Shown here in pieces: positions 1 to 64,000 of a stretch of 64,000 nt of DNA. A program made the position numbers and the translations under genes. The notes beneath the pieces are model-generated. The model was not told where the DNA came from. It saw only the letters and a program-made list of their open reading frames with translations, and made no database searches. The DNA is taken from contig NZ_FXUB01000001.1 of NCBI RefSeq assembly GCF_900182835.1, positions 124,001 through 188,000 of the forward strand. The letters run 5' to 3'. Origin of the DNA: Desulfurobacterium pacificum. Its GTDB lineage: Bacteria; Aquificota; Aquificia; Desulfurobacteriales; Desulfurobacteriaceae. Position 1 is the first letter of the stretch. Every line of letters begins with the position of its first letter.

Positions 1-1015
1 AAGATAGAAGGTTTTCTGCAGAGCGGTAGTTTTCTGTTTTTTCGGTTACTTCTGTGCTTATTGATTTCGCTTCGTTCCAGACAAAGATATCTGCAGAACG
101 AAATCTGTATATAGATTGTTTCGGGTCGCCTACTAAGTAGATGAGGAGGTTGGGATTTTCTCTGTGAAGTTCTTTAACTATTTTCCACTGGACTGGGTCG
201 GTATCTTGAAATTCATCAATTATGAGAACTTTTATCTGATTGAGTATTTCGCTTTTCGGGTTATCTAAATGTAGCAACTCCAACGTTCTTTCGAGTATTT
301 CATCGTAGTCTACTGCATTTTCTTCCTTTAGTAGTTTTTTGTAGTTATTAATTGCTTTAAAAGTTAGCTCATAAAGTATTTTTGAGACCTCTAACTCTTT
401 TTGAAAATTCTCTTTCGTTTCTGCTTTTGAAAGGTCAAACTCAACGTCTGTATTCGGGATTGCGCTTAAAGGTAGTTCTTTAAACATGTTTTCTACGTTC
501 TTTACTATTTCTTCTATACTGCTTTTGTAGCCTATAAATCGCGTTCTTTCGCTTATTGCATGTTTTAGGTTTTTCATAAGGTCTTTAAGTGCTGAAACTC
601 CGTCAAAGTCTATTTTGGAAAGTAGTTGGTGGAGTTTTTGGGAATTTTTTGATTGAAACTGGAGTAGAGTTTCAGTTACGGCTTTATCTAAAAGTTTTTC
701 TTTTTTTAGTTCGTTGATTATTTCTGTGTCTAAAGAGATAAATCCAAGTTTGTGTCCATATTTTCTGAGTAGTTCTAAGCAGAATGAGTGAATGGTACCT
801 ATCGGAGCTGAGGGTAGGAGCAAGAGGTATTTTTGAAACTGAGGTATCGCTTTAAGCTTTTGACGAATGCGGGTTTTAATTTCAGCAGCGGCAGCTTCTG
901 TAAAAGTTATGAACGCTATATTGTCTGGGTGATATTTTTCTAAAAGTTTTATGTATACGTTGATGAGAGTTGTTGTTTTTCCTGCGCCAGCGTTTGCTTC
1001 AATGAGTTTAATCAT
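1..1015 (-). CDS. AddA/RecB-like UvrD-family helicase, N-terminal part (runs off the window start)
   Basis: About 338 residues are visible from an ATG at 1015; the frame stays open to base 1, so the C-terminal part lies outside. Residues 7-17 read ANAGAGKTTTL (Walker A). Near residue 280 is LIIDEFQDTDPVQW (Walker B/motif II), followed by GDPKQSIYRFRSADI (motif III), a wording typical of AddA and RecB rather than of UvrD or PcrA. Such proteins drive processive unwinding and resection at DNA double-strand breaks with a nuclease partner. The stop of recO overlaps this start by four bases (ATGA), so the two recombination genes are co-transcribed and probably translationally coupled. The nuclease domain cannot be checked here, so AddA and RecB cannot be separated. 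Confidence 0.85.
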   Translation of the reverse strand, partial: MIKLIEANAGAGKTTTLINVYIKLLEKYHPDNIAFITFTEAAAAEIKTRIRQKLKAIPQFQKYLLLLPSAPIGTIHSFCLELLRKYGHKLGFISLDTEIINELKKEKLLDKAVTETLLQFQSKNSQKLHQLLSKIDFDGVSALKDLMKNLKHAISERTRFIGYKSSIEEIVKNVENMFKELPLSAIPNTDVEFDLSKAETKENFQKELEVSKILYELTFKAINNYKKLLKEENAVDYDEILERTLELLHLDNPKSEILNQIKVLIIDEFQDTDPVQWKIVKELHRENPNLLIYLVGDPKQSIYRFRSADIFVWNEAKSISTEVTEKTENYRSAENLLS

Positions 1016-1677
1016 TGCAGACGTTCCACTACGTATTTTTCAAAGGTTGACCTTATTCTACCAAGTTGAGCGTTTGCAAGTTTTTGTGTTTTGGCTTTGT
1101 GAAACGATTCCTTTGCTAATTTTATTGTTAACTTAGAGTCTTTTAGATTCCACTTTAGAGCGTGATTGTCTTTACAGTTAAAGCAGACAATACCGCTGTG
1201 TTTGATGGAAAATCCCCCCACTTCTTCGTCTTTTCCAATTGTTTTCTTACATACGGCACATCTGTTCAGAATGGGAAAAATCCCCTCCACGAACGCAAAC
1301 TTTACTAAAAACATGGTATAGGCAAGGTTAAACTTTTCCGTTATTTTCAGATACCTTTCAACCATTTGGAAAAGTTTTTCGTTTTTGGCAAGAGGGAATT
1401 GGGAGAGCAGTTTTGCTATTTTTGACATGTAAACAAAATGCCTGAAGGATTTAGGGAAATTGTGCTCAATCAACTTAACCTGCTTAACTTCAAATCTTTC
1501 TCCTATCTGCACTAACTCAAATTGAGAGAGAGAAAAAAGGTCAACAGAAAGGGGGAAGGGGATTTTGTTCGTCTTTACTATTAGATTGAGCATTCCCAAT
1601 TTATCTGAGAAAACAACTATCTGACGGAGATTTTCCCCTAAGTTTTTGCTTTTTAGGATGAATCCTTTTACTTTCAT
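1012..1677 (-). CDS. recO: DNA repair protein RecO
   Basis: A 221-residue protein, slightly short for RecO (about 240). The N-terminus (MKVKGFILKSKNLGE) has the OB-fold opening of the family and the C-terminal half carries a zinc site, CAVCKK then CFNCKDNH. RecO loads RecA with RecR on SSB-coated DNA. It overlaps the end of the upstream coiled-coil gene by one base and the downstream helicase by four bases. Three copies of the G-rich/ATTTT motif lie in this gene (1209, 1276 and 1551), in both orientations. Assignment rests on the N-terminal pattern and the zinc site. Confidence 0.85.
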   Translation of the reverse strand: MKVKGFILKSKNLGENLRQIVVFSDKLGMLNLIVKTNKIPFPLSVDLFSLSQFELVQIGERFEVKQVKLIEHNFPKSFRHFVYMSKIAKLLSQFPLAKNEKLFQMVERYLKITEKFNLAYTMFLVKFAFVEGIFPILNRCAVCKKTIGKDEEVGGFSIKHSGIVCFNCKDNHALKWNLKDSKLTIKLAKESFHKAKTQKLANAQLGRIRSTFEKYVVERLQ

Positions 1678-2162
1678 TACAGCAGGTTAAACTTTTTAAG
1701 GACTTCTGCCACTTGCGCATCTTTTTTGGCAAGCTCTCTTAAGCTGCTTACCAGTTTATCTATTCTTTCTGGTTTCCACTTGCGTTCAATCTCTTCTAAG
1801 GTTTCCTCTTTTGATTTCCTTATTATTGTTCTTCTGTCCCAGTAAGCGAATCCTATGACGCCAAGAGTGAGCGTTGTAAATATTGCTGTAATCATCCATA
1901 GGAAATTTATAAGTTCGTTGAACCTTTTGTTCATATCTTCTCTTAATTCTTCAAATCGTTTGCTAACGTCGTCAAAGCGTCTGTTGGTTTCTTCCCTGAA
2001 AGCTTTAAATTCTGCTTCTAAAACCGCTTGCCTTTTCTCTATTTCAATTAATTTCTGGTAAATCATTTCATTTGTAACTTTTACGTACTGCTGCTGCGCC
2101 CGTGTGTAAGAAGGAGAGAAAAGAACGGCAACGAAAAATAGCCCGCATAGTATACGTCTCAT
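1677..2162 (-). CDS. Secreted or membrane-anchored coiled-coil protein of unknown function
   Basis: 161 residues. Residues 1-22 form a signal peptide ending near YTRAQQ. Residues 35-85 are a charged heptad-like coiled coil with repeats such as RRFDDVSKRFEELREDMNKR. One membrane segment follows at about 88-108 (LINFLWMITAIFTTLTLGVIGF), then a basic cytoplasmic tail. I do not recognise a named family with certainty; related proteins with a coiled coil and a C-terminal anchor are common in thermophiles. It starts after a clear AAGGAG site and is joined to recO by a one-base overlap, which need not mean a shared function. Confidence 0.7.
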   Translation of the reverse strand: MRRILCGLFFVAVLFSPSYTRAQQQYVKVTNEMIYQKLIEIEKRQAVLEAEFKAFREETNRRFDDVSKRFEELREDMNKRFNELINFLWMITAIFTTLTLGVIGFAYWDRRTIIRKSKEETLEEIERKWKPERIDKLVSSLRELAKKDAQVAEVLKKFNLL

Positions 2163-2190
2163 TCTTTATCTCCTTAAATCCTTATCCCAA

Positions 2191-3294
2191 TTATACATTA
2201 AACCTGAAGTAGATAATGTCACCGTCCTGAACGATGTAGTCCTTTCCTTCCAGTCTCATAAGTCCTTTTTCTTTGCACGCCTGCATGGAGCCTTCTCTTA
2301 TCAGGTCTTCATACTTGATTACTTCAGCTCTTATGAAGCCTCTTTCTATGTCTGAGTGGATTTTTCCTGCTGCTTGGGGCGCTTTCGTTCCTTTCTTAAC
2401 TGTCCACGCTTTTACTTCCTGCTCTCCTGCCGTGAAAAAGGTAATCAGGTCTAAAAGCTTGTAACCTTCTCTTATTACGGCGTTAAGTCCTGGTTCTTCC
2501 ATTCCTAACTCTTTCAAAAATTCTTCCTTTTCTTCCTTATCAAGTTCAGAAAGTTCTGCTTCTATCTTTGCGCATATCTTAACTACCGGCGCTTTTTCTT
2601 TCTCTGCTAATTCCTTAACCTGCTTTACTAATTCGTTGTCTTCAAAAAGTCCATCTTCATCAACGTTTGCTATATACATTACGGGCTTTGCAGTTAAGAG
2701 CGCCAACTCTTTTACCACTTTCAGCGCGTTTTCGTCTAAACTTTCAAGGTGGGGATATATTCTCTCCCCGTTTTCAAGTATCACTTTTAGCTTTTCTAAA
2801 GCTTCTACTTCTGCCCTTGCTTTTTTATCGCCAGACTTTGCCTGTTTGGAAACTCTCTGAAGCCTTTTCTCAACGCTTTCAAGGTCTTTAAATACTAACT
2901 CGAGGTTTATCGTTTCTATGTCTCTGAGTGGGTTAACGCTTCCGTCAACGTGAACGACGTTTTCATCCTGAAAGCACCTTACAACGTGGGCAATGGCGTC
3001 AACGTTTCTGATGTTGGCTAAAAACTGGTTGCCCAATCCTTCACCTTTGCTTGCACCTCTTACCAAACCTGCTATGTCAACAAACTCAATGGTGGTTGGC
3101 GTTATCTTTTTAGGTTTAACGATTTCCGCTATCTTGTAGAGCCTTTCATCTGGAACTTCAACGATTCCGACGTTCGGTTCTATCGTGCAGAACGGGTAGT
3201 TTGCCGCTTCTGCCTTTGCCGTGTTGGTTAGTGCGTTGAAAAGCGTTGATTTTCCAACGTTTGGAAGTCCTACTATACCGCAGTTGAATCCCAT
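2191..3294 (-). CDS. ychF: Ribosome-binding ATPase YchF (Obg family)
   Basis: 367 residues, the usual length for YchF. The P-loop is [14 protein letters not shown] near residue 8; [22 protein letters not shown] is the switch region, with the nonpolar residue after the DxxG-like motif that marks this hydrolase family. The C-terminus ([22 protein letters not shown]) is the conserved TGS domain that binds ribosomes. In E. coli the protein prefers ATP over GTP and is linked to translation and oxidative stress control. Start supported by GAGGAAAAA just upstream of the ATG. Confidence 0.96.
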
Positions 3295-3312
3295 TTTTTC
3301 CTCTCCGATTTT

Positions 3313-3417
3313 TTATGCTGTGTCTTTTACTGTTTTAACTGTTTTGTAGAGCATCCATAAAAGGAGAACTCCGACAGTTACAGTGAAAATTAGCGTAATT
3401 ATTATTTCTTTTGACAT
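3313..3417 (-). CDS. Possible 34-residue single-span membrane protein
   Basis: A short frame starting at the ATG at 3417, beginning MSKEIIITLIFT, with a hydrophobic stretch at residues 5-24 (IIITLIFTVTVGVLLLWMLY) and a basic tail. GGAGAT sits eight bases upstream of the start. It overlaps the end of the preceding small membrane protein by 16 bases in another frame. No family recognised; it could be non-coding, but the ribosome site, the clean membrane segment and the placement right after another small membrane gene favour a real microprotein. Confidence 0.4.
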   Translation of the reverse strand: MSKEIIITLIFTVTVGVLLLWMLYKTVKTVKDTA

Positions 3418-3662
3418 TGTTCCATCTCCTTAATTAGTTTTCGTAAAACATCAAGAATGACAAAAACGCTTACAATTGTTCCTGAGGATAAAATTATTCC
3501 TGGAAAAACCAATATTACAGCTACGGGATTGTTTAATTTGAATAGTAAACTTGCAGTTCCTCCTACAATTGCTATTAATAGTAACGTTAAGTTTCTTAAT
3601 AGGTCCTTATAGTAACTAATCTTTTCCTTAAGGATTTCAAACTTAAGATTTTCTTCTTCCAT
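3402..3662 (-). CDS. Small two-span membrane protein, unknown
   Basis: 86 residues: a charged N-terminus (MEEENLKFEILKEKISYYKDLL), two hydrophobic segments at about 24-43 and 48-72 joined by a short LNNPV turn, and a charged tail. The layout resembles small phage-holin or DUF-type membrane proteins, but I recognise no family. Weak ribosome site. Its 3' end overlaps a possible 34-residue membrane ORF. Confidence 0.6.
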   Translation of the reverse strand: MEEENLKFEILKEKISYYKDLLRNLTLLLIAIVGGTASLLFKLNNPVAVILVFPGIILSSGTIVSVFVILDVLRKLIKEMEQCQKK

Positions 3663-3695
3663 AATGGCGCCCTGAGTTTTTGTTCAGTCAGTAAA

Positions 3696-4427
3696 TTATA
3701 CTTTTTTAGCCGTCAGGAAAAGCACTTTATACTTTATCACGCAGTTTTGAGAGAACAGTTCTTTAAACCTTTTAACCGTACTTTTTAAGGGTAGCGGGGG
3801 GCGGTGGGGATTTTTTGCGCCGATTTTCGTTACAAATTTAACTGCTTCTTCTACTCTTTCAGGGAATAAGATGTATTCTTTTCTTCCAGCTTCTACTATT
3901 TCAAAATTTTCCTTTACCGTTTCAAATATTTTGTTTTCATCAGGAAACTGAAACAAGATATCCTTTTTACCTTTCGTTTCTAAAAAAGCTTTTTGCCAGG
4001 CGTTAAATAGTTCCTCTAAACTTCCCTTTACAGGAACAGCTAAGATTAAAATTCCGTCTTTTTTTAAAACGCGGTGAGCTTCTCTAATAGCTCTTTCTAC
4101 TTCCATCCATTGCAGAGAGAAAGAAGAAATTACAGCTTTGAAGCTTTCATTTTTAAATGGGAGTTTTTCTCCTTCAGCACAGACAGTAAAGCTTAAGTTT
4201 TCTTTTGCTTTCTTACACATATCAAAAGAAATGTCTATTCCAAAAGACTGAGGATAACCTTTCATTCCTTCGGCAGTTCCGCAGCCTAAGTCAAGGAGGG
4301 GGTGGGGATTTTTTATCAAATCCAATCTTTTCAAAATTTCTTTAAAAACTTCTGTTTGTATTACGGCGTATCTGTTGTATTCTGCTGCTGCTTTTGAGAA
4401 ATTTCTTCTTACAATCTTTCGCTGCAT
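3696..4427 (-). CDS. bioC: Malonyl-ACP O-methyltransferase BioC
   Basis: 243 residues. The N-terminus FSKAAAEYNRYAVIQTEV is the BioC opening; LLDLGCGTAEG is the SAM-binding motif I; SFSLQWM and VKGSLEELFNAW match BioC-specific blocks, as does FVTKIGA near residue 200. BioC methylates malonyl-ACP so that fatty acid synthesis can build a pimeloyl moiety for biotin. The gene starts after AAAGGAGAAAAG and is divergent from ispG. Two copies of the C-rich motif encode KNPHP just before motif I (4295) and KNPHRPP in a variable loop (3796). Odd: the window also encodes BioW, the alternative route to pimeloyl-CoA. Confidence 0.85.
   Translation of the reverse strand: MQRKIVRRNFSKAAAEYNRYAVIQTEVFKEILKRLDLIKNPHPLLDLGCGTAEGMKGYPQSFGIDISFDMCKKAKENLSFTVCAEGEKLPFKNESFKAVISSFSLQWMEVERAIREAHRVLKKDGILILAVPVKGSLEELFNAWQKAFLETKGKKDILFQFPDENKIFETVKENFEIVEAGRKEYILFPERVEEAVKFVTKIGAKNPHRPPLPLKSTVKRFKELFSQNCVIKYKVLFLTAKKV
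3796..3816 (+). repeat. G-rich/ATTTTT interspersed motif
   Basis: A G-rich run ending in GGTGGGGATTTTTT, inside bioC on the opposite strand. One of the clearest of about 32 copies in the window; the polarity is G-rich end first on the plus strand, that is toward the candidate dif at 24031. Confidence 0.6.
4295..4314 (+). repeat. G-rich/ATTTTT interspersed motif
   Basis: GGAGGGGGTGGGGATTTTTT, antisense within bioC, 500 bases from the previous copy and in the same orientation; it encodes the KNPHP just before SAM motif I. Confidence 0.6.
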
Positions 4428-4483
4428 CTTTTCTCCTTTTACTTTCGCGGAAATTATATAATCACTTTTCTGCAGGAGGGTTG

Positions 4484-5560
4484 ATGGAGAACTGGATTAA
4501 AAGGCGCAATTCACGGGTAATATACGTTGGAAACGTTCCAATAGGTGGTAGTAATCCTATAGTTGTTCAATCTATGACAAATACCTTTACTGAGGACGTT
4601 GAAAGTACTGTTAAACAGATTAAACGTCTTGAAAAGGTTGGATGTGAGATAGTAAGAGTTGCTGTTCCTTCAGTTGAAGCAGCTGAAAAAATTCCGGAAA
4701 TAAAGAAAAGAATTTCCATTCCTCTTATTGCAGATATCCATTTTGACTATAAACTTGCCCTTCTTTCTATAGAGAAAGGGGCAGATTGTATAAGGATAAA
4801 TCCTGGTAATATTGGAGAACTCTGGAAAATAAAGGAAATAGTAAAGTCAGCAAACGAAAAAAAAGTACCAATAAGGATAGGTGTAAATTCCGGTTCTATT
4901 CCGAAAAAAATCCTCACCAAACACGGCTTCCCCTCACCGCAAGCTCTTGCCGAAACAGCTCTTGATTACGCTAAACTCTTTGAAGACCTTGGATTCACAA
5001 AAATGAAGTTCTCTTTGAAAGGTTCTGACGTTAGAACTACTGTTATAGCCAATCAAGAGTTTGCTTCTAAAACCGATTATCCAATACATATAGGAATAAC
5101 CGAAGCAGGAACGCTTCTTTCTGGTGCTGTAAAGTCGGCAGTTGGAATAGGTATTCTGCTTTACTTGGGTATTGGCGATACTTTAAGAGTTTCCCTTTCG
5201 GCTGACCCGGTTGAAGAGGTGAAAGTTGCCTATAAGATTCTTTCTGCCCTTGAACTTAGGAAAGTAGGGGTAGAGGTAATTTCCTGTCCTACCTGTGGCA
5301 GGTGTATGGTTGACGTTCAGGCAATAGCAGAAGAGGTGGAGAAGAAGTTAGAAGGCATAAAGAAACCGTTGAAGGTGGCTGTAATGGGTTGTGCAGTGAA
5401 TGGACCAGGAGAAGCCCGTTTCGCCGATGTAGGTATAGCAGGAGCAGGTAATTATTTTATTCTCTTTGTTAAAGGTAACGTTGTTGAAAAAAAATTAACC
5501 AAAGAGGAGGCTTTAAACCGATTGCTTGAAGAAGTTAAAAAGTTGGCAGGAGAAAGTTAA
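4484..5560 (+). CDS. ispG: 4-hydroxy-3-methylbut-2-enyl-diphosphate synthase IspG (GcpE)
   Basis: 358 residues from the ATG at 4484, chosen because AGGAGGG lies just upstream and the family begins with this kind of RRNSRVIYVGNVPIGG block; the open frame extending back to 4394 has no family match. IspG converts methylerythritol cyclodiphosphate to HMBPP in the MEP isoprenoid pathway. The [4Fe-4S] ligands are CPTCGRC near residue 267 and the Cys of VMGCAVNGPGEA. This is the short form without the plant/Chlamydia insertion. A TATAAT at 4457-4462 could be its -10. folB follows with a one-base overlap. Confidence 0.96.
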   Translation: MENWIKRRNSRVIYVGNVPIGGSNPIVVQSMTNTFTEDVESTVKQIKRLEKVGCEIVRVAVPSVEAAEKIPEIKKRISIPLIADIHFDYKLALLSIEKGADCIRINPGNIGELWKIKEIVKSANEKKVPIRIGVNSGSIPKKILTKHGFPSPQALAETALDYAKLFEDLGFTKMKFSLKGSDVRTTVIANQEFASKTDYPIHIGITEAGTLLSGAVKSAVGIGILLYLGIGDTLRVSLSADPVEEVKVAYKILSALELRKVGVEVISCPTCGRCMVDVQAIAEEVEKKLEGIKKPLKVAVMGCAVNGPGEARFADVGIAGAGNYFILFVKGNVVEKKLTKEEALNRLLEEVKKLAGES

Positions 5561-5910
5561 TGAAGGTAACGGTTTTTATAGAAAACATTAAAGCATTTAT
5601 TCGCTGTGGCGTTTTTGAAGAAGAAAGGAAGTTGGGCGGACAATACGAGATATCACTTTACGTTGAATCTGAAGAATTCGTTGATTACCAAGAGCTTTAC
5701 TCTTTAACTATGGAATTAACAGAAGATACTTATACCTATATGGAAGATTTTGCTAAAGAACTTTTATTTCGTATTACGGAGAAATGGAATCCTGATTCAG
5801 TTATAATAAGAGTTAATAAGTTAAGTGTTCCTTTCAAACACAGCTTTGAAAGAGCTGGAATAGAGATAAGGTGGGTAAGAGATGGAAAAGGAAAGGGAAA
5901 TAAAATGTAA
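5560..5910 (+). CDS. folB: Dihydroneopterin aldolase FolB
   Basis: 116 residues, normal for FolB. It opens with VFIENIKAFIRCGVFEEERKLGGQY, close to the family's GVxxEER-xxQ pattern, and continues with DYQELYSLT, which replaces the usual DYxxL stretch, and a late Lys in LSVPFKHSFERAGIEI. It catalyses the retro-aldol step in folate synthesis. It sits between ispG (TAATG overlap) and a diguanylate cyclase gene whose start lies 29 bases inside its 3' end, so all are in one plus-strand operon. Confidence 0.85.
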   Translation: MKVTVFIENIKAFIRCGVFEEERKLGGQYEISLYVESEEFVDYQELYSLTMELTEDTYTYMEDFAKELLFRITEKWNPDSVIIRVNKLSVPFKHSFERAGIEIRWVRDGKGKGNKM

Positions 5911-6964
5911 AGCACTTGAAAAGCTTAGAGAAAAAAAGAGATTAACTCCATCTGAGCTTCAATTTATAAGCTCTGTTGCTAAAGAAACTTTAAAGTTTCT
6001 GGCAAGAAATAATATTCCTCTGGTGCCTGAAAACTACGTTCTGTGGTTTGAAATTTTCTGTTATATACTGGAAAACAACCTTAAATTGTCCGACTTGGAA
6101 ATAATGGGGTTATTTAAAACCAAATATCCTACAACTCAAAGTCTTGAGAACGTCTTAGTTGAACTTGAATCAGAAGATAAGGAACTAATAAAGAAGATTG
6201 TTACAGGCATTACTGAAGAGATAGAGAATCTGATTTATACCCTTGAAGAGCATCAGGTTTCTTTAAAACAAAAAGAAGATTCGGTAAGAGAAGTAAAGGA
6301 TAATATAGAAGACAGAAATATAAAAGATATGTTGTCTTTTATTATAACTGAATTACAAACTATAAGAGCTCAGAATAACGAGCTTAAAAAGAAACTTGAA
6401 GAATCCAATCAGCAGATTAAGAAGTTGACTAAAGAATTAGAAGAATCAAGGAAAGAGGCTTCAACCGATTTCTTGACACAGGTAGCTAATAGAGCGAGCT
6501 TTGATAGAGCTTTGAGCGATATGGTAAAAGACTTTTACAATAGAAACTATCCTTTTGCACTTTTGATGATTGATATAGATAACTTTAAGCAAATAAACGA
6601 TACCTATGGACATCAGGCAGGCGATTACGTTCTTCAGGAGCTTGCGAGAGTTATTAAACAACAGCTTAGAGCGAGAGATATTGTTGCAAGGTACGGTGGA
6701 GAAGAGTTCGCTATTATCTTGCCAGGTGTAACTTTTAGTCAGGCTGTAAAAATAGCGGAAAGAATAAGAAAGTCGGTAGAGAAACATCTATTTAAATATA
6801 GAGATAAGGTTATTCCTGTAACTATAAGCGTTGGTGTTGCAGTTATGAGAGATGGGCTTGATGAAGTTTCTATAGTGGAAAAAGCGGATAAAGCTTTATA
6901 TTTAGCTAAAAGGGCAGGAAAAAATCAAGTTAAGACCGACTTAGACGTGGAACTTGAAGAATGA
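5882..6964 (+). CDS. Diguanylate cyclase (GGDEF) with N-terminal helical domain
   Basis: 360 residues. Residues 1-115 are helical (family-typical N-terminal region of GGDEF proteins in this lineage), 150-190 form a coiled coil, and 195-355 are the GGDEF domain. The active loop is GGEEF (272-276), preceded by five residues by RARD (263-266), an intact I-site for product inhibition by cyclic di-GMP. DIDNFKQINDTYGH is the metal/nucleotide-binding stretch. No membrane segment, so cytoplasmic. The start lies within folB; queH overlaps its stop by four bases. The convergent gene downstream encodes an EAL protein, so making and breaking of c-di-GMP are encoded side by side. Confidence 0.92.
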   Translation: MEKEREIKCKALEKLREKKRLTPSELQFISSVAKETLKFLARNNIPLVPENYVLWFEIFCYILENNLKLSDLEIMGLFKTKYPTTQSLENVLVELESEDKELIKKIVTGITEEIENLIYTLEEHQVSLKQKEDSVREVKDNIEDRNIKDMLSFIITELQTIRAQNNELKKKLEESNQQIKKLTKELEESRKEASTDFLTQVANRASFDRALSDMVKDFYNRNYPFALLMIDIDNFKQINDTYGHQAGDYVLQELARVIKQQLRARDIVARYGGEEFAIILPGVTFSQAVKIAERIRKSVEKHLFKYRDKVIPVTISVGVAVMRDGLDEVSIVEKADKALYLAKRAGKNQVKTDLDVELEE

Positions 6965-7569
6965 GAGTTCTGCTTCATATCTGCTGTGCTCCGTGCGCTT
7001 GCTATCCCCTTAAATTATTGAAGAATAAAGGTTATGAAGTTATAGGGTTGTGGTATAACCCCAATATCCATCCTTTAACAGAATATGCTAAAAGGCTTTC
7101 TGCTGTTAGAAAACTGGAAGAGTTGGAGAGTATAAAAATTATTTACTTTGACTCATACTCTTTAAAGGATTGGTTAAGGAAGGTAGTGTTCAGAGAAGAA
7201 AAACCTGTAAGATGTCAGATTTGTTACGCTGACAGGTTGGAATTTACCGCTTCTATTGCCAAAAAAGGCAAGTTTGATGCTTTTACTTCAACTCTTTTTT
7301 ACAGCAAGTTTCAAAGTAGAGAGCTTATGGTTCCAATAGCGGAAACTGCAGCTAAGAAATACGGCGTTCAATTTCTAAACGTTGATTTCAGAGAGGGCTG
7401 GAAAGAGGGGATAGATATTTCTAAAAATTACAAACTTTATAGACAGCAGTACTGCGGTTGCATTTATTCAGAGGCGGAGCGTTACCTAAAAAAAGGTAAA
7501 GTAGAAGATTCTTGGATTGTTGAGCAGGTTTTAAAGGATTGTGAAAACCTTAAGAGTTCAGTTAATTAA
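6961..7569 (+). CDS. queH: Epoxyqueuosine reductase QueH
   Basis: 202 residues of the former DUF208 family. Cysteine motifs HICCAPCAC at the N-terminus, CQIC near residue 81 and CGC near residue 160 provide iron-sulphur and redox sites; Asn/His residues in WYNPNIHP follow the family. QueH carries out the last step of queuosine synthesis, replacing the cobalamin enzyme QueG, which suits anaerobes. ATGA overlap with the cyclase gene upstream. Its last 12 bases overlap the convergent EAL gene. Confidence 0.92.
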   Translation: MRVLLHICCAPCACYPLKLLKNKGYEVIGLWYNPNIHPLTEYAKRLSAVRKLEELESIKIIYFDSYSLKDWLRKVVFREEKPVRCQICYADRLEFTASIAKKGKFDAFTSTLFYSKFQSRELMVPIAETAAKKYGVQFLNVDFREGWKEGIDISKNYKLYRQQYCGCIYSEAERYLKKGKVEDSWIVEQVLKDCENLKSSVN

Positions 7570-9267
7570 TTCCGGTTTACCCCATAAGTATCCTTGTCCG
7601 TAAATAAGGCAGAACTTGTTTTTATCTGAGAGATTTTTTAGTTTCTCAAGTTGCTCTTTGGTTTCAATGTATTCTGCGACTATGTAGACGTCTTTTATTT
7701 TTGCAAATTCAATAACGCTGTTTACGAATAGTTCATCAAGAGGATTTTTTTGTAGGCTTTCTATGATTGAACCATCAATTTTAATGCCATCAACTTGTAA
7801 TTCTTTTAGTAAGTTATAATTTGAAAATTTAACTCCATAGTCGTCAATGAAAACAGATATTCCTCGCTTTTTTAACTCTTCTAACTTTTTTCTTAAAGCT
7901 TTGGTTGTTAGTATATCTGCTCTTTCAGTTAATTCAATAATAAGCTGCTCGTTAGGAATTCCATATTTATCCATCTGGCTTAAAAGCCAGTAGAAGTCAT
8001 CTTGTAAAAATATTTGTGATACGTTAATGGAAACTCTGTCGTTTATGGCTTTTTCTTTTATTAGTTGAAATAAACTTTCTATCACAAGGCGGTCTAATTT
8101 CTTTTCTATAGTTGAATTAGCTGTAAAGTTTATGAATAGCGCTGGTGATATGATTTTTCCGTTAGGAAATATAATACGAGCGAGGATTTCCTTAAAAAAC
8201 GTTTCTCCTGTAAATATGTTAACTACCTTCTGGACTGATAATTTGATATGTTTTTGATTAAGCGAAAACAAAAGGTCAGTGATTATTCTTTTGTTGTCTA
8301 ATCTATTTAGGAATTCTTCGCGGGTTATTATGTGGATTTTCTCAATAAATTTATCGTTGATTTCTTTCAAAGAGTTGTATAAAACCCACATAAGGTCGTT
8401 GAACTTTAAGTTTTCATCCATTTTTGTGTTCAGGAGTACACCTGTAAATTCTATTTTTATGTTTTCCAAACCAAATGAGGTAGGAATTGATAGTGGGTGT
8501 TCTTCCAGCTCTTTTTGTATTTTATAAAGTTTCTTTTTTACTTCTCCTATAGGTAGTTTTGTAGCGATGAAGAATTCATCGTTCTGAAGCCTTGTTACGT
8601 AGCAACCGTAAAAGTTGAGTTGGAGGAGAGAAGCTATCGTTGCTAATATGGAATTCCCTACATTGTAACCGTAGTAAAGATTGTACTCTGTAAAGTTTTC
8701 TATATCTAATAAAACTGCTGTCTTGAAATTCTTGAGCGTTTCATGCGTTTTAAAAATGAGTTTTGACTTGGAAGGTAATTTAGTTATTGGGTCAACTTCT
8801 GCTTTTTCTTTTATTGTATTGATGTAAGTGTCAGTTATGAATGTCAAGATAGCTATTAACATTAGTATGAACTTTTTAAAGGCGTCTAACTTTTCGGGAG
8901 GTATTTCTACTTCTGTCAGTATGGCGTTTATGAATTCAGTGTAATCCTTTAAGAAGTCTTTTAATGGTATTTCGGAGCCTGTTATATGTGTTTTTGCAAC
9001 TGTCTCAACGTAAGTAAACAACTGTTCTCCAGGATTTAACAAATAGTCAATGAATTTTTCTATAGTTCCGGAAAATGCGTTCGTTGCCCCTAAATCTTCC
9101 AGCAGTTTTGCTGATTCTGGTAGATATTTGATGACAAATTCGTGCGTTCTTTTACTAATTTTTTCTTTCGTTTTTGCATCAAAAATAGAAGATAGACTCC
9201 TAATTTCTTTTAAATTTTCTGGCGTAATGCCGTACAAGTTTATGAAATCTTGAAACTTACCCCTCAC
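7558..9267 (-). CDS. Globin-like sensor, degenerate GGDEF and EAL phosphodiesterase
   Basis: 569 residues. Residues about 20-152 are all-helical and resemble the sensor globins of globin-coupled sensors: LFTYVETVAKTHI has a His (H94) where the proximal haem ligand falls. Residues 157-310 are a GGDEF domain whose active loop has become NDEFF (229-233), so it should not make c-di-GMP. Residues 325-569 are an EAL domain with its catalytic set kept: E360 (EIL), N415, E445, D475-D476, K496, E535 and Q558. The likely activity is hydrolysis of cyclic di-GMP controlled by a gas ligand. The globin call is by pattern only and could be wrong; the EAL call is firm. Confidence 0.85.
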   Translation of the reverse strand: MRGKFQDFINLYGITPENLKEIRSLSSIFDAKTKEKISKRTHEFVIKYLPESAKLLEDLGATNAFSGTIEKFIDYLLNPGEQLFTYVETVAKTHITGSEIPLKDFLKDYTEFINAILTEVEIPPEKLDAFKKFILMLIAILTFITDTYINTIKEKAEVDPITKLPSKSKLIFKTHETLKNFKTAVLLDIENFTEYNLYYGYNVGNSILATIASLLQLNFYGCYVTRLQNDEFFIATKLPIGEVKKKLYKIQKELEEHPLSIPTSFGLENIKIEFTGVLLNTKMDENLKFNDLMWVLYNSLKEINDKFIEKIHIITREEFLNRLDNKRIITDLLFSLNQKHIKLSVQKVVNIFTGETFFKEILARIIFPNGKIISPALFINFTANSTIEKKLDRLVIESLFQLIKEKAINDRVSINVSQIFLQDDFYWLLSQMDKYGIPNEQLIIELTERADILTTKALRKKLEELKKRGISVFIDDYGVKFSNYNLLKELQVDGIKIDGSIIESLQKNPLDELFVNSVIEFAKIKDVYIVAEYIETKEQLEKLKNLSDKNKFCLIYGQGYLWGKPELIN

Positions 9268-9295
9268 ATCCTTGCTCCAATAGCCTTAAAACACC

Positions 9296-10495
9296 TTAAG
9301 GAAGCAAAAATCCTATTAGATAAGGTTCCATTAAGAATTTTACCTTTTCTTTGAATTTTGTAAAAGATGCTTGTTTAATATCTGTTATGTATTCTAAATA
9401 GTAGCTTTCATCTTCAATTATAGAAACAGCATATCCTATGTTGTCGGCTTCTGTTTCTCCGCTTTCTCTTGAGAAAAGTTCATTTTTAAGGAGTTTTTTC
9501 CTGGCAAATTCAAAGTCTTCTTCTGATATAGAGAGAATCTCTTCTATAACTTTCTTGAGTTCTTCTAAACATAGTTCTACGTTGTCCGTCATGGCGCCGA
9601 TAATGAAGTTAGAACCTAAGAGCAGGTTTTGGTAGTTGGAGTAACAGCTATAGGCAAATCCCTTTTCTCTTATTCTATTGTAGAGATACGCGCTTTTACC
9701 GGAAGAAAGAAATGAATCAAGTATTTCATAGTAAACGTCATCTCTACTGCATGGAGGTAGCTTCCATGCTAAAACTAATTGGGGTATTTGAACTGCCGGA
9801 TGTGTGACGGTAAATTCCCCTCCTTTATTTTCTGCAGGTTCGTTTTCTAAATTTTTGACTTTACCTTTTCTTTTAAAGTCTTCCCACAATTCCTGTATGT
9901 TCTTCTTCACTTCTTCTGCATCTATCTTTCCAACTACGCTTATCGCCATTCTGTCTGGAACGTAGTTGTTTTCGTAGAACGTTCTTAATGTCTGAGAATC
10001 AATTTTTTTCACGGTGTCTTCAAATCCTAAAATTGGATACTTGTAAGGCGCTTTTGAATATAAGCGGTTCATTAAAGTTTCGGCGAAAACGTCTTGCGGA
10101 TTATCTTTACTTCTTGCTATCTCTTCCAAAACTATCGGTTTTTCCTTTTCTACCATTTCTTCAGAGAGCAGCGGATTAAGAATGAAATCTGTTAAAAGTT
10201 CCAACGCTCTTTTGTAGTGGTTATACGGAACGTTAATATAATAGTACGTATAGTCGTAAGAAGTTGCTGCATTTATTTCACCTCCCATTAGCTCAATTTC
10301 TCTGTCTAACGTTCCGGGTGGAAGGTTTTTGCTGCTGTTAAACATCATGTGTTCTAAAAAGTGAGCTATTCCCCTATTACTGTCATCTTCATAAGCAGAA
10401 CCTGTTTTAATCCAAACGCTTATAGTTACTGTGTTTAAATCTTTCCTTTCTTTGATAGCGTATTTCAAGCCGTTGTTTAGTTTTCCTATTATCAT
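9296..10495 (-). CDS. M16 family zinc peptidase (processing peptidase-like)
   Basis: 399 residues. The inverted zinc motif HFLEHMMF (HxxEH) lies near residue 45, with the distal Glu in the EEIARSKDNPQDVF region. Two M16 halves (catalytic and inactive) fill the length, as in YmxG/PqqL-type single-chain bacterial enzymes that act as homodimers. No signal peptide is evident, so a cytoplasmic protease. It follows the small basic gene at 10509-10820 by 13 bases and probably shares its transcript. Confidence 0.92.
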   Translation of the reverse strand: MIIGKLNNGLKYAIKERKDLNTVTISVWIKTGSAYEDDSNRGIAHFLEHMMFNSSKNLPPGTLDREIELMGGEINAATSYDYTYYYINVPYNHYKRALELLTDFILNPLLSEEMVEKEKPIVLEEIARSKDNPQDVFAETLMNRLYSKAPYKYPILGFEDTVKKIDSQTLRTFYENNYVPDRMAISVVGKIDAEEVKKNIQELWEDFKRKGKVKNLENEPAENKGGEFTVTHPAVQIPQLVLAWKLPPCSRDDVYYEILDSFLSSGKSAYLYNRIREKGFAYSCYSNYQNLLLGSNFIIGAMTDNVELCLEELKKVIEEILSISEEDFEFARKKLLKNELFSRESGETEADNIGYAVSIIEDESYYLEYITDIKQASFTKFKEKVKFLMEPYLIGFLLP

Positions 10496-10508
10496 TTTTT
10501 GCTTCCTT

Positions 10509-10820
10509 TTATATCTTTTTTCTCTTTATTTTATGCGCTTTTTCTTCGGAGAACTCACCCATGTTGTACAGTCTAATTTTATGGCTTCTTGGAAATTCCC
10601 TTTTTAGGATTTTCTTGAATAATCGTTTCAGTTCTTTATAGGTACTTTTAAACTCGTACTGATAAAAGCCGTTTTCAACAATTCTGTATGAGTCTTCTCC
10701 TTCTCTTATAAGTAGCACGCTGCGGTTTCTTTTGTAGGTTCTGATGTCTAAGTAGTGACCTATTGGTAGTTTTTTAGCCCTTTCCATTAAAGTTTTTAGG
10801 AAGACGCTCTTATCAATCAT
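10509..10820 (-). CDS. Small basic protein of unknown function
   Basis: 103 residues, strongly basic, with the stretch LPIGHYLDIRTYKRNRSVLL followed by a predicted beta region (EDSYRIVENGFYQYEF) and a helical KELKRLFKKILKREFPRS segment. I recognise no family. It starts two bases after the stop of the winged-helix regulator gene, without a ribosome site of its own, so it is probably translated by coupling with the regulator. Nucleic-acid binding is possible from the charge, but this is a guess. Confidence 0.6.
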   Translation of the reverse strand: MIDKSVFLKTLMERAKKLPIGHYLDIRTYKRNRSVLLIREGEDSYRIVENGFYQYEFKSTYKELKRLFKKILKREFPRSHKIRLYNMGEFSEEKAHKIKRKKI

Positions 10821-10822
10821 TT

Positions 10823-11152
10823 TTATGTTCGTTTGTAAGGAGGTTTTAAATCTACTTCAATATCTGTAAGTTTTGTGCGGCGTATGAAGTGCTTGCCTTT
10901 GCGGGTTATATCGTAATACGTATGGTTTCTGTGTTTAACGACTTTGTTCCTTCTGTCTATTCTATACTCTACTAACCTTCCTGAAACGCGTTCAAGGTAG
11001 CCTAATTGTTCAAGCTTTTTTATGTGTTTTCTAATGGTATCGTTGTCTTCTCTGAGGCGTTGACACAGCTTTTTAATGTAAGCTGGTCCTGTCTGGTGGA
11101 TGTAGTAGAGGATTTTTATCTCTAACTCATTTAAATTGTTTCTGTTGTTCAT
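10823..11152 (-). CDS. Winged-helix transcriptional regulator (MarR/ArsR-like)
   Basis: 109 residues. Residues 8-60 form a winged helix: LNELEIKILYYIHQTGPAYIKKL, then LREDNDTIRKHIKKLEQLGYLERV as the recognition helix and wing. The remainder is basic and ends in YDITRKGKHFIRRT, the familiar wing/helix ending. A palindrome that overlaps the gene's own -10 lies just upstream, which points to self-repression. No ligand-binding domain is present. Target genes other than its own operon cannot be read from this window. Confidence 0.8.
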   Translation of the reverse strand: MNNRNNLNELEIKILYYIHQTGPAYIKKLCQRLREDNDTIRKHIKKLEQLGYLERVSGRLVEYRIDRRNKVVKHRNHTYYDITRKGKHFIRRTKLTDIEVDLKPPYKRT

Positions 11153-11174
11153 TTCCTACCTTGAACAGATTTGA

Positions 11175-11211
11175 TTTCTATATAGTATAGAAATGTTTGA
11201 GAGATTTTCAA
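11175..11211 (-). promoter_or_regulatory. Promoter and operator of the winged-helix regulator
   Basis: On the minus strand TTGAAA (11206-11211) and TATACT (11184-11189) are spaced by 16 bases, a good sigma-70-type promoter. The -10 is embedded in a perfect inverted repeat, TTTCTATA (11175-11182), spacer TAG, TATAGAAA (11186-11193). The operator begins 23 bases upstream of the regulator's start codon. A dimeric winged-helix protein binding here would block its own transcription. Confidence 0.6.
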
Positions 11212-11296
11212 AAATTTCAGGTAGAAAGCAGCTTCCTTTTAGGAAAGAAATTTTATATATTAATAATTAGGTATTGAATTTATTAGGGAGGGAGAC

Positions 11297-14050
11297 ATGA
11301 GTCCTTATCGTAGTTTCCTGAAGTTTCTTTTCAGTGTTTTTCTTTTAGCCTTTCCTTTAGGTTTGTTTGGTTGTGGAGTTTCATCAAACACTTATAGTAC
11401 ATCAACTTCTCAAGCCAATACAACAGTTTGGGGAACGGCTATACTCGGAAATCTTGCTAACGCTACGGTAAAAATCTATAGAGTAGAACCTGACGGTTCA
11501 TTTACTTTGCTCTACAATGAAACTACTTCAAACGGTACATCTCTTAATGATATTGGACACTTTGATACTCATGCAAATGAACTAAAAGATGATGAGATTT
11601 ACGTTTTTGAGGTTTCAGGCGGTTGTGACTGGGATGCTAATGATGATGGAGTAATGGATAGTAACTGTACTGTTAACAAAGGAATAATACATGCAGTAGT
11701 TACAGGAGCTGACTTGAAAAATCTATCTGGAAATTTTGTGGTATCTCCTTTAACAGAGATACACTATACGATGTTATATAGTACTTTTCGTGATAAAGAT
11801 GAGTTTTTGCAAGAAAGAGATAATGTTTCTGAACTCTTGCTAGAGAAGGATGTTAATAGTGATGGAAATATAGATAGCATGGATGTTTATTCTTTTGTTC
11901 CTAATAACAAGGAACATCTTGATTGTTTGAGTACGGTTTTGAAAGATTCTTTTTCTTATACAACTTCTCTGATAGAATCTGGAATTGTTGGTAATGTTGG
12001 AACCTACGTTGGAATAGCTCCAGTTGTAACTTTAACTACAGGAACTGTAAAAGATTTAACCTTAGATGCGAACGGAAATATTTTTGTTTTAGTAGAAAAT
12101 AACAGCACGGGAGATTACTTAAAACTATATTCTTATAATGCAGAAACTGGAAACTATAGTGAAAGTGAATATTTGAAACTTCCTTCGCAAGCAACTTCAA
12201 CAGATCATACTGAAGAAACTGTGAATTGTACCTTTGAATCTATCCAGTATATTAATGGTAAAATACTTTTGTTATATAAAGCTATTCCTGAATATGGTGA
12301 TCCTTACGGTTCTTTAGGAGTTGTTAGTTCTGAGTTAGATTCAGAAAGTTTATTGTTAACAGGGGAAAATCTAAATATTGGTTATCCGAGCTTTATGTAT
12401 ACCAACAATAATTTAAGTGATTGGATGTTTGTTTCTGGTGAAGAAGGAACTAAATGGTATAGTGTTAATGAAGACTATTCTTTTCCTGAAATAATTGCAG
12501 ATCTCTTTATGGAATCTGATGTTCTTCAAGTAGTAAGGCTTGGAAGTGATTTGTTAGTTTTAACAAAATATTTAGGAAATGATAGCTATCAACTTTCGAT
12601 TAATGGTAGTGAAGGAAGTATTTTGTTGACAGATTCTGAAGGTATGCTTTTGATTCCTTATGATGAGGATGGTGCGTATTATGTTACTCCATCTGAATAT
12701 GGGAGAGTTTATGTAGATGATGGAAGGGTAATTTCTGAAAAGCTGGGAAATGGAACTTCAGAAAACTTTGTTCCTGATTTTGTGTTTGCAACTGTGCCTG
12801 TTGACAATTCTACGTTTGTGCTTTTCAGTAGAAAAAATTTCTATATAGTAACTATTGGGGATACAAATCCTACTATTTCTACATATAGTTATTCAAACAT
12901 AATTCCTGACTTTAATATGGAGGATGGGATAAAACATGTAATTTACCAGAATGGGAAAGTTTATCTCTACGATTCTAATCACATTTATACGATATCTGAC
13001 TTTTCAATTTTCCTTAGGTTTTTAACTACAGAAAAAGTACCTGTTTCATGTCAAGGAGATAAATTTATTTATAACGGAAAACTTTATTGTTGGAATGAAA
13101 ATGATAAAACACTTTCTTACTTTAACTTACATGACTATACTGATAATAAAACTTTGGATTTAAGTGATTGGACTGTTAATAAAGTATTGTTTAACCAGGA
13201 ATACGGAGAGTTTCTTGTGTTAACTATAGGGTCTGGAATTTATATTTATAACAGTACTTTAGAAGAAATTTCGTCTTATTCTACTTCGGACATTGCGGCT
13301 GCTGATGTATGGTTGGTAGGAAATACTAATTTAATTTTCCGTGATTTTTCTTCTGGTATTTATAAGTTTTACAGTTGGCAGGAAAACGGAACTTTGAATT
13401 TCTTAAATGGGTATGAAAGATTTGATGAAAATCCATCTTCTGGTTTACTAAAAGGTAAGTATGTGATACTGTTTGATGGTTTAAGATTAATACTTGTAGA
13501 TAAAGATACCGGAGAAATATGGAAAGAAATTGATGCTTCTAACTTTACTGAAGAAGTAGGAGATTTAGGAAATGCGTATTTTGTTGGAACTGATAATGGA
13601 TTTTTATTGTTAAAGCCCGAAGAGGTGTGTACAGTTAATTATCCTGATTTGGGTTGTATGGAGTGGAGTTATAATTGGAACGTTTATGTATATTCTCTGG
13701 ATGATAATGGCACTTTAACCTTTGAAACTGAATATGACGATGTTCTTGAAACCGATGAATTCGGAGAAGATTATGCTTTCTTCTATGACAATAATTCTTT
13801 GTACCTTGTAGTTTTCGGAACTGCTGGAACTGAGAATTCTGTGCATTCGTTGGATTTGAAGGATGGAGCGCTTTCAGAAATCTCTGTGTTAGAAGATGCT
13901 TTGAACTCTTACGAATACGGCGATGGAAGTATCTTCGTTAAGAGAGACAGTATGGAGGTTATTCCTTATGCTCCGTTAACCAATATAGAAGATATTTCTC
14001 TTTATCGTAAAATAAGCTTTAATGTTTTGGGTAAAATGTTGAGAAATTAA
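11297..14050 (+). CDS. Large secreted lipoprotein, unknown function
   Basis: 917 residues. The signal peptide ends in a lipobox, LFGC, near residue 26, so the mature protein is lipid-anchored. Residues 40-130 look like an Ig-like or carboxypeptidase-regulatory-like domain. Two Asp-rich loops resemble calcium-binding loops: DANDDGVMDSNC near 112 and DVNSDGNIDSMDVY near 190. The rest is beta-rich with repeated short blades (patterns such as GKVYLYDSNHIYTISD), suggesting a propeller. Codon use is more AT-rich than in neighbours. It has a strong GGGAGGGAG ribosome site and its own terminator. Surface adhesion or substrate binding is possible but not shown. Confidence 0.75.
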   Translation: MSPYRSFLKFLFSVFLLAFPLGLFGCGVSSNTYSTSTSQANTTVWGTAILGNLANATVKIYRVEPDGSFTLLYNETTSNGTSLNDIGHFDTHANELKDDEIYVFEVSGGCDWDANDDGVMDSNCTVNKGIIHAVVTGADLKNLSGNFVVSPLTEIHYTMLYSTFRDKDEFLQERDNVSELLLEKDVNSDGNIDSMDVYSFVPNNKEHLDCLSTVLKDSFSYTTSLIESGIVGNVGTYVGIAPVVTLTTGTVKDLTLDANGNIFVLVENNSTGDYLKLYSYNAETGNYSESEYLKLPSQATSTDHTEETVNCTFESIQYINGKILLLYKAIPEYGDPYGSLGVVSSELDSESLLLTGENLNIGYPSFMYTNNNLSDWMFVSGEEGTKWYSVNEDYSFPEIIADLFMESDVLQVVRLGSDLLVLTKYLGNDSYQLSINGSEGSILLTDSEGMLLIPYDEDGAYYVTPSEYGRVYVDDGRVISEKLGNGTSENFVPDFVFATVPVDNSTFVLFSRKNFYIVTIGDTNPTISTYSYSNIIPDFNMEDGIKHVIYQNGKVYLYDSNHIYTISDFSIFLRFLTTEKVPVSCQGDKFIYNGKLYCWNENDKTLSYFNLHDYTDNKTLDLSDWTVNKVLFNQEYGEFLVLTIGSGIYIYNSTLEEISSYSTSDIAAADVWLVGNTNLIFRDFSSGIYKFYSWQENGTLNFLNGYERFDENPSSGLLKGKYVILFDGLRLILVDKDTGEIWKEIDASNFTEEVGDLGNAYFVGTDNGFLLLKPEEVCTVNYPDLGCMEWSYNWNVYVYSLDDNGTLTFETEYDDVLETDEFGEDYAFFYDNNSLYLVVFGTAGTENSVHSLDLKDGALSEISVLEDALNSYEYGDGSIFVKRDSMEVIPYAPLTNIEDISLYRKISFNVLGKMLRN

Positions 14051-14060
14051 TTTGATTGAA

Positions 14061-14085
14061 GGGGGGAGAGCCTCCCCCTTTTTTA
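14061..14085 (+). terminator. Rho-independent terminator after the lipoprotein gene
   Basis: GGGGGGAG (14061-14068) pairs with CTCCCCCT (14072-14079) around a three-base loop and is followed by a run of T. It lies 11 bases after the lipoprotein stop and separates that gene from murD. Confidence 0.85.
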
Positions 14086-14109
14086 AATTACTTCTGTTCT
14101 GGATGAAGC

Positions 14110-15342
14110 GTGATATTAGTTTTAGGCAAAGGCTTAAGTGGTAAAGCTGCAGAAAAGTTGTTAAAAAGTAAAGGTTTTCAAGTAATTGTTTATGACGATA
14201 AGTCTCCTGTTTCTGTTCCGTCTGAAATTGAATTTGCTGTTAAGTCTCCTGGTGTTCCTCCAGACCATTTTCTCATAAAAGAACTTAAATCTAAAGGTAT
14301 TGAAGTAATAGGTGAAATAGAGCTTGCGTATCGTTACGCTAAAGGAAGGATAGTTTCTGTAACGGGGACAAACGGGAAAAGTACGACTACGGCGTTAATC
14401 TATCACGTTTTGAAGGAAGCAGGGTATGAAGCTTTCATAGGCGGTAATTATGGAATTCCTTTCTCTTCTTTTGCTGATAAAACAACGGAAAATTCCATTA
14501 CTGTTCTTGAGCTTTCAAGTTTTCAGATAGAAGACCTAAAAACTTTTAAGTCGGATGTTGGCGTGATATTGAACGTTACTCCTGACCACTTGAATAGATA
14601 TTCATCTTTTGAAGAGTATGCGGAAGTGAAGAAGAGTTTTGTGAAATTTTGTGAAGTATCTATCTTGAATTATGATGACCCGATTTTGAAAAATTTAGAA
14701 GGAAACGTTAAGTTTTTTTCCTTTAAAGAAAGAAAAGATGCTTTTTTTGATGGTAGAAAGATAATTGCAGAAGGTTATGAGTTGTCTGTAGATGCTCTTC
14801 CTTTAAAAGGGGTTCATAATATAGAAAACTATATGGCAGCAGCGCTTACGTTGTTAGAATTGGGAGTTAAGTGGGGTTATATTGAAAAAGGATTTAGAAC
14901 TTTTAGAGGACTCCCTCATCGGGTTGAGGAGGTCGCAGTTATAAATGGAGTAAAGTTTATTAATGATTCAAAATCTACTAACGTTGATTCTTTAAGAAAG
15001 GCGCTTTTGAGCTTTAATAATATCGTTCTCATAGCAGGTGGAGTAGATAAAGGGCTTGACTTTTCTCCTGTCCTGCCGCTTTTGAAAGAGAGAGTTAAAG
15101 CTGCTGTTGTTATAGGTGATATGGCTGATAAGTTAGAGAGTTTGTTTTCAAAGGTTATTCCTGTAAAAAAAGCAGAAACTATGGAAGAGGCTGTTAAATT
15201 AGCCTATGGTTTAGCAAATGGTTCTGGAGTTGTTTTGCTATCTCCCGGATGTGCCAGTTTTGATATGTTCAGGAGTTTTGAAGAGAGGGGAGAGGCGTTT
15301 AAAACTTGCGTGAAACAACTGGAGGCTGAACTTGAATTATAA
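14110..15342 (+). CDS. murD: UDP-N-acetylmuramoyl-L-alanine:D-glutamate ligase MurD
   Basis: 410 residues from a GTG start. The N-terminal domain (VLGKGLSGKAAEKLL) binds the UDP part; VTGTNGKSTTTALIYHVL near residue 86 is the ATP loop of Mur ligases; NVTPDHLNRY and LPHRVEEVAVINGVKFINDSKSTN are the central and C-terminal signatures, and the SPGCASFDMFRSFEERG ending is specific to MurD. It adds D-Glu during peptidoglycan precursor synthesis in the cytoplasm. It is first in the cluster murD-ftsW-murG; murC, murB and ddl are not adjacent. Confidence 0.97.
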   Translation: MILVLGKGLSGKAAEKLLKSKGFQVIVYDDKSPVSVPSEIEFAVKSPGVPPDHFLIKELKSKGIEVIGEIELAYRYAKGRIVSVTGTNGKSTTTALIYHVLKEAGYEAFIGGNYGIPFSSFADKTTENSITVLELSSFQIEDLKTFKSDVGVILNVTPDHLNRYSSFEEYAEVKKSFVKFCEVSILNYDDPILKNLEGNVKFFSFKERKDAFFDGRKIIAEGYELSVDALPLKGVHNIENYMAAALTLLELGVKWGYIEKGFRTFRGLPHRVEEVAVINGVKFINDSKSTNVDSLRKALLSFNNIVLIAGGVDKGLDFSPVLPLLKERVKAAVVIGDMADKLESLFSKVIPVKKAETMEEAVKLAYGLANGSGVVLLSPGCASFDMFRSFEERGEAFKTCVKQLEAELEL

Positions 15343-16504
15343 AGATTTAAGGAGATTTTATGCGTTTTCCATATTCTTTTTGGCTTTAATTCTTTCTATT
15401 GCTGGTATCGTTTTTGTTTATACAGGTAGCTACTTTTACTGCGTTAAACATGGGCTTCATCCTTACACTTACGCTTTAAAGCAGGCATTGGCACTTTTTG
15501 CAGGAGTTGTGGTAGCTCTTTCTATTTACAGGTATTTTGATTACAGGACAATTGCTTCAAACAGAAAACTGCTGTGGGGAGTTTATTTTGTTGCTATCTT
15601 CCTTTTAATTGCTGTTCTTCTATTTGGTAAAGAGATTAACAACTCAAAAAGCTGGATTTATATAGCTGGATTTTCTCTACAACCTGCAGAGATAGCAAAA
15701 GTGTTAGTGATTATCTTTGTTTCCGGTTACATAAAGTACAAGTGGTACGAGATACAGAGAAAGCCTTCTGTATTTGTTGGTTTTCTGTTTTTAGCTTTTT
15801 TCCCCGTTTTGTTAATCTTACTTGAGAAGGATTTGGGTTCTGCAATGATTCTCTCTATTGTTATTTTTGCCATTCTTTTTGTGACGGAGCTGAGTTTTAA
15901 GTACATTCTCTATCCAGTTTTGATTGGTTTTGTAATGTTTGTTGTTGCTGTTGTTACTGCTCCCTACCGAATAGCGAGAATAAAAATGCTTCTTTCTCCT
16001 GCTGACTACTACCACGCTGCTGGTAAGTATAGTAGTTATCAGTTGGTTCAGGCTTTTGTTGCTTTCGCTAAAGGTGGTTTGTTGGGAATGGGATTGGGAC
16101 AGGGAGCGCAGTCGAAGTTTCTATTTTTGACGTTTTCTTTTAGCGATTTTATGTACGCTCACATTGCAGAAGAAACGGGCGTTGTTGGAGCAGCGATTGT
16201 TCTTCTGGCGTTTTTCGCAATTCTTTACTTTGGTATTTCTATTGCTAACGGAACAGATGAAAAGGTTGGGAAGTTTATGGCTTTGGGGTTAACTCTCTAT
16301 ATCTTCCTTCAGGCAATTGTTCACATGGGAGTAAACATGGGATTGCTTCCTACGACGGGAATTACTTTACCGTTTTTGAGTATGGGAGGTACTTCGTTGC
16401 TTTCTATGTTTATTGCAGTTGGATTTTTAATGAATATAGCGAAGTTTTTGCCTGACGAGTCAAGGACTTCTTACGAGCTTGTTGAAAAAGGAAGGTATGC
16501 ATGA
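15332..16504 (+). CDS. ftsW: Peptidoglycan glycosyltransferase FtsW (SEDS family)
   Basis: 390 residues with about ten membrane segments. The TTG start at 15332 is chosen because GGAGG stands six bases upstream; it overlaps the end of murD by 11 bases. SEDS landmarks include EKDLGSAMILSIVIFAILFV (with the catalytic-region Asp), GKGGLLGMGLGQGAQSKFLF-like glycine-rich loop near residue 250, and FAEETG-like HIAEETGVVGA. FtsW polymerises septal glycan strands. The place between murD and murG argues for FtsW rather than RodA. Confidence 0.95.
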   Translation: MNYKDLRRFYAFSIFFLALILSIAGIVFVYTGSYFYCVKHGLHPYTYALKQALALFAGVVVALSIYRYFDYRTIASNRKLLWGVYFVAIFLLIAVLLFGKEINNSKSWIYIAGFSLQPAEIAKVLVIIFVSGYIKYKWYEIQRKPSVFVGFLFLAFFPVLLILLEKDLGSAMILSIVIFAILFVTELSFKYILYPVLIGFVMFVVAVVTAPYRIARIKMLLSPADYYHAAGKYSSYQLVQAFVAFAKGGLLGMGLGQGAQSKFLFLTFSFSDFMYAHIAEETGVVGAAIVLLAFFAILYFGISIANGTDEKVGKFMALGLTLYIFLQAIVHMGVNMGLLPTTGITLPFLSMGGTSLLSMFIAVGFLMNIAKFLPDESRTSYELVEKGRYA

Positions 16505-17613
16505 GGGTTGTTATTGCTGGTGGCGGAACGGGTGGTCACTTCTTTCCTGCAGTGGCGGTTGCTGAAAAGTTAAAGGAAAAGGGAGCAGAAGTTTTATATA
16601 TAGGTTCTGTGAACGGCGTTGAGTTTAGGAAAAGGGAGGTGGTGGAGGATTTTTCACCTGTGTTTTTGGACGTTGCGGGTATTAGAGGGAAGGGATTGAG
16701 GGCTTTGAAAAATGCTTTTAGTGTGATGAGAAGTGTGAGGAGGGTGGGGGGGATTTTTAATGGGTTTAAACCAGATAAAGTGTTAATCTTTGGTGGATAC
16801 GCTTCTTTACCGGTTGGATTAGCTGCAATACTTTGGAGAGTTCCTTTTTTCGTTCAGGAACAGAATTCTATTCCTGGAAAAACAAATTTGTACCTTTCAA
16901 AATTTTCTTGTAAGGTGTTTGTTGGTTTTAGGAAAGCTCTTGAGTATTTTAAAGAAAAGAGTGTATATACAGGAAATCCTGTAAGAAAGGAGGTCGTTGA
17001 ATTTTCAACTAAGAGAGCAGAGCTAAGGGATAAATTTTTGAGGAAGTTTTCGCTTTCTTCTGATAAGAAGACATTGTTAATTTTCGGAGGAAGTCAAGGA
17101 GCTTTATGGATTAATGAGAAGTTTTTGAAGGTTTCGCATCAGCTATCTCAATTTGCTGATAAGTTTCAGGTTATACACATTACAGGCGGAAAATTAGCTG
17201 ACAGGTTAAAAGAGAAATATGAAAGTTTAGGGATAAAATCGGTAGTTTTACCGTTTTACGAAAGAATCTGGGAACTATACGTAATAGCTGATTGTGCAGT
17301 TTCAAGGTCTGGAGCTATGTCAATAGCGGAACTTTCCTGTTTTGGTATTCCTACGCTATTTATTCCCTATCCTTACGCTGTTGATGACCACCAGTATTAC
17401 AACGCTTTAGAAATTTACAAAAGTGGAGGATGCTTTTTAGAAAGACAGGATTCTCTTACTGATGAACGTTTTGTGCAGCTTATTTGTGAATTACTTTTTG
17501 ATAGAATGACTTATCAAAAATTTTCGGAAAAAATGAAAAGATTTTCAAATCCTACAGCGGCAGACGAGATTACGGAGATGCTGTTAGATGAGCGAGTTAA
17601 AGAAACTTGTTGA
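16501..17613 (+). CDS. murG: UDP-GlcNAc:lipid-linked MurNAc-pentapeptide GlcNAc transferase MurG
   Basis: 370 residues. Signature loops: VIAGGGTGGHFFPAVAVAE at the N-terminus, LIFGGYASLPVGLAAIL and FGGSQGALWIN in the middle, and SRSGAMSIAELSCFGIP plus DDHQYYNA in the donor-binding half. It converts lipid I to lipid II on the inner membrane face. ATGA overlap with ftsW. Two G-rich motif copies lie in variable regions (16634-16654, 16735-16758); the latter encodes a VGGIF stretch that looks inserted. Confidence 0.97.
   Translation: MRVVIAGGGTGGHFFPAVAVAEKLKEKGAEVLYIGSVNGVEFRKREVVEDFSPVFLDVAGIRGKGLRALKNAFSVMRSVRRVGGIFNGFKPDKVLIFGGYASLPVGLAAILWRVPFFVQEQNSIPGKTNLYLSKFSCKVFVGFRKALEYFKEKSVYTGNPVRKEVVEFSTKRAELRDKFLRKFSLSSDKKTLLIFGGSQGALWINEKFLKVSHQLSQFADKFQVIHITGGKLADRLKEKYESLGIKSVVLPFYERIWELYVIADCAVSRSGAMSIAELSCFGIPTLFIPYPYAVDDHQYYNALEIYKSGGCFLERQDSLTDERFVQLICELLFDRMTYQKFSEKMKRFSNPTAADEITEMLLDERVKETC
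16634..16654 (+). repeat. G-rich/ATTTTT interspersed motif
   Basis: A run GGGAGGTGGTGGAGG followed by ATTTTT in murG, sense orientation, pointing toward 24 kb. Confidence 0.55.
16735..16758 (+). repeat. G-rich/ATTTTT interspersed motif
   Basis: Second copy in murG, ending GGGTGGGGGGGATTTTT, same orientation as the first, 80 bases on; it encodes a VGGIF stretch. Confidence 0.6.
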
Positions 17614-18094
17614 AGCTATTGTGTTTGTTTCTCCTGAACCTGTATCTCCTAAGCAGTTAGCTGAAAATTTAGGAATAGAATTGGAAGAGGTAGAAAAGAT
17701 TCTTGAGGGGTTAGAATCTGAGTATAGAGATAGGGGAATAATTCTAAAAAAAGTTGCAGGTGGTTACAGGTTCTTTACGTCTCCTACCTTGGCTCCTAAA
17801 ATTAAACCTTTTATTGAAGATAAACCTGTTAAACTTTCCAGGCCTTTACTTGAGGTGTTAGCTATTGTTGCGTATAACCAGCCGATAACCAAGAAAGAAA
17901 TTTGGCAGATTAGAGGGCATAATCCTGACGGAGCTATTAAATCTCTGCTTGAAAAGGGACTTATAGAAGTGGTTGGTAGAGCTAATACTCCTGGAAGACC
18001 TAAACTTTACGGAACTACAGATGCTTTTCTGTTTCATTTTGGATTGAATTCTTTGGAGGATTTACCTAAGATAAGATTAGAGGAGATTGAATGA
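17588..18094 (+). CDS. scpB: Segregation and condensation protein ScpB
   Basis: 168 residues with two winged-helix domains. The wording RPLLEVLAIVAYNQPITKKEIWQIRGHNPDGAIKSLLEKGLI is the ScpB core. ScpB joins ScpA and SMC in the bacterial condensin. It overlaps murG by 26 bases and is followed by a four-base overlap (ATGA) with the next gene, so it is embedded in the wall operon. ScpA is not in the window. Confidence 0.95.
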   Translation: MSELKKLVEAIVFVSPEPVSPKQLAENLGIELEEVEKILEGLESEYRDRGIILKKVAGGYRFFTSPTLAPKIKPFIEDKPVKLSRPLLEVLAIVAYNQPITKKEIWQIRGHNPDGAIKSLLEKGLIEVVGRANTPGRPKLYGTTDAFLFHFGLNSLEDLPKIRLEEIE

Positions 18095-18945
18095 GAAGAA
18101 TAGATGATGCATTGGATTTACTGTATGAAGACGAGGAATTAGCTCTATGTTGTGATGATGTATTGCCTAAAATAGAGGAATTTTTAATTAAACTTGATAA
18201 CATTCTACCAACGTGGGCTGATAATGATTTTTTTGTTGAAATAATTGATAAAATTAGGAAAGAGCTTTTAGGAAATCCTGATTACAGACAGAAATTACTG
18301 GAGGGAAAGATGGGAGTTGTTACTGTAACTTTTGAATTGGGTTCTTCAGGGCTGGAAATAGCCAAGAAGATTGCGGAGAGGCTTGGTTACAGATTTGTTT
18401 ATTCGGAAATTTTAAGTGATGTTGCTTCAAGGCTTGGAGTTCCTGAAAGGAAGATTGAAGATTTTGATGAGTTTAAATACGTGCCTTCAAAATTATCTTT
18501 CTTTGATTTTTTCCAGCTTGACAAGAGTTTTATAGATTTTGGAGCTATCTTTGGAGAGAAGACGAAAGAGATTACTTTTGAGCAGTTTAGGGAAGCTTTA
18601 GCTAAGTCTGTAACGGCATTTGCAGTATCCAATAACGTTGTTATAGTTGGGCATGCTGCTGCTTGTATTTTGAAAGAGTATCCTAACTCCTTGCATATTA
18701 AGGTAGAGGCTCCATTTGCTGATAGAGTAAAAGTTTACGCGGAAAAAGAGGGTATTCCTTATCCTGAAGCCGAAAAAAGACTTAAGAAGATTGATGAGAA
18801 AGAAAAAGAGTTTTACAAGGATATTTGTGGAGAGGATGTAACGGCGATTGATATGTTCCATCTTAAACTTAATACATCAAAACTACCTGTTGATACGTGT
18901 GTAGAAATTTCATTAAAAGCTTTTGACCTCGTTGTAGAAGAATGA
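18091..18945 (+). CDS. Cytidylate kinase-like family protein with N-terminal extension
   Basis: 284 residues. Residues 1-70 are an acidic helical extension of unknown role. From residue 71 the protein resembles the cytidylate-kinase-like family (distinct from Cmk): VVTVTFELGSSGLEIAKKIAERLGY is a modified P-loop, NNVVIVGHAAACIL corresponds to the family's GRG-containing strand, and EAPFADRVKVYAEKEGI holds the basic lid. The P-loop lacks the usual Lys after GSGG, so kinase activity is uncertain. It shares four bases with scpB and with pncA on either side. Confidence 0.75.
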   Translation: MRRIDDALDLLYEDEELALCCDDVLPKIEEFLIKLDNILPTWADNDFFVEIIDKIRKELLGNPDYRQKLLEGKMGVVTVTFELGSSGLEIAKKIAERLGYRFVYSEILSDVASRLGVPERKIEDFDEFKYVPSKLSFFDFFQLDKSFIDFGAIFGEKTKEITFEQFREALAKSVTAFAVSNNVVIVGHAAACILKEYPNSLHIKVEAPFADRVKVYAEKEGIPYPEAEKRLKKIDEKEKEFYKDICGEDVTAIDMFHLKLNTSKLPVDTCVEISLKAFDLVVEE

Positions 18946-19535
18946 AAGTAAAAATTTCTAAAAAAGATGCCTTAATAGTAGTTGATGTTCAAAACGATTT
19001 TCTGCCGGGAGGTGCTCTCCCGGTTCCTAATGGGAATGAGATAATTCCTGTTTTGAACAAGTACATAGATTTATTTACGCAGGTTGGTGCACCTATATTC
19101 GCTACCAGAGATTGGCATCCTGAAAACCACATATCTTTCAAAGGTAATGGTGGGATATGGCCACGTCACTGTGTTCAGTGGACAAAAGGAGCAGAAATAT
19201 CCTCTGAGTTGAGGTTGCCTCCTGATACTTTTATTATTAATAAGGGAGATAGACCGGAGCTTGAAGCTTATTCAGGTTTTCAAGGTACGCTTTTAGATAC
19301 TCTTCTAAAGGAAAGAGGTATAAAAAGAGTTTTTATTGGTGGTCTTGCTACAGATTATTGCGTTAAACATACCGTTTTAGGAGCTTTGAATTTAGGATAC
19401 ACAACTTTCTTCCTTTCTGATGCTTCTAAAGGGGTTAACTTGCATCCTGGTGATTCTGAAAAAGCGGTTTTTGAGATGTTATTAAATGGAGCTGTTTCTG
19501 TTACTCTAAGTGATTTAGAAGGTGCTGTCCGATAG
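18942..19535 (+). CDS. pncA: Nicotinamidase PncA (isochorismatase family)
   Basis: 197 residues. The catalytic triad is visible: Asp in VVDVQNDFLPGGAL, Lys in IINKGDRPE and Cys in GLATDYCVKHT. Metal ligands are in RDWHPENHISF. It hydrolyses nicotinamide to nicotinate in NAD recycling. Last gene of the plus-strand wall operon; its stop codon lies inside the terminator hairpin. Confidence 0.95.
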   Translation: MKVKISKKDALIVVDVQNDFLPGGALPVPNGNEIIPVLNKYIDLFTQVGAPIFATRDWHPENHISFKGNGGIWPRHCVQWTKGAEISSELRLPPDTFIINKGDRPELEAYSGFQGTLLDTLLKERGIKRVFIGGLATDYCVKHTVLGALNLGYTTFFLSDASKGVNLHPGDSEKAVFEMLLNGAVSVTLSDLEGAVR

Positions 19536-19545
19536 GACAGCACTT
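19522..19545 (+). terminator. Bidirectional terminator between pncA and ftsZ
   Basis: Perfect nine-base stem GTGCTGTCC (19522-19530), loop GATA, GGACAGCAC (19535-19543). It covers the pncA stop codon and abuts the ftsZ stop codon on the other strand, serving both convergent genes. The T-run is short on the plus side. Confidence 0.7.
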
Positions 19546-20632
19546 AATCTTCTTTTAATTCTTCTAAGATTTTTGAGATATCTATATCTATATCAAACTC
19601 TTCTGTACTTTTGCTCTTTTCTGTTTGTGAGGAGTATCCGTAAGATGTTGAAAAGCCTCTGAGAGGCTTTCCTTTTTCATCAAATCCTGTTGCTATAACT
19701 GTTACCTGAATTATTCCAGATAAGTTGTTATCTATACTTACACCGAAGAAGAAGTTCGTATCGTCTCTTTTAGCTCTTTCTTTGATTAAACCTGCAGCAG
19801 CGTAAGCTTCATCAAGAGTTAAGTCTGGTCCTCCTGTAATGTTTACAAGTATTCTACTTGCACCTTCAACCTGAACGTTTTCAAGGAGAGGGTTATCTAT
19901 TGCCTTTCTTGCTGCAGTTAACGCTCTGTCTTCACCGTCTGCTTCTCCAGTTCCCATTAAAGCATAACCACCACTTTGCATTACAGTTTTTAGGTCTGCA
20001 AAGTCAAGGTTAATGAGTCCGGGTTTTGTAATGACTTCGGTTATACCTTTGACTGCTTGGTACAGAACGTTGTCTGCTAACTGAAAAGCTTCTAATATGT
20101 TGGTTCCTTTTGCTGCTACTGTTATTAATTTTTGATTTGGGACAACCATCAAAGTATCAACGAACTCTTTCAACCTTTTAATACCGGCTTCTGCATATTC
20201 ATGCCTTTTCCTACCCTCAAAATCAAAAGGTCTTGTAACAACACCGACGGTAAGAATACCCATATCCTTAGCGATTTTAGCCACGATAGGAGCGGCACCT
20301 GTTCCCGTACCACCGCCCATACCGGCGGTAACGAACACCATATCGGAACCTTCAAGGACTTCTCTAATTTTAGGTTCATCTTCAAGTGCAGCCTGTTCGC
20401 CGATTTCCGGTTTACCACCTGCTCCTAAGCCTTTAGTTAATTTTTCACCTATTTGAACCTTTATAGGAACTTGAATTCTTGAGAGAACCTGAGCATCTGT
20501 ATTTACGGCGATGAATTCAACGCCTTCTATTCCTTTTTCAAGCATTCTCGCTACTGCGTTGTTTCCTCCACCGCCTACACCAATGACCTTTATTACTGGT
20601 CCTTGAAATGCCTCATCGGCAATATCAAACAT
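19544..20632 (-). CDS. ftsZ: Cell division protein FtsZ
   Basis: 362 residues. [13 protein letters not shown] is the tubulin/FtsZ nucleotide signature; [16 protein letters not shown] opens the GTPase domain and [11 protein letters not shown] is the T7 region with the catalytic Asp. The ATG follows AGGAGGGAAC. FtsZ polymerises at midcell. The C-terminal tail ends in acidic [16 protein letters not shown] and lacks the usual PxFLR-type peptide that contacts FtsA or ZipA. No ftsA or ftsQ adjoins it; it is a single-gene unit convergent with pncA. Confidence 0.98.
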
Positions 20633-20718
20633 GTTCCCTCCTCGTTTTGAAAATGCTGTCCTTTAAATTTATTCTCAATTGTTAGAATTAGTAGTAGTTT
20701 TTCTTGCTGGAGGTAGCT

Positions 20719-21729
20719 GTGATACCTGTTTTTGTTGATATCGGTAAAGGAACGCAGGATATTTTAATCCCTTTGGAAGATAAAAATCCTGAAAACTGGA
20801 TAAAAGCTATCCTTCCTTCACCTACTTCAAAGTATTCCGTTAAGTTGGAAAGATGGGAGAAAAGAAGTTTGAAAATAGATGGAAAAATTATGGGAGGAGG
20901 ACCGCTTAAAAAGACGTTGGTTTCTTTGTTAGAGAGAGGAGTGGAAGTTACTTTAACAAAGAGATTTGCCAAAACTATTAGAGATGACCTTGAAGAAGTA
21001 GAGAAGTACGGTTTCAAAGTTGTAGATAGCATAAAAGAACCGAACTTTTTCTTTCAGGACATTGATTATGACCTTTATAGTTCTATTTTGAAGCTCTCTG
21101 GTATAGAAGAGGAGTTTAACTTCCTAGGAGTTGCCTGTCAGGACCATGGATTTAAAAAAGGGCAGAGCGATAGGGTCACAAGGTTTCAGTTATTAAAAAA
21201 ATTTTTGGATAAGAGCAGAAATCCTTTTGACTTCTACATAACTGAAAAGACAAATATCTTCAGTCGCTTTGATTCTGTTCTTGAGCAGATGGAAGAGAGG
21301 AATTTAAAAGGATTTGTTGTAGATAGTAAGATAGCCTCTATTTGTGGAATATTAGTTTACGCGCAAGAAATTGGTACTGATGAGTTTGTTGGACTTGATA
21401 TAGGAAACGGTCATACGTTGGGAGTGAGTATTAAGAAAGGTTTGATAGCTGGAATATTTGAACATCATACAAGGTTACTGACTTGCGATAAGTTAAAGAA
21501 CTTGGTGGAAAAACTATGCAGAGCTGAGTTGACTTTTGAAGAAGTTTATAAAGATGGCGGGCATGGAGCTTTAGTTTTTGAAGCAGTTAATCCACAGAAG
21601 GTGTTAATAGCAGGACCGAACAGAGATTTGTTTAAAAAATATGGAGAATTTGCCTATCCGTTTGGTGATGTAATGATAACTGGTTGTGTAGGGCTTTATA
21701 AAATTTACCATAAAAATTTACAGAATTGA
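20719..21729 (+). CDS. DUF1786 family protein (actin/Hsp70-like fold, function unknown)
   Basis: 336 residues from the GTG at 20719, chosen because GGAGG sits five bases upstream and the family begins PVFVDIGKGTQDILI. VGLDIGNGHTLGVSI near residue 230 is a second phosphate-binding-like loop, and VLIAGPNRDLF a third, the pattern of ASKHA folds. The family is annotated in databases as pyruvate-formate-lyase-activating-like without proof. It is divergent from ftsZ and convergent with cfa. The function is not known to me. Confidence 0.75.
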   Translation: MIPVFVDIGKGTQDILIPLEDKNPENWIKAILPSPTSKYSVKLERWEKRSLKIDGKIMGGGPLKKTLVSLLERGVEVTLTKRFAKTIRDDLEEVEKYGFKVVDSIKEPNFFFQDIDYDLYSSILKLSGIEEEFNFLGVACQDHGFKKGQSDRVTRFQLLKKFLDKSRNPFDFYITEKTNIFSRFDSVLEQMEERNLKGFVVDSKIASICGILVYAQEIGTDEFVGLDIGNGHTLGVSIKKGLIAGIFEHHTRLLTCDKLKNLVEKLCRAELTFEEVYKDGGHGALVFEAVNPQKVLIAGPNRDLFKKYGEFAYPFGDVMITGCVGLYKIYHKNLQN

Positions 21730-21741
21730 AGCAAAACCACA

Positions 21742-23019
21742 CTAAAAACACATATAGAACCTCGTAAGAGGAAAACCACTATTGCCCTCTCTGTCCGTCT
21801 TAACCATTAAGGTTTGGTATAGTCCTGTTCTGTTAGTTAGAAACTGGTAAGAACTGGATGCCATGTACAAACGCCATATTCTGTATTTCTCTTCTCCAGC
21901 TACCCTTACTGCTTTATCGTAGTTGTTTTCTAATCTTTTTACCCAATGCATTAGCGTTAATGTGTAATGTTCCCTTAAGGATTCAACGTCTCTTATTTCA
22001 AATCCAGCTTTTTCAGCTTCTTCTACGGTAGTTGATATGGGAAGTAACTCTCCATCTGGGAATACGTATTTCCTTATGAATTGAGAAGGTGGTTTTCCGT
22101 ACTCTTTATAGTTACAACTTATGGCATGGTTAAGGAAAACACCTCCTTCTTTTAACAGGTTGTATATCTTTTTGAAGTATTTCAAAGCATTTACTTTTCC
22201 TACATGTTCAAACATTCCAACGCTTACAACTTTATCGTAGTAGTGAACATCATCTAATTCTCTATAATCTGCCAATAGCACTGTGCATTTATCTTCCAAC
22301 TTCTCTTCTTTTATTTTCTCTTTGACGAATTCATATTGATTTTTACTCAGAGTTATTCCAACTGCTTGTACTCCATAGTTCTTAGCTGCATGTAGTATTA
22401 AAGCACCCCAACCGCAACCTATATCCAAAAGTTTTTCTCCTTCCTTGAGTCTAAGTTTTTTGCATATGTACTCTAACTTCTGTTCCTGAGCTTTATCTAA
22501 GGAATCGCTGTAATTCTTAAAAAATGCGCAAGAATAAACCATTTTCCTATCCAGAAAGAGCTTGTAAAACTCGTTGGAAACATCGTAGTGATACTGGACA
22601 GCTTTTCTGTCTCTCTCTATACTGTGAACTTCTCCATCAAGCTCCACTCTGCACTTTTTGATTTCTTCTTCAGAAGGTAAGTCTTTAACCAACTTCCATA
22701 CTTTTAATTTCTTTCTTAGAGTGAAGGTTTCCAATATCCAGTCAACGATGGGAAAGAGAATAAAAATGTCTCCTTCTAAATCAATAAGACCGTAGATGTA
22801 ACTCTCTGCAAGTGATAAGTCGTTAAATTCTTTGAGGGCTTCTTTAAGGGACCAGGGAGTTTTAAGCTTTATCTTAAGTTTTTCCCCTTTACCCCAAACT
22901 TTTCTACCGTTCCAGAGGTAAACAGATATGTCGTTTTCTCCAGGAGCGTTTGAAAGCAGTTCCTTTACCACCAATTCGTTTCTTCTGACCCATTCAGATT
23001 CAGAACAAACGTTTTTCAT
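21742..23019 (-). CDS. cfa: Cyclopropane-fatty-acyl-phospholipid synthase family methyltransferase
   Basis: 425 residues. HYDVSNEFYKLFLDRKMVYSCAFF is the family opening; LLDIGCGWGALILHAA binds SAM; VSVGMFEHVG and HAISCNYKEYG follow. The N-terminal 120 residues form the lipid-binding region, and the C-terminus keeps LRRHY-like LREHYTLTLMHWVKRLENN. The enzyme would modify unsaturated acyl chains of membrane lipids by methylene transfer, changing membrane properties. It starts two bases after the xer stop with GAGGAGATTT upstream, so the two form an unusual recombinase-lipid operon. Confidence 0.9.
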   Translation of the reverse strand: MKNVCSESEWVRRNELVVKELLSNAPGENDISVYLWNGRKVWGKGEKLKIKLKTPWSLKEALKEFNDLSLAESYIYGLIDLEGDIFILFPIVDWILETFTLRKKLKVWKLVKDLPSEEEIKKCRVELDGEVHSIERDRKAVQYHYDVSNEFYKLFLDRKMVYSCAFFKNYSDSLDKAQEQKLEYICKKLRLKEGEKLLDIGCGWGALILHAAKNYGVQAVGITLSKNQYEFVKEKIKEEKLEDKCTVLLADYRELDDVHYYDKVVSVGMFEHVGKVNALKYFKKIYNLLKEGGVFLNHAISCNYKEYGKPPSQFIRKYVFPDGELLPISTTVEEAEKAGFEIRDVESLREHYTLTLMHWVKRLENNYDKAVRVAGEEKYRIWRLYMASSSYQFLTNRTGLYQTLMVKTDREGNSGFPLTRFYMCF

Positions 23020-23021
23020 GG

Positions 23022-23864
23022 CTAAATCTCCTCTATTGCGGTTTGTGACTTATCAAAAACCTCATCTATTACTTTAAACATTACATCATCTCTTACTTTA
23101 GCATATCTTGCAGAAGTATTCGGAGATGCATGTCCCAAGAAAGCTTGAATTACTCTTATGTCTACTCCTCTATCAACTAAAAGCGTAGCGAAGGTGTGGC
23201 GGAGTTTGTGAGGATGGAGGTAAATGCCTGTTTTCTCTTTTATTTTGTCAAAGACGTACTTAGCACCGTGGTATTTAAGGGGAAAGAGCCGCTCACCTTC
23301 TAAATTTTTAATGTAATCCATAAGTTCTTTGGCTAATTCGCTGGGTAGAGGAATAAACCTTTCTTTGTTACCTTTTCCCAATACTTTGAGGACTTTTCTT
23401 CCTTTTACAGTAATTATGTCATCTCTTTTAAGGTTTAAAGCTTCAGAGATACGCAGCCCGCAGTAAAGGATTGTTTTTATTAGAAGGTAATCTCTCTGAG
23501 AGCGTTGTTGGGCGGCGGTGAGGATTTTTTCTACTTCTTCCTCTGTGAGGGCTTCGGGGATTTTTTGCTTTACTTTTTTTATCCTTAAGGACGGCTTAAA
23601 TGGATTAGAGCTTATTACTTCCATATCTACAAGAAAGTTGAAAAAGGTGTTTAAAGCTGACATTCTCCTGTTTATTAAAGATGGACTGCAATCAAGGGAG
23701 GTTCTAAAAATCATAATATCAGCAGTTCTGATTTCAGACACATTTTTGTCACCGATAAGCTCTCTAAATTTGTTTAGGTCACTTTTGTATTCCTTTATCG
23801 TCCTATGAGCTAATTCCTTAGATTTAAATTTTAGGAATAATTCTATTGCTTGGGACAATTTCAT
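23022..23864 (-). CDS. xer: Tyrosine recombinase of the XerC/XerD/XerH type
   Basis: 280 residues from the ATG at 23864; a start 12 bases further up is possible, but TGGAGAG lies properly before the inner ATG. Residues 1-85 are the SAM-like core-binding domain. The catalytic set is intact: Arg in YCGLRISEAL, Lys in LGKGNKERF, HKLRH (His and Arg), His in FLGHASPNTS and the nucleophile Tyr in SARYAKV. Xer enzymes resolve chromosome dimers at dif. A perfect 28-base palindrome lies 167 bases upstream (24031-24058), in the composition-switch zone. A single-recombinase system (as XerS or XerH) would fit, but a second xer elsewhere cannot be excluded. Confidence 0.92.
   Translation of the reverse strand: MKLSQAIELFLKFKSKELAHRTIKEYKSDLNKFRELIGDKNVSEIRTADIMIFRTSLDCSPSLINRRMSALNTFFNFLVDMEVISSNPFKPSLRIKKVKQKIPEALTEEEVEKILTAAQQRSQRDYLLIKTILYCGLRISEALNLKRDDIITVKGRKVLKVLGKGNKERFIPLPSELAKELMDYIKNLEGERLFPLKYHGAKYVFDKIKEKTGIYLHPHKLRHTFATLLVDRGVDIRVIQAFLGHASPNTSARYAKVRDDVMFKVIDEVFDKSQTAIEEI
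23510..23566 (+). repeat. Two G-rich/ATTTTT motif copies inside xer
   Basis: GGCGGCGGTGAGGATTTTTT ends at 23530 and CTTCGGGGATTTTTT ends at 23566, both with the G-rich end first on the plus strand, 470-520 bases before the candidate dif and pointing to it. Confidence 0.55.
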
Positions 23865-24030
23865 CACACTCTCCATTAAATTTTATGGTAAATGAAACAA
23901 ACGTCAATATATTTCTTCTACCTTCAGTCTGATAGGTTGTTATACCTGAAACGCAAAATAAGGCGAATATATCAACGGTTAGCATTTTATCGCCCTTTTA
24001 CAGCAATTTTAGTTCTATTTTATCCAATTC

Positions 24031-24058
24031 CCCCTAACAAATGTCAATTTGTTAGGGG
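24031..24058. repeat. Perfect 28-base palindrome, candidate dif site
   Basis: CCCCTAACAAA (24031-24041), centre TGTCAA, TTTGTTAGGGG (24048-24058): two 11-base arms and a six-base centre, the geometry of a classical dif site. The innermost T/A pairs extend the symmetry to 12 bases with a four-base loop. The inner arm TTTGTTA resembles the TTATGTTA of known dif half-sites. Alternatives are an operator for the xer operon (a minus-strand TTGACA overlaps the right arm) or a terminator, although no plus-strand gene ends here and only a short T-run follows. Confidence 0.45.
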
Positions 24059-24129
24059 ATTTTAGCAGATTTCATAGAAATCTTTGATAGAATTTAGCAC
24101 GGATAAGAAAGTTTTAAGAGGGAGAAACG

Positions 24130-24912
24130 ATGGAAAACTATAACTTATCAACAGAGCTTAAACCCAACCAAGATGTAGTATTGTATGAGGGTCATAACCA
24201 TAAAGTTGTATACTTGGGAACAAGAGGAATTAATACTGGAGCGGAAGCTGTTGACGTTTTATCTTATTTGATAATAGATGAGGGAGAAGCTCTTTTAATT
24301 GACCCAGGAGGATATCACCTCTTTTCTTATTTAGTTTTCAAGATATCCAAATACGTTAATTTGGATTCTATAAAGTACATCTATTTCTGTCATCAAGACC
24401 CAGATGTATGCGGTTCACTTCCGATGTGGAAGGATGTATGTCCTCAAGCTAAAATAGTTATAGGTGAACTATGGGTAAGGTTTTTGCCTCACTTCGGGGT
24501 AGAAGATGTATCCAAAAGAGCAATGCCAATTCCTTTCAAAGGAGGCTACATTAATGTAGGAAAGACCCCTATTGAAGTAATTCCTGCGCACTATTTACAC
24601 TCTCCAAACCATTTTAGTCTCTATGACCCAGTTTCTAAGTTTCTCTTTTCGGGTGATTTAGGAATAGCTTTAGGGGAGTTTAATTATTTGATAGTTAAAG
24701 ACTGGGTGGAACACCTTGAGTATATATATACACCTCATAGAATTCTCATGGCAAACAACAGAGCAGCAAGAGCGTGGGTTAACAGAGTAAAGAATAAAGA
24801 TATAAAAGCTATACTACCCCAACATGGGGCTATAATGGTTGATAGAGATGTTAAAAACTATCTTAAATTCATGGAGAACTTAAAATGCGGAACGGACTTG
24901 ATAAAAGATTGA
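24130..24912 (+). CDS. Oxygen-binding di-iron protein (ODP), metallo-beta-lactamase fold
   Basis: 260 residues: the metallo-beta-lactamase half of a flavodiiron protein with no flavodoxin domain. The first metal motif is HQDPDV, where flavodiiron oxidases have HxExDH, so the last His is missing; the other ligands are present (HSPNH, FSGDLG, LPQHGA). This ligand change is what characterises the ODP group, in which the Treponema denticola protein binds oxygen stably and signals instead of reducing it. The next gene, overlapping by 28 bases, encodes a soluble chemoreceptor signalling fragment, the same partnership as in Treponema. Confidence 0.8.
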   Translation: MENYNLSTELKPNQDVVLYEGHNHKVVYLGTRGINTGAEAVDVLSYLIIDEGEALLIDPGGYHLFSYLVFKISKYVNLDSIKYIYFCHQDPDVCGSLPMWKDVCPQAKIVIGELWVRFLPHFGVEDVSKRAMPIPFKGGYINVGKTPIEVIPAHYLHSPNHFSLYDPVSKFLFSGDLGIALGEFNYLIVKDWVEHLEYIYTPHRILMANNRAARAWVNRVKNKDIKAILPQHGAIMVDRDVKNYLKFMENLKCGTDLIKD

Positions 24913-25625
24913 TTGACGAAATATCAGAATCTTTGTCACACTTAGAAAGGGGAACGCTTTCAATAAAGGAAGTTTCTAATGTTATATCTAAGTTAGTAGA
25001 ACAGGTAGAGAGTATTTTCGTAAGGAATAATCAAATCCTTTCTAAGGATGTTGAAATTCTTTATGAGGTTTCAGGAGATTTAAAGGGATTTGTAAAAGAA
25101 TTTAAACCTATCATAGACCAGATGTCTATAATCTCAGAAGAATATGAAAGTCTATTAGAAAGTTTAAGCAAGATTAGAGATTATTTGGAAAATATAGAAG
25201 GGATTGCAAGTCATACCGAACTTATTGCTATTAATGCTTCAATTGAAGCTGCACGTGCCGGTGAAAGCGGCAGGAATTTTGCAGTAGTGGCTAATGAAAT
25301 AAGAAGTATGGCAAAGAACACATTTCGCTCTATAAATGAAATAAAGGAGTTGGACAAAGAAATTGAACCCAAATTGACTGCTCTAAAGCACAGTATTGAT
25401 GCTATGAGGAATATTCAAAAGAAGATGGATCAATTAATGGAAGATATAAATCAAGTAATAAAGATATCTGATGAACTAAAAGAAATAAGCACTGTGCAGT
25501 CAAAGGTTGTTGAAGAAGTAAGGGGTTTATCCGGAGTGTCTGCTGCTATTAAGCGTATAAATGAAATTTTTAGGAAGGCACAGGGTATACTTGCTTTGAC
25601 TTTTTCTCGTGTGTTTTCTCGTTAA
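24885..25625 (+). CDS. Soluble methyl-accepting chemotaxis signalling protein without a sensor domain
   Basis: 246 residues, no membrane span and no ligand-binding domain. The hairpin tip AINASIEAARAGESGRNFAVVANEIRSMAKN near residue 115-150 is the CheA/CheW-contacting part of receptors; the rest is coiled coil. GGAG stands eight bases before the ATG. It needs an outside sensor, and the overlapping di-iron protein gene upstream supplies one, so it probably relays oxygen or iron status to the chemotaxis kinase or another histidine kinase. No che genes are in the window. Confidence 0.85.
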   Translation: MRNGLDKRLIDEISESLSHLERGTLSIKEVSNVISKLVEQVESIFVRNNQILSKDVEILYEVSGDLKGFVKEFKPIIDQMSIISEEYESLLESLSKIRDYLENIEGIASHTELIAINASIEAARAGESGRNFAVVANEIRSMAKNTFRSINEIKELDKEIEPKLTALKHSIDAMRNIQKKMDQLMEDINQVIKISDELKEISTVQSKVVEEVRGLSGVSAAIKRINEIFRKAQGILALTFSRVFSR

Positions 25626-25657
25626 ATCTGTAAAATTTTATGGTAAATGGAGGAAAG

Positions 25658-26146
25658 GTGAAAATACTCTGGGCTCCATGGAGACTAAATTACGTTAAGA
25701 ACGCAGATAAAGAAAAAAATAGTTGTTTCATCTGCAAAGCTTTTGAGAGTGACCCAGCTGAAGATAGAAATAATCTACTTCTTTATAGAGGAAAAAAAGC
25801 TTTAGTAATACTTAACAAATTTCCCTACAACACAGGTCATTTAATGGTGTGTCCTATCAGACATACCGGTGATTTTCTATCTTTAATGCCTGAAGAATTG
25901 GAAGAGATTAATTTTTTGATTAAGAAATCAATAAAGGCTTTAAAAAGAGCTTACAATCCAGATGGCTTTAACATAGGTTTAAATTTAGGGAAAGTTTCTG
26001 GAGGAAGCGTAGACACACATATTCATTACCACATTGTTCCAAGATGGCAAGGAGATACTAACTTTATGCCAATAATAGGAAACGCTAAAGTTATCCCTCA
26101 GTCGTTAGATGAAACCTACGAAATCCTCAAACGCTACTGGGATTAA
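25658..26146 (+). CDS. HIT family nucleotide hydrolase/transferase
   Basis: 162 residues from the GTG at 25658, preceded by GGAGG; an ATG at 25640 is upstream but lies before the ribosome site. CFICKAF near the start is a half zinc site of the Ap4A-phosphorylase-like branch; the active site is THIHYHIVPRW (HxHxH). Such proteins cleave dinucleoside polyphosphates or AMP-X compounds. Three bases separate it from lapB. Confidence 0.9.
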   Translation: MKILWAPWRLNYVKNADKEKNSCFICKAFESDPAEDRNNLLLYRGKKALVILNKFPYNTGHLMVCPIRHTGDFLSLMPEELEEINFLIKKSIKALKRAYNPDGFNIGLNLGKVSGGSVDTHIHYHIVPRWQGDTNFMPIIGNAKVIPQSLDETYEILKRYWD

Positions 26147-26148
26147 AT

Positions 26149-27207
26149 ATGTTTGAAAAATTTTTTTCAAAACTTACAGATAAAAAGAGGGAATCTATTG
26201 AGGGGTATCTAAAAAAAATATCTGTCAATCGCCACGATTTAATAAATCAGATATCTGAAGTTAATCCAGAAAATCCCGTCAACGCCTACATAACATTAGC
26301 ACTTTTACTAAAGGAAAAAGGTGAGTACTACAAAAGCTTGAAAATCTTAGAAAAGCTCAAAGATGAGAAGTTACCTGAAACGGAAAAAAAGTTGGTCTAT
26401 TTGAACTTAGGTCTCGTATATAAAAGTGCAGGATTCCTTGATAGAGCCGAAGAAGCTTTATTGGAAGGGATAAAACTTTTTCCTGGAGAAAGTTATTTTT
26501 ACTACGAACTGGCAAGAATCTTTAAAAACTCAGGTAGATTGGAAGAGGCAGTAGAATATTTAGAGAAAGCCGTTCAGCTAAAGAAAGAGTTTGAAGATGA
26601 ACTTACTCATACTAAACTATACTTAGCCGATTACTACATTGAAAACGGAAGAACCGATAAAGCATTCAAAATCATCAGAAAAATCCACCCCCCTCTCCCC
26701 ACCCCGCTCTTCTACTACATCATGTCAAAACTCTACTACTCAGTTGGCGAAACAGAAAAAGGATACTTAAAAGCTCTACAAGGAATGAGACTGTCTCCTA
26801 AACACATTCCTTCCTTCTTAAAGGTTATAGAAGAATTTGAAGAACTTAACGAAGAAAAACTCAGAGATATCATAAAGAAAACTGAACTAAACCCAATTAC
26901 AGGGCTAAAACTTGCCAACCTTCTCATAACAAAAGGAAGAAGAACCGAAGCATTAAAAATACTGAAAGAGCTAAACGAAAAGTTTCCATCCGACCCAGAA
27001 GTCAAGGAATCCTACCTTCGCCTTCTATGGGAAACTGGAAAGAGAAAACAGGTTGTTGAAGAAATAGAAAAATTTCTAAAATTATTAAAAGCAAAGAAGA
27101 AAGCCTTCCGATGCGAAAACTGCGGCTTTGAAACAAATACTTTTGACTGGATATGCCCGAGATGCCGCGAGTGGGAAACTTTGGAGATGAACTGTGAGAA
27201 TAGATAG
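26149..27207 (+). CDS. lapB: LapB-like TPR protein with rubredoxin-type zinc ribbon
   Basis: 352 residues: about seven TPR units (for example LVYKSAGFLDRAEEALLEGI and ARIFKNSGRLEEAVEYLEKAV) and a C-terminal metal ribbon, FRCENCGFETNTFDWICPRC, exactly as in LapB/YciM. LapB tunes lipopolysaccharide output by steering LpxC to FtsH and recruits LPS assembly enzymes. The E. coli N-terminal membrane anchor is not evident here. A C-rich motif (26679-26707) encodes a proline run, KIHPPLPTP, between TPRs. tamB overlaps its end by 14 bases, linking two envelope-assembly genes. Confidence 0.85.
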   Translation: MFEKFFSKLTDKKRESIEGYLKKISVNRHDLINQISEVNPENPVNAYITLALLLKEKGEYYKSLKILEKLKDEKLPETEKKLVYLNLGLVYKSAGFLDRAEEALLEGIKLFPGESYFYYELARIFKNSGRLEEAVEYLEKAVQLKKEFEDELTHTKLYLADYYIENGRTDKAFKIIRKIHPPLPTPLFYYIMSKLYYSVGETEKGYLKALQGMRLSPKHIPSFLKVIEEFEELNEEKLRDIIKKTELNPITGLKLANLLITKGRRTEALKILKELNEKFPSDPEVKESYLRLLWETGKRKQVVEEIEKFLKLLKAKKKAFRCENCGFETNTFDWICPRCREWETLEMNCENR

Positions 27208-30200
27208 AGAACTCTTACGGGAGATTCTCAAATCTTTAAAAAGCGGAAGGCTCCATAAACTTCTCAAACTTCTATTGATATTAGCTTTTTTCTACTCATC
27301 CTTTTTAGCAGCCCAGGAACTGTTCAGATTCTACTTACATGAAAAAAAAGTTTCCACATTTCACGTATCAGGCTTCCACCTAAGCTACAACAACGGAGAA
27401 CTGGTACTCTCCTTAAACGACCTTTACTTAAAAAGACCAGACTTTTCTCTCACTCTTTACAAATGTTACGCGAGATTGAAACTGTTAAAAACCCTAAAAG
27501 AAAGAAAACCTTACTTTAAAACGCTCCACGTAGGCGAATTCAACTTAAAAATAAAAAGAGAAAGAAAAACTAAAAAAGCACAGAAGAAAAACGTCAAGAA
27601 TCTGAACCTTAACCTGTCTCTACCCTTTTATGCTGAAGAGCTTCAAGTAGAAAAGTTCTTCTTCAGCTCTCCAACCGTTAACCTTATGGGAAACAACCTC
27701 TATTATGACCTTTACTCCTTTAGGCTTGACGGTATATACGGAAAAGTTGAAGGTAAAGAGCTATCGGTTAAAAGTTTAAAAGGCAGAGTTGAAAACGGGT
27801 TTCTTACAACAGACAATTTAACTGTCTCCTTTGGAGAATTCCGCTACACAGGAAAAGCAAAAGCATCAAAGGACTTAAGCAAAATTTATCTTGATGGAAC
27901 GTTCAAAACAAAGGAATGGCAGTTTACGGGAAAAGCTAACAAGGAATACTCTCAATTCGCAATTGAAGGAACTCTACACTATCAGAAAGAAAAGGCTGAT
28001 TTAAAACTTAAAGGAGCGTTAGAAAGAACAATAAATGTAAATAACGGAACGGTAAATTACAAAAACGTTCAGATTTCTTTTAAAGGAACAGTGTTTCCTC
28101 AACTCAAAATTAAAGGACACGTTAAAGGTGATTTAACGTTTGGAAAGTATACAGCAAAAGGTATAAGTGGAGATTTCAACGTAAAGGGAGAAATTAAAGA
28201 ACCGGAAGTCTACACCAAAATAGAGAGCAAAGAGGTAAAAACTCCGCAGTTAACTCTTAAAAACGTATCGGTAAAAGGTTGGGCAAAAGGGAAAAACACG
28301 TGGAAACTTTCAGTATCGTCGCAGCACCTATCTGCAGAAATTACCGGTGAAAATGAAGTACTCTCAGGAAAAGTTTTACTTAGGAAATTTGCAACATCTT
28401 TAGTTAAAGAGTTAAAAGAAATTCCAAAGGCAGTAGTAAGCGGAAAAATAGATTTCAGGAAAGAAGGAAACAGATTCAACTACGAGGGAACTCTAAAAAT
28501 AGATAATTTCTCATACGAAAGATTTACAGCTTCTGGCACGTTGCAGTTTAAAGGAAACGAGAAAAAAACGGAATTCAAAACAACGCTCAGAGGAAAAGGA
28601 AAATTAGAAGCAAGTGGAACAGTAAACTTTAAAAACAAAACTCAGCAAGTCGCAGTTTACGGTGAAAAAATCCCCACCTCTTCCTTCACCCTCCTTAAAA
28701 AACACGGAATAGAAGGAAAAGTTTCTTTTAACGGAAACATACTTGGAACGTTCTCAAATCCTACTGGGAACTTTACTTTTTCTTCAAACGATTTTTCATA
28801 CTGCAGCAACTATATAGGTAAAGTTAATGGACAGCTGACGTTCAACCGCAATCAACTGAAAATTCAGGCTTCAGATGAAAAAAAAGATATCGTCTTAAAT
28901 AACCTGCTCATAACGTTCAAACCCTTTTCTGTGTTGGTTGAAGGAAAGGTAGTCAATAAACCGATAAATTACATCAATAACATACTGAAATTTTATAAGG
29001 TAAAACTTCCCGTTGAGCTGTCAGGAACGGTAAGCGGAAGTTATAGCGTCAACGTCGGAAAAGATTTCGTGAAAGTTAAAGCTAACGTTGAGTCGGCATT
29101 TGGAAGCTTTGCAGTTGAAAAAATTAGAGGTGCTTTTTCTTCGTTAAGCGGGGGAATTTCTGTTGAAGGTCAGAAACTAACCGTAAATTTAAATGGTAAA
29201 TTAAATTATGCGGAAATAGATGGAAAAGGAGTGAGTGGGGGGGATTTTTCTTTAGATATTCAAAATAAAAAACTTAACGTTACGCTAAAACATTCTCAAA
29301 TAACAGGATTCAAAAACACTGATTTAGATACGAAGTTTTCTTACGATATTGCAGAAAAATCCCTTGAAGGAAGCTTTTCTCTTACAGGCAGCATAAAGAA
29401 AGATAACACTGCAATTTCAGGCTCTGCGAAAGGAACGTTCAAAGGAAACGTTAAAAACGTAGCTGTTAAAATAGCAGGTAAAGCAAGTCTATCAAACGAT
29501 TTACTCAAAAATCCCCTCAAACTCTCATTCAGTGGCAACTATCAGACGGGCAGCCAAACAGGAAGGTTTAACGTAAAATCCCCCCGTATCACAGCTACAG
29601 TCAACGTCAACAAAAACGAAATAGAATCTTTCGGAACTTTTAAAAACTTTTCAATCAAAACCCCTCAGGCTATTCTAAAAATAGGAATCGGCACGTTTAA
29701 CCTCTCATACCCCGATTTAAACGGTAACGTTTTCATTCCTGCCTTTGAAGTAAAACCTCAAAAGTTTTACAGGCTCTTTTCCGTTTCCGGTATTTACATA
29801 ACGCTGAAAAACGGAAAACCGGAAATTTCCGGAACGAAGCTTTCCTACATAGATGGATGGATAGAGATAGAAAAACCTGCAGTGAAAATCGGCAAAAAAG
29901 TCCAGGTTTCCGGAAAACTAAACGGTAATTTAGGTATAAAGGGCTTAATATACCTTTCGCCAGTAAAAAATATCTTTAGATACGTCAAAGGAACGCTAAA
30001 CGTTAAAGGGAACTATCAATACGATAACAGTCTCTCCTATTCCATAATCTTTAGCGGTAAAAATATAAACGGAAAAACAGCTTTCCTTCTGGAAAAATTT
30101 TCCATTCCCGATTTTAAAGGAAAGATAAAAAACGGTGCAGTTAAAAACCTTGATGCAGAAATTACCGTAGGAGACGGCAACTTAATAATAAAAGGTGCAG

Positions 30201-31123
30201 ACAACCTGTTTGATGTTTACGTATCGGAAATTCCAGTAGGTGAAATAGCTCTCTGGAAAAGCGTCATCTCTGGCAATTTAAAGATAAATCTACTTGAAAA
30301 ATCTGTTTCAGGAAAGTTATCTCTATCAAAAACAAGAGTTGAACTAAAAGAAAAGAAAAAAGAAAAAAGTCAGAACAAATCTAAACAGTTAGAGATACCT
30401 TTTAAAACAAACGTAAAACTAACTTTCATAGAACCTGCTGTAATATCAACGTCCATCGCAAAAATAGATGTTCTGCCACAGCTCAACCTTGAAGCAATAA
30501 ACGGAATGCCGATAATAAACGGCAGCTTCTTTGTAACCGACGGAAAAATTGACTATATGGGAAAGATTTTTAAAGTAGTTTACGGTAGCGGTGTAATTAA
30601 GAATCTGCTCAAAAACGAAGGACAGATAGACCTTCTTGCAAGTTGCTACATTTCTGGATACTACGTTTATATGAGAATAAAAGGTAGCTTCTCTCACCCT
30701 AAACTAATTCTTTCCTCAGACCCGCCGTTAAGCAAAGAGCAGATACTAAACTTAGTTATGACAGGAGCATCACCGGAAGAAATAGAAAAGAGTTCAGAAC
30801 TATTTCCGGCAGTACAGGTAGCTTACTACGCAACAGCCTCAATATTTAAACCTATTGAAACGAAGTTAGAAAAAACCTTAGGACTTGAAAACTTTTCTGT
30901 TGAACCTTACATCACCAAATACGGCGAAACTGTTGCCAAGTTCACCATAAGTAAACGCCTATTTAAACGTTTCAGAATAACAGGATACGAAACAACAGGA
31001 CAGAAGCCAGAATACGGGGGCAGTTTACAGTTCTTCCTTAACGACAAATATTTCCTTGAAACGAGGTATAACAGCTACTATGGCATAGAAACAGGTATAG
31101 GTTTTGACATAAACGTGAGGTAA
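27194..31123 (+). CDS. tamB: TamB/YtfN family (DUF490) inner-to-outer membrane bridge protein
   Basis: 1309 residues from a GTG with GGAGATGAACT upstream. One N-terminal membrane anchor (LLKLLLILAFFYSSFLAAQEL, near 20-40) is followed by about 1000 residues of alternating short beta strands, the lipid-groove architecture of TamB/AsmA proteins. The conserved C-terminal domain begins near residue 1090 and ends with GYETTGQKPEYGGSLQFFLN and a barrel-like final segment. It carries phospholipid or helps outer-membrane insertion. No BamA/TamA gene is adjacent. It holds G-rich motif copies in both orientations (28665, 29231, 29576). Confidence 0.92.
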   Translation: MRIDRELLREILKSLKSGRLHKLLKLLLILAFFYSSFLAAQELFRFYLHEKKVSTFHVSGFHLSYNNGELVLSLNDLYLKRPDFSLTLYKCYARLKLLKTLKERKPYFKTLHVGEFNLKIKRERKTKKAQKKNVKNLNLNLSLPFYAEELQVEKFFFSSPTVNLMGNNLYYDLYSFRLDGIYGKVEGKELSVKSLKGRVENGFLTTDNLTVSFGEFRYTGKAKASKDLSKIYLDGTFKTKEWQFTGKANKEYSQFAIEGTLHYQKEKADLKLKGALERTINVNNGTVNYKNVQISFKGTVFPQLKIKGHVKGDLTFGKYTAKGISGDFNVKGEIKEPEVYTKIESKEVKTPQLTLKNVSVKGWAKGKNTWKLSVSSQHLSAEITGENEVLSGKVLLRKFATSLVKELKEIPKAVVSGKIDFRKEGNRFNYEGTLKIDNFSYERFTASGTLQFKGNEKKTEFKTTLRGKGKLEASGTVNFKNKTQQVAVYGEKIPTSSFTLLKKHGIEGKVSFNGNILGTFSNPTGNFTFSSNDFSYCSNYIGKVNGQLTFNRNQLKIQASDEKKDIVLNNLLITFKPFSVLVEGKVVNKPINYINNILKFYKVKLPVELSGTVSGSYSVNVGKDFVKVKANVESAFGSFAVEKIRGAFSSLSGGISVEGQKLTVNLNGKLNYAEIDGKGVSGGDFSLDIQNKKLNVTLKHSQITGFKNTDLDTKFSYDIAEKSLEGSFSLTGSIKKDNTAISGSAKGTFKGNVKNVAVKIAGKASLSNDLLKNPLKLSFSGNYQTGSQTGRFNVKSPRITATVNVNKNEIESFGTFKNFSIKTPQAILKIGIGTFNLSYPDLNGNVFIPAFEVKPQKFYRLFSVSGIYITLKNGKPEISGTKLSYIDGWIEIEKPAVKIGKKVQVSGKLNGNLGIKGLIYLSPVKNIFRYVKGTLNVKGNYQYDNSLSYSIIFSGKNINGKTAFLLEKFSIPDFKGKIKNGAVKNLDAEITVGDGNLIIKGADNLFDVYVSEIPVGEIALWKSVISGNLKINLLEKSVSGKLSLSKTRVELKEKKKEKSQNKSKQLEIPFKTNVKLTFIEPAVISTSIAKIDVLPQLNLEAINGMPIINGSFFVTDGKIDYMGKIFKVVYGSGVIKNLLKNEGQIDLLASCYISGYYVYMRIKGSFSHPKLILSSDPPLSKEQILNLVMTGASPEEIEKSSELFPAVQVAYYATASIFKPIETKLEKTLGLENFSVEPYITKYGETVAKFTISKRLFKRFRITGYETTGQKPEYGGSLQFFLNDKYFLETRYNSYYGIETGIGFDINVR
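29231..29249 (+). repeat. G-rich/ATTTTT interspersed motif
   Basis: GTGAGTGGGGGGGATTTTT in tamB; sense orientation, opposite in polarity to the copies at 28665 and 29576 in the same gene. Confidence 0.55.
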
Positions 31124-31124
31124 A

Positions 31125-31949
31125 ATGAAATTAGAAAAAGAAAAACTACCAAAACTTATTGAAGAGCTTAAAAAATTAGGCGCAAAAGAGGAAAATCCCC
31201 CACCCCACGCCCTCTCACGTCTCAGGTTAGACAACTCAATAGTAACGATTTACAAATCCGGTTCCATTGTCTTCGGCGGAAAAGAAACCGAAGAAGCTAA
31301 AAAGCTCGTAGCCTTTTTAGTGAGCAGGGAAACCGACAGAACGCCGAGAATAGGCTGCGACGAAGCGGGCAAAGGCGAATTTACAGGTCCTTTAGTGTTA
31401 GCCTGCATTTACGCAGACGAAAGCACAATCAACAAACTGATAGAACTGCAGGTAAAAGACTCAAAAAAACTCACCAAAAGCAGAATCCTGAAATTAGCCG
31501 ATGAAATTAGAAAGGTCTGCCACGGAGCGGTTTCTGTAATAACGCCGCAGAAATACAACGAACTTTACGAAAAGCACAAAAACGCTAACAGACTTATGGA
31601 AGAAGCCTACTTAAAGCTCATAGACAAACTACTCAAAAAGTTCAAAACAGAAAAGATAGTTGTTGACAGGTTCAGTAGAACGCTTGAAAAGAAGCTAAAA
31701 GAAATTTTCCCCGACAAAGAAATAGAAGTTATTCCAAGAGCCGATGAAAAAGACATAGTAGTTGCAGCAGCTTCAATCGTTGCAAAGGCAGAAAGGTTAA
31801 AGTTTATGGAAAAACTATCTGAAGAAGCCGGCTTCACTCTGCCGGAAGGAAACTTGAAAAACAGAGAACTTTTAGAAAAAATCCCCCCACACCTCCACCA
31901 CAAATTTTTCAAAACACACTTTAACGTAGGAGAAAAGGATGAACGGTAA
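31125..31949 (+). CDS. rnhC: Ribonuclease HIII
   Basis: 274 residues. The N-terminal 70 residues form the TBP-like substrate-binding domain that distinguishes HIII from HII. The catalytic acids lie in CDEAGKGEFTGPLVLA, KDSKKLTKSR and VVDRF; the GKGEF wording (not GRGP) is of the HIII kind. It removes RNA from RNA/DNA hybrids. It starts one base after tamB. Two C-rich motif copies encode proline runs: ENPPPHA near residue 23 and KIPPHLHH near residue 252. Confidence 0.9.
   Translation: MKLEKEKLPKLIEELKKLGAKEENPPPHALSRLRLDNSIVTIYKSGSIVFGGKETEEAKKLVAFLVSRETDRTPRIGCDEAGKGEFTGPLVLACIYADESTINKLIELQVKDSKKLTKSRILKLADEIRKVCHGAVSVITPQKYNELYEKHKNANRLMEEAYLKLIDKLLKKFKTEKIVVDRFSRTLEKKLKEIFPDKEIEVIPRADEKDIVVAAASIVAKAERLKFMEKLSEEAGFTLPEGNLKNRELLEKIPPHLHHKFFKTHFNVGEKDER
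31875..31901 (-). repeat. G-rich/ATTTTT interspersed motif (complement)
   Basis: Plus strand reads AAAAAATCCCCCCACACC then CTCCACCAC, the complement of the motif, in rnhC. A second copy lies at 31192-31211 in the same gene and orientation. Confidence 0.6.
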
Positions 31950-32808
31950 AAAGGTAGCAGCAGTAATACTGGCGGTTTTCTTTCTGTCGGTAATCTCTCT
32001 TTTAGCCGCTTTAAAGGTAAGCAACCTCTCTTTTGGCGGAAAAATAGCGATAGTCAAAGTTGAAGGCGTGATAAAGTCAACAGAACCCTACATAAACATT
32101 TTAGATAGGCTGGAAAAAGACAAAAGCGTCAAAGCCATAGTTTTAAGAGTAAACTCGCCCGGCGGAGTAGTAGGAGCGTGCCAGGAAATCCACGACAAAG
32201 TTGCAGAAATTACCAAAAAAAAGCCGGTAGTAGTGTCAATGGGTTCAATCGCAGCTTCCGGCGGACTCTACATATCCGTTCCGGCAACGAAAATCGTCGC
32301 AGACCCGGGAACGATAACCGGAAGCATCGGCGTAATTTTGCAGAGCTACAACCTGAAAAAGTTGGCAGACAAGGTGGGAATAAGAGTGATAACGGTAAAA
32401 AGCGGAAAGTATAAAGACCTTTTAAATCCATTCAGAAATCCTACCAGAGGTGAGCTAAAAATCCTTCAACAGCTTATAAACGATTCTTACAACCAGTTCG
32501 TAAAAGCAGTAGCAGAAGGCAGGCACCTACCGATAGAAAAAGTGAAAAAGTTTGCAGACGGTAGAGTATTTTCAGGCGAAAGAGCAAAGAAGTTAGGCAT
32601 CGTTGACGAGTTAGGCGGGTTAGAAAAGGCGGTAGAAGTTGCCAAAAAGCTTTCCCGCTCACCGCACGCAAAGGTTTTCGTTGCAACGCCTAAAGAAACG
32701 CTCCTGCAAAAGCTTTTCGGAGAAAAGAGCCAGTCAATCGTCAACACCGCTGCCAAACTGCTCAAAGGAGAAACAACCGAAACGGAATTAATGTATCTCT
32801 TTCAGTAA
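31939..32808 (+). CDS. sppA: Signal peptide peptidase SppA (short form)
   Basis: 289 residues with one N-terminal membrane anchor (residues 4-25). VNSPGGVVGACQE, then MGSIAASGGLYISVPA with the catalytic Ser, and Lys in VKSGKYKD form the Ser/Lys dyad region of the 36-kDa SppA type. It degrades leftover signal peptides in the membrane from the outer side. Overlaps rnhC by 11 bases; last gene of the plus-strand run beginning with HIT. Confidence 0.93.
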   Translation: MNGKKVAAVILAVFFLSVISLLAALKVSNLSFGGKIAIVKVEGVIKSTEPYINILDRLEKDKSVKAIVLRVNSPGGVVGACQEIHDKVAEITKKKPVVVSMGSIAASGGLYISVPATKIVADPGTITGSIGVILQSYNLKKLADKVGIRVITVKSGKYKDLLNPFRNPTRGELKILQQLINDSYNQFVKAVAEGRHLPIEKVKKFADGRVFSGERAKKLGIVDELGGLEKAVEVAKKLSRSPHAKVFVATPKETLLQKLFGEKSQSIVNTAAKLLKGETTETELMYLFQ

Positions 32809-34861
<2,053 letters not shown>

Positions 34862-34872
<11 letters not shown>

Positions 34873-36883
34873 CTACAACTTCCACTTTAACTTTTAAAGA
34901 CTTAAACGCCGCAGTTTTAACGTAAACATCACCTTCTTCACCGAAAAGGTAGTTAATCCCGCTTTTTGCGTGGTGGAAAGAAACAAAGAGCGTTCCTTTT
35001 TTTATATGTTTGCTGAAAACTATCGGAAGCGGTGCAGTTCTGCCGTATCTTGAAACAAGCACAACTCTTTCAGCATTCTTTAATCTTTCTCTGTCCTCTT
35101 CACTGGCGTAAACAATGTCTTCTCTGTAAGTTCTAAATTTTGCAAGAGTCTGGCAGTTCATAGTTTGAACGGCGTTGTTGTAGTGGAGCAAAATCCTCCC
35201 CGTCGTCAACCAAAAGCCTTCTTCCTTTTCACTTTCCAGCAATTCTTTAACCATTCCTTTAGGAGAGTATGGCTTAAAAACCAATCGTGCCTTACCGGTT
35301 TTAGTTGGAAACTTTTCTTTAAAAAGGCATTCAGTCCCTTTTCCGTCAGCAACAGGCCACTGAGGCGCGTTAAGAAAGCTCTCCTTCAAAAGCTCGTAAG
35401 AAGCTCCGCCGAACTTTTCCGGAACTTCCTCTCTAACTGCATTCCAGACATCTTCAGTGGTTTTATAGCCAAAGTCTTTCCCCATTCTCTTTGCAACTTC
35501 CGCTATTACCTCCCAGTCGTCAGGAAGGGCAGAATCAAAAAGGGGTTGAGCAAGGTGCAGGCGCCTTTCGGCGTTTATGTAAATCCCCGTTTTTTCGTAA
35601 CAGCTTTTCACGCCGAAAACTACATCTGCATATTTTGTAACTTCACAGGGGAAAATCTCGTTTACAACTAAAAAGTCAAGCTTCTTTAAGGCTTTTTCTA
35701 TAAAAGCTCTATCGGGGTGAACGTGCGCTAAATCTTCTCCCATAACCCAGAGCGCTTTAATTTCCCCGCCATCAATGGCTTTTATCACGTCAGGAGTCAT
35801 CAAACCTTTTTTTTCAGGCTCTCTATAACCGGGAAGGAAGTAAGGAAGCATTCCCATGTCGCAGGCGCCCTGGACGTTGTTTTGTCCCCTTAAAGGAATC
35901 AGGTAGGGGTTGCCGGTTAAAAGTGCAAGGTTAGCAATAGCCATAACGGCATCAGAGCCGTCAACGTGTTCTGTTACGCCAAGCCCCCACAGGAAAACCG
36001 TTTTAGAGGATGCTACTGCACGGGCAAAACGTTTTATTTCGTCGCAGATGTGTTCGTATCCTTTCAGTTTTTTAAAGATTTCGGGGGAAGGGGTGGTGGG
36101 GATTTTTCCTCTAAATTCATCAAAGTTTTCTACCCTTTCTTTCAAAAATTTTTCGTTGTAAAGCTTTTCTTCAACAATCACTCTTGCAACGGCGTTGAGG
36201 AACAAAAGATTTGAATCATAAGGAATAATAAACTTAAAATCGGCAAATCGGAAAAGGCCTATTTCTCTAACGTCAATAACAGCTAACTTCGCTCCTTTCC
36301 TTACTTTTTCAATAATCCTGTGGCTGACAATCGGGTGGGCTTCTGTAGTATTTGAACCTATAACGACAATTAACTCTGCATCGTAGATAGCGTCAAACGG
36401 AACAGAAGCTGCTCCTTCTCCTACTGTTTCTCTTAAACCCTTTAAACTCGGCGCGTGGCATATCCTCGCACAGTTATCAATGTGTGGAGAACCAACTATT
36501 TCTCTTGCAAATTTTTGGAAAAGGTAGGCACTTTCGCAGTTTGTCCTCGCACCACCTATCGCCGAAAAAGCTTTCCCGCCAAACCTTTGCTTTATGTCAA
36601 TTAATTTCTTTGCAACAACGTCGTAAGCAACCTCGTAAGGAACTTCAAAGAAGTTTTCGTTTACTTTCCTTGCAAGAGCAGAAAGTTCAAATTCCTTCAA
36701 AATCTCCCTATTAACCCAGGCCCCCTTTATCCTTTTATCGCTAAAAATAAACTCATGACCAAAATTACCCTTTATGCAAAGCTTTCCCTTACTTACGACA
36801 CCCTCTTTTAAGTGAACAACTCTCTCCCCATCAAATCCCAACTCACACCCAACACCGCAATAGGTACAAACGGTTCTTTTCAA
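34862..36883 (-). CDS. fdhA: Formate dehydrogenase-like molybdopterin oxidoreductase, catalytic subunit
   Basis: 673 residues from a TTG start with GGAGG six bases upstream. The [4Fe-4S] ligands CTYCGVGC and LCIKG open the protein; NCARICHAPSLKGL holds a Cys where formate dehydrogenases carry Cys or Sec; LRGQNNVQGACDMGMLP is the bis-MGD-binding stretch; the C-terminal MopB domain ends near residue 665. No Tat signal, so cytoplasmic. It would oxidise formate or reduce CO2. No beta or gamma subunit adjoins; the partner must be elsewhere. A long G-rich motif (36083-36107) encodes a KIPTTPSPEIF stretch in a variable loop. Confidence 0.88.
36083..36107 (+). repeat. G-rich/ATTTTT interspersed motif
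   Basis: One of the longest copies, GGGGGAAGGGG followed by TGGTGGGGATTTTT, antisense within the formate dehydrogenase-like gene and encoding a proline-rich loop there. Confidence 0.6.
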
Positions 36884-37012
36884 ACACCACCTCCAGAAAT
36901 CCCATAAAGAAATTGTAATTTTAGCAGGTATAGACGAAAGGAAAAGAGGAACTCTCTATTTTTAAACTTTGCTCTGTTTTTATAGAGATTTTTAAATAAG
37001 GTTTGTCTCCTT

Positions 37013-37030
37013 ATATATAGACGTATATAT
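37013..37030 (+). promoter_or_regulatory. Inverted repeat before the antitoxin gene, likely operator
   Basis: ATATATA (37013-37019), spacer GACG, TATATAT (37024-37030), ending 30 bases before the antitoxin start. AT-rich palindromes of this kind overlapping the promoter are usual targets of ribbon-helix-helix antitoxins. No clear -35/-10 pair can be fixed because the whole region is AT-rich. Confidence 0.4.
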
Positions 37031-37060
37031 TTGAAAATATCAATACGGCAGGAGGATACA

Positions 37061-37291
37061 TTGAAAACAAAATTGACACTTAGGTTGGAAAAAGACGCTA
37101 TAGAAAAAGCAAAAGAGTACTCTGTGAAAAAAGGAGAATCTGTCTCTCAAATTGTTGAAAAGTTCTTTAAAACTCTTCCCACTGAAAAGGAAGAAATAAC
37201 CCCTACCGTAAAAAAGCTTAAAGGGTTACTAAAAAACTCAAATATTGACGAAACTGACTACAAAAATTTCCTTGAAGAAAAATACCTATGA
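37061..37291 (+). CDS. Antitoxin of a type II system (DUF6364-like, ribbon-helix-helix)
   Basis: 76 residues from the TTG at 37061, chosen because GGAGG lies five bases upstream; an earlier TTG at 37031 has no ribosome site. KTKLTLRLEKDAIEKAKEYSVKKGESVSQIVEKFF is a ribbon-helix-helix DNA-binding unit; the C-terminal half (KLKGLLKN...DYKNFLEEKYL) should wrap the toxin. Overlaps the PIN toxin start by four bases. Confidence 0.85.
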   Translation: MKTKLTLRLEKDAIEKAKEYSVKKGESVSQIVEKFFKTLPTEKEEITPTVKKLKGLLKNSNIDETDYKNFLEEKYL

Positions 37292-37710
37292 GAGTTCTAT
37301 TTGATACAAACATTATTTTAGATGTCCTCCTTGAACGTCAACCGTTTTCTGAATTAGCATCAAAACTGCTTTCAAAAGTTGAAGAAGGAGAAGTTAGCGG
37401 ATTAGTGTGTGCAACTACAATAACCACTATTTACTACCTTGCAAGTAAAGCCTTTGACCGTAAAAAAGCAAACGAATGTATAGAACTGCTTCTCAACCTT
37501 TTTGAAGTTGCATCTGTAAATAGAATCGTCATAGAAAGTGCTAAGAAGTTGAATTTTAAAGATTTTGAAGATGCCGTAATATACGCATCAGCTTTACACT
37601 CTGGATGTAACTGCGTTGTCACAAGAAATGTAGGAGATTTTACTGCCTCAGAAATTCCTGTTTTCTCTCCTGAAGAACTTTTAAAAATTATAAAAATTGG
37701 TAAAGAATAA
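37288..37710 (+). CDS. PIN-domain ribonuclease toxin (VapC-like)
   Basis: 140 residues. The acidic PIN residues are seen in FDTNIILDVLLER, in KDFEDAVIYASA and in TRNVGDF. VapC-type toxins cut tRNA or rRNA when released from the antitoxin. Translationally coupled to the antitoxin (ATGA). The pair sits alone between divergent fdhA and the peptide-binding protein gene. Confidence 0.88.
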   Translation: MRVLFDTNIILDVLLERQPFSELASKLLSKVEEGEVSGLVCATTITTIYYLASKAFDRKKANECIELLLNLFEVASVNRIVIESAKKLNFKDFEDAVIYASALHSGCNCVVTRNVGDFTASEIPVFSPEELLKIIKIGKE

Positions 37711-37758
37711 ACCTCATTTTTGGTAAACTTCAGCTTATAAATCGAAGCAGGAAGAAGT

Positions 37759-39516
37759 ATGAAAGATAAGGTATTGCTCAAACTTTTTCTCTTCCCAGTA
37801 ATTGTATCTGCTTTAATAATAATTCCGCTTTTTTTCATCCCGGAACCGCACGCCAAAGTAGGAAAAGTTTCTTTAGGTAAAAAAATTAATTTGGATAAAG
37901 TCAAGTTTTTACCGGGAAAATACGGCGGTACTCTTTACACTGCAACGTCGTCAGACCCAAAAACTTTCAATTTAGTTTTGGCGCACGAAACCTCTTCAAC
38001 AGATGCCGTTGGCGACTTGTTTGAAGGATTGACAGAAGTTGACGTTAAAACTCTAAAGCCTGTTGGGGCGTTGGCAACCAGTTGGGAGTTTAAGGATGGG
38101 GGGAGGAGGTGGATTTTTCATTTAAGAAAAGGAGTCAAGTGGTTTGATGGAAAAAAGTTTACAGCAGATGACGTAATATTTACCTACAACGATATCTACT
38201 TTAATCCCAAAATCCCCAACTCCACCCGCGACACCTTCCTCATTGACGGCAAACTCCCCAAATTTAAAAAGATAGACAAATACACCATAGAAATAGACCT
38301 GCCCAAACCTTTCGCTCCACTGCTTTACTCTCTATCAGCTCCCATATTTCCAAAGCACATTCTTGAAAAAGCGGTAAAGAGCGGAAAGTTTATGGAAACC
38401 TGGACCGTCTCAACGCCTCCGAAAGAACTCATAGGAACAGGACCCTACGAATTAGTCAAATACGTTCCCGGGCAGTACTTAGTTTATAAAAGAAACCCTT
38501 ACTACTGGAAGAAAGACGACGAAGGCAAACGGCTTCCCTACATAGAAAAGAAAGTCACCTTCATTCTGCCCGACAAAAACACTCAGCTTTTAAAATTCAA
38601 AGCAGGTGAAATAGACTTTTACAGCATGCGCGGAGACGATTATCCAGCGCTGGCTAAAGGGCAAAAGAAAGGAAATTACACAATTTACAATTTAGGCGCT
38701 TCTCTAACAGCAGACTTTCTTTGCTTTAACGAAAAAAAGGGAGCAATACCAAACTGGAAGTGGAAACTATTCACTAACAGGAAATTTCGCTGGGCAATAT
38801 CCCACGCAATAGATAGAAAAGGAATCGTTTTAACAGTTTACAACGGACTTGGAATTCCCGTTTACGCCCCTGTAACGCCTGCAAACAAACTTTACTGGAG
38901 TCCCGATTATCCAAAATTTCCCTATAATCTGAAAAAGGCAAAAAGGCTTCTAGCAGAAATAGGTTTAAAGGACAGAAACGGAGACGGCTGGCTGGAAACG
39001 CCCGACGGACATAAAGTAGAATTTAACCTGCTGACAAACTCAAACAATCCAGCAAGGGTAGAAATTGGCGCATTAATAAAAAACGACCTTAAAAAATTGG
39101 GAATAGATGTCCACTTTCAACCTTTAGATTTCAATAACTTAGTAGAAAAACTTCTCAATACCCACGATTTTGATGCAGTAATAATCGGTTTAACCGGTTC
39201 AATAGACCCAAACAGCGGCAGAAACGTCTGGATGAGTAGTGGACAACTACATCTGTGGAACCCCAACCAGAAAAAGCCAGCAACTAAGTGGGAAGCTGAA
39301 GTTGACAAATTGTTCAACGAAGGCGCAGAAACACTAGACTTTAAAAAGAGAATAGAAATCTACAAAAAAGCTTACCGCATAATAGCTTACGAACAACCAT
39401 TAATTTATATCGCTGCACCCCTCGTCTTAGAAGCTGCAAGGAACAGAGTCAAAAACTTTTTCCCAACCATTTGGGGCGTTTACAAACCCGAAAGAATGTT
39501 TATAGAGGGTAAATGA
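37759..39516 (+). CDS. ABC transporter substrate-binding protein, peptide/oligopeptide family (SBP family 5)
   Basis: 585 residues. An N-terminal hydrophobic segment (residues 8-28) acts as signal or anchor; there is no lipobox Cys, unusual for a binding protein. Family 5 blocks: DLFEGLTEVD, LRKGVKWFDGKKFTADDVIFTYND, KRNPYYWKKDDEGKRLPYIE and RWAISHAIDRKGIV. It should capture peptides or similar ligands in the periplasm. Permease and ATPase genes are not adjacent; comEC overlaps its stop by four bases. Two G-rich/C-rich motif copies in opposite orientation lie 115 bases apart (38094, 38209). Confidence 0.88.
   Translation: MKDKVLLKLFLFPVIVSALIIIPLFFIPEPHAKVGKVSLGKKINLDKVKFLPGKYGGTLYTATSSDPKTFNLVLAHETSSTDAVGDLFEGLTEVDVKTLKPVGALATSWEFKDGGRRWIFHLRKGVKWFDGKKFTADDVIFTYNDIYFNPKIPNSTRDTFLIDGKLPKFKKIDKYTIEIDLPKPFAPLLYSLSAPIFPKHILEKAVKSGKFMETWTVSTPPKELIGTGPYELVKYVPGQYLVYKRNPYYWKKDDEGKRLPYIEKKVTFILPDKNTQLLKFKAGEIDFYSMRGDDYPALAKGQKKGNYTIYNLGASLTADFLCFNEKKGAIPNWKWKLFTNRKFRWAISHAIDRKGIVLTVYNGLGIPVYAPVTPANKLYWSPDYPKFPYNLKKAKRLLAEIGLKDRNGDGWLETPDGHKVEFNLLTNSNNPARVEIGALIKNDLKKLGIDVHFQPLDFNNLVEKLLNTHDFDAVIIGLTGSIDPNSGRNVWMSSGQLHLWNPNQKKPATKWEAEVDKLFNEGAETLDFKKRIEIYKKAYRIIAYEQPLIYIAAPLVLEAARNRVKNFFPTIWGVYKPERMFIEGK
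38094..38118 (+). repeat. G-rich/ATTTTT interspersed motif
   Basis: GGATGGGGGGAGGAGG then TGGATTTTT in the peptide-binding protein gene; a complementary copy follows at 38209-38229. Confidence 0.55.
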
Positions 39517-40952
39517 AAAGACATGAACTCTTTATGTTCTTTCTATGTTCGGTTGCATTAATTCCTATATCTCCCGAAAAGTTCATTCCATTTATACTAA
39601 TCTTCGCTTTTGCCACTGGCGTACTCTATTTCTATAGATTTCAATCAGCTAAAGAATTACTCTTAGGAGGACTAATAGCGTTCACTCTACCCTTTGCAGC
39701 TAAACATTTTGAGAAGGAAAAAGAAATAGTCGTCTGGATAAAGAATTACGGCGACAACTACCAAGTGGCTATAACTTCAAAGCACAGATACATACCTATT
39801 AAAAATCAAGATGTAAACGTAGGAGACATCGTTTTAGGAAAAAACTTTCTCCCAAATGAATCGCTGAAGGCAGAAATATTAAGATTGAGAAAAAGACTTT
39901 ATGAAAAAGGTGAAGAAAAAATAGACTTTCCTATATCAGCTATTTGCGGTGCAATCACTCTAGGTATAAGATATGAAATACCACCCTCCATCAAAAGCTA
40001 CTTCGTTCTAAACGGAACATATCACCTGCTTGCAATATCAGGACTCCACATCGGAATAATTTTAGGTGCTGTCGCCTTTATCCTAAAACTACTAAAACTA
40101 AGAAAGCCCTGGAGCAAAGCAGCAATCTTAATCTTGCCTTTGCTACCGCTTACCGGATTTTCACCCTCAGTAGTAAGATCTTACATCTTTCTATCCTTAC
40201 TTTCCATAGGAATGGAAAATTACCGAAAAGTTTCGCCTTTATACCTATTAGGCGTTGCCATGTTAATTACTATTCTACTGAACAAGTTCAACCTTTCAGC
40301 AGTCCTATCTTTTTTAGCAGTTTTAGGAATAATCACAACGCTAACAGAAAAGGAAAATCGCATTCTAAAAACGATAAAAGTTTCTTTGGCTCCAATGCTT
40401 TTTACCCTACCTGTTATACTCTACCAGTTTGGCACGGTAAACGTTATTTCTTTTCTAACCTCAATAATTGCGGAATTTCTATTTACACCTTTTCTTATAG
40501 CAACTTTTATTTCAAACCTAACAGGCTGGCACTTTAACTTTCTAAATAAATTAACGGAATTTCTGGGTTTTATTTTCTTGAAATTAGAACAAATCCTGTT
40601 TTTATTGAGTAAAAGTTTTGTAACTTATAACAAAATCACCCTAACAGCATCTGCAATTACCATACTCATTACTCTACTGCTAATAATCTTTGAAAAACGA
40701 AAATTTCAGCTAATTCCAGCAACATTGCTCTTAATTTTCGCGATAGTCACTCAACACCACACAACAGAGAAAAAATTAGAAATCCCAGGATGGAAATTAA
40801 ATTCTTTTTTCTTTTTATCTACTGAAGGGCAAAAGTATGAAAACTGCAAGATAATTTCCAACTATGTATTCCCATACGCAAGAAAAATCCTACACAGGAA
40901 CACTTTGATAGACAAAAGAGTGGAAGGCAGAAAACCTTCCACTCACAAATAA
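39513..40952 (+). CDS. comEC: ComEC/Rec2-type DNA uptake channel, short form
   Basis: 479 residues with about ten membrane segments. The competence-domain signature is LNGTYHLLAISGLHIGIILGA near residue 165-185. After the last membrane segment only about 60 residues remain, so the metallo-beta-lactamase-like nuclease domain of full-length ComEC is absent; the length resembles the short ComEC of Campylobacterota. It would carry single-stranded DNA across the inner membrane during transformation. Its last ten codons overlap a terminator hairpin. Confidence 0.85.
   Translation: MKRHELFMFFLCSVALIPISPEKFIPFILIFAFATGVLYFYRFQSAKELLLGGLIAFTLPFAAKHFEKEKEIVVWIKNYGDNYQVAITSKHRYIPIKNQDVNVGDIVLGKNFLPNESLKAEILRLRKRLYEKGEEKIDFPISAICGAITLGIRYEIPPSIKSYFVLNGTYHLLAISGLHIGIILGAVAFILKLLKLRKPWSKAAILILPLLPLTGFSPSVVRSYIFLSLLSIGMENYRKVSPLYLLGVAMLITILLNKFNLSAVLSFLAVLGIITTLTEKENRILKTIKVSLAPMLFTLPVILYQFGTVNVISFLTSIIAEFLFTPFLIATFISNLTGWHFNFLNKLTEFLGFIFLKLEQILFLLSKSFVTYNKITLTASAITILITLLLIIFEKRKFQLIPATLLLIFAIVTQHHTTEKKLEIPGWKLNSFFFLSTEGQKYENCKIISNYVFPYARKILHRNTLIDKRVEGRKPSTHK
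40918..40944. terminator. Hairpin at the end of comEC, probably a bidirectional terminator
   Basis: GAGTGGAAGG (40918-40927), loop CAGAAAA, CCTTCCACTC (40935-40944): a ten-base perfect stem between convergent genes. It is inside the comEC reading frame, eight bases before the stop codon, and ends ten bases before the stop of the minus-strand gene. T-runs are weak on both sides. Confidence 0.55.
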
Positions 40953-40953
40953 C

Positions 40954-42027
40954 TTATGCAACAGGATAGGCAAATTCAGGTCTTTCCTCGTAAAGTTTAA
41001 CATCAGTAGCTTCTTTTGGTAGAGGAACAACTTTCGTTCTCTCAACCCACCTTTCCGGCAAGTGAATTACTCTTTTTCCTACCCTAATAACAGCAGGTGC
41101 AATTTTTGCTTTATAAGTAATTTTTACGCCCCAAACCTTCCTTCCAAATCTGTTCTCAAACTCTCCAGGACCTTCCATCTTTATATCTTTAGCACTACCA
41201 GGGAAGTAAATTCTCTTAGCAAAATGTCTATTTCTTTTCGGATGGTAATAAACAAGCCAGAGAACTTTACCTTCTTTATATTTAGCTTCCGTTGGAACGT
41301 ATCTGGAAGCTTTTTCTTCTTCTTCTATAAGTCTTTCAACATATTGTTCAAGAGTTTCATCTTCTCTAACATCACTTTCATCCCAAAGCTCAAACTCTAC
41401 CTGCCATCCTTTAACAGTAGCTATAATGTTTGCAAGTTTTACAGTTCTTTTCTCTTCTACTTCTACCAACTTTTCTATTTTGTCTAAAACATCAGAAAAA
41501 CGTTCCCTAAAATCTTTAAGATGTGTTACAGCAACAACAAGGTCACTCTGCCTTTTTAACCTCTCAAGTAACTCTTGGTCTTCTGCAACAACCATAGCTT
41601 TTCTTATTTCACAGAAAGCCCTACGTAATTCTTCTAAGATTTCAGGAGAAAGTTTCAAATCAACAACACTTTCGGTTATTTCTTTGATAACGCTTTCAGG
41701 TATCTCCTTCAAGCGTTCATCTATTGTTTTTTTATCTTTACCCCAAGGTGAGTAAACTTTGTCCCAACCTTTGTAGCGAGCAATATAATTGGCAAGTTTT
41801 ACTGTTATCCTATTTTCTGCTAAAGCTACTTCTCTCAAATCTTCAATTGCAGGACCAAACTTCTTTTTCCAGAACGGTGAAAATGTCAAAGTACAGAGGT
41901 AGTCTGAACGTTTCTTCAGGTCTGTAAGTTGCTCCGGCGTCTCAACTTCAAGCATTTCATCTCTAATGATGCAGTTGATACGGCTGATGTCTTCTGGCGT
42001 TTCAACTTTTCCGTAGATGCGACCCAT
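40954..42027 (-). CDS. Internally duplicated protein of unknown function
   Basis: 357 residues from the ATG at 42027; a TTG four codons earlier is possible. Residues about 15-105 and 138-228 are two copies of one module: RITVKLANYIARYKGW (73-88) against KRTVKLANIIATVKGW (193-208), each preceded by LKKRSD or LKRQSD and followed by an acidic LxE(Q/R) helix. Residues 245-357 are beta-rich, with KVLWLVYYHPKRNRHFAKRI and a C-terminal LPERWVERTKVVPLP. No family recognised. It lies 37 bases downstream of the winged-helix array gene, past a terminator, and may be read by partial read-through. Confidence 0.7.
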   Translation of the reverse strand: MGRIYGKVETPEDISRINCIIRDEMLEVETPEQLTDLKKRSDYLCTLTFSPFWKKKFGPAIEDLREVALAENRITVKLANYIARYKGWDKVYSPWGKDKKTIDERLKEIPESVIKEITESVVDLKLSPEILEELRRAFCEIRKAMVVAEDQELLERLKRQSDLVVAVTHLKDFRERFSDVLDKIEKLVEVEEKRTVKLANIIATVKGWQVEFELWDESDVREDETLEQYVERLIEEEEKASRYVPTEAKYKEGKVLWLVYYHPKRNRHFAKRIYFPGSAKDIKMEGPGEFENRFGRKVWGVKITYKAKIAPAVIRVGKRVIHLPERWVERTKVVPLPKEATDVKLYEERPEFAYPVA

Positions 42028-42047
42028 GATATCCCCCAAATTAGGTT

Positions 42048-42070
42048 AAAAAGGGGGCTTAGCAGCCCCC
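42048..42070 (-). terminator. Terminator after the winged-helix array gene
   Basis: Read on the minus strand: GGGGGCT (42070-42064), loop GCTA, AGCCCCC (42059-42053), then five T (42052-42048). A textbook intrinsic terminator six bases after the stop at 42076 and just ahead of the next gene in the same direction, so it may act as an attenuator for that gene. Confidence 0.85.
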
Positions 42071-42075
42071 ATTAA

Positions 42076-44019
42076 TTAGTTCAGTTTATCTAAAGCTTCA
42101 AGAATCAAAAGACCCGCTTCATTAATTGAATTCTTACCTACAAGATTAGATGCTCTTAAAATAACAAGCTCTCTCTCAAAAGTTTCTGGGTCAAGACCAG
42201 AAAGCTTAACAGCTTTTTCAAAGTTCTTTGGTAGTATTCTCACTTTTCTCTCCTTCTCGTAGAGAGTTCCAACTTCTCTCAGAGCTGCTAATACCCTTAC
42301 TGCAAGAGGTGTAATTGGGTTAGCAAAACCTTCAGGTGTTCCAGAAAGAGCTTTCTTTATAAGTTTTCCTGGCTCTGTAAGGATAATTGCTTCGTTTTGA
42401 AGAATATCAATGTAACCGCGAGCTTCTAACTTGTTGAGAGCGTATTCAATCTCTTCCTGCCAGGTTTCATCAAACTGTTCATAAACATCTTTAACGAAAA
42501 ATCCTCTCTCAGGAAGTTTATGAAGAACTTGAAGTTCAAATCTTGTTACGTGAGGAAGTCTCTTAATCTCATAAGCCATTTGAGCATACATCTTACCTGC
42601 AACAGTTGGTTCACCACCACCGATTAATTGAGTTTCAACTCCTTTCCTGTACCAGTCAATGTTTGGTGCAGCAAATTCCTTGTTCGTAATCGTAATAGCT
42701 TTAACAGCAGTAGCAGGTATCTCCCTAAATCCGCGTGTTTTCATATCTTCAAGAACTTTCTTTCCAAAATCTGTAAGGTAATGAACTTTCTTACCCTCTT
42801 TTTCCTCTGCTCTTACAAGGTTAAAGGATTCAAGAGTGTAAAGTGATTCTTGAACAATGTCATACATCTTTTCATACCAACGGTTACCCTTTTCATAAAA
42901 GCTCTTAAAGAGTTCTTCTACCGTTTTAACTTCAGAGAATTTCTTCATAATCTCTTCTTTTTTCTGATAACCTAAATCTTGATAAAGTCTCCTACCATAA
43001 TGCTGAATAAGATGTTTATACTCCTTTAAAGGCTTATAAAAGAGGTAATGCACTATTTCATCAACTGTAGGCATCACAGATGGGTCAGATTCATGATGCT
43101 TCCAAACTTCTTCAATACCCTTAAGTATCTCAGCATCAAGAATTTCAACGTTAATAGACTTAACAGGTTTAAAGCTTCTCTCCTTCCAAATACGATAAGC
43201 ATTTATCAAATGCTCTCCAGCCGGCAGTGGATTACCTTCATCATCAATTAAAGCAAGTTCAAAGAGAACCTCTTTTTCTTCATCACTTATAGCATCGAAC
43301 CCTTCAAAAACCGCTCTTTCAAGGCTATCCATTATGTCTTCTGAAATTACAGTTTCTAATGAAGGAGCTATAGTTTCACAAGCCTTTTTAATTTCTTGGC
43401 CCAAAGTAGTTAGAGAGTAAACATCAGAATTAGGAACAGAAAACGCCAACAGTCTCATAGCTCCAAGCATAATAGGAAATCTACCACCTGCAGGGAGTTC
43501 TGAAGATTCAGCAGGACCAGATGGCATTTTCTTGATGTATTCGTAAAGCTCTCTGTCAATTATCAATCTTGGGTGAGCATTCTGGAATATAGAATAGATG
43601 TCTTTAGCATACTGATTAATAGCCTTAAACGTTCCCTTCTTTTCCACTTTTCTCTCTTCAATAAAACCTCTTTTTTCAAGCTCCTTCTCTGTGAGATATC
43701 CCGGAAGGTCATCGTTTTCTATTGCTGTTTCAATCATCATAATAACTTCAGAACCAAGCCATCTAAAATCATCATCCCACTTTGAAGGATGCTCAATCAA
43801 GCCCTTCTCTACCATTTCATCTATAATGTTAGCTAAAGCCCTTCCCCAATAAGTAAGAGAATACTCAAGGGGTCTTACCATTCTTAAAAGGTTCATTCTT
43901 TCAAGCTCCAGGTAAGGAGAGTCTTCGCTTTTAGCAAACAACTGACAGGTTGGTGCGTTGTTTCTTTCCTCTTCTCTAACTCTAAGCAGCGCAATTGCGT
44001 GCTCTTTTCTTATTACCAT
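42076..44019 (-). CDS. DUF505-like protein with repeated winged-helix modules
   Basis: 647 residues, cytoplasmic. At least four segments have the ending of a winged helix, hydrophobic-LTxxG followed by a helix: YSLTYWGRAL (53-62), YSLTTLGQEI (201-210), YLTDFGKKVLEDM in the 420s and ILTEPGKLIKKAL in the 550s, plus SINEAGLLILEAL at the C-terminus. I believe this is the DUF505 family known from Aquificota and some archaea, but that is from memory. Function unknown; tandem winged helices suggest nucleic-acid binding or a scaffold. A strong promoter with an operator-like palindrome precedes it and a strong terminator follows, which suggests high, regulated expression. Confidence 0.7.
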   Translation of the reverse strand: MVIRKEHAIALLRVREEERNNAPTCQLFAKSEDSPYLELERMNLLRMVRPLEYSLTYWGRALANIIDEMVEKGLIEHPSKWDDDFRWLGSEVIMMIETAIENDDLPGYLTEKELEKRGFIEERKVEKKGTFKAINQYAKDIYSIFQNAHPRLIIDRELYEYIKKMPSGPAESSELPAGGRFPIMLGAMRLLAFSVPNSDVYSLTTLGQEIKKACETIAPSLETVISEDIMDSLERAVFEGFDAISDEEKEVLFELALIDDEGNPLPAGEHLINAYRIWKERSFKPVKSINVEILDAEILKGIEEVWKHHESDPSVMPTVDEIVHYLFYKPLKEYKHLIQHYGRRLYQDLGYQKKEEIMKKFSEVKTVEELFKSFYEKGNRWYEKMYDIVQESLYTLESFNLVRAEEKEGKKVHYLTDFGKKVLEDMKTRGFREIPATAVKAITITNKEFAAPNIDWYRKGVETQLIGGGEPTVAGKMYAQMAYEIKRLPHVTRFELQVLHKLPERGFFVKDVYEQFDETWQEEIEYALNKLEARGYIDILQNEAIILTEPGKLIKKALSGTPEGFANPITPLAVRVLAALREVGTLYEKERKVRILPKNFEKAVKLSGLDPETFERELVILRASNLVGKNSINEAGLLILEALDKLN

Positions 44020-44041
44020 TTCTTCCTCCTTTTGTATTTTC

Positions 44042-44085
44042 TAATTTTCATTACGAAAATTATATCAAACACTCTTTTAAGTCAA
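44042..44085 (-). promoter_or_regulatory. Promoter with overlapping palindrome for the DUF505-like gene
   Basis: On the minus strand TTGACT (44085-44080) and TATAAT (44064-44059) are 15 bases apart. The inverted repeat TAATTTTC (44042-44049), ATTAC, GAAAATTA (44055-44062) overlaps the -10 and the start point, the position of a repressor operator. The start codon is at 44019. Confidence 0.55.
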
Positions 44086-44187
44086 CTAAAAGCTTTTGTT
44101 AAAAGAAGCTTTTATCATACCTGTATAAAACAAGTGTATCAGTTAAGAAAGAAAAAACCAGAGAGGAAAGTGTAAAATATTAATACT

Positions 44188-45933
44188 ATGATAAAAGAAC
44201 GACTGAATATACGAAAAATAATGCTTCTCTCTGTTCCTGTAGGCATAGCTGCAGGAATATTTACAGTTTTGTTTCTAAAAGCTTTAGATTTCTCTACCCA
44301 CGTATTTCTTGAACAACTTGTAGGATATATTCCCCCGAAACCTTCGGGTGAAGGAGGTAGATTACCCTATCTGTACTCTCCTGAAAACATCTATTTACTT
44401 CCGTTTGTGACAGCGTTAGGAGGACTTATCACAGGACTTTTAATATATTTCCTATCTCCAGAATCAGCAGGAATAGGTACTGATGCAGCGATTAGAGCTT
44501 TTCATAAAGGACTACCATTAGGATTTAAAACAGCAATTCTAAAACTCGTAACATCAGCAATAACAATAGGTTCTGGAGGGGCTTCCGGAAGAGAAGGACC
44601 TATGGCTTTAATTGGAGCAAGTGTAGGAAAAGGAATAGCTAAGCTGTTCAAACTCAGTCCAAAAGAGCAAAATATACTTTTAGCTGCCGGACTGGGAGCT
44701 GGAATAGGTGCCGTATTTAGAGCACCTTTTGCTGGAGGTATATTAAGCGCCGAAGTATTTTACAAAGAAGATTTTGAAGTAGAAGCGCTTATTCCTGGTT
44801 TTTTAGCCTCAATCATCGCTTATATAGTAGCAGGTAGTTTTATAGGCTTTCAAACTCTGTTTAACATATCACTACATAAACTCACGTTCTCACAAGAAAT
44901 CATAGCCGGATACGTCATATTAGGTATAGTATCTGCCGTTGTAGCAAAACTATTAATAAACATTTTTTATAAGGTAGAGGACTATTTTAAAAACATAAAA
45001 GTCCCTGATTACATTAAGCCAGCAATTGGAGGATTTGTTGTAGGTATATGCGGAATAATAACGCCTTTAGCTATAGGCAACGGCTACGGTTGGATTCAAA
45101 TGTTAATGAACGACAATATGTCATTCTTTTCCCCTTTTAAACTTTTTATAAGCATATTCTTGGTAATTTTAGCTCTGTCTTTCACATTAGGTTCTGGAGG
45201 TTCCGGAGGAGTATTTGGACCTTCATTAGTTATTGGAGGTATCACAGGAGCGTGGCTTTCTACATTTTTCAATAGCATATTAGGAGCAAAAGTATTTCAG
45301 ATATCCTCTATGACTATGGTAGGAATGATATCCGTTTTTACTGCTGCTGCCAGTGCCCCTTTGTCAACAATTGTTTTAGTTGCAGAAATGACAAGAGGTT
45401 ACGACCTATTACCTTTAGCCATAATCTCAATAGTAGTAGCTTACGTTTTAGCAGGAAATGAAAAAACGATATTTAAATCTCAAGTAAAATCACGCCTTCA
45501 ATCCCCTGTACACCAGGATGAACTTAAGGTTCACCTTCTTGAAATTGCCAAAGTTAAAGATGTAATGACAAAAAATGTAATAACAATTTCTCCTGAAGAA
45601 CCTGCTATAAAAGCAAGAGAAATAATGGCAGAAAAGTTTATAGCCGGGTTACCTGTTGTTGTAAATGGTGTTGTAGTCGGTATTGTAACAACATCCGATA
45701 TCCTAAAGTTAAACCCAGAGGAATTAGAACACGTTAAAGTCAGAGAGATAATGACTCCACAACCTAATTGTGTTTTACCTGATTGGACTCTTTTAGAAAC
45801 TTTACAGCTTTTTATATCCAGAGGATACGGAAGAGCCCCCGTTGTTAAAGACTTTGAATCCATGAAACTTGTAGGTATCATTTCAAGGTCAGATATTAGT
45901 AGATATATGATAAAAAGGTCAATTGTAGAATGA
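44188..45933 (+). CDS. ClC-type chloride channel/antiporter with C-terminal CBS pair
   Basis: 581 residues. The ClC core (residues 15-425, about 11 membrane helices) keeps GSGGASGREGP with the gating Glu and GSGGSGGVFGPSLVIGG. Residues 450-570 are two CBS domains (VKDVMTKNVITISPEEPAIKARE and VREIMTPQPNCVLPDWTLLE), which bind adenine nucleotides and regulate transport. No ribosome site stands at the usual distance; TAAAAT at 44173-44178, nine bases before the ATG, suggests a leaderless transcript. mutL overlaps its stop by four bases. A second ClC without CBS domains lies four genes on. Confidence 0.92.
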   Translation: MIKERLNIRKIMLLSVPVGIAAGIFTVLFLKALDFSTHVFLEQLVGYIPPKPSGEGGRLPYLYSPENIYLLPFVTALGGLITGLLIYFLSPESAGIGTDAAIRAFHKGLPLGFKTAILKLVTSAITIGSGGASGREGPMALIGASVGKGIAKLFKLSPKEQNILLAAGLGAGIGAVFRAPFAGGILSAEVFYKEDFEVEALIPGFLASIIAYIVAGSFIGFQTLFNISLHKLTFSQEIIAGYVILGIVSAVVAKLLINIFYKVEDYFKNIKVPDYIKPAIGGFVVGICGIITPLAIGNGYGWIQMLMNDNMSFFSPFKLFISIFLVILALSFTLGSGGSGGVFGPSLVIGGITGAWLSTFFNSILGAKVFQISSMTMVGMISVFTAAASAPLSTIVLVAEMTRGYDLLPLAIISIVVAYVLAGNEKTIFKSQVKSRLQSPVHQDELKVHLLEIAKVKDVMTKNVITISPEEPAIKAREIMAEKFIAGLPVVVNGVVVGIVTTSDILKLNPEELEHVKVREIMTPQPNCVLPDWTLLETLQLFISRGYGRAPVVKDFESMKLVGIISRSDISRYMIKRSIVE

Positions 45934-47371
45934 TAAAAAAGCTACCTGAAAGTGTAATAAGAATAATTTCTTCAGGACAGATAGCATCTTCTCCAACTGC
46001 TGTATTAAAGGAACTAATAGAAAACAGTCTTGATGCAAATGCAAAAAAATAAAGGTAGCAATAAAAGATACACGTAATTTTTCTGTTTCAGACGATGGGA
46101 TAGGAATCCCGTTTAAAGATTTACCTTTAACCGTTGAAAGATTTACAACAAGCAAAATAGAAAAAAAGGAAGACATCCTTAAACTTAAAACTTACGGTTT
46201 TAGAGGTGAAGCCCTTTATGCAATTGCTTCAGTATCAAAATTGACCATAAAAAGCAAATACCAGAAGGAAAACTTAGGAGGAAAACTTCACGTATGTGCC
46301 AATACCATATTAGAATATAAACCTGTACCATTTTCTCAAGGAACTAAAGTAACTGTAGAAGACCTGTTTTTTAATACTCCTGTCAGGAAAAAGAGCATTC
46401 AAAGAAAAGAAAAAAGCAATATGGTTGCTATAGTAAAGACATTAGCTTTGGCAAATCCTAATGTAACTTTCCAGATAAATGAAAAAACCCTTCCAGCCTC
46501 ATCCATTCACGAAAGAATCAAGCAAATAAGCGGAATTGATTACTTCTCTGAAGTTAGAGGAGATAACTTTCACATCTTTTTTAACAAAAGAAACGATGAC
46601 GAAAAAAGAAAGATTACCTTAACGTTTGTCAACAAAAGACCGGTAGAAATCCCTGAAATAAAACAACTTATGGAAGAATTAAATATTGGAAACTACATAT
46701 TATTCCTAACAGTACCGCCAGAAGAAATTGATGTAAATGTGACACCTCTAAAAGATAAAGTATTCATAAACAATAAAAAGATTTTTGAGACTATAAAAGA
46801 ACAACTAAAGCCAAACGTTACACTTCCTACAATAGCTTTCGTAAAGGAAGAAAAAGTTGAATATAAAACTGAAAAAATCAAACTTTTAGGTACGGATGGA
46901 ACGGTAATTATTGGCTACGACAACGAATATTACTACTTTTTTGACCAACACCTTATACATGAAAGGGTCAACTATGAAGAACTTATTAAGAAGCTAAAAA
47001 GTGGCGAAATTTCTACCGTGAAGTTAACACAGAATCTCAAACTTCCCTATGATAAGAATTTAGCCGACAAACTGAAAAATATAGGAGTAGAGTTCTCTGT
47101 AAAAGATAAACAGTTAATAGTTACAGGTATTCCAGAGATATTGAACATAGAGGATATAAACGAGATTATCTCAGGCAAAAGCCCCGAGAGTATTGCCTCT
47201 ATAGCCTGTAAAAAAGCCATAAAGAGTGGACATTTTCCTATAAGTACGTCTCAGGTAGAAGAGCTGTTTGAAAAATATCTACAATGTGAAGAGAAAGAAG
47301 TCTGCCCCCATGGAAGACCCATATATACCAGGATAAGACGGAAAAAAATCCTCAAAAATTTAGGAAGGTAA
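45930..47371 (+). pseudogene. mutL: mutL, DNA mismatch repair endonuclease, broken by a one-base frameshift
   Basis: The frame from the ATG at 45930 encodes the MutL N-terminus (SGQIASSPTAVLKELIENSLDANAK) and stops at TAA 46050 after an A7 run (46043-46049). Shifting back one base restores an open frame to 47371 with DDGIGI, TTSKI, YGFRGEAL, the DQHLIHERVNYE endonuclease motif (DQHAx2Ex4E with A to L), ACKKAIKSG and CPHGRP. The joined product is about 479 residues, the compact size seen in Aquifex MutL. Eight A would restore the frame; the A AAA AAA run could also allow -1 slippage of ribosome or polymerase. So it may be a true mutant, a sequencing error, or expressed by slippage. Confidence 0.9.
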
Positions 47372-47440
47372 GTTGTAGTTTCTACTTGAAAGACTATTTT
47401 ATCTTAAACGTATCAAAAACTCCCTAAACGGAGGAAAGTA

Positions 47441-48349
47441 ATGAACTGGAACACAATTAAAACCACTTTACTTTTAGGACTTCTAACAGGAATACTTATC
47501 GCATTTGGAAAGATTTTAGGCGGTAACGTTGGTATGGTAATTGCCCTATTTATGGCTGCCATAATGAACTTCGGAAGCTGGTACTTTTCCGACAAAATCG
47601 TTCTTTCTATGTACGGAGTTAAACTCCTTTCAGAAGAGGAAGCACCGTTATTGCATTCAATTGTAGAAAAATTAGCAAAGAACGCCGGCATTCCTAAACC
47701 AAAGGTAGGAATAGCACCAATGAACGTTCCCAACGCTTTTGCAACAGGTAGAAATCCAGAACACGGAGTAGTAGTTGTAACTCCAACTATTGTAGAACTG
47801 TTAGACGAAGACGAACTTGAAGGAGTTTTAGCACACGAAATTGCTCACATTAAGAATAGAGACACCCTAATTCAAGCTGTAGCAGCAACAATAGCCGGTG
47901 CGATAACCACTCTTGCAAACATGGCACAGTGGTTTTTCCTGTTCGGCGGTGCAAGAGATGAAGAAGATAACGGCGGATGGGCAGAAGTGATTGGAATAAT
48001 TCTTATGGTCATTTTAGCGCCAATAGCAGCAGCTTTAATACAAATGGCTATTTCAAGAGCAAGAGAGTATAAAGCTGATGAAACGGGAGGAATTATCTCC
48101 GGAAAGCCAGAAGCTTTAGCGAGCGCCCTTAAAAAACTTGAAGAATATGCCCATAGAATACCGCCAGAAATAGCAAAACAGGAAGTAAATCCAGCTACAA
48201 GCCACCTGTTTATAGTTAACCCACTAAAAGGTGATGCAATCGCTGCTTTATTCTCTACTCACCCACCAACAGAAGATAGAATTAGAAGACTTTTAGAGCT
48301 TGCTAAAAAACTCTTTGGTAAAATCAGGGAAACCCTATGGAGATGGTAA
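47441..48349 (+). CDS. htpX: Membrane zinc metalloprotease HtpX
   Basis: 302 residues with four membrane segments (two N-terminal, two after the active site). The zinc motif is HEIAHIKNRD and the third ligand Glu is in REYKADETGG. HtpX degrades damaged membrane proteins along with FtsH. GGAGG lies before the ATG. It is followed five bases later by the second ClC gene. Confidence 0.95.
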   Translation: MNWNTIKTTLLLGLLTGILIAFGKILGGNVGMVIALFMAAIMNFGSWYFSDKIVLSMYGVKLLSEEEAPLLHSIVEKLAKNAGIPKPKVGIAPMNVPNAFATGRNPEHGVVVVTPTIVELLDEDELEGVLAHEIAHIKNRDTLIQAVAATIAGAITTLANMAQWFFLFGGARDEEDNGGWAEVIGIILMVILAPIAAALIQMAISRAREYKADETGGIISGKPEALASALKKLEEYAHRIPPEIAKQEVNPATSHLFIVNPLKGDAIAALFSTHPPTEDRIRRLLELAKKLFGKIRETLWRW

Positions 48350-48353
48350 AAGT

Positions 48354-49682
48354 TTGAGGGAAAAGGGCAAGCTGTTTTGGGAATACGTTAAAGGATGTGC
48401 GATAACAAATCTTATTCATAGATTTGACCTATCAACAATTTCCACCTTCTTCGGAAGGTGGATTCCTTTTGCATTTGCAGTAGGTATTGTTACAGGCAGT
48501 ATAGCTTCTTTTATGGATGTAGTAATTTTAAAGCTTAACTCTATTCTAGTTCAAAACGTTCCTCTGCTACTTCTTTACCCTTTATTAGTCTCTATCATAG
48601 TAGGTTACGCCTTAAAAGTTGACCCAGTAATAGGCGGGCCGGGAATCGGTTACGCAATAATCCACTTAAAAACCAGATACTACGTTCCTGTAAAAACCGT
48701 TCTTTTAAAGCTTTTGACGGCAACTTTGGTTCTATCGGGAGGATTTATAGCTGGAAGAGAAGGTCCTTCGTTTTTTATTGGCGTTGCTTTGGGTGAATGG
48801 TTCGGGCGTTCCTACGGTTTAGGGAAAAAGTATAAGTCGCTTTTAGGATTGATAGGCGGTGGAGCTTTTACAGGAGCATTACTTAAAGCACCTTTAGGAA
48901 GTGCCATATTTGCCATGGAATTAGAAGAAATGTACAATTTTGATTATAGACCTTTCGTTCCTATGATTATCGCTTCAATAGTAAGTTATCTAACTTTTTC
49001 ATTTTTTAGAGGTGAAAGTGCTTTTATTCATTTAACAAAAAGCCCTGAATGGACTCTCAATACCATCCCTTACATCGTTGTTATGGGACTTCTAATCAGC
49101 TTAATTATTTACGTTTATACATTCCTATTTCATACTGCTACCTGCTCATCAAAGTTTTTTGACCACAAAATCCGCCCCCTCATCGGCACCTCTTTGGCTC
49201 TTCCCCTATTGGCACTACTTTTTCTCGTTACAAAAGATACCGATTTCCTATCAGCTCCTGCTCACATGGGAATCGTTTCAAAGTTAGCGCAAGTTCCGTT
49301 AGGCGTCGGGACGGATATCTTTATAGTTATCTGCGTTCTGCTGGTAACAAGTTTAACGCTGTCTTTCGGCATTCCAGGTGGTTTGGTTCTGCCGAACCTT
49401 TTAATCGGCGCAGCAGTTGGCAACATGTTTGGTCACATGTTTCCAGACCAGATAGTCACATTTACGCTTGCAGGGATGGGAGCAGCTTTAGCGGCAGGTG
49501 CTAAAACGCCGTTAGCAGCGATAGTCATGATAACCGAAATGACCCACGCAGACGTTGTAATTCCGATGACAGCAGCTATAATCACGAGCTACACTACAAG
49601 TTTTGGTTTCAGCCTCTACTTAGGACAAGAAATGAAACTTAAACCGATGACGGGAAAAGATGGAAGAAGTGATAAAAAATAA
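48354..49682 (+). CDS. ClC-type chloride channel/antiporter without CBS domains
   Basis: 442 residues from the TTG at 48354, preceded by GGAG; the frame is open back to 48300 inside htpX but without support. Core motifs GGFIAGREGPSFFIGVALGE (gating Glu) and FGIPGGLVLPNLLIGAAVG are kept, and LALALL-type helices fill the rest. The usual GSGIP filter reads SGGFIAGREGP. It lacks CBS domains, unlike the ClC at 44188, so the two are probably differently regulated. coaBC overlaps its end by 23 bases. Confidence 0.88.
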   Translation: MREKGKLFWEYVKGCAITNLIHRFDLSTISTFFGRWIPFAFAVGIVTGSIASFMDVVILKLNSILVQNVPLLLLYPLLVSIIVGYALKVDPVIGGPGIGYAIIHLKTRYYVPVKTVLLKLLTATLVLSGGFIAGREGPSFFIGVALGEWFGRSYGLGKKYKSLLGLIGGGAFTGALLKAPLGSAIFAMELEEMYNFDYRPFVPMIIASIVSYLTFSFFRGESAFIHLTKSPEWTLNTIPYIVVMGLLISLIIYVYTFLFHTATCSSKFFDHKIRPLIGTSLALPLLALLFLVTKDTDFLSAPAHMGIVSKLAQVPLGVGTDIFIVICVLLVTSLTLSFGIPGGLVLPNLLIGAAVGNMFGHMFPDQIVTFTLAGMGAALAAGAKTPLAAIVMITEMTHADVVIPMTAAIITSYTTSFGFSLYLGQEMKLKPMTGKDGRSDKK

Positions 49683-50835
49683 AAAAATCCTTTTAGCAGT
49701 TACAGGAAGCATTGCTGCCTATAAGTCTGTTGAAATACTCCGCCTGCTTCAAAAGAAAGGTGCAGAAGTTAGAGTTGCGATGACGCCGTCGGCTGCAAAG
49801 TTCGTTGCCCCACTGACTTTTGAAGCGCTCACAGGATACCCCGTCTTTTTAGAAAACGTTCCGGAAAGGGAATGCGAAATAAGGCACACAACGCTTTCTG
49901 CATGGGCAGACCTTCTTTTAATAGCACCTGCAACGGCAAACACGATAGCAAAAATAGCCTGCGGTATTGCAGACACTTCCGTCACAGAGTTAGCTCTGTG
50001 CTGCCAGAAGGGAATTATCTGCCCGGCAATGAACGTAAGGATGTTTGAAAACCCCGTTACTCAGGAAAACCTAAAAAAACTTAAAAGTTTAGACTGGGAT
50101 ATTGTTGAACCAAAAAGCGGTTACCTGGCGTGCAGAGAAGAAGGCAAAGGCAGGCTTGCCGACGTTGAAGACATAGTTGACGCAGTCAGCTACTATTTTA
50201 TGCCCAAAACTTTAAAAGGTAAAAAGGTAGTAGTAACGGCAGGCGCAACAAGGGAATACATTGACCCGGTTCGCTTTATTTCAAACCCTTCTAGCGGAAA
50301 AATGGGATTTGCTTTAGCAAAAGCATCCAAAGGCTTTGGTGCGGACGTCGTGTTAATAACTGGAAAAACGCACCTGAAAACCCCATACGGCGTTAAAAGG
50401 ATAGACGTTGAAACCGTTGAAGAGATGCACAACGCCGTAATGAAAGAGGTAAAAGACGCCGATATTTACATATCTTCTGCCGCAATTGGAGATTTTAAAC
50501 CGGCACGCCGCAGCACTGAAAAGATAAAGAAAACCAAAGACAGGCTGACGCTTGAACTGGTAAGAACGCAGGATATCTTAAAAGCCGTAGGTGAAAGTAA
50601 AAGAGAAGGTCAGTTAGTTATCGGGTTTGCGGCGGAAACGGAAAACGAGATAAAAAACGCTAAAGAAAAGATGAAAAGGAAAAACTTAGACGGAATAGTG
50701 GTAAACAACGTGAAGAAAGGTATTTTCGGCTCTGACGAGACGGAAGTTACCTTTTTATTTAAAGGGAAAGAAAAGAAGATTTCCGGTTCAAAAGAGAAAG
50801 TTGCACTTGAAATCATTAAAGAAATTGCAGGTTAA
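49660..50835 (+). CDS. coaBC: Bifunctional phosphopantothenoylcysteine decarboxylase/synthetase CoaBC
   Basis: 391 residues. Residues 1-180 are the flavin decarboxylase CoaC: VTGSIAAYKSVEILR, APATANTIAKIACGIAD and PAMNVRMFENP. Residues 185-391 are the synthetase CoaB: VVTAGATREYIDPVRFISNPSSGKMG and the KKTKD stretch. Two steps of coenzyme A synthesis in the cytoplasm. Followed 11 bases later by ftsY. Confidence 0.97.
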   Translation: MEEVIKNKKILLAVTGSIAAYKSVEILRLLQKKGAEVRVAMTPSAAKFVAPLTFEALTGYPVFLENVPERECEIRHTTLSAWADLLLIAPATANTIAKIACGIADTSVTELALCCQKGIICPAMNVRMFENPVTQENLKKLKSLDWDIVEPKSGYLACREEGKGRLADVEDIVDAVSYYFMPKTLKGKKVVVTAGATREYIDPVRFISNPSSGKMGFALAKASKGFGADVVLITGKTHLKTPYGVKRIDVETVEEMHNAVMKEVKDADIYISSAAIGDFKPARRSTEKIKKTKDRLTLELVRTQDILKAVGESKREGQLVIGFAAETENEIKNAKEKMKRKNLDGIVVNNVKKGIFGSDETEVTFLFKGKEKKISGSKEKVALEIIKEIAG

Positions 50836-50846
50836 GGAGTAGGAGA

Positions 50847-52274
50847 ATGTTTGGATTTTTCAAAAAGAAACCCTCTTTAAAAGAAGAACTGTCAAAAAAT
50901 CCCCACCAACCCCACAAGTGGATAAAATTAGCCGAAGAAAGCGAAAAAGAAGCCCCGCAGGCTTTAATAAACGCTCTTCTTTACAGCAACGGCGAACTAA
51001 TAGACACGGTAGCGAAAAAGATTAAAAACTTAGCTCTTTTCAGAAAAGTTGAACCGCTCATACCAGAAGTAGAAAAATCTTTAGGAAAAGACTACGCATC
51101 GTTCCTTCAAGGCTTAGTAGAAGAATACAAAAGAAACTACCAGAAGGCGAGGAACCTTTACGACGTTGCCAGAAACAGTCAGAACAAAACGTTATCATTC
51201 CTTTCAAACTACTACATCGCGATGCTCTACCTCAAAGAAGGTCTTTTAGACCTTGCCTACAAAACGATTAAAGAGATTGAAGCAGAAGCGCCGGAAACTT
51301 ACAAGTTAGAACTCAGCGTCAAGAAAAGGGAATTGGAAGAACAGTTAGGCATAAGCGGCTCAAAAATTCTAAAGTCCTTTAAAGAAGGATTAAAGAAAAC
51401 GCGAGACGCTTTAGGCTTATCAGACTTTGCAGGCAGACAGGTTGATGAAAGCCTTTTTGAAGAGTTAGAAGAAAGGCTCATTCTTGCAGACGTCGGCGTT
51501 TCAACAACGCTGAAGCTGATTGAAGAGTTAAGAAAAGAAGCGAAAAAGAAAAAGATTAAAACTTCTGACGAACTACTTGAAATAATGAAAGAAAAGCTCA
51601 AAGCTATCCTCAAAAACTGCAAGGGAGAGCTGAACTTAACTGAAAAACCTTCAGTAATTTTAGTTTTAGGCGTTAACGGCGTTGGAAAAACAACGACAAT
51701 TGGGAAGTTGGCAAAACAGCTAAAAGACAGCGGGCTTTCCGTCGTTTTAGCGGCAGCGGATACATTTAGAGCAGCGGCGATAGAACAGCTTGAAGTGTGG
51801 GCTGAAAGGGCAGGAGCAAGAATAGTAAAGGGACAGGAAGGAACCGACCCGGCAGCAGTAGTATTTGACGCAATTCAGAGTATAAAAGCAAAGGGAGAAG
51901 ACGTTTTAATAGTTGACACGGCTGGAAGGCTTCACAACAAGCAGAACCTTATGAAAGAGATACACAAGATAAAGAAAGTAATTGCGAGAGAGTTCCCCGG
52001 ACAGCCTGCAGAAATACTTTTAGTTCTTGACGCAAACACGGGACAGAACGCCATATCTCAGGCGAAAACCTTTAAAGAGATAACAGACGTTACAGGCATA
52101 GCTCTTACCAAGTTAGACGGAACTGCAAAGGGTGGAATAGTAATCGCCATCTGCAACGAACTGAAAATCCCGATAAAGTTTGTGGGAATAGGCGAAAAGA
52201 TTGAAGACCTCAGAAAGTTTGACCCGAACGAGTTCGTTGAAAGCCTTTTTGAAATGGGAGAAGGCGAAGAATGA
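50847..52274 (+). CDS. ftsY: Signal recognition particle receptor FtsY with TPR-like N-terminal domain
   Basis: 475 residues. Residues 1-165 are helical with TPR-like features (YQKARNLYDVARN, LSNYYIAMLYLKEGLLDLAYKTI) instead of the acidic A domain of proteobacterial FtsY. The NG domain follows: RLILADVGVSTT in the N part, LGVNGVGKTTTIGKLA (P-loop), DTFRAAAIEQL, DTAGRLHNKQNLM and TKLDGTAKGG. FtsY receives ribosome-SRP complexes at the membrane. It is joined to mnmE by a four-base overlap. A C-rich motif at 50894 encodes KNPHQPH at the start of the N-domain. Confidence 0.96.
   Translation: MFGFFKKKPSLKEELSKNPHQPHKWIKLAEESEKEAPQALINALLYSNGELIDTVAKKIKNLALFRKVEPLIPEVEKSLGKDYASFLQGLVEEYKRNYQKARNLYDVARNSQNKTLSFLSNYYIAMLYLKEGLLDLAYKTIKEIEAEAPETYKLELSVKKRELEEQLGISGSKILKSFKEGLKKTRDALGLSDFAGRQVDESLFEELEERLILADVGVSTTLKLIEELRKEAKKKKIKTSDELLEIMKEKLKAILKNCKGELNLTEKPSVILVLGVNGVGKTTTIGKLAKQLKDSGLSVVLAAADTFRAAAIEQLEVWAERAGARIVKGQEGTDPAAVVFDAIQSIKAKGEDVLIVDTAGRLHNKQNLMKEIHKIKKVIAREFPGQPAEILLVLDANTGQNAISQAKTFKEITDVTGIALTKLDGTAKGGIVIAICNELKIPIKFVGIGEKIEDLRKFDPNEFVESLFEMGEGEE
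50894..50918 (-). repeat. G-rich/ATTTTT interspersed motif (complement)
   Basis: AAAAAATCCCCACC followed by AACCCCACAAG at the start of ftsY; on the minus strand the G-rich end is first. Confidence 0.6.
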
Positions 52275-53665
52275 AAGACTACCTGTGCGAGGATACGATA
52301 GCGGCGATAAGCACGCCGATAGGCAAAGGAGCGATAGGAATAGTCAGAATTTCGGGCAGAAAGGCTTTAGAGATATTAAAGGAAATTTACAGGACGAAGT
52401 CAGGGAAAAAGAAGGAAGAGTTTGAAGACAGAAAGATGACCTACGGCGTTGTCGTTGACGATAAAGGAAAAGAAATAGACGAAGTTTTAGCCGTTTACAT
52501 GAAAGCGCCGAAAACCTTTACCGGCGAAGATGTGGTGGAAATTCACAGCCACGGCGGAACGGTAGTTGTAAGGAAAATCCTGCGGGAAGTTTTAAAACGA
52601 GGGGCAAGGCTTGCCGAGCCTGGTGAATTCACGATGAGGGCGTTCGTTCACGGCAGAATTGACCTGCTTCAGGCAGAAGCTATAAACGACTTGATAAATG
52701 CAACGAACGAAATGTCTGCGCAGGTAGCAGTAAATCAGCTTGAGGGAAAGCTATCTCAAAAGATAAAGAAAATAAGAGATAAACTTCTTGAACTGAAGGC
52801 GTTTGTTGAGGTGGGGGTGGATTTTCCCGAAGAAGAAGTTGAAATAATGGAATCAGCACAGGTTAAAGAAAAGTTAAACGAAATAAAAAGGCAGATTGAA
52901 AACCTGCTTAAAAGCTACAAAGATGGAAAAATCTTAAAAGAAGGCATAAAAGTCGCAATAGTCGGCAGACCAAACGTTGGAAAATCCTCCCTCCTCAACG
53001 CCATCCTCAACGAAGAAAGAGCAATCGTCACAGAAATCCCGGGAACAACAAGAGACGTAATAGAAGAATCGGTCACATTCCACGGACTTCCTTTAAGACT
53101 CATAGACACAGCAGGCATCAGAGAAGCAGAAGATGTAGTAGAGAAAATCGGCATAGAGAGAAGTCTAAAAAGCATAGAAAACGCAGACGTCGTCCTGTTC
53201 GTAATAGACGGCTCTCAAGAGTTAACAGAAGAAGACAGAAAGTTAGTAGAAAAACTGAAAAATAGAGGCAACGTGATAGTAGTAATAAACAAAAAAGATG
53301 CAGGGCTTAAAGTAAGTTGCAAAGACGTAAAAGACTTCAAGGCTTGCGTAGAGATAAGTGCAAAAACAGGCGAAGGTCTTGAAAAGTTAGCAGAAACGAT
53401 AGGCAGAATCGTAATGTTTGAACCTGAAAGAGAAATCGGCAGCGATGAAGCGGTAATCAGCAACGAAAGGCAGAAGCAACTTTTAGAAAAAGCTCTTGAA
53501 TCTGTAAACAAAGTCCTCAATACTCTTGAAGGCGGATACGAGTCACCGGAATTCCTGTCAATAGACATAGATGAAGCACTAAAATACTTGGGTGAGCTAA
53601 TTGGAGAGGTGACAACCGAAGACATGCTTGATATAATCTTTTCCAGATTTTGCATAGGGAAATAA
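52271..53665 (+). CDS. mnmE: tRNA modification GTPase MnmE (TrmE)
   Basis: 464 residues. The N-terminal tetrahydrofolate-binding domain begins with EDTIAAISTPIGKGAIGIVRISG; the G domain has GRPNVGKSSLLNAIL, TTRDVIEE, DTAGIRE and NKKD; the protein ends FCIGK, the family's terminal Cys motif. With MnmG it modifies U34 of certain tRNAs. The G1 stretch coincides with one C-rich motif copy (52981), and another, reversed, lies at 52808. Confidence 0.98.
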   Translation: MKDYLCEDTIAAISTPIGKGAIGIVRISGRKALEILKEIYRTKSGKKKEEFEDRKMTYGVVVDDKGKEIDEVLAVYMKAPKTFTGEDVVEIHSHGGTVVVRKILREVLKRGARLAEPGEFTMRAFVHGRIDLLQAEAINDLINATNEMSAQVAVNQLEGKLSQKIKKIRDKLLELKAFVEVGVDFPEEEVEIMESAQVKEKLNEIKRQIENLLKSYKDGKILKEGIKVAIVGRPNVGKSSLLNAILNEERAIVTEIPGTTRDVIEESVTFHGLPLRLIDTAGIREAEDVVEKIGIERSLKSIENADVVLFVIDGSQELTEEDRKLVEKLKNRGNVIVVINKKDAGLKVSCKDVKDFKACVEISAKTGEGLEKLAETIGRIVMFEPEREIGSDEAVISNERQKQLLEKALESVNKVLNTLEGGYESPEFLSIDIDEALKYLGELIGEVTTEDMLDIIFSRFCIGK

Positions 53666-53669
53666 CCCG

Positions 53670-54596
53670 ATGGACGAAAAAAACGACAGATACCAGATAA
53701 TCGTAATAGAAGACGAGCTGGCAAACAAAGTCCGCAGGTTTTCCGTTTCCAAAAAGCTCCTCCTTTTCACCTTCTTCGGCGGTTTACTCTTTACTATTCT
53801 CATTACTGCTTATGCAATAATTACTACTATCCGCTCTCAAAACTTTTATCTTCAGGCAACAACGCAGATAGAAAGCCTTAGAACAGAACTTCAATCGGTC
53901 AAACAGAAGAACGAACAGCTATCGGTAGAAGTAGCAAAACTAAAAAAGGAAAAACAGCAAACAGTTAAAGAGTTAGCTAAAAGGGTAGAAATAATAGATG
54001 AGCTTATGAGAAAAATCGGTATAAATCCAAAGCCAAAAGGCGGCGAAGGTGGTATTTCTATTTCCGTTGAAGATTTGATAAAAAACCCCGACCAGGTTGA
54101 CCTTTCAGACCTGATTCCCAGCATAGACTACATGATTAAAAACCTAAAAACAACGCCTTTAGGATTCCCTGCGCCGGGTAAAATAACTTCTGGCTTTGGT
54201 TTAAGGATAAACCCCATAACGAAAAGACCGGAATTTCACTTAGGGCTTGATATCGCAAATATCTGGGGAACGCCGGTAAGAGCTCCGGCAGATGGAACAG
54301 TAATAAAAGCAGGCTGGTGCGGACTTTTAGGAAACTGTATTGAAATAAAACACAACAAAGATATAAAAACCTACTACGGGCATCTCTCAAAAATCTTAGT
54401 TAGAAAGGGCGAGAAAGTAAAAAGAGGGGAAATCATAGGTCTTATGGGAAATTCCGGCAGAAGCACAGGTCCCCATCTGCACTACAGCGTAATCTTTGAT
54501 AGAAAATTCGTAAACCCTGACAGATTCGTCTTTCTGGAGGTAAACACAAATGCTAAGAAAAAAGGAAGAGGGGAAAATGGATACCGCAGAAATTAA
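53670..54596 (+). CDS. Membrane-anchored M23 peptidase with coiled coil
   Basis: 308 residues: a short cytoplasmic N-terminus, a membrane span at about 30-52, a coiled coil at 58-112, and an M23 domain from about 165. Zinc ligands are in FHLGLDIA (His, Asp) and PHLHYSV (HxH), with GNSGRSTG before the latter, so the peptidase looks active on peptidoglycan cross-links, or activates an amidase. The bactofilin gene overlaps its end by 47 bases; M23 peptidases and bactofilins often cooperate in shaping cells. Confidence 0.92.
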   Translation: MDEKNDRYQIIVIEDELANKVRRFSVSKKLLLFTFFGGLLFTILITAYAIITTIRSQNFYLQATTQIESLRTELQSVKQKNEQLSVEVAKLKKEKQQTVKELAKRVEIIDELMRKIGINPKPKGGEGGISISVEDLIKNPDQVDLSDLIPSIDYMIKNLKTTPLGFPAPGKITSGFGLRINPITKRPEFHLGLDIANIWGTPVRAPADGTVIKAGWCGLLGNCIEIKHNKDIKTYYGHLSKILVRKGEKVKRGEIIGLMGNSGRSTGPHLHYSVIFDRKFVNPDRFVFLEVNTNAKKKGRGENGYRRN

Positions 54597-54939
54597 AAGC
54601 ATTTTAGCAGAAGGATTAAAGATTGACGGAAACATCACAGCCGAAGGAAAGATAAGAATTGACGGAGTTGTAAACGGAAACGTCAAAGGACACTTCATCA
54701 TAGTAGGTCAAACCTCAAAAATAACCGGAGATGTAGAAGCAGAAAAATTAGTAATAATGGGAGAAGTAAACGGAAACGTTAAAGGGACTTCTGTAGAAAT
54801 TAAATCAAGCGCAAAAATTAAAGGCGACTTAACGGTTAAAGAGATATCTGTTGAACCTGGCGCCAGCATAGAAGGAAAGGTTCAAACAGGAGACTTTTTA
54901 AAAACGGAACAAACCTCGTTAACGGAAACGACAGAGTAA
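54550..54939 (+). CDS. Bactofilin
   Basis: 129 residues. The core from about residue 14 to 110 is a repeating short beta-helix with GNITAEGKIRIDGVVNGNVKG and VIMGEVNGNVKGTSVEI, as in bactofilins (DUF583). They self-assemble into filaments that scaffold wall enzymes. Two starts are plausible: ATG 54550 with GGAGG nine bases upstream (chosen) and ATG 54577. The overlapping M23 gene upstream is the likely partner. Its last 58 bases are antisense to the end of bioW. Confidence 0.93.
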   Translation: MLRKKEEGKMDTAEIKSILAEGLKIDGNITAEGKIRIDGVVNGNVKGHFIIVGQTSKITGDVEAEKLVIMGEVNGNVKGTSVEIKSSAKIKGDLTVKEISVEPGASIEGKVQTGDFLKTEQTSLTETTE

Positions 54940-55685
54940 CCTGAGAACTTTACAGCAATAACCGGCGTTTCTTTCAGATAGGCTATTAATTTTCCAACGT
55001 TACAGCCTTTTTTTACGAAAATTGCTCTTCCACCTTTCAAATGTCCTTTTGGTTTAACGTTAAAAAGTCTAAAGTAACCCACACCCTTAACGGAAAAGTA
55101 ACCGGTAGTGTAGTCAGGGTCGTCAGAAATACAGAGCTCTGCCAGAACATCTGGATAAGAAAGTATCTTTGAGGTAAGAGTTAAAGCCTCTTTCAAGTTT
55201 TCGGTATACTTTTCTCCGGCAGCTTTTTTTAGTTGTCGCTGAGCTTCAAGCGATATATCAAGGCACGTAGCCCTTACTCCTTTAAATTTATCAGGTTCAA
55301 GGCGATTTCCGTCAGGAACGCTAACAATCATCGCTCCTCTCATAACGCTTCCATCAGGAGCAGCACCCTCTAACAAAGTATCGTAAGCGTCTAAAACTAC
55401 TTCTTCAGTTAAGCCTGCACACTTTGAAATCTTCAAAAGAAGACTGCGAACATCGTAACTACCTGAAACTTCAAAAACCGGTAGCAGAGAAATTTCTTTT
55501 ATAGGCTCCCCAATCAACTCAATCTTAACGTTTACAAAGTCAGGCTTTCCTCTGGAATGATTGAAAGCTCTATCTATCAGTTGAACAACAGCTTCTTTTA
55601 TATCCTGCTCTCTTACAATTCTTTCAGCGCCGGAAATGTGGCTATCTTCTTTAGAAGCCCTCATCTTAACGTTGTAGAAACTCAT
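54882..55685 (-). CDS. bioW: 6-carboxyhexanoate-CoA ligase BioW (pimeloyl-CoA synthetase)
   Basis: 267 residues. The opening MRASKEDSHISGAERI is the BioW hallmark; VMRGAMIVSVPDGNRLEPD, GVRATCLDIS and SDDPDYTTGYFS are other blocks of the family. It activates pimelate to pimeloyl-CoA, the substrate of BioF in biotin synthesis. It is the last gene of the HAD-ubiA-marC-dtd-mscS-bioW operon, overlapping mscS by four bases. The coexistence with bioC at 3.7 kb is unexpected since each provides its own route to the pimeloyl moiety. Confidence 0.92.
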   Translation of the reverse strand: MSFYNVKMRASKEDSHISGAERIVREQDIKEAVVQLIDRAFNHSRGKPDFVNVKIELIGEPIKEISLLPVFEVSGSYDVRSLLLKISKCAGLTEEVVLDAYDTLLEGAAPDGSVMRGAMIVSVPDGNRLEPDKFKGVRATCLDISLEAQRQLKKAAGEKYTENLKEALTLTSKILSYPDVLAELCISDDPDYTTGYFSVKGVGYFRLFNVKPKGHLKGGRAIFVKKGCNVGKLIAYLKETPVIAVKFSGYSVVSVNEVCSVFKKSPV

Positions 55686-56755
55686 CTTTCCACTTTAACT
55701 TTCACAGCGTTTCTGAACCAAACGTCGTTCTGAGGGAAAGGTATCTCTACGCCGTTTTCCCTGAAGAGCTCTAATATCCTTTCATGAAGTTTTGACTTAA
55801 TACCGTAGGCGATATCTTTTTTCTCTACGTAGTAGATAAGTTTAAAAATCAAAGCGCTATCGCCGAAATTTGTAAAGAAAACAGAAGGGGCAGGATTGTT
55901 AAGAATACCTTCCATTTCGGAAGCTGCCTTCAGCAGTAACTCTCTGACTTTCTTAACGTCACTATCGTAAGCAACACCTATTTCAACAAAGTCTTTAACT
56001 CGCGGGTCAGGGTAAAGAGCATTCTCTATTATTCCTTCAGTGAGCTTTGAATTTGGAACGGTAATAAGGTTATTACCGGTTATGGTTAGAATTCTCGTTG
56101 TTCTTAAACCTATGTCGTAAACGTAACCTTCAACGTCAATGTCCTTTATATAAACCCTGTCCCCTATCCTGAACTGCCTGTCTGTAACTAAAAGAACGCC
56201 TGAAATGAAGTTGCTTATCGTATCCTTAGCGGCAAGACCAACGGCTAAAGAGCCAACACCTAAAGAGGTAACAAGGGAGGTAACGTTAAAACCCAACCTA
56301 TCCAAAACGGCGATGGAAGCAATTACGAATACGAAAATTTTGGTCAGCTTTGAAATCATTGAGTAGTAAGTATCTATAAGAGGCGATTCTGAAGGAGAAA
56401 CCTTCCTTTTAACGCCTTCAGAGAACTTTTCAAGAACGATATCAAGAACTTTGGCTATAACGAAAGACAGAATTGCCACGTAGAGAATGAAGAAGATGTT
56501 ATTAACTATAACGAGCGCCTTTTTAGGAATAGGCAATTGAATTACCGCAAGGTTGAAAAAGAGCAGAGCAAAGAAGTAAGAAAGCCAGACGGAAAGCCTT
56601 ATAAAAAGTTTTTCCTGCCTGGTTAACTTTTCATCGCGGAGGAAAAATTTAAGAAGTAGCTTGGTTATAAATCTTTTCGCCCAGAGAGACAGGAAAGAAA
56701 GCACTAAAAACAAAGCTGCAAGAAAATACTCAACTTTTATCCAGGCTGCATCCAT
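55682..56755 (-). CDS. MscS-family mechanosensitive channel
   Basis: 357 residues with about four membrane segments before the pore helix. SLGVGSLAVGLAAKDTISNFISGVLLV is the pore/TM3 and lateral-portal stretch, followed by DRQFRIGDRVYIKDIDVEGYVYDIGLRTTRI (beta domain). The extra N-terminal helices place it in the YnaI/YbdG-like size class. It opens on membrane tension to release solutes on osmotic downshock. Confidence 0.94.
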   Translation of the reverse strand: MDAAWIKVEYFLAALFLVLSFLSLWAKRFITKLLLKFFLRDEKLTRQEKLFIRLSVWLSYFFALLFFNLAVIQLPIPKKALVIVNNIFFILYVAILSFVIAKVLDIVLEKFSEGVKRKVSPSESPLIDTYYSMISKLTKIFVFVIASIAVLDRLGFNVTSLVTSLGVGSLAVGLAAKDTISNFISGVLLVTDRQFRIGDRVYIKDIDVEGYVYDIGLRTTRILTITGNNLITVPNSKLTEGIIENALYPDPRVKDFVEIGVAYDSDVKKVRELLLKAASEMEGILNNPAPSVFFTNFGDSALIFKLIYYVEKKDIAYGIKSKLHERILELFRENGVEIPFPQNDVWFRNAVKVKVER

Positions 56756-56762
56756 TTCTTCC

Positions 56763-57215
56763 TCACTTTAAAAAGTCTTTACTGGAAAGAACAAAGGTTA
56801 CAGGACCATCGTTTATTATGTGAACCTTCATATCTGCACCAAAAATCCCCTTCCCCACCTTCACTCCAAACTCCTCACACTTTTTCACGAACTCTTCAAA
56901 CATCTTTTCCGCCTTCTCCGGATTTTCGGAAGACTGAAAACTCGGACGTCTCCCTTTACGACAATCGGCAGCCAACGTAAAGTTTGGAACAACTAAAAGT
57001 TCTCCATCTATGTCCTTAAGAGAGAGATTCATCTTTCCTTCTGCATCCTCAAAAATCCTCAGGTTCACCACCTTATCAGCCATTTTGTCAAGGTAGGAAG
57101 GTATATCCCCCTTCTCAAAACCAACTAAAAGAACGATGCCTCTACCTATTTCGGCAACGGTTTCCCCACCAACCACAACCTTACCGGACAAAACTCTCTG
57201 AAGGACTACTTTCAT
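56763..57215 (-). CDS. dtd: D-aminoacyl-tRNA deacylase Dtd
   Basis: 150 residues, family length. MKVVLQRVLSGKVVV is the start and INDGPVTFVL the conserved GP-containing loop. The usual SQFTL active-site motif is PNFTL here (followed by AADCRKGRRPSF), keeping Thr but not Ser-Gln. It clears D-amino acids and Gly mischarged on tRNA. Second gene upstream of bioW in the operon; four bases after it comes... the marC end on its upstream side. Confidence 0.93.
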   Translation of the reverse strand: MKVVLQRVLSGKVVVGGETVAEIGRGIVLLVGFEKGDIPSYLDKMADKVVNLRIFEDAEGKMNLSLKDIDGELLVVPNFTLAADCRKGRRPSFQSSENPEKAEKMFEEFVKKCEEFGVKVGKGIFGADMKVHIINDGPVTFVLSSKDFLK

Positions 57216-57218
57216 TTT

Positions 57219-57827
57219 TTACCCCTGCAACCACAAGTGTTTTACGCCATCAACTATAAACTGCGAACCTAAAGCCCCGACAAAAAGACCAAATATCCTG
57301 ACAGTTACGTTTACGCCTGTAGTTCCCATCTTTTTAGCAAGGTGAACAGAATTTCTAATTATAAAGTAAATCACGCCGGTGGAGATAAGTATGGCAAGAA
57401 AGAGAAGTAAAAAACTGTAAAAGTGGGCAGCTTCTTCCTTAAAGATTAAAATCGTTGTAAAAGCACCGGGACCAAAAAGAACAGGAATACCTATGGGGAT
57501 GATAGAGATATCCTCTTTCTCGGTTGCAGCTTTGCTTTCCTCCTCTGTATGCTTTGCCTTCGGCGCTCTCGCCTGAATCATCTGAAAAGCCATCTGCAGA
57601 AGAAGCAGTCCGCCGAAAATCTTTATGCTATACAGGTTAATACCTAAAAGCCTTAAAAGACCGTCACCTATAAGAAGCGTTACCATAGCTGCAATGAAAA
57701 CGGTAAGAGAGCTTTTAAACGCAACAGCTTTTACCTCTTTAGCGTCAACAAGCCCGGCAACCAAAATAGCTGCAAATATCGGGTCTGTAATGACCAGTAT
57801 AGAAACTAAATACTTTAAAAACTCCAT
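57219..57827 (-). CDS. MarC family integral membrane protein
   Basis: 202 residues with six membrane segments. Family blocks: VTDPIFAAILVAGL-like TDPI at the N-terminus, LGINLYSIKIFGGLLLLQMAFQMI, and IPIGIPVLFGPGAFTTIL. The central polar loop (about 85-108) is enriched in Glu and Lys. MarC proteins have no settled function. Overlaps ubiA by 13 bases. Confidence 0.88.
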   Translation of the reverse strand: MEFLKYLVSILVITDPIFAAILVAGLVDAKEVKAVAFKSSLTVFIAAMVTLLIGDGLLRLLGINLYSIKIFGGLLLLQMAFQMIQARAPKAKHTEEESKAATEKEDISIIPIGIPVLFGPGAFTTILIFKEEAAHFYSFLLLFLAILISTGVIYFIIRNSVHLAKKMGTTGVNVTVRIFGLFVGALGSQFIVDGVKHLWLQG

Positions 57828-58687
57828 AGTTTTCGCCCTATAAAGTCTAAAAAGGTAAAAAAGAAGACCGTTAAACTTATGTAGCCGTTCATGTTGAAAA
57901 ATGCAAAACCTATCGCCTTCTTGTCTTTTGCTTTTGCAACAATCAGGTGCTCTTTAACCATAAAGTAAGTAGAGATTAAAAGTCCCAGGTAGTAAAAAAT
58001 CCCCATCTTCTCAATTACGCCAACGGCAACCAAAAGCAACAGAGTGATAAAGTGGAAAAACCTTGAAATTACAAGCGCCTTCTCTTCCCCGAAGATTGAA
58101 GGAATTGAGTAAATTCCCTCTTTTCTGTCAAACTCAACATCCTGAAGAGCGTAAATAATGTCAAAGCCTGCAACCCAGAAGGCAACGGAAAGAGAAAGCA
58201 AAATAGCAGTCAGGTCAATACTGCCTTTTACCGCAACCCACGCACCAAGCGGCGCAAGAGCTACTGCAACGCCCAAAACAACGTGGCAGAAGTAAGTAAA
58301 ACGCTTGGTAAAAGAGTAAGCTGCCAAAACAACAACGGCAATCGGGGAAAGCTTTAAAGCTAACGGATTCAGTTTATAAGCTGCGTAAACCATCAACGCA
58401 AAGCCTATAACGGCTAAAAATAACCCTTCCGTTCTCTTAACGATGCCTCTTGGGATGTGGCGGGTGGAGGTGCGGGGATTTTTTGCATCTATGTCAGCAT
58501 CGATAACCCTGTTTAAACTCATCGCGGCAGTTCTCGCACCAAACAGCGCAACCGTAATCCAGAAAATCTGGTAAAGAGAGGGAATTCCGTGAACAGCCAT
58601 AAAGGCAGCAGTTAAAGCGAACGGCAGAGCAAAAACAGTGTGTTCAACTTTTATCAGTTCCATATAAGTTTTTATTCTCCCAATCAA
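57815..58687 (-). CDS. ubiA: UbiA-family prenyltransferase (likely MqnP, menaquinone synthesis)
   Basis: 290 residues with about eight membrane helices. The first Asp motif is NRVIDADIDAKNPRTSTRH and the second DVEFDRKEGIYSIP. The size and wording fit the non-Ubi branch (4-hydroxybenzoate prenyltransferase-like) that serves the futalosine menaquinone route as MqnP; quinone type cannot be proven here. The stretch KNPRTSTRH coincides with a C-rich motif copy (58462-58484) and is spelled with C-ending codons unlike its surroundings. Confidence 0.85.
   Translation of the reverse strand: MIGRIKTYMELIKVEHTVFALPFALTAAFMAVHGIPSLYQIFWITVALFGARTAAMSLNRVIDADIDAKNPRTSTRHIPRGIVKRTEGLFLAVIGFALMVYAAYKLNPLALKLSPIAVVVLAAYSFTKRFTYFCHVVLGVAVALAPLGAWVAVKGSIDLTAILLSLSVAFWVAGFDIIYALQDVEFDRKEGIYSIPSIFGEEKALVISRFFHFITLLLLVAVGVIEKMGIFYYLGLLISTYFMVKEHLIVAKAKDKKAIGFAFFNMNGYISLTVFFFTFLDFIGRKLWSF
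58462..58484 (+). repeat. G-rich/ATTTTT interspersed motif
   Basis: GGGTGGAGGTGCGGGGATTT followed by TTT, antisense within ubiA over the conserved NPRT motif, so here the motif coincides with a functional peptide and only the codon choice is unusual. Confidence 0.5.
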
Positions 58688-58689
58688 GC

Positions 58690-59481
58690 CTACTCTCCTA
58701 TAAGTTTTTTACATTCGCCGATGTGTTCAAAAACAAAGTCCGGACGCAACTCCTCAGGGATTTCTTCTAAAACGCTTTCATCATACTTACCGCTCAAAAC
58801 AAAAACTGTTTTAAATCCAGCCACCTTCTTACCTTCAGCCAAATCGGTGAACGGGTCGTCGCTAACCATGTAAACGTTTTCCGGGTTATCAATACCTATT
58901 AACTCAAAAGCCCTTTCAAAATACTCTTTAGAAGGCTTTCCAAAAGAAGTTACAGGTTTGTTCGCTGCATAAGAAAGTGCAGTCGCTATTGAGCCAACGC
59001 TTGGTCCAACAAGTCCGTCCGGGTCAAGAATGAGCCTGTTCATATGGAAAGAAAACAGCTTGGCATCGTTAAGAACAAGAGCAGAAGTAGCAGTTTTCAG
59101 CTTTTCATAGTTGATTTCTCTGTCCCTTCCAACCACCACTGCATCAACTAAGTGGTCATCTCTAACCTCAAAACCGCTCTCTTCAAAAAACTCTTTAACC
59201 CTATCAGTTCCCATAAAATAGAGGGATTTAATTCCTTCTCTTTCAAGAAAAACTTTGGCTAAATAGGACGGCGAAAGCAACTTCCTCTCATTAACGTTAA
59301 ACCCTTTCTCTTTTAATATATCAATCAAAACGTAAGGTTTTTCTGTTGAATTATTTGTGGCGACAATCCAGGGGATTTTTCTATCATCAAGCAACTTCGT
59401 AAACTCAAGCGCCTCAGGAAATGGATTGTATCGCTTATCTTTTACAAGCGTTCCTTCAAGGTCAAGCAAAAATCCAACCAT
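58690..59481 (-). CDS. HAD-IIA family hydrolase (NagD/HDHD2-like)
   Basis: 263 residues. The first HAD motif reads DLEGTL (DxDGT with the second Asp replaced by Glu); motif II is VATNNS, motif III Lys is in TSFGKPSKEYF, and motif IV is VSDDPFTDLAEGKK. The C2-type cap lies between. Loss of the general-acid Asp resembles HDHD2-like members and may alter phosphatase activity. Substrate unknown. First gene of the minus-strand operon leading to bioW, two bases before ubiA. Confidence 0.85.
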   Translation of the reverse strand: MVGFLLDLEGTLVKDKRYNPFPEALEFTKLLDDRKIPWIVATNNSTEKPYVLIDILKEKGFNVNERKLLSPSYLAKVFLEREGIKSLYFMGTDRVKEFFEESGFEVRDDHLVDAVVVGRDREINYEKLKTATSALVLNDAKLFSFHMNRLILDPDGLVGPSVGSIATALSYAANKPVTSFGKPSKEYFERAFELIGIDNPENVYMVSDDPFTDLAEGKKVAGFKTVFVLSGKYDESVLEEIPEELRPDFVFEHIGECKKLIGE

Positions 59482-59524
59482 CTACAAGACCTCCAAACAG
59501 TAGTGCAGTAATTTTAACCCATTC

Positions 59525-59540
59525 TGCTAAAATAAGTTTT
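59525..59540 (+). promoter_or_regulatory. Extended -10 promoter for a leaderless nth transcript
   Basis: TG (59525-59526), C, TAAAAT (59528-59533) forms an extended -10 with seven bases before the ATG of nth at 59541, so transcription should start at or next to the start codon. There is no Shine-Dalgarno sequence. The divergent HAD gene begins at 59481. Confidence 0.5.
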
Positions 59541-60224
59541 ATGAAAGAAAAAATAGAAAGAGTCAAGCGGATTCTTGACAAAACTTTCCCCAAAGCTCAC
59601 AAGCCTGAACGCTCACCGCTGGAACAGGCTATCTTCACAATTTTAAGTCAGAATACAACAGATATTAACGCAGAAAAATGTTTACAAAACATCAAAAACC
59701 TGACAGGAAATAACCTTGAAAAGCTTAAATCCTATCCTGAAAGAAAAATCCTCCCCGCCATCCACCCCTGCGGTCTCTTCAAACAAAAAATAACAGCAAT
59801 CAAAGAACTATTAAACCGCTGGGATGAACTCAAAGAAAAACTTAAAACAAGCACGGCAAAAGAAGGAATAAAACTCTTAACTTCCATTCCCTACATCGGT
59901 TCAAAAACAGCAAGAGTAATCCTTACATTTGCCTTTAACAAAAACACCTTCCCCATAGATACTCACTGTAAAAAAGTCCTCAAAAGGCTCGGCATTTTCC
60001 CAGAAACCTGGAAGCCCGACCGAATTTCAGAATTTATGGAAAAAACTTTTAGCGCAGAGTTCAACAGAAAACTTCACTACGACCTGATAAGAGTAGGAAG
60101 AACCTTCTGTAAAGCCAAAAATCCAGACTGCAAAAACTGCCCGCTAAAGGAACTGTGCAGCTATGCCGAAAGGAACTTACTGCATAATATTCAAGCTCAA
60201 AAACAAACTGACGATAACCGTTAA
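59541..60224 (+). CDS. nth: Endonuclease III (Nth)
   Basis: 227 residues from the ATG at 59541; the frame runs open to 59421 but that part is antisense to the HAD gene and unlike the family. The helix-hairpin-helix IPYIGSKTARVIL holds the catalytic Lys and PIDTHCKK the catalytic Asp. The [4Fe-4S] cluster is CKAKNPDCKNCPLKELC. It is a DNA glycosylase/AP lyase for oxidised pyrimidines. The next gene starts 62 bases before its end. Confidence 0.94.
   Translation: MKEKIERVKRILDKTFPKAHKPERSPLEQAIFTILSQNTTDINAEKCLQNIKNLTGNNLEKLKSYPERKILPAIHPCGLFKQKITAIKELLNRWDELKEKLKTSTAKEGIKLLTSIPYIGSKTARVILTFAFNKNTFPIDTHCKKVLKRLGIFPETWKPDRISEFMEKTFSAEFNRKLHYDLIRVGRTFCKAKNPDCKNCPLKELCSYAERNLLHNIQAQKQTDDNR
59744..59768 (-). 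repeat. G-rich/ATTTTT interspersed motif (complement)
   Basis: AAAAATCCTCCCCGCC then ATCCACCCC in nth, with a run of C-ending codons continuing downstream. Confidence 0.5.
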
Positions 60225-60627
60225 AAGCGGTAAAACCTATACGTTACAAAGAGGAACTTACGTTTACGTAGGTTCAGCCTGGAATAGCGGTGGAATAGAA
60301 TCCAGAGTTAAGAGACATTTAAAAAGGAATAAAAAGAAACACTGGCACTTAGATTTCATAACTACCGCAAAAGAGTTTGTAGCTCAAAAAGTGATAACAA
60401 TTCCAAACAGAAGGGTAGAATGTAACGTAGCATCTCTTTTAAGCACAAAATACGGAGGAATAGAAAAATTTGGATGTAGCGACTGCAACTGCTTTAGCCA
60501 CCTCTTCAAAATCACGCAGAAAGAGATAACCAAAGTAACAAATGCCCTTCAAAATCTATATAATATAGAAATTTACAAACCAGAAGCATTTCGGGAGGAA
60601 CAGGTTGGAAATAAAAGAGATACTTAA
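60163..60627 (+). CDS. DUF123 (GIY-YIG-like) protein
   Basis: 154 residues. GTYCIIFKL, RGTYVYVGSAW, RVKRHLKR, HWHLDFIT and ECNVASLL are the conserved blocks of DUF123, a GIY-YIG nuclease relative common in archaea and sometimes found fused to endonuclease III. Here it overlaps nth by 62 bases in another frame, so linkage to base repair is kept without fusion. The late CSDCNCFSHLF cluster has three Cys and a His that could bind metal. trpD starts 23 bases before its end. Confidence 0.85.
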   Translation: MPKGTYCIIFKLKNKLTITVKSGKTYTLQRGTYVYVGSAWNSGGIESRVKRHLKRNKKKHWHLDFITTAKEFVAQKVITIPNRRVECNVASLLSTKYGGIEKFGCSDCNCFSHLFKITQKEITKVTNALQNLYNIEIYKPEAFREEQVGNKRDT

Positions 60628-61636
60628 CAGAATAGTTGAAAGAGAAAACCTTACATTTGCAGAAACTCAGGAACTCTTTAAAAAAATAATGGAAAAGGAA
60701 CTCAGCGAAATTCAAACAGCAGCAATCCTTACAGCCTTAAGAACAAAAGGAGAAACCTCAGAAGAGATAGCAGGTGCAGCTTCTGTAATGAGAGAAAAAT
60801 CCCTGAAAGTGCCGCTAAAAGAAGAGATAAAGAGCAAAATTGTTGATACCTGCGGCACAGGCGGAGACCTGAAAGGAACGTTTAACGTTTCAACAACGGT
60901 AGCCTTGATAGTAGCTGCCTGCGGCATTCCAGTGGCAAAGCACGGAAACCGTTCCGTTTCAAGCAAATGCGGAAGCGCAGATATTTTAGAGGCTTTAGGA
61001 GTGAAAATAGACCTGCCACCAGAAAAAGTTGCTAAATGCATTGAAGAAACGAACTTTGGATTTATGTTTGCCCCCATTTTTCACCCAGCGATGGCAAACG
61101 TTGTTAAGGTAAGGAAGGAGTTGGGCATAAGAACAATTTTCAACGTTTTAGGTCCACTAACAAACCCTGCAGGCGCAAAAAGGCAACTTTTAGGCGTTTT
61201 CTCAGAAAACCTGACAGAAAAGTTAGCAAAGGTTTTAAAACTGTTAGGAACTGAAAAAGCCTTTATCGTTCACGGTAAAGATGGAATGGATGAAATCACG
61301 ATATGTGAAGAAACAAAAATCACAGAACTGAGTGGCGGCGAAATAAAAAGCTACTACGTTAAGCCAGAAGATTTCGGCTTTAAAAGAGCAAACTTAGAAG
61401 AGATTAAAGCAGCAGACACTTTAGAAGAAAACAAGAAAATAGTAGAAGATATTTTGAAAGGAAAGGAAAGCGGTGCAAAAAGAGACATTGTTCTGCTGAA
61501 CGCAGCTTTTGCGCTGCTATCAGCCGATGCAGTTAAAAACGTTAGCGAAGGAATAGAAAAAGCTTTAAATGCAATAGAAAGTGGAAAAGCTTACGAAACT
61601 CTTAGGAAAGTTATTGAAGTTTCAAATAAGGTTTAA
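60605..61636 (+). CDS. trpD: Anthranilate phosphoribosyltransferase TrpD
   Basis: 343 residues from a TTG with GGAGG six bases upstream. VDTCGTGGDLKGTFNVST is the PRPP loop, AKHGNRSVSSKCGSADILEALG the anthranilate site, and FNVLGPLTNPAGAKRQLLG a conserved block. Second step of tryptophan synthesis. It is in the nth operon, not with other trp genes. Its stop overlaps the stop of the convergent TPR gene. Confidence 0.97.
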   Translation: MEIKEILNRIVERENLTFAETQELFKKIMEKELSEIQTAAILTALRTKGETSEEIAGAASVMREKSLKVPLKEEIKSKIVDTCGTGGDLKGTFNVSTTVALIVAACGIPVAKHGNRSVSSKCGSADILEALGVKIDLPPEKVAKCIEETNFGFMFAPIFHPAMANVVKVRKELGIRTIFNVLGPLTNPAGAKRQLLGVFSENLTEKLAKVLKLLGTEKAFIVHGKDGMDEITICEETKITELSGGEIKSYYVKPEDFGFKRANLEEIKAADTLEENKKIVEDILKGKESGAKRDIVLLNAAFALLSADAVKNVSEGIEKALNAIESGKAYETLRKVIEVSNKV

Positions 61637-62316
61637 CGCTTAACAGAAAAAGCTTTTTCTAACTTTTTAACGTAATCGTTTGCCACTTTGTTGTCAGGTG
61701 CAAGTATCAAAATGTCTCTAAATATGGAATAAGCGTAAGCTTTTTTACCCTGGTTGTAGAGATTTAAAGCTAACTCTAAAAGGAAGTTAACATCTGACGG
61801 ATAGAGAGAAAGCATTTTTCTATCAACAGATGCAGCTATTGAATATTTACCTTCTTTCCTTAAGGCTAAAGAAAGTCTTAAATTACCGTAGTAATTATAA
61901 AAATCCACCCTCAACAACCTATACATCAAAGACTCAACCTTAGACCAGCTCTTCTCTGCCATATAAGGAAGGGAAAGCCCCAACATCGCCTCAACAGAAG
62001 TAGGTACAACCTTCAAAGCTTTTTTGTAGTGAAACTCTGAGTTTGCGTATTTACCCCACAAGTAATAAAGCCAACCCAAACGCAGATTAACGGTGTATCC
62101 GTTGGGATAATTATTGTAAACAGGCGTTAAAACTTCTATTGCCTTCTTGTAGTTACCCTCCTTCTCATAAGAGTAAGACTTAATGTAACACTCTTTTATC
62201 TGCTCATAAGTGAGGGCAAAAGCCCCCACAGAAGAAAAAATCCCCACAAAAACAACAATCAAAAATTTAGAAAGAATATCCGAAAGAAACCGTTGCCGTT
62301 GTTTGAGTAACATCAT
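61633..62316 (-). CDS. Secreted TPR protein
   Basis: 227 residues. A hydrophobic signal segment lies at residues 18-35 (FLIVVFVGIFSSVGAFA), so the start may be later than the ATGATG at 62316; no clear ribosome site decides it. At least four TPR-like units follow (for example EKEGNYKKAIEVLTPVYNNYP and YNQGKKAYAYSIFRDILILAP). The gene overlaps the outer-membrane barrel gene by 50 bases. A periplasmic TPR next to a barrel recalls the two halves of BcsC, PgaA or PelB exporters. Function not proven. Confidence 0.75.
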   Translation of the reverse strand: MMLLKQRQRFLSDILSKFLIVVFVGIFSSVGAFALTYEQIKECYIKSYSYEKEGNYKKAIEVLTPVYNNYPNGYTVNLRLGWLYYLWGKYANSEFHYKKALKVVPTSVEAMLGLSLPYMAEKSWSKVESLMYRLLRVDFYNYYGNLRLSLALRKEGKYSIAASVDRKMLSLYPSDVNFLLELALNLYNQGKKAYAYSIFRDILILAPDNKVANDYVKKLEKAFSVKR

Positions 62317-63157
62317 CTTCAGTCTCTACCTCTTTATACTTATTTACACCAAGATTGAGAGAAACTCTCGCTCTCGGTGAAATGGAATATCCAAACTCTG
62401 CAAAAGCACCACCTTTGTACTTCTCGGTAAGATTATAAACCACAAAACCACCATTTTTAACAGCGAAAATCTGTTTTCCCAACCATCCACCAACCTTAAC
62501 GTCAAACTTCTTGTAATAATATCTCAAATCGGCTTCGGCAGAGTAGTAGTTACTATTACCTATATCAATCTCAGAAGCCTTCTCTACGTGTATATAGTAC
62601 CCTTTCAAATCAGCATAAACACCACCAACTGTTGGACTTGAATATAAACGGAAAGAAGCGTGAGGAGTTAACTGCAAGACGTCAAAATTAACCTTATTAT
62701 CATATTTGGAGTAGTAAATGCCTAAACCACCGCTCCAGTTAAATAGGTAAGGATAAACTTTTTGGTAATTGAAATAAGTTCCATCAAAAAAGAGAGTATA
62801 CCCCCCATCTGTTAACTCATCATCGCTATTTATGTAGTGTCCTCCAAAAGTAAACGTATGATTTTTTAGAATACCGTTGGTATTTGAATAAACAAAAGTA
62901 AAATCTTCCTGATTAAGGTCGCTTTTGTTCTTATAGTTTATTTTCGTATACGAAGCTCCAATTTGCACTGCGTTACCAAAACCATCTCCAGAATTTACAT
63001 ACAAAGTAGAAGAATACCCATCACTCTTCAAATCTGACCCCGAATAGTTGATATAAGTCCCGTAAACAGAAGCGTAAGTGTAAGGTTTCCCACCGGCAAG
63101 AGCAGCATTAGAACCAGCAAGCAACAAAACTGCAGCGCTAAGTAGAAGTTTTCTCAT
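62267..63157 (-). CDS. Outer-membrane beta-barrel protein
   Basis: 296 residues: signal peptide ending near ALAGG (residue 22), then alternating strands rich in Tyr and Gly (GLGIYYSKYD, YYSAEADLRYYYKKFDVKVGGWLG, GGAFAEFGYSISPRARVSLNLG) and a final Phe in VSFGYSF, the Bam-recognised ending. About 12-14 strands fit. The overlaps with the M23 gene upstream (20 bases) and the TPR gene downstream indicate one operon. It could be a YaiO-like porin for a surface polymer; this is inference from context. Confidence 0.8.
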   Translation of the reverse strand: MRKLLLSAAVLLLAGSNAALAGGKPYTYASVYGTYINYSGSDLKSDGYSSTLYVNSGDGFGNAVQIGASYTKINYKNKSDLNQEDFTFVYSNTNGILKNHTFTFGGHYINSDDELTDGGYTLFFDGTYFNYQKVYPYLFNWSGGLGIYYSKYDNKVNFDVLQLTPHASFRLYSSPTVGGVYADLKGYYIHVEKASEIDIGNSNYYSAEADLRYYYKKFDVKVGGWLGKQIFAVKNGGFVVYNLTEKYKGGAFAEFGYSISPRARVSLNLGVNKYKEVETEDDVTQTTATVSFGYSF

Positions 63158-64000
63158 CCTTCTTCCTCCTAATAATTATTTTATCGCCGAAATTGAGCTC
63201 ATCAAAACCTAAGGTATCAGATACGACTGCGCAAGCACTTTTTCTTTTTCCCAATCCTTCTATTTGTGAAACTATCTTTAATTTATTATCGGATGAAACG
63301 AATCTCAAATTAGCACCTATCTCAAACAGAGAATGTGAAAAAGAGGAAATAAACAGTAGTATAGAACGTTTCAAAGTAGAACTTATGGAAATTAAAGGTA
63401 AATAATCCCTCCACTTTAGGTTTTCTCTAAACGTAAGAGGAACTTTTGAAGCACAAAATAGAAAATATTTCAAAGGTGAGTTCACATTACCCTCTATATG
63501 ATAAAAATAAAAGGTTGAATTGGATACACCAAAGTAGAGTTTCGCACTTCCGTCTGTAAAGTAAAACGTCCCATCAGGAGCCATTTTAACTTTTATATTA
63601 AGTTCTTCTACTCTTTCCCCCATTATTACTTCATAAGAAAACTCCTGGTCTATCAAGAAGTTCAACCTATTCTGCAGTCCTTTATCAGGATACACAGGTT
63701 CTACTACTTCTCCTTTTTTGGGAATACCTACATCGTAGAAAAACTCTTTTGAAACGTAAGAAGAAAACTTGAAAGGAACAGTAGGAACGCCTGCTTCCGG
63801 AAGAAGCTGAACGTGAACGTGAATATGAGGTTGAGGAGAGTAACCAGAGTTACCACAAAGCCCTAAAAATGTTCCTTTTGCAACAAAATCACCAACCTTT
63901 ACCTTTATAGACCCCTGTTTGAAATGGGCAATTAAAACGTAGAAGCCTCTCTTATCGTAAATAACAACGTAGTTACCCCAGTTTCTTTCCCTATCTGCAG
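63138..64000 (-). CDS. M23 peptidase with long C-terminal extension (N-terminus beyond the window)
   Basis: About 286 residues are visible and the frame is open to base 64000. The visible part starts inside an M23 domain: RNWGNYVVIYDKRG, AHFKQGS, VGDFVAKGTFLGLCGNSGY and PHIHVHVQLLPEAG, where HIHVH holds the HxH zinc ligands. After about residue 95 comes a 190-residue extension I do not recognise, partly hydrophobic near the middle (YLPLISISSTLKRSILLFIS). An internal GTG at 63695 opens only the tail and is not the real start. First of the three-gene envelope operon. Confidence 0.85.
   Translation of the reverse strand, partial: ADRERNWGNYVVIYDKRGFYVLIAHFKQGSIKVKVGDFVAKGTFLGLCGNSGYSPQPHIHVHVQLLPEAGVPTVPFKFSSYVSKEFFYDVGIPKKGEVVEPVYPDKGLQNRLNFLIDQEFSYEVIMGERVEELNIKVKMAPDGTFYFTDGSAKLYFGVSNSTFYFYHIEGNVNSPLKYFLFCASKVPLTFRENLKWRDYLPLISISSTLKRSILLFISSFSHSLFEIGANLRFVSSDNKLKIVSQIEGLGKRKSACAVVSDTLGFDELNFGDKIIIRRKKDEKTST

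Follow-up and report, generated by a model that had tools for sequence, protein, structure and literature searches.

The window, that is, the whole stretch of 64,000 nucleotides analysed from the genome of the thermophile Desulfurobacterium pacificum, contains a tyrosine recombinase gene, xer, on the minus strand and a 28-base palindrome upstream of it. The palindrome is intergenic and lies between xer and a divergent gene for an ODP-type metallo-beta-lactamase on the plus strand. These and the smaller features of the locus are listed in Table 1. In G000 and G014 an ODP-family protein and a short MCP signalling protein adjoin the site, as in a two-gene oxygen chemoreceptor.

Table 1. Features at the xer locus, in window coordinates.
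Feature	Position	Strand	Description
xer	23022..23876	-	Tyrosine recombinase, 284 aa (280 aa from second ATG, 23864); catalytic R-K-HxxR-H-Y conserved
Second promoter candidate	23880..23907		Closer to xer than the TTGACA/TAAAAT pair
Bipartite element	23902..23977	.	14-mers in inverted orientation, CGTCAATATATTTC and CGAATATATCAACG, with a 48-bp gap; lies between xer and the site
Possible -10, TAAAAT	24017..24022	-	19 bp from TTGACA, toward xer; 17-18 bp in other genera; putative function
dif-like site	24031..24058	.	Two perfectly symmetric putative Xer half-sites, CCCCTAACAAA / TTTGTTAGGGG, around TGTCAA
Centre, TTGACA (xer strand)	24042..24047	-	Asymmetric; presumed strand-exchange region giving polarity; perfect -35 hexamer facing xer
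ODP-type gene and MCP gene	24130..25625	+	ODP-family protein and short MCP signalling protein

The palindrome and the recombinase gene

As read from the window, the palindrome is CCCCTAACAAATGTCAATTTGTTAGGGG. A first-pass annotation of this DNA had described it as perfect over 28 bases, which it is, and as laid out 11-6-11. That layout stands as an alternative cut with TGTCAA at the centre, but the true symmetry is 12-4-12, with perfect 12-bp arms flanking GTCA and reaching one base further inward on each side. The 11-6-11 boundary is drawn by analogy with dif sites described before, which likewise span about 28 bp and have 11-bp inverted arms on either side of a 6-bp centre. The arms fit the known dif consensus over short stretches only, as had been annotated.

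No other perfect palindrome with arms of at least 12 bases was present in the window. Since 0.15 such palindromes are expected in 64 kb under a first-order Markov model of the window (loop 0-8), symmetry alone is weak evidence. The exact motif had no occurrences in shuffles, and the whole 1.59-Mb genome contained a single copy with up to 3 mismatches allowed. Unlike most dif sites, the D. pacificum palindrome is not GC-poor: its G+C content is 12/28 (43%, against about 37%), while the commonest form in relatives has about 21%.

The product of xer is the sole PF00589 protein in the D. pacificum genome, which is 99.9% complete. The gene had been annotated as intact, in agreement with the complete set of catalytic residues of a Xer-type tyrosine recombinase (R-K-HxxR-H/W-Y). 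Residues R141, K167, H222, R225, H248 and Y257 (numbering of the aligned xer translation) were invariant in nine relatives. The annotated distance of 167 bases between palindrome and gene is correct from the second in-frame ATG (MKLSQ, 23864), but shrinks to 154 bases when counted from the first ATG (23876). Scores against the XerA, XerC and XerD models were about equal (173.7, 172 and 168 bits) and each lay below its cut-off; the NCBIfam equivalog cut-off for archaeal XerA is 220 bits, so the protein falls outside that class. With the XerS model the score was 73.6 bits, where the cut-off is 267. By sequence, the nearest solved structures were the XerC-like chain 4a8e, an archaeal XerA and the best match, and then XerD 1a0p; the XerH chain 5jjv matched weakly.

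Conservation, linkage and position of the site

Orthologues of xer were found in 18 of the 22 Desulfurobacteriaceae genomes. All 17 genomes with sequence upstream of xer (seven genera) had exactly one site, always upstream of the gene and 52-193 bp from its aligned start, a linkage as in XerS/difSL and XerH/difH. In the remaining xer-bearing genome, G020, a contig end cuts xer, and one core site is found on another contig. The site was absent from all four family genomes without an xer orthologue (G001, G007, G009 and G016, the last only 62% complete). The expectations of the first-pass annotation, one copy per chromosome and presence in relatives that keep xer, were thus borne out.

In a scan of 136 genomes of the phylum, the consensus matched once in each of 15 family genomes and once elsewhere. 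This last match (G098, 2 mismatches) was discounted because it equals the rate in the reversed control. The site variants of G000, G014 and G020 fall outside the scan consensus and were detected by separate searches. The related family f4 has a Xer of 41-47% identity, and no similar palindrome was found next to its gene.

Columns of the site were 89% conserved, compared with 40-47% in the flanks. The outer arm bases covaried, being CCCCT..AGGGG in genus g1 and ACTAT..ATAGT or ACCAC..GTGGT elsewhere. Complementarity was retained in 97% of arm cells, a level reached in 0 of 500 shuffles, with slid controls at 34-57%. In genus g4 one arm is altered (TTTTCTATAGT versus TTTGTTATAGT), breaking the stem at two adjacent positions; arm symmetry is therefore usual and not required. 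The TTGACA centre was kept in most genera; G005 and G006 have it reversed in place. At these two loci (L014 and L015) the central GTCA is reversed relative to xer, which is consistent with template switching at the palindrome.

Gene order at the locus was partly kept: TamB, TPR and HIT lie on one side, g20704 and ftsZ on the opposite side. In genus g7, xer and the site are inverted as a block relative to their HIT/TPR neighbours, and the site is still upstream of xer. The ODP gene of G017 lies about 9 kb from the site, which remains with xer, and in G018 and G019 the ODP gene is at a distant other locus. The inversion in g7 and the distant ODP gene in G017 indicate that the site belongs to xer and not to its other neighbours. 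Inserts of about 3-10 kb adjoin the site at the g7 loci L285/L286, L009 and L088; that of L286 carries a chemotaxis-like cluster and that of L088, judged by eye only, a possible nucleotidyltransferase-toxin-like gene.

Coding-position skew was read on the plus strand whatever the gene direction, which removes gene-orientation bias, and in relatives skew was based on 20-kb samples. In D. pacificum, the gene-strand-corrected GC skew was positive in all five 20-24-kb segments before the site and negative in all 17 after it. At fourfold sites, each gene between 11.3 kb and xer, with xer included (+0.49), had a positive GC skew; the two genes after xer were near zero, and most of those from 25.6 kb onward were negative. 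The cumulative maximum of this skew was at 23.9-25.6 kb of the window, within about 1.7 kb of the site. The palindrome had been placed in a composition-switch zone, and the fourfold-site skew does change sign there. Among relatives, A-T skew flipped between the two 20-kb segments abutting the site in G012, within 20-40 kb of it in G017 and within about 70 kb in G019. In G018 the flip fell between samples at 841-861 kb and 1010-1030 kb, with the site at 912 kb. In G018, whose chromosome measures 1683 kb, dnaA and the site are 905 kb apart; in the 1.7-Mb G012 the separation is 834 kb. Both distances are about half a genome. A site at the skew switch, as had been predicted, was thus found to within about 1.7 kb in D. 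pacificum and at sampling resolution in four relatives, with dnaA opposite in two.

Among polar oligomers, GTTGTT was polar in all five genomes, and no strong KOPS-like polar octamer was common to the five beyond base skew. Oligomers resembling TACGCTTAGAGGTACGC were strongly one-sided in the sampled segments of G012 (for example GAGGTACG, 72 to 1), and probably reflect a one-sided repeat array, for instance a CRISPR. In G009 (L181-L200), complete as a single contig of 1.54 Mb, both the site and any PF00589 protein were missing, and A-T asymmetry between the strands was almost absent along the chromosome, unlike in its xer-bearing relatives. Loss of Xer and blurred replichore polarity in this genome may be connected.

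A candidate dif and competing readings

We suggest, with a probability of roughly 90%, that the palindrome serves as dif for an Xer system with a single recombinase, as the first-pass annotation had proposed. This reading rests on the uniqueness and conservation of the site, its co-occurrence and linkage with xer, the gene order, the terminus position marked by the composition switch, the coupled arm changes, the intact catalytic set and the lack of detectable FtsK. Binding, cleavage positions, dimer resolution and autoregulation are predicted from these features. One Xer monomer would bind each 11-bp arm, and the arms would be mirror images and covary because one protein serves both. Where sister chromosomes are fused into a dimer, the two sites would meet at the terminus and Xer would cut at the edges of the central TGTCAA. 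The asymmetry of this centre, which reads TTGACA along the xer strand, would set the orientation and force parallel alignment, and strand exchange by Xer would then yield two monomer chromosomes. Synapsis would be achieved by another factor, or by Xer alone as in archaeal XerA. Points against the dif reading are the short match of the arms to the known consensus and the G+C content of the D. pacificum site. A further one is that no recombination event was found in the form of an integrated element, IMEX or plasmid copy; three site patterns had 0 matches in viral contigs.

In addition to acting as dif, the site may take part in the control of xer. Its centre and right arm would form the xer promoter, with TTGACA as the -35 box, and bound recombinase would repress the gene. 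A promoter-like arrangement, TTGACA followed by TAAAAT or TAGAAT at 17-19 bp, is present in genera g1, g3, g4, g5 and g6 and in part of g2. It is absent from g7, G002, G005 and G006, and in D. pacificum a second promoter candidate lies closer to xer. From these patterns a secondary role in promoter control appears plausible in several genera, and we put the odds of such dual use at somewhat less than even.

An alternative is that the site is an operator only, at which Xer or another repressor controls xer, and that the true dif lies elsewhere. The constant position upstream of xer and the resemblance to a promoter would fit this, and because the site and xer are always linked, the terminus position cannot fully separate a dif from an xer operator at the terminus. 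However, the site is intact without a following -10 in g7 (G018, G019 and G021), G002, G005 and G006, it is retained in G005 and G006 though its centre is reversed, and its distance from xer varies. An operator would also leave unexplained why xer is at the terminus in every genome tested. We therefore consider this reading improbable. Operators had been named beforehand as a main rival to dif, and of these only the xer version survives, at low confidence; one for a flanking gene is contradicted by synteny.

The other rival named, an intrinsic transcription terminator, would account for the perfect 12-bp stem with a 4-base loop followed by ATTTTAG on the plus strand. It is extremely unlikely, since the site lies between divergent genes, so that no upstream plus-strand gene could end there, and follows xer through the g7 inversion. 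Moreover, a terminator scan made no call at the palindrome, relatives show no T-run on a consistent side, and the stem is broken in g4. Comparison of the hairpin with Rfam gave sub-threshold matches only, and an Rfam identity was rejected. An operator for the ODP/MCP operon, suggested by the position of the site 71 bp upstream of the ODP gene, can be dismissed on synteny, as that gene adjoins the site in G000 and G014 only and lies apart from the site in G017, G018 and G019.

Relation to known systems and the element between site and xer

FtsK is a DNA pump used by most bacteria for chromosome dimer resolution. The FtsK_gamma domain was found in 0 of the 22 family genomes, compared with 8 of 14 control genomes. 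Matches to the FtsK/SpoIIIE motor occurred in six family genomes and were all partial, and the family genomes that were tested yielded no true FtsK. Since no FtsK was detected in the family, synapsis at the putative dif would have to be FtsK-independent. The best FtsK-like protein of D. pacificum is a 652-aa ATPase of the HerA type (DUF87) that carries a PLD domain at its N terminus (L305:634-2592); a HerA-like pump might substitute for FtsK.

The putative dif shares with XerCD/dif of E. coli and B. subtilis its 28 bp, 11-6-11 geometry, terminus location and catalytic set. It differs in having one PF00589 protein and no FtsK_gamma, whereas XerCD/dif has two recombinases, unlike arms, FtsK-gamma control and a dif unlinked to the genes. 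XerH/difH of Campylobacter and Helicobacter and XerS/difSL of streptococci and lactococci consist of one recombinase and a terminus dif adjoining its gene; the enzymes have about 354-362 aa and are FtsK-dependent, and the sites are partially dyad-symmetric (PMC5357621, PMC2731167). The single recombinase, the terminus location and the adjoining site are alike here, but the protein has 284 aa and an XerS score far under the cut-off, no FtsK was found and the arms are fully symmetric. XerL/dif of Legionellales also relies on one recombinase, and its dif contains long inverted repeats that are not interrupted. In L. pneumophila, xerL is more than 400 kb from dif, and the catalytic tyrosine is residue 389 (PMC9765430), so XerL is a longer protein. 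The likeness to XerL, drawn from its description and not from its sequence, lies in the single recombinase and the long inverted repeats; unlike in XerL, the site and xer are less than 200 bp apart in every case.

Archaeal XerA/dif has a single Xer, no FtsK and a dif at the terminus (PMC2958812, PMC8371274), and XerA synapsis is reported to be FtsK-independent (PMC2958812). In Sulfolobales dif is near xerA with a short conserved flank, and in Thermococcales it is flanked by inverted repeats (PMC2958812, PMC8371274). The single Xer of similar size, the lack of FtsK and the terminus site are shared with our system. However, its host is bacterial, the archaeal arms are imperfect repeats and the score is under the XerA cut-off. 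By these comparisons the system would act like dif/Xer and fits none of XerCD, XerS, XerH and the XerA equivalog as tested. In the literature searched, including dif surveys, we found no dif in Desulfurobacteriaceae, and no bacterial system combining a linked, fully symmetric and FtsK-free site.

The site and gene would define an Xer/dif system in Desulfurobacteriaceae (phylum Aquificota), and suggest that a bacterium without FtsK can retain a linked dif that is served by a single recombinase and located strictly at the terminus. One 284-aa protein and one 28-bp symmetric site would make a compact, probably heat-stable model for Xer control without the FtsK pump, a question that stands equally for archaea. 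The pair of xer and site could also serve as an anchor to locate termini in draft genomes of the family.

Between the site and xer, the bipartite element was kept in 13 of 17 genomes as CGTYRATATATTTC..48-50 bp..GAAATATATYRACG, at variable distances of 26-95 bp from the site and 0-81 bp from xer. With a strict version of the pattern, the only matches among the family genomes were those at the xer locus of G000 and G005. In samples of DNA from six family genomes, the convergent pairs were at the xer locus; other pairs were few, divergent and probably due to chance. The element thus appears to be single-copy at this locus. An RNA reading, with 12 predicted pairs, was rejected; the ATATATT core hardly varies and column 5 has no partner, which is in better accord with DNA half-sites. 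The element may be an xer operator region or an accessory recombination sequence. By analogy with the cer/psi accessory sequences, a host protein would wrap the pair of inverted CGTYRATATATTTC sites, whose spacing of about 63 bp corresponds to six helical turns, and so make a fully symmetric dif directional in an FtsK-free bacterium, with only sites in a dimer recombining; we regard this accessory role as conceivable, if rather doubtful. Genus g4, which is without the bipartite element, has an asymmetric core site instead.
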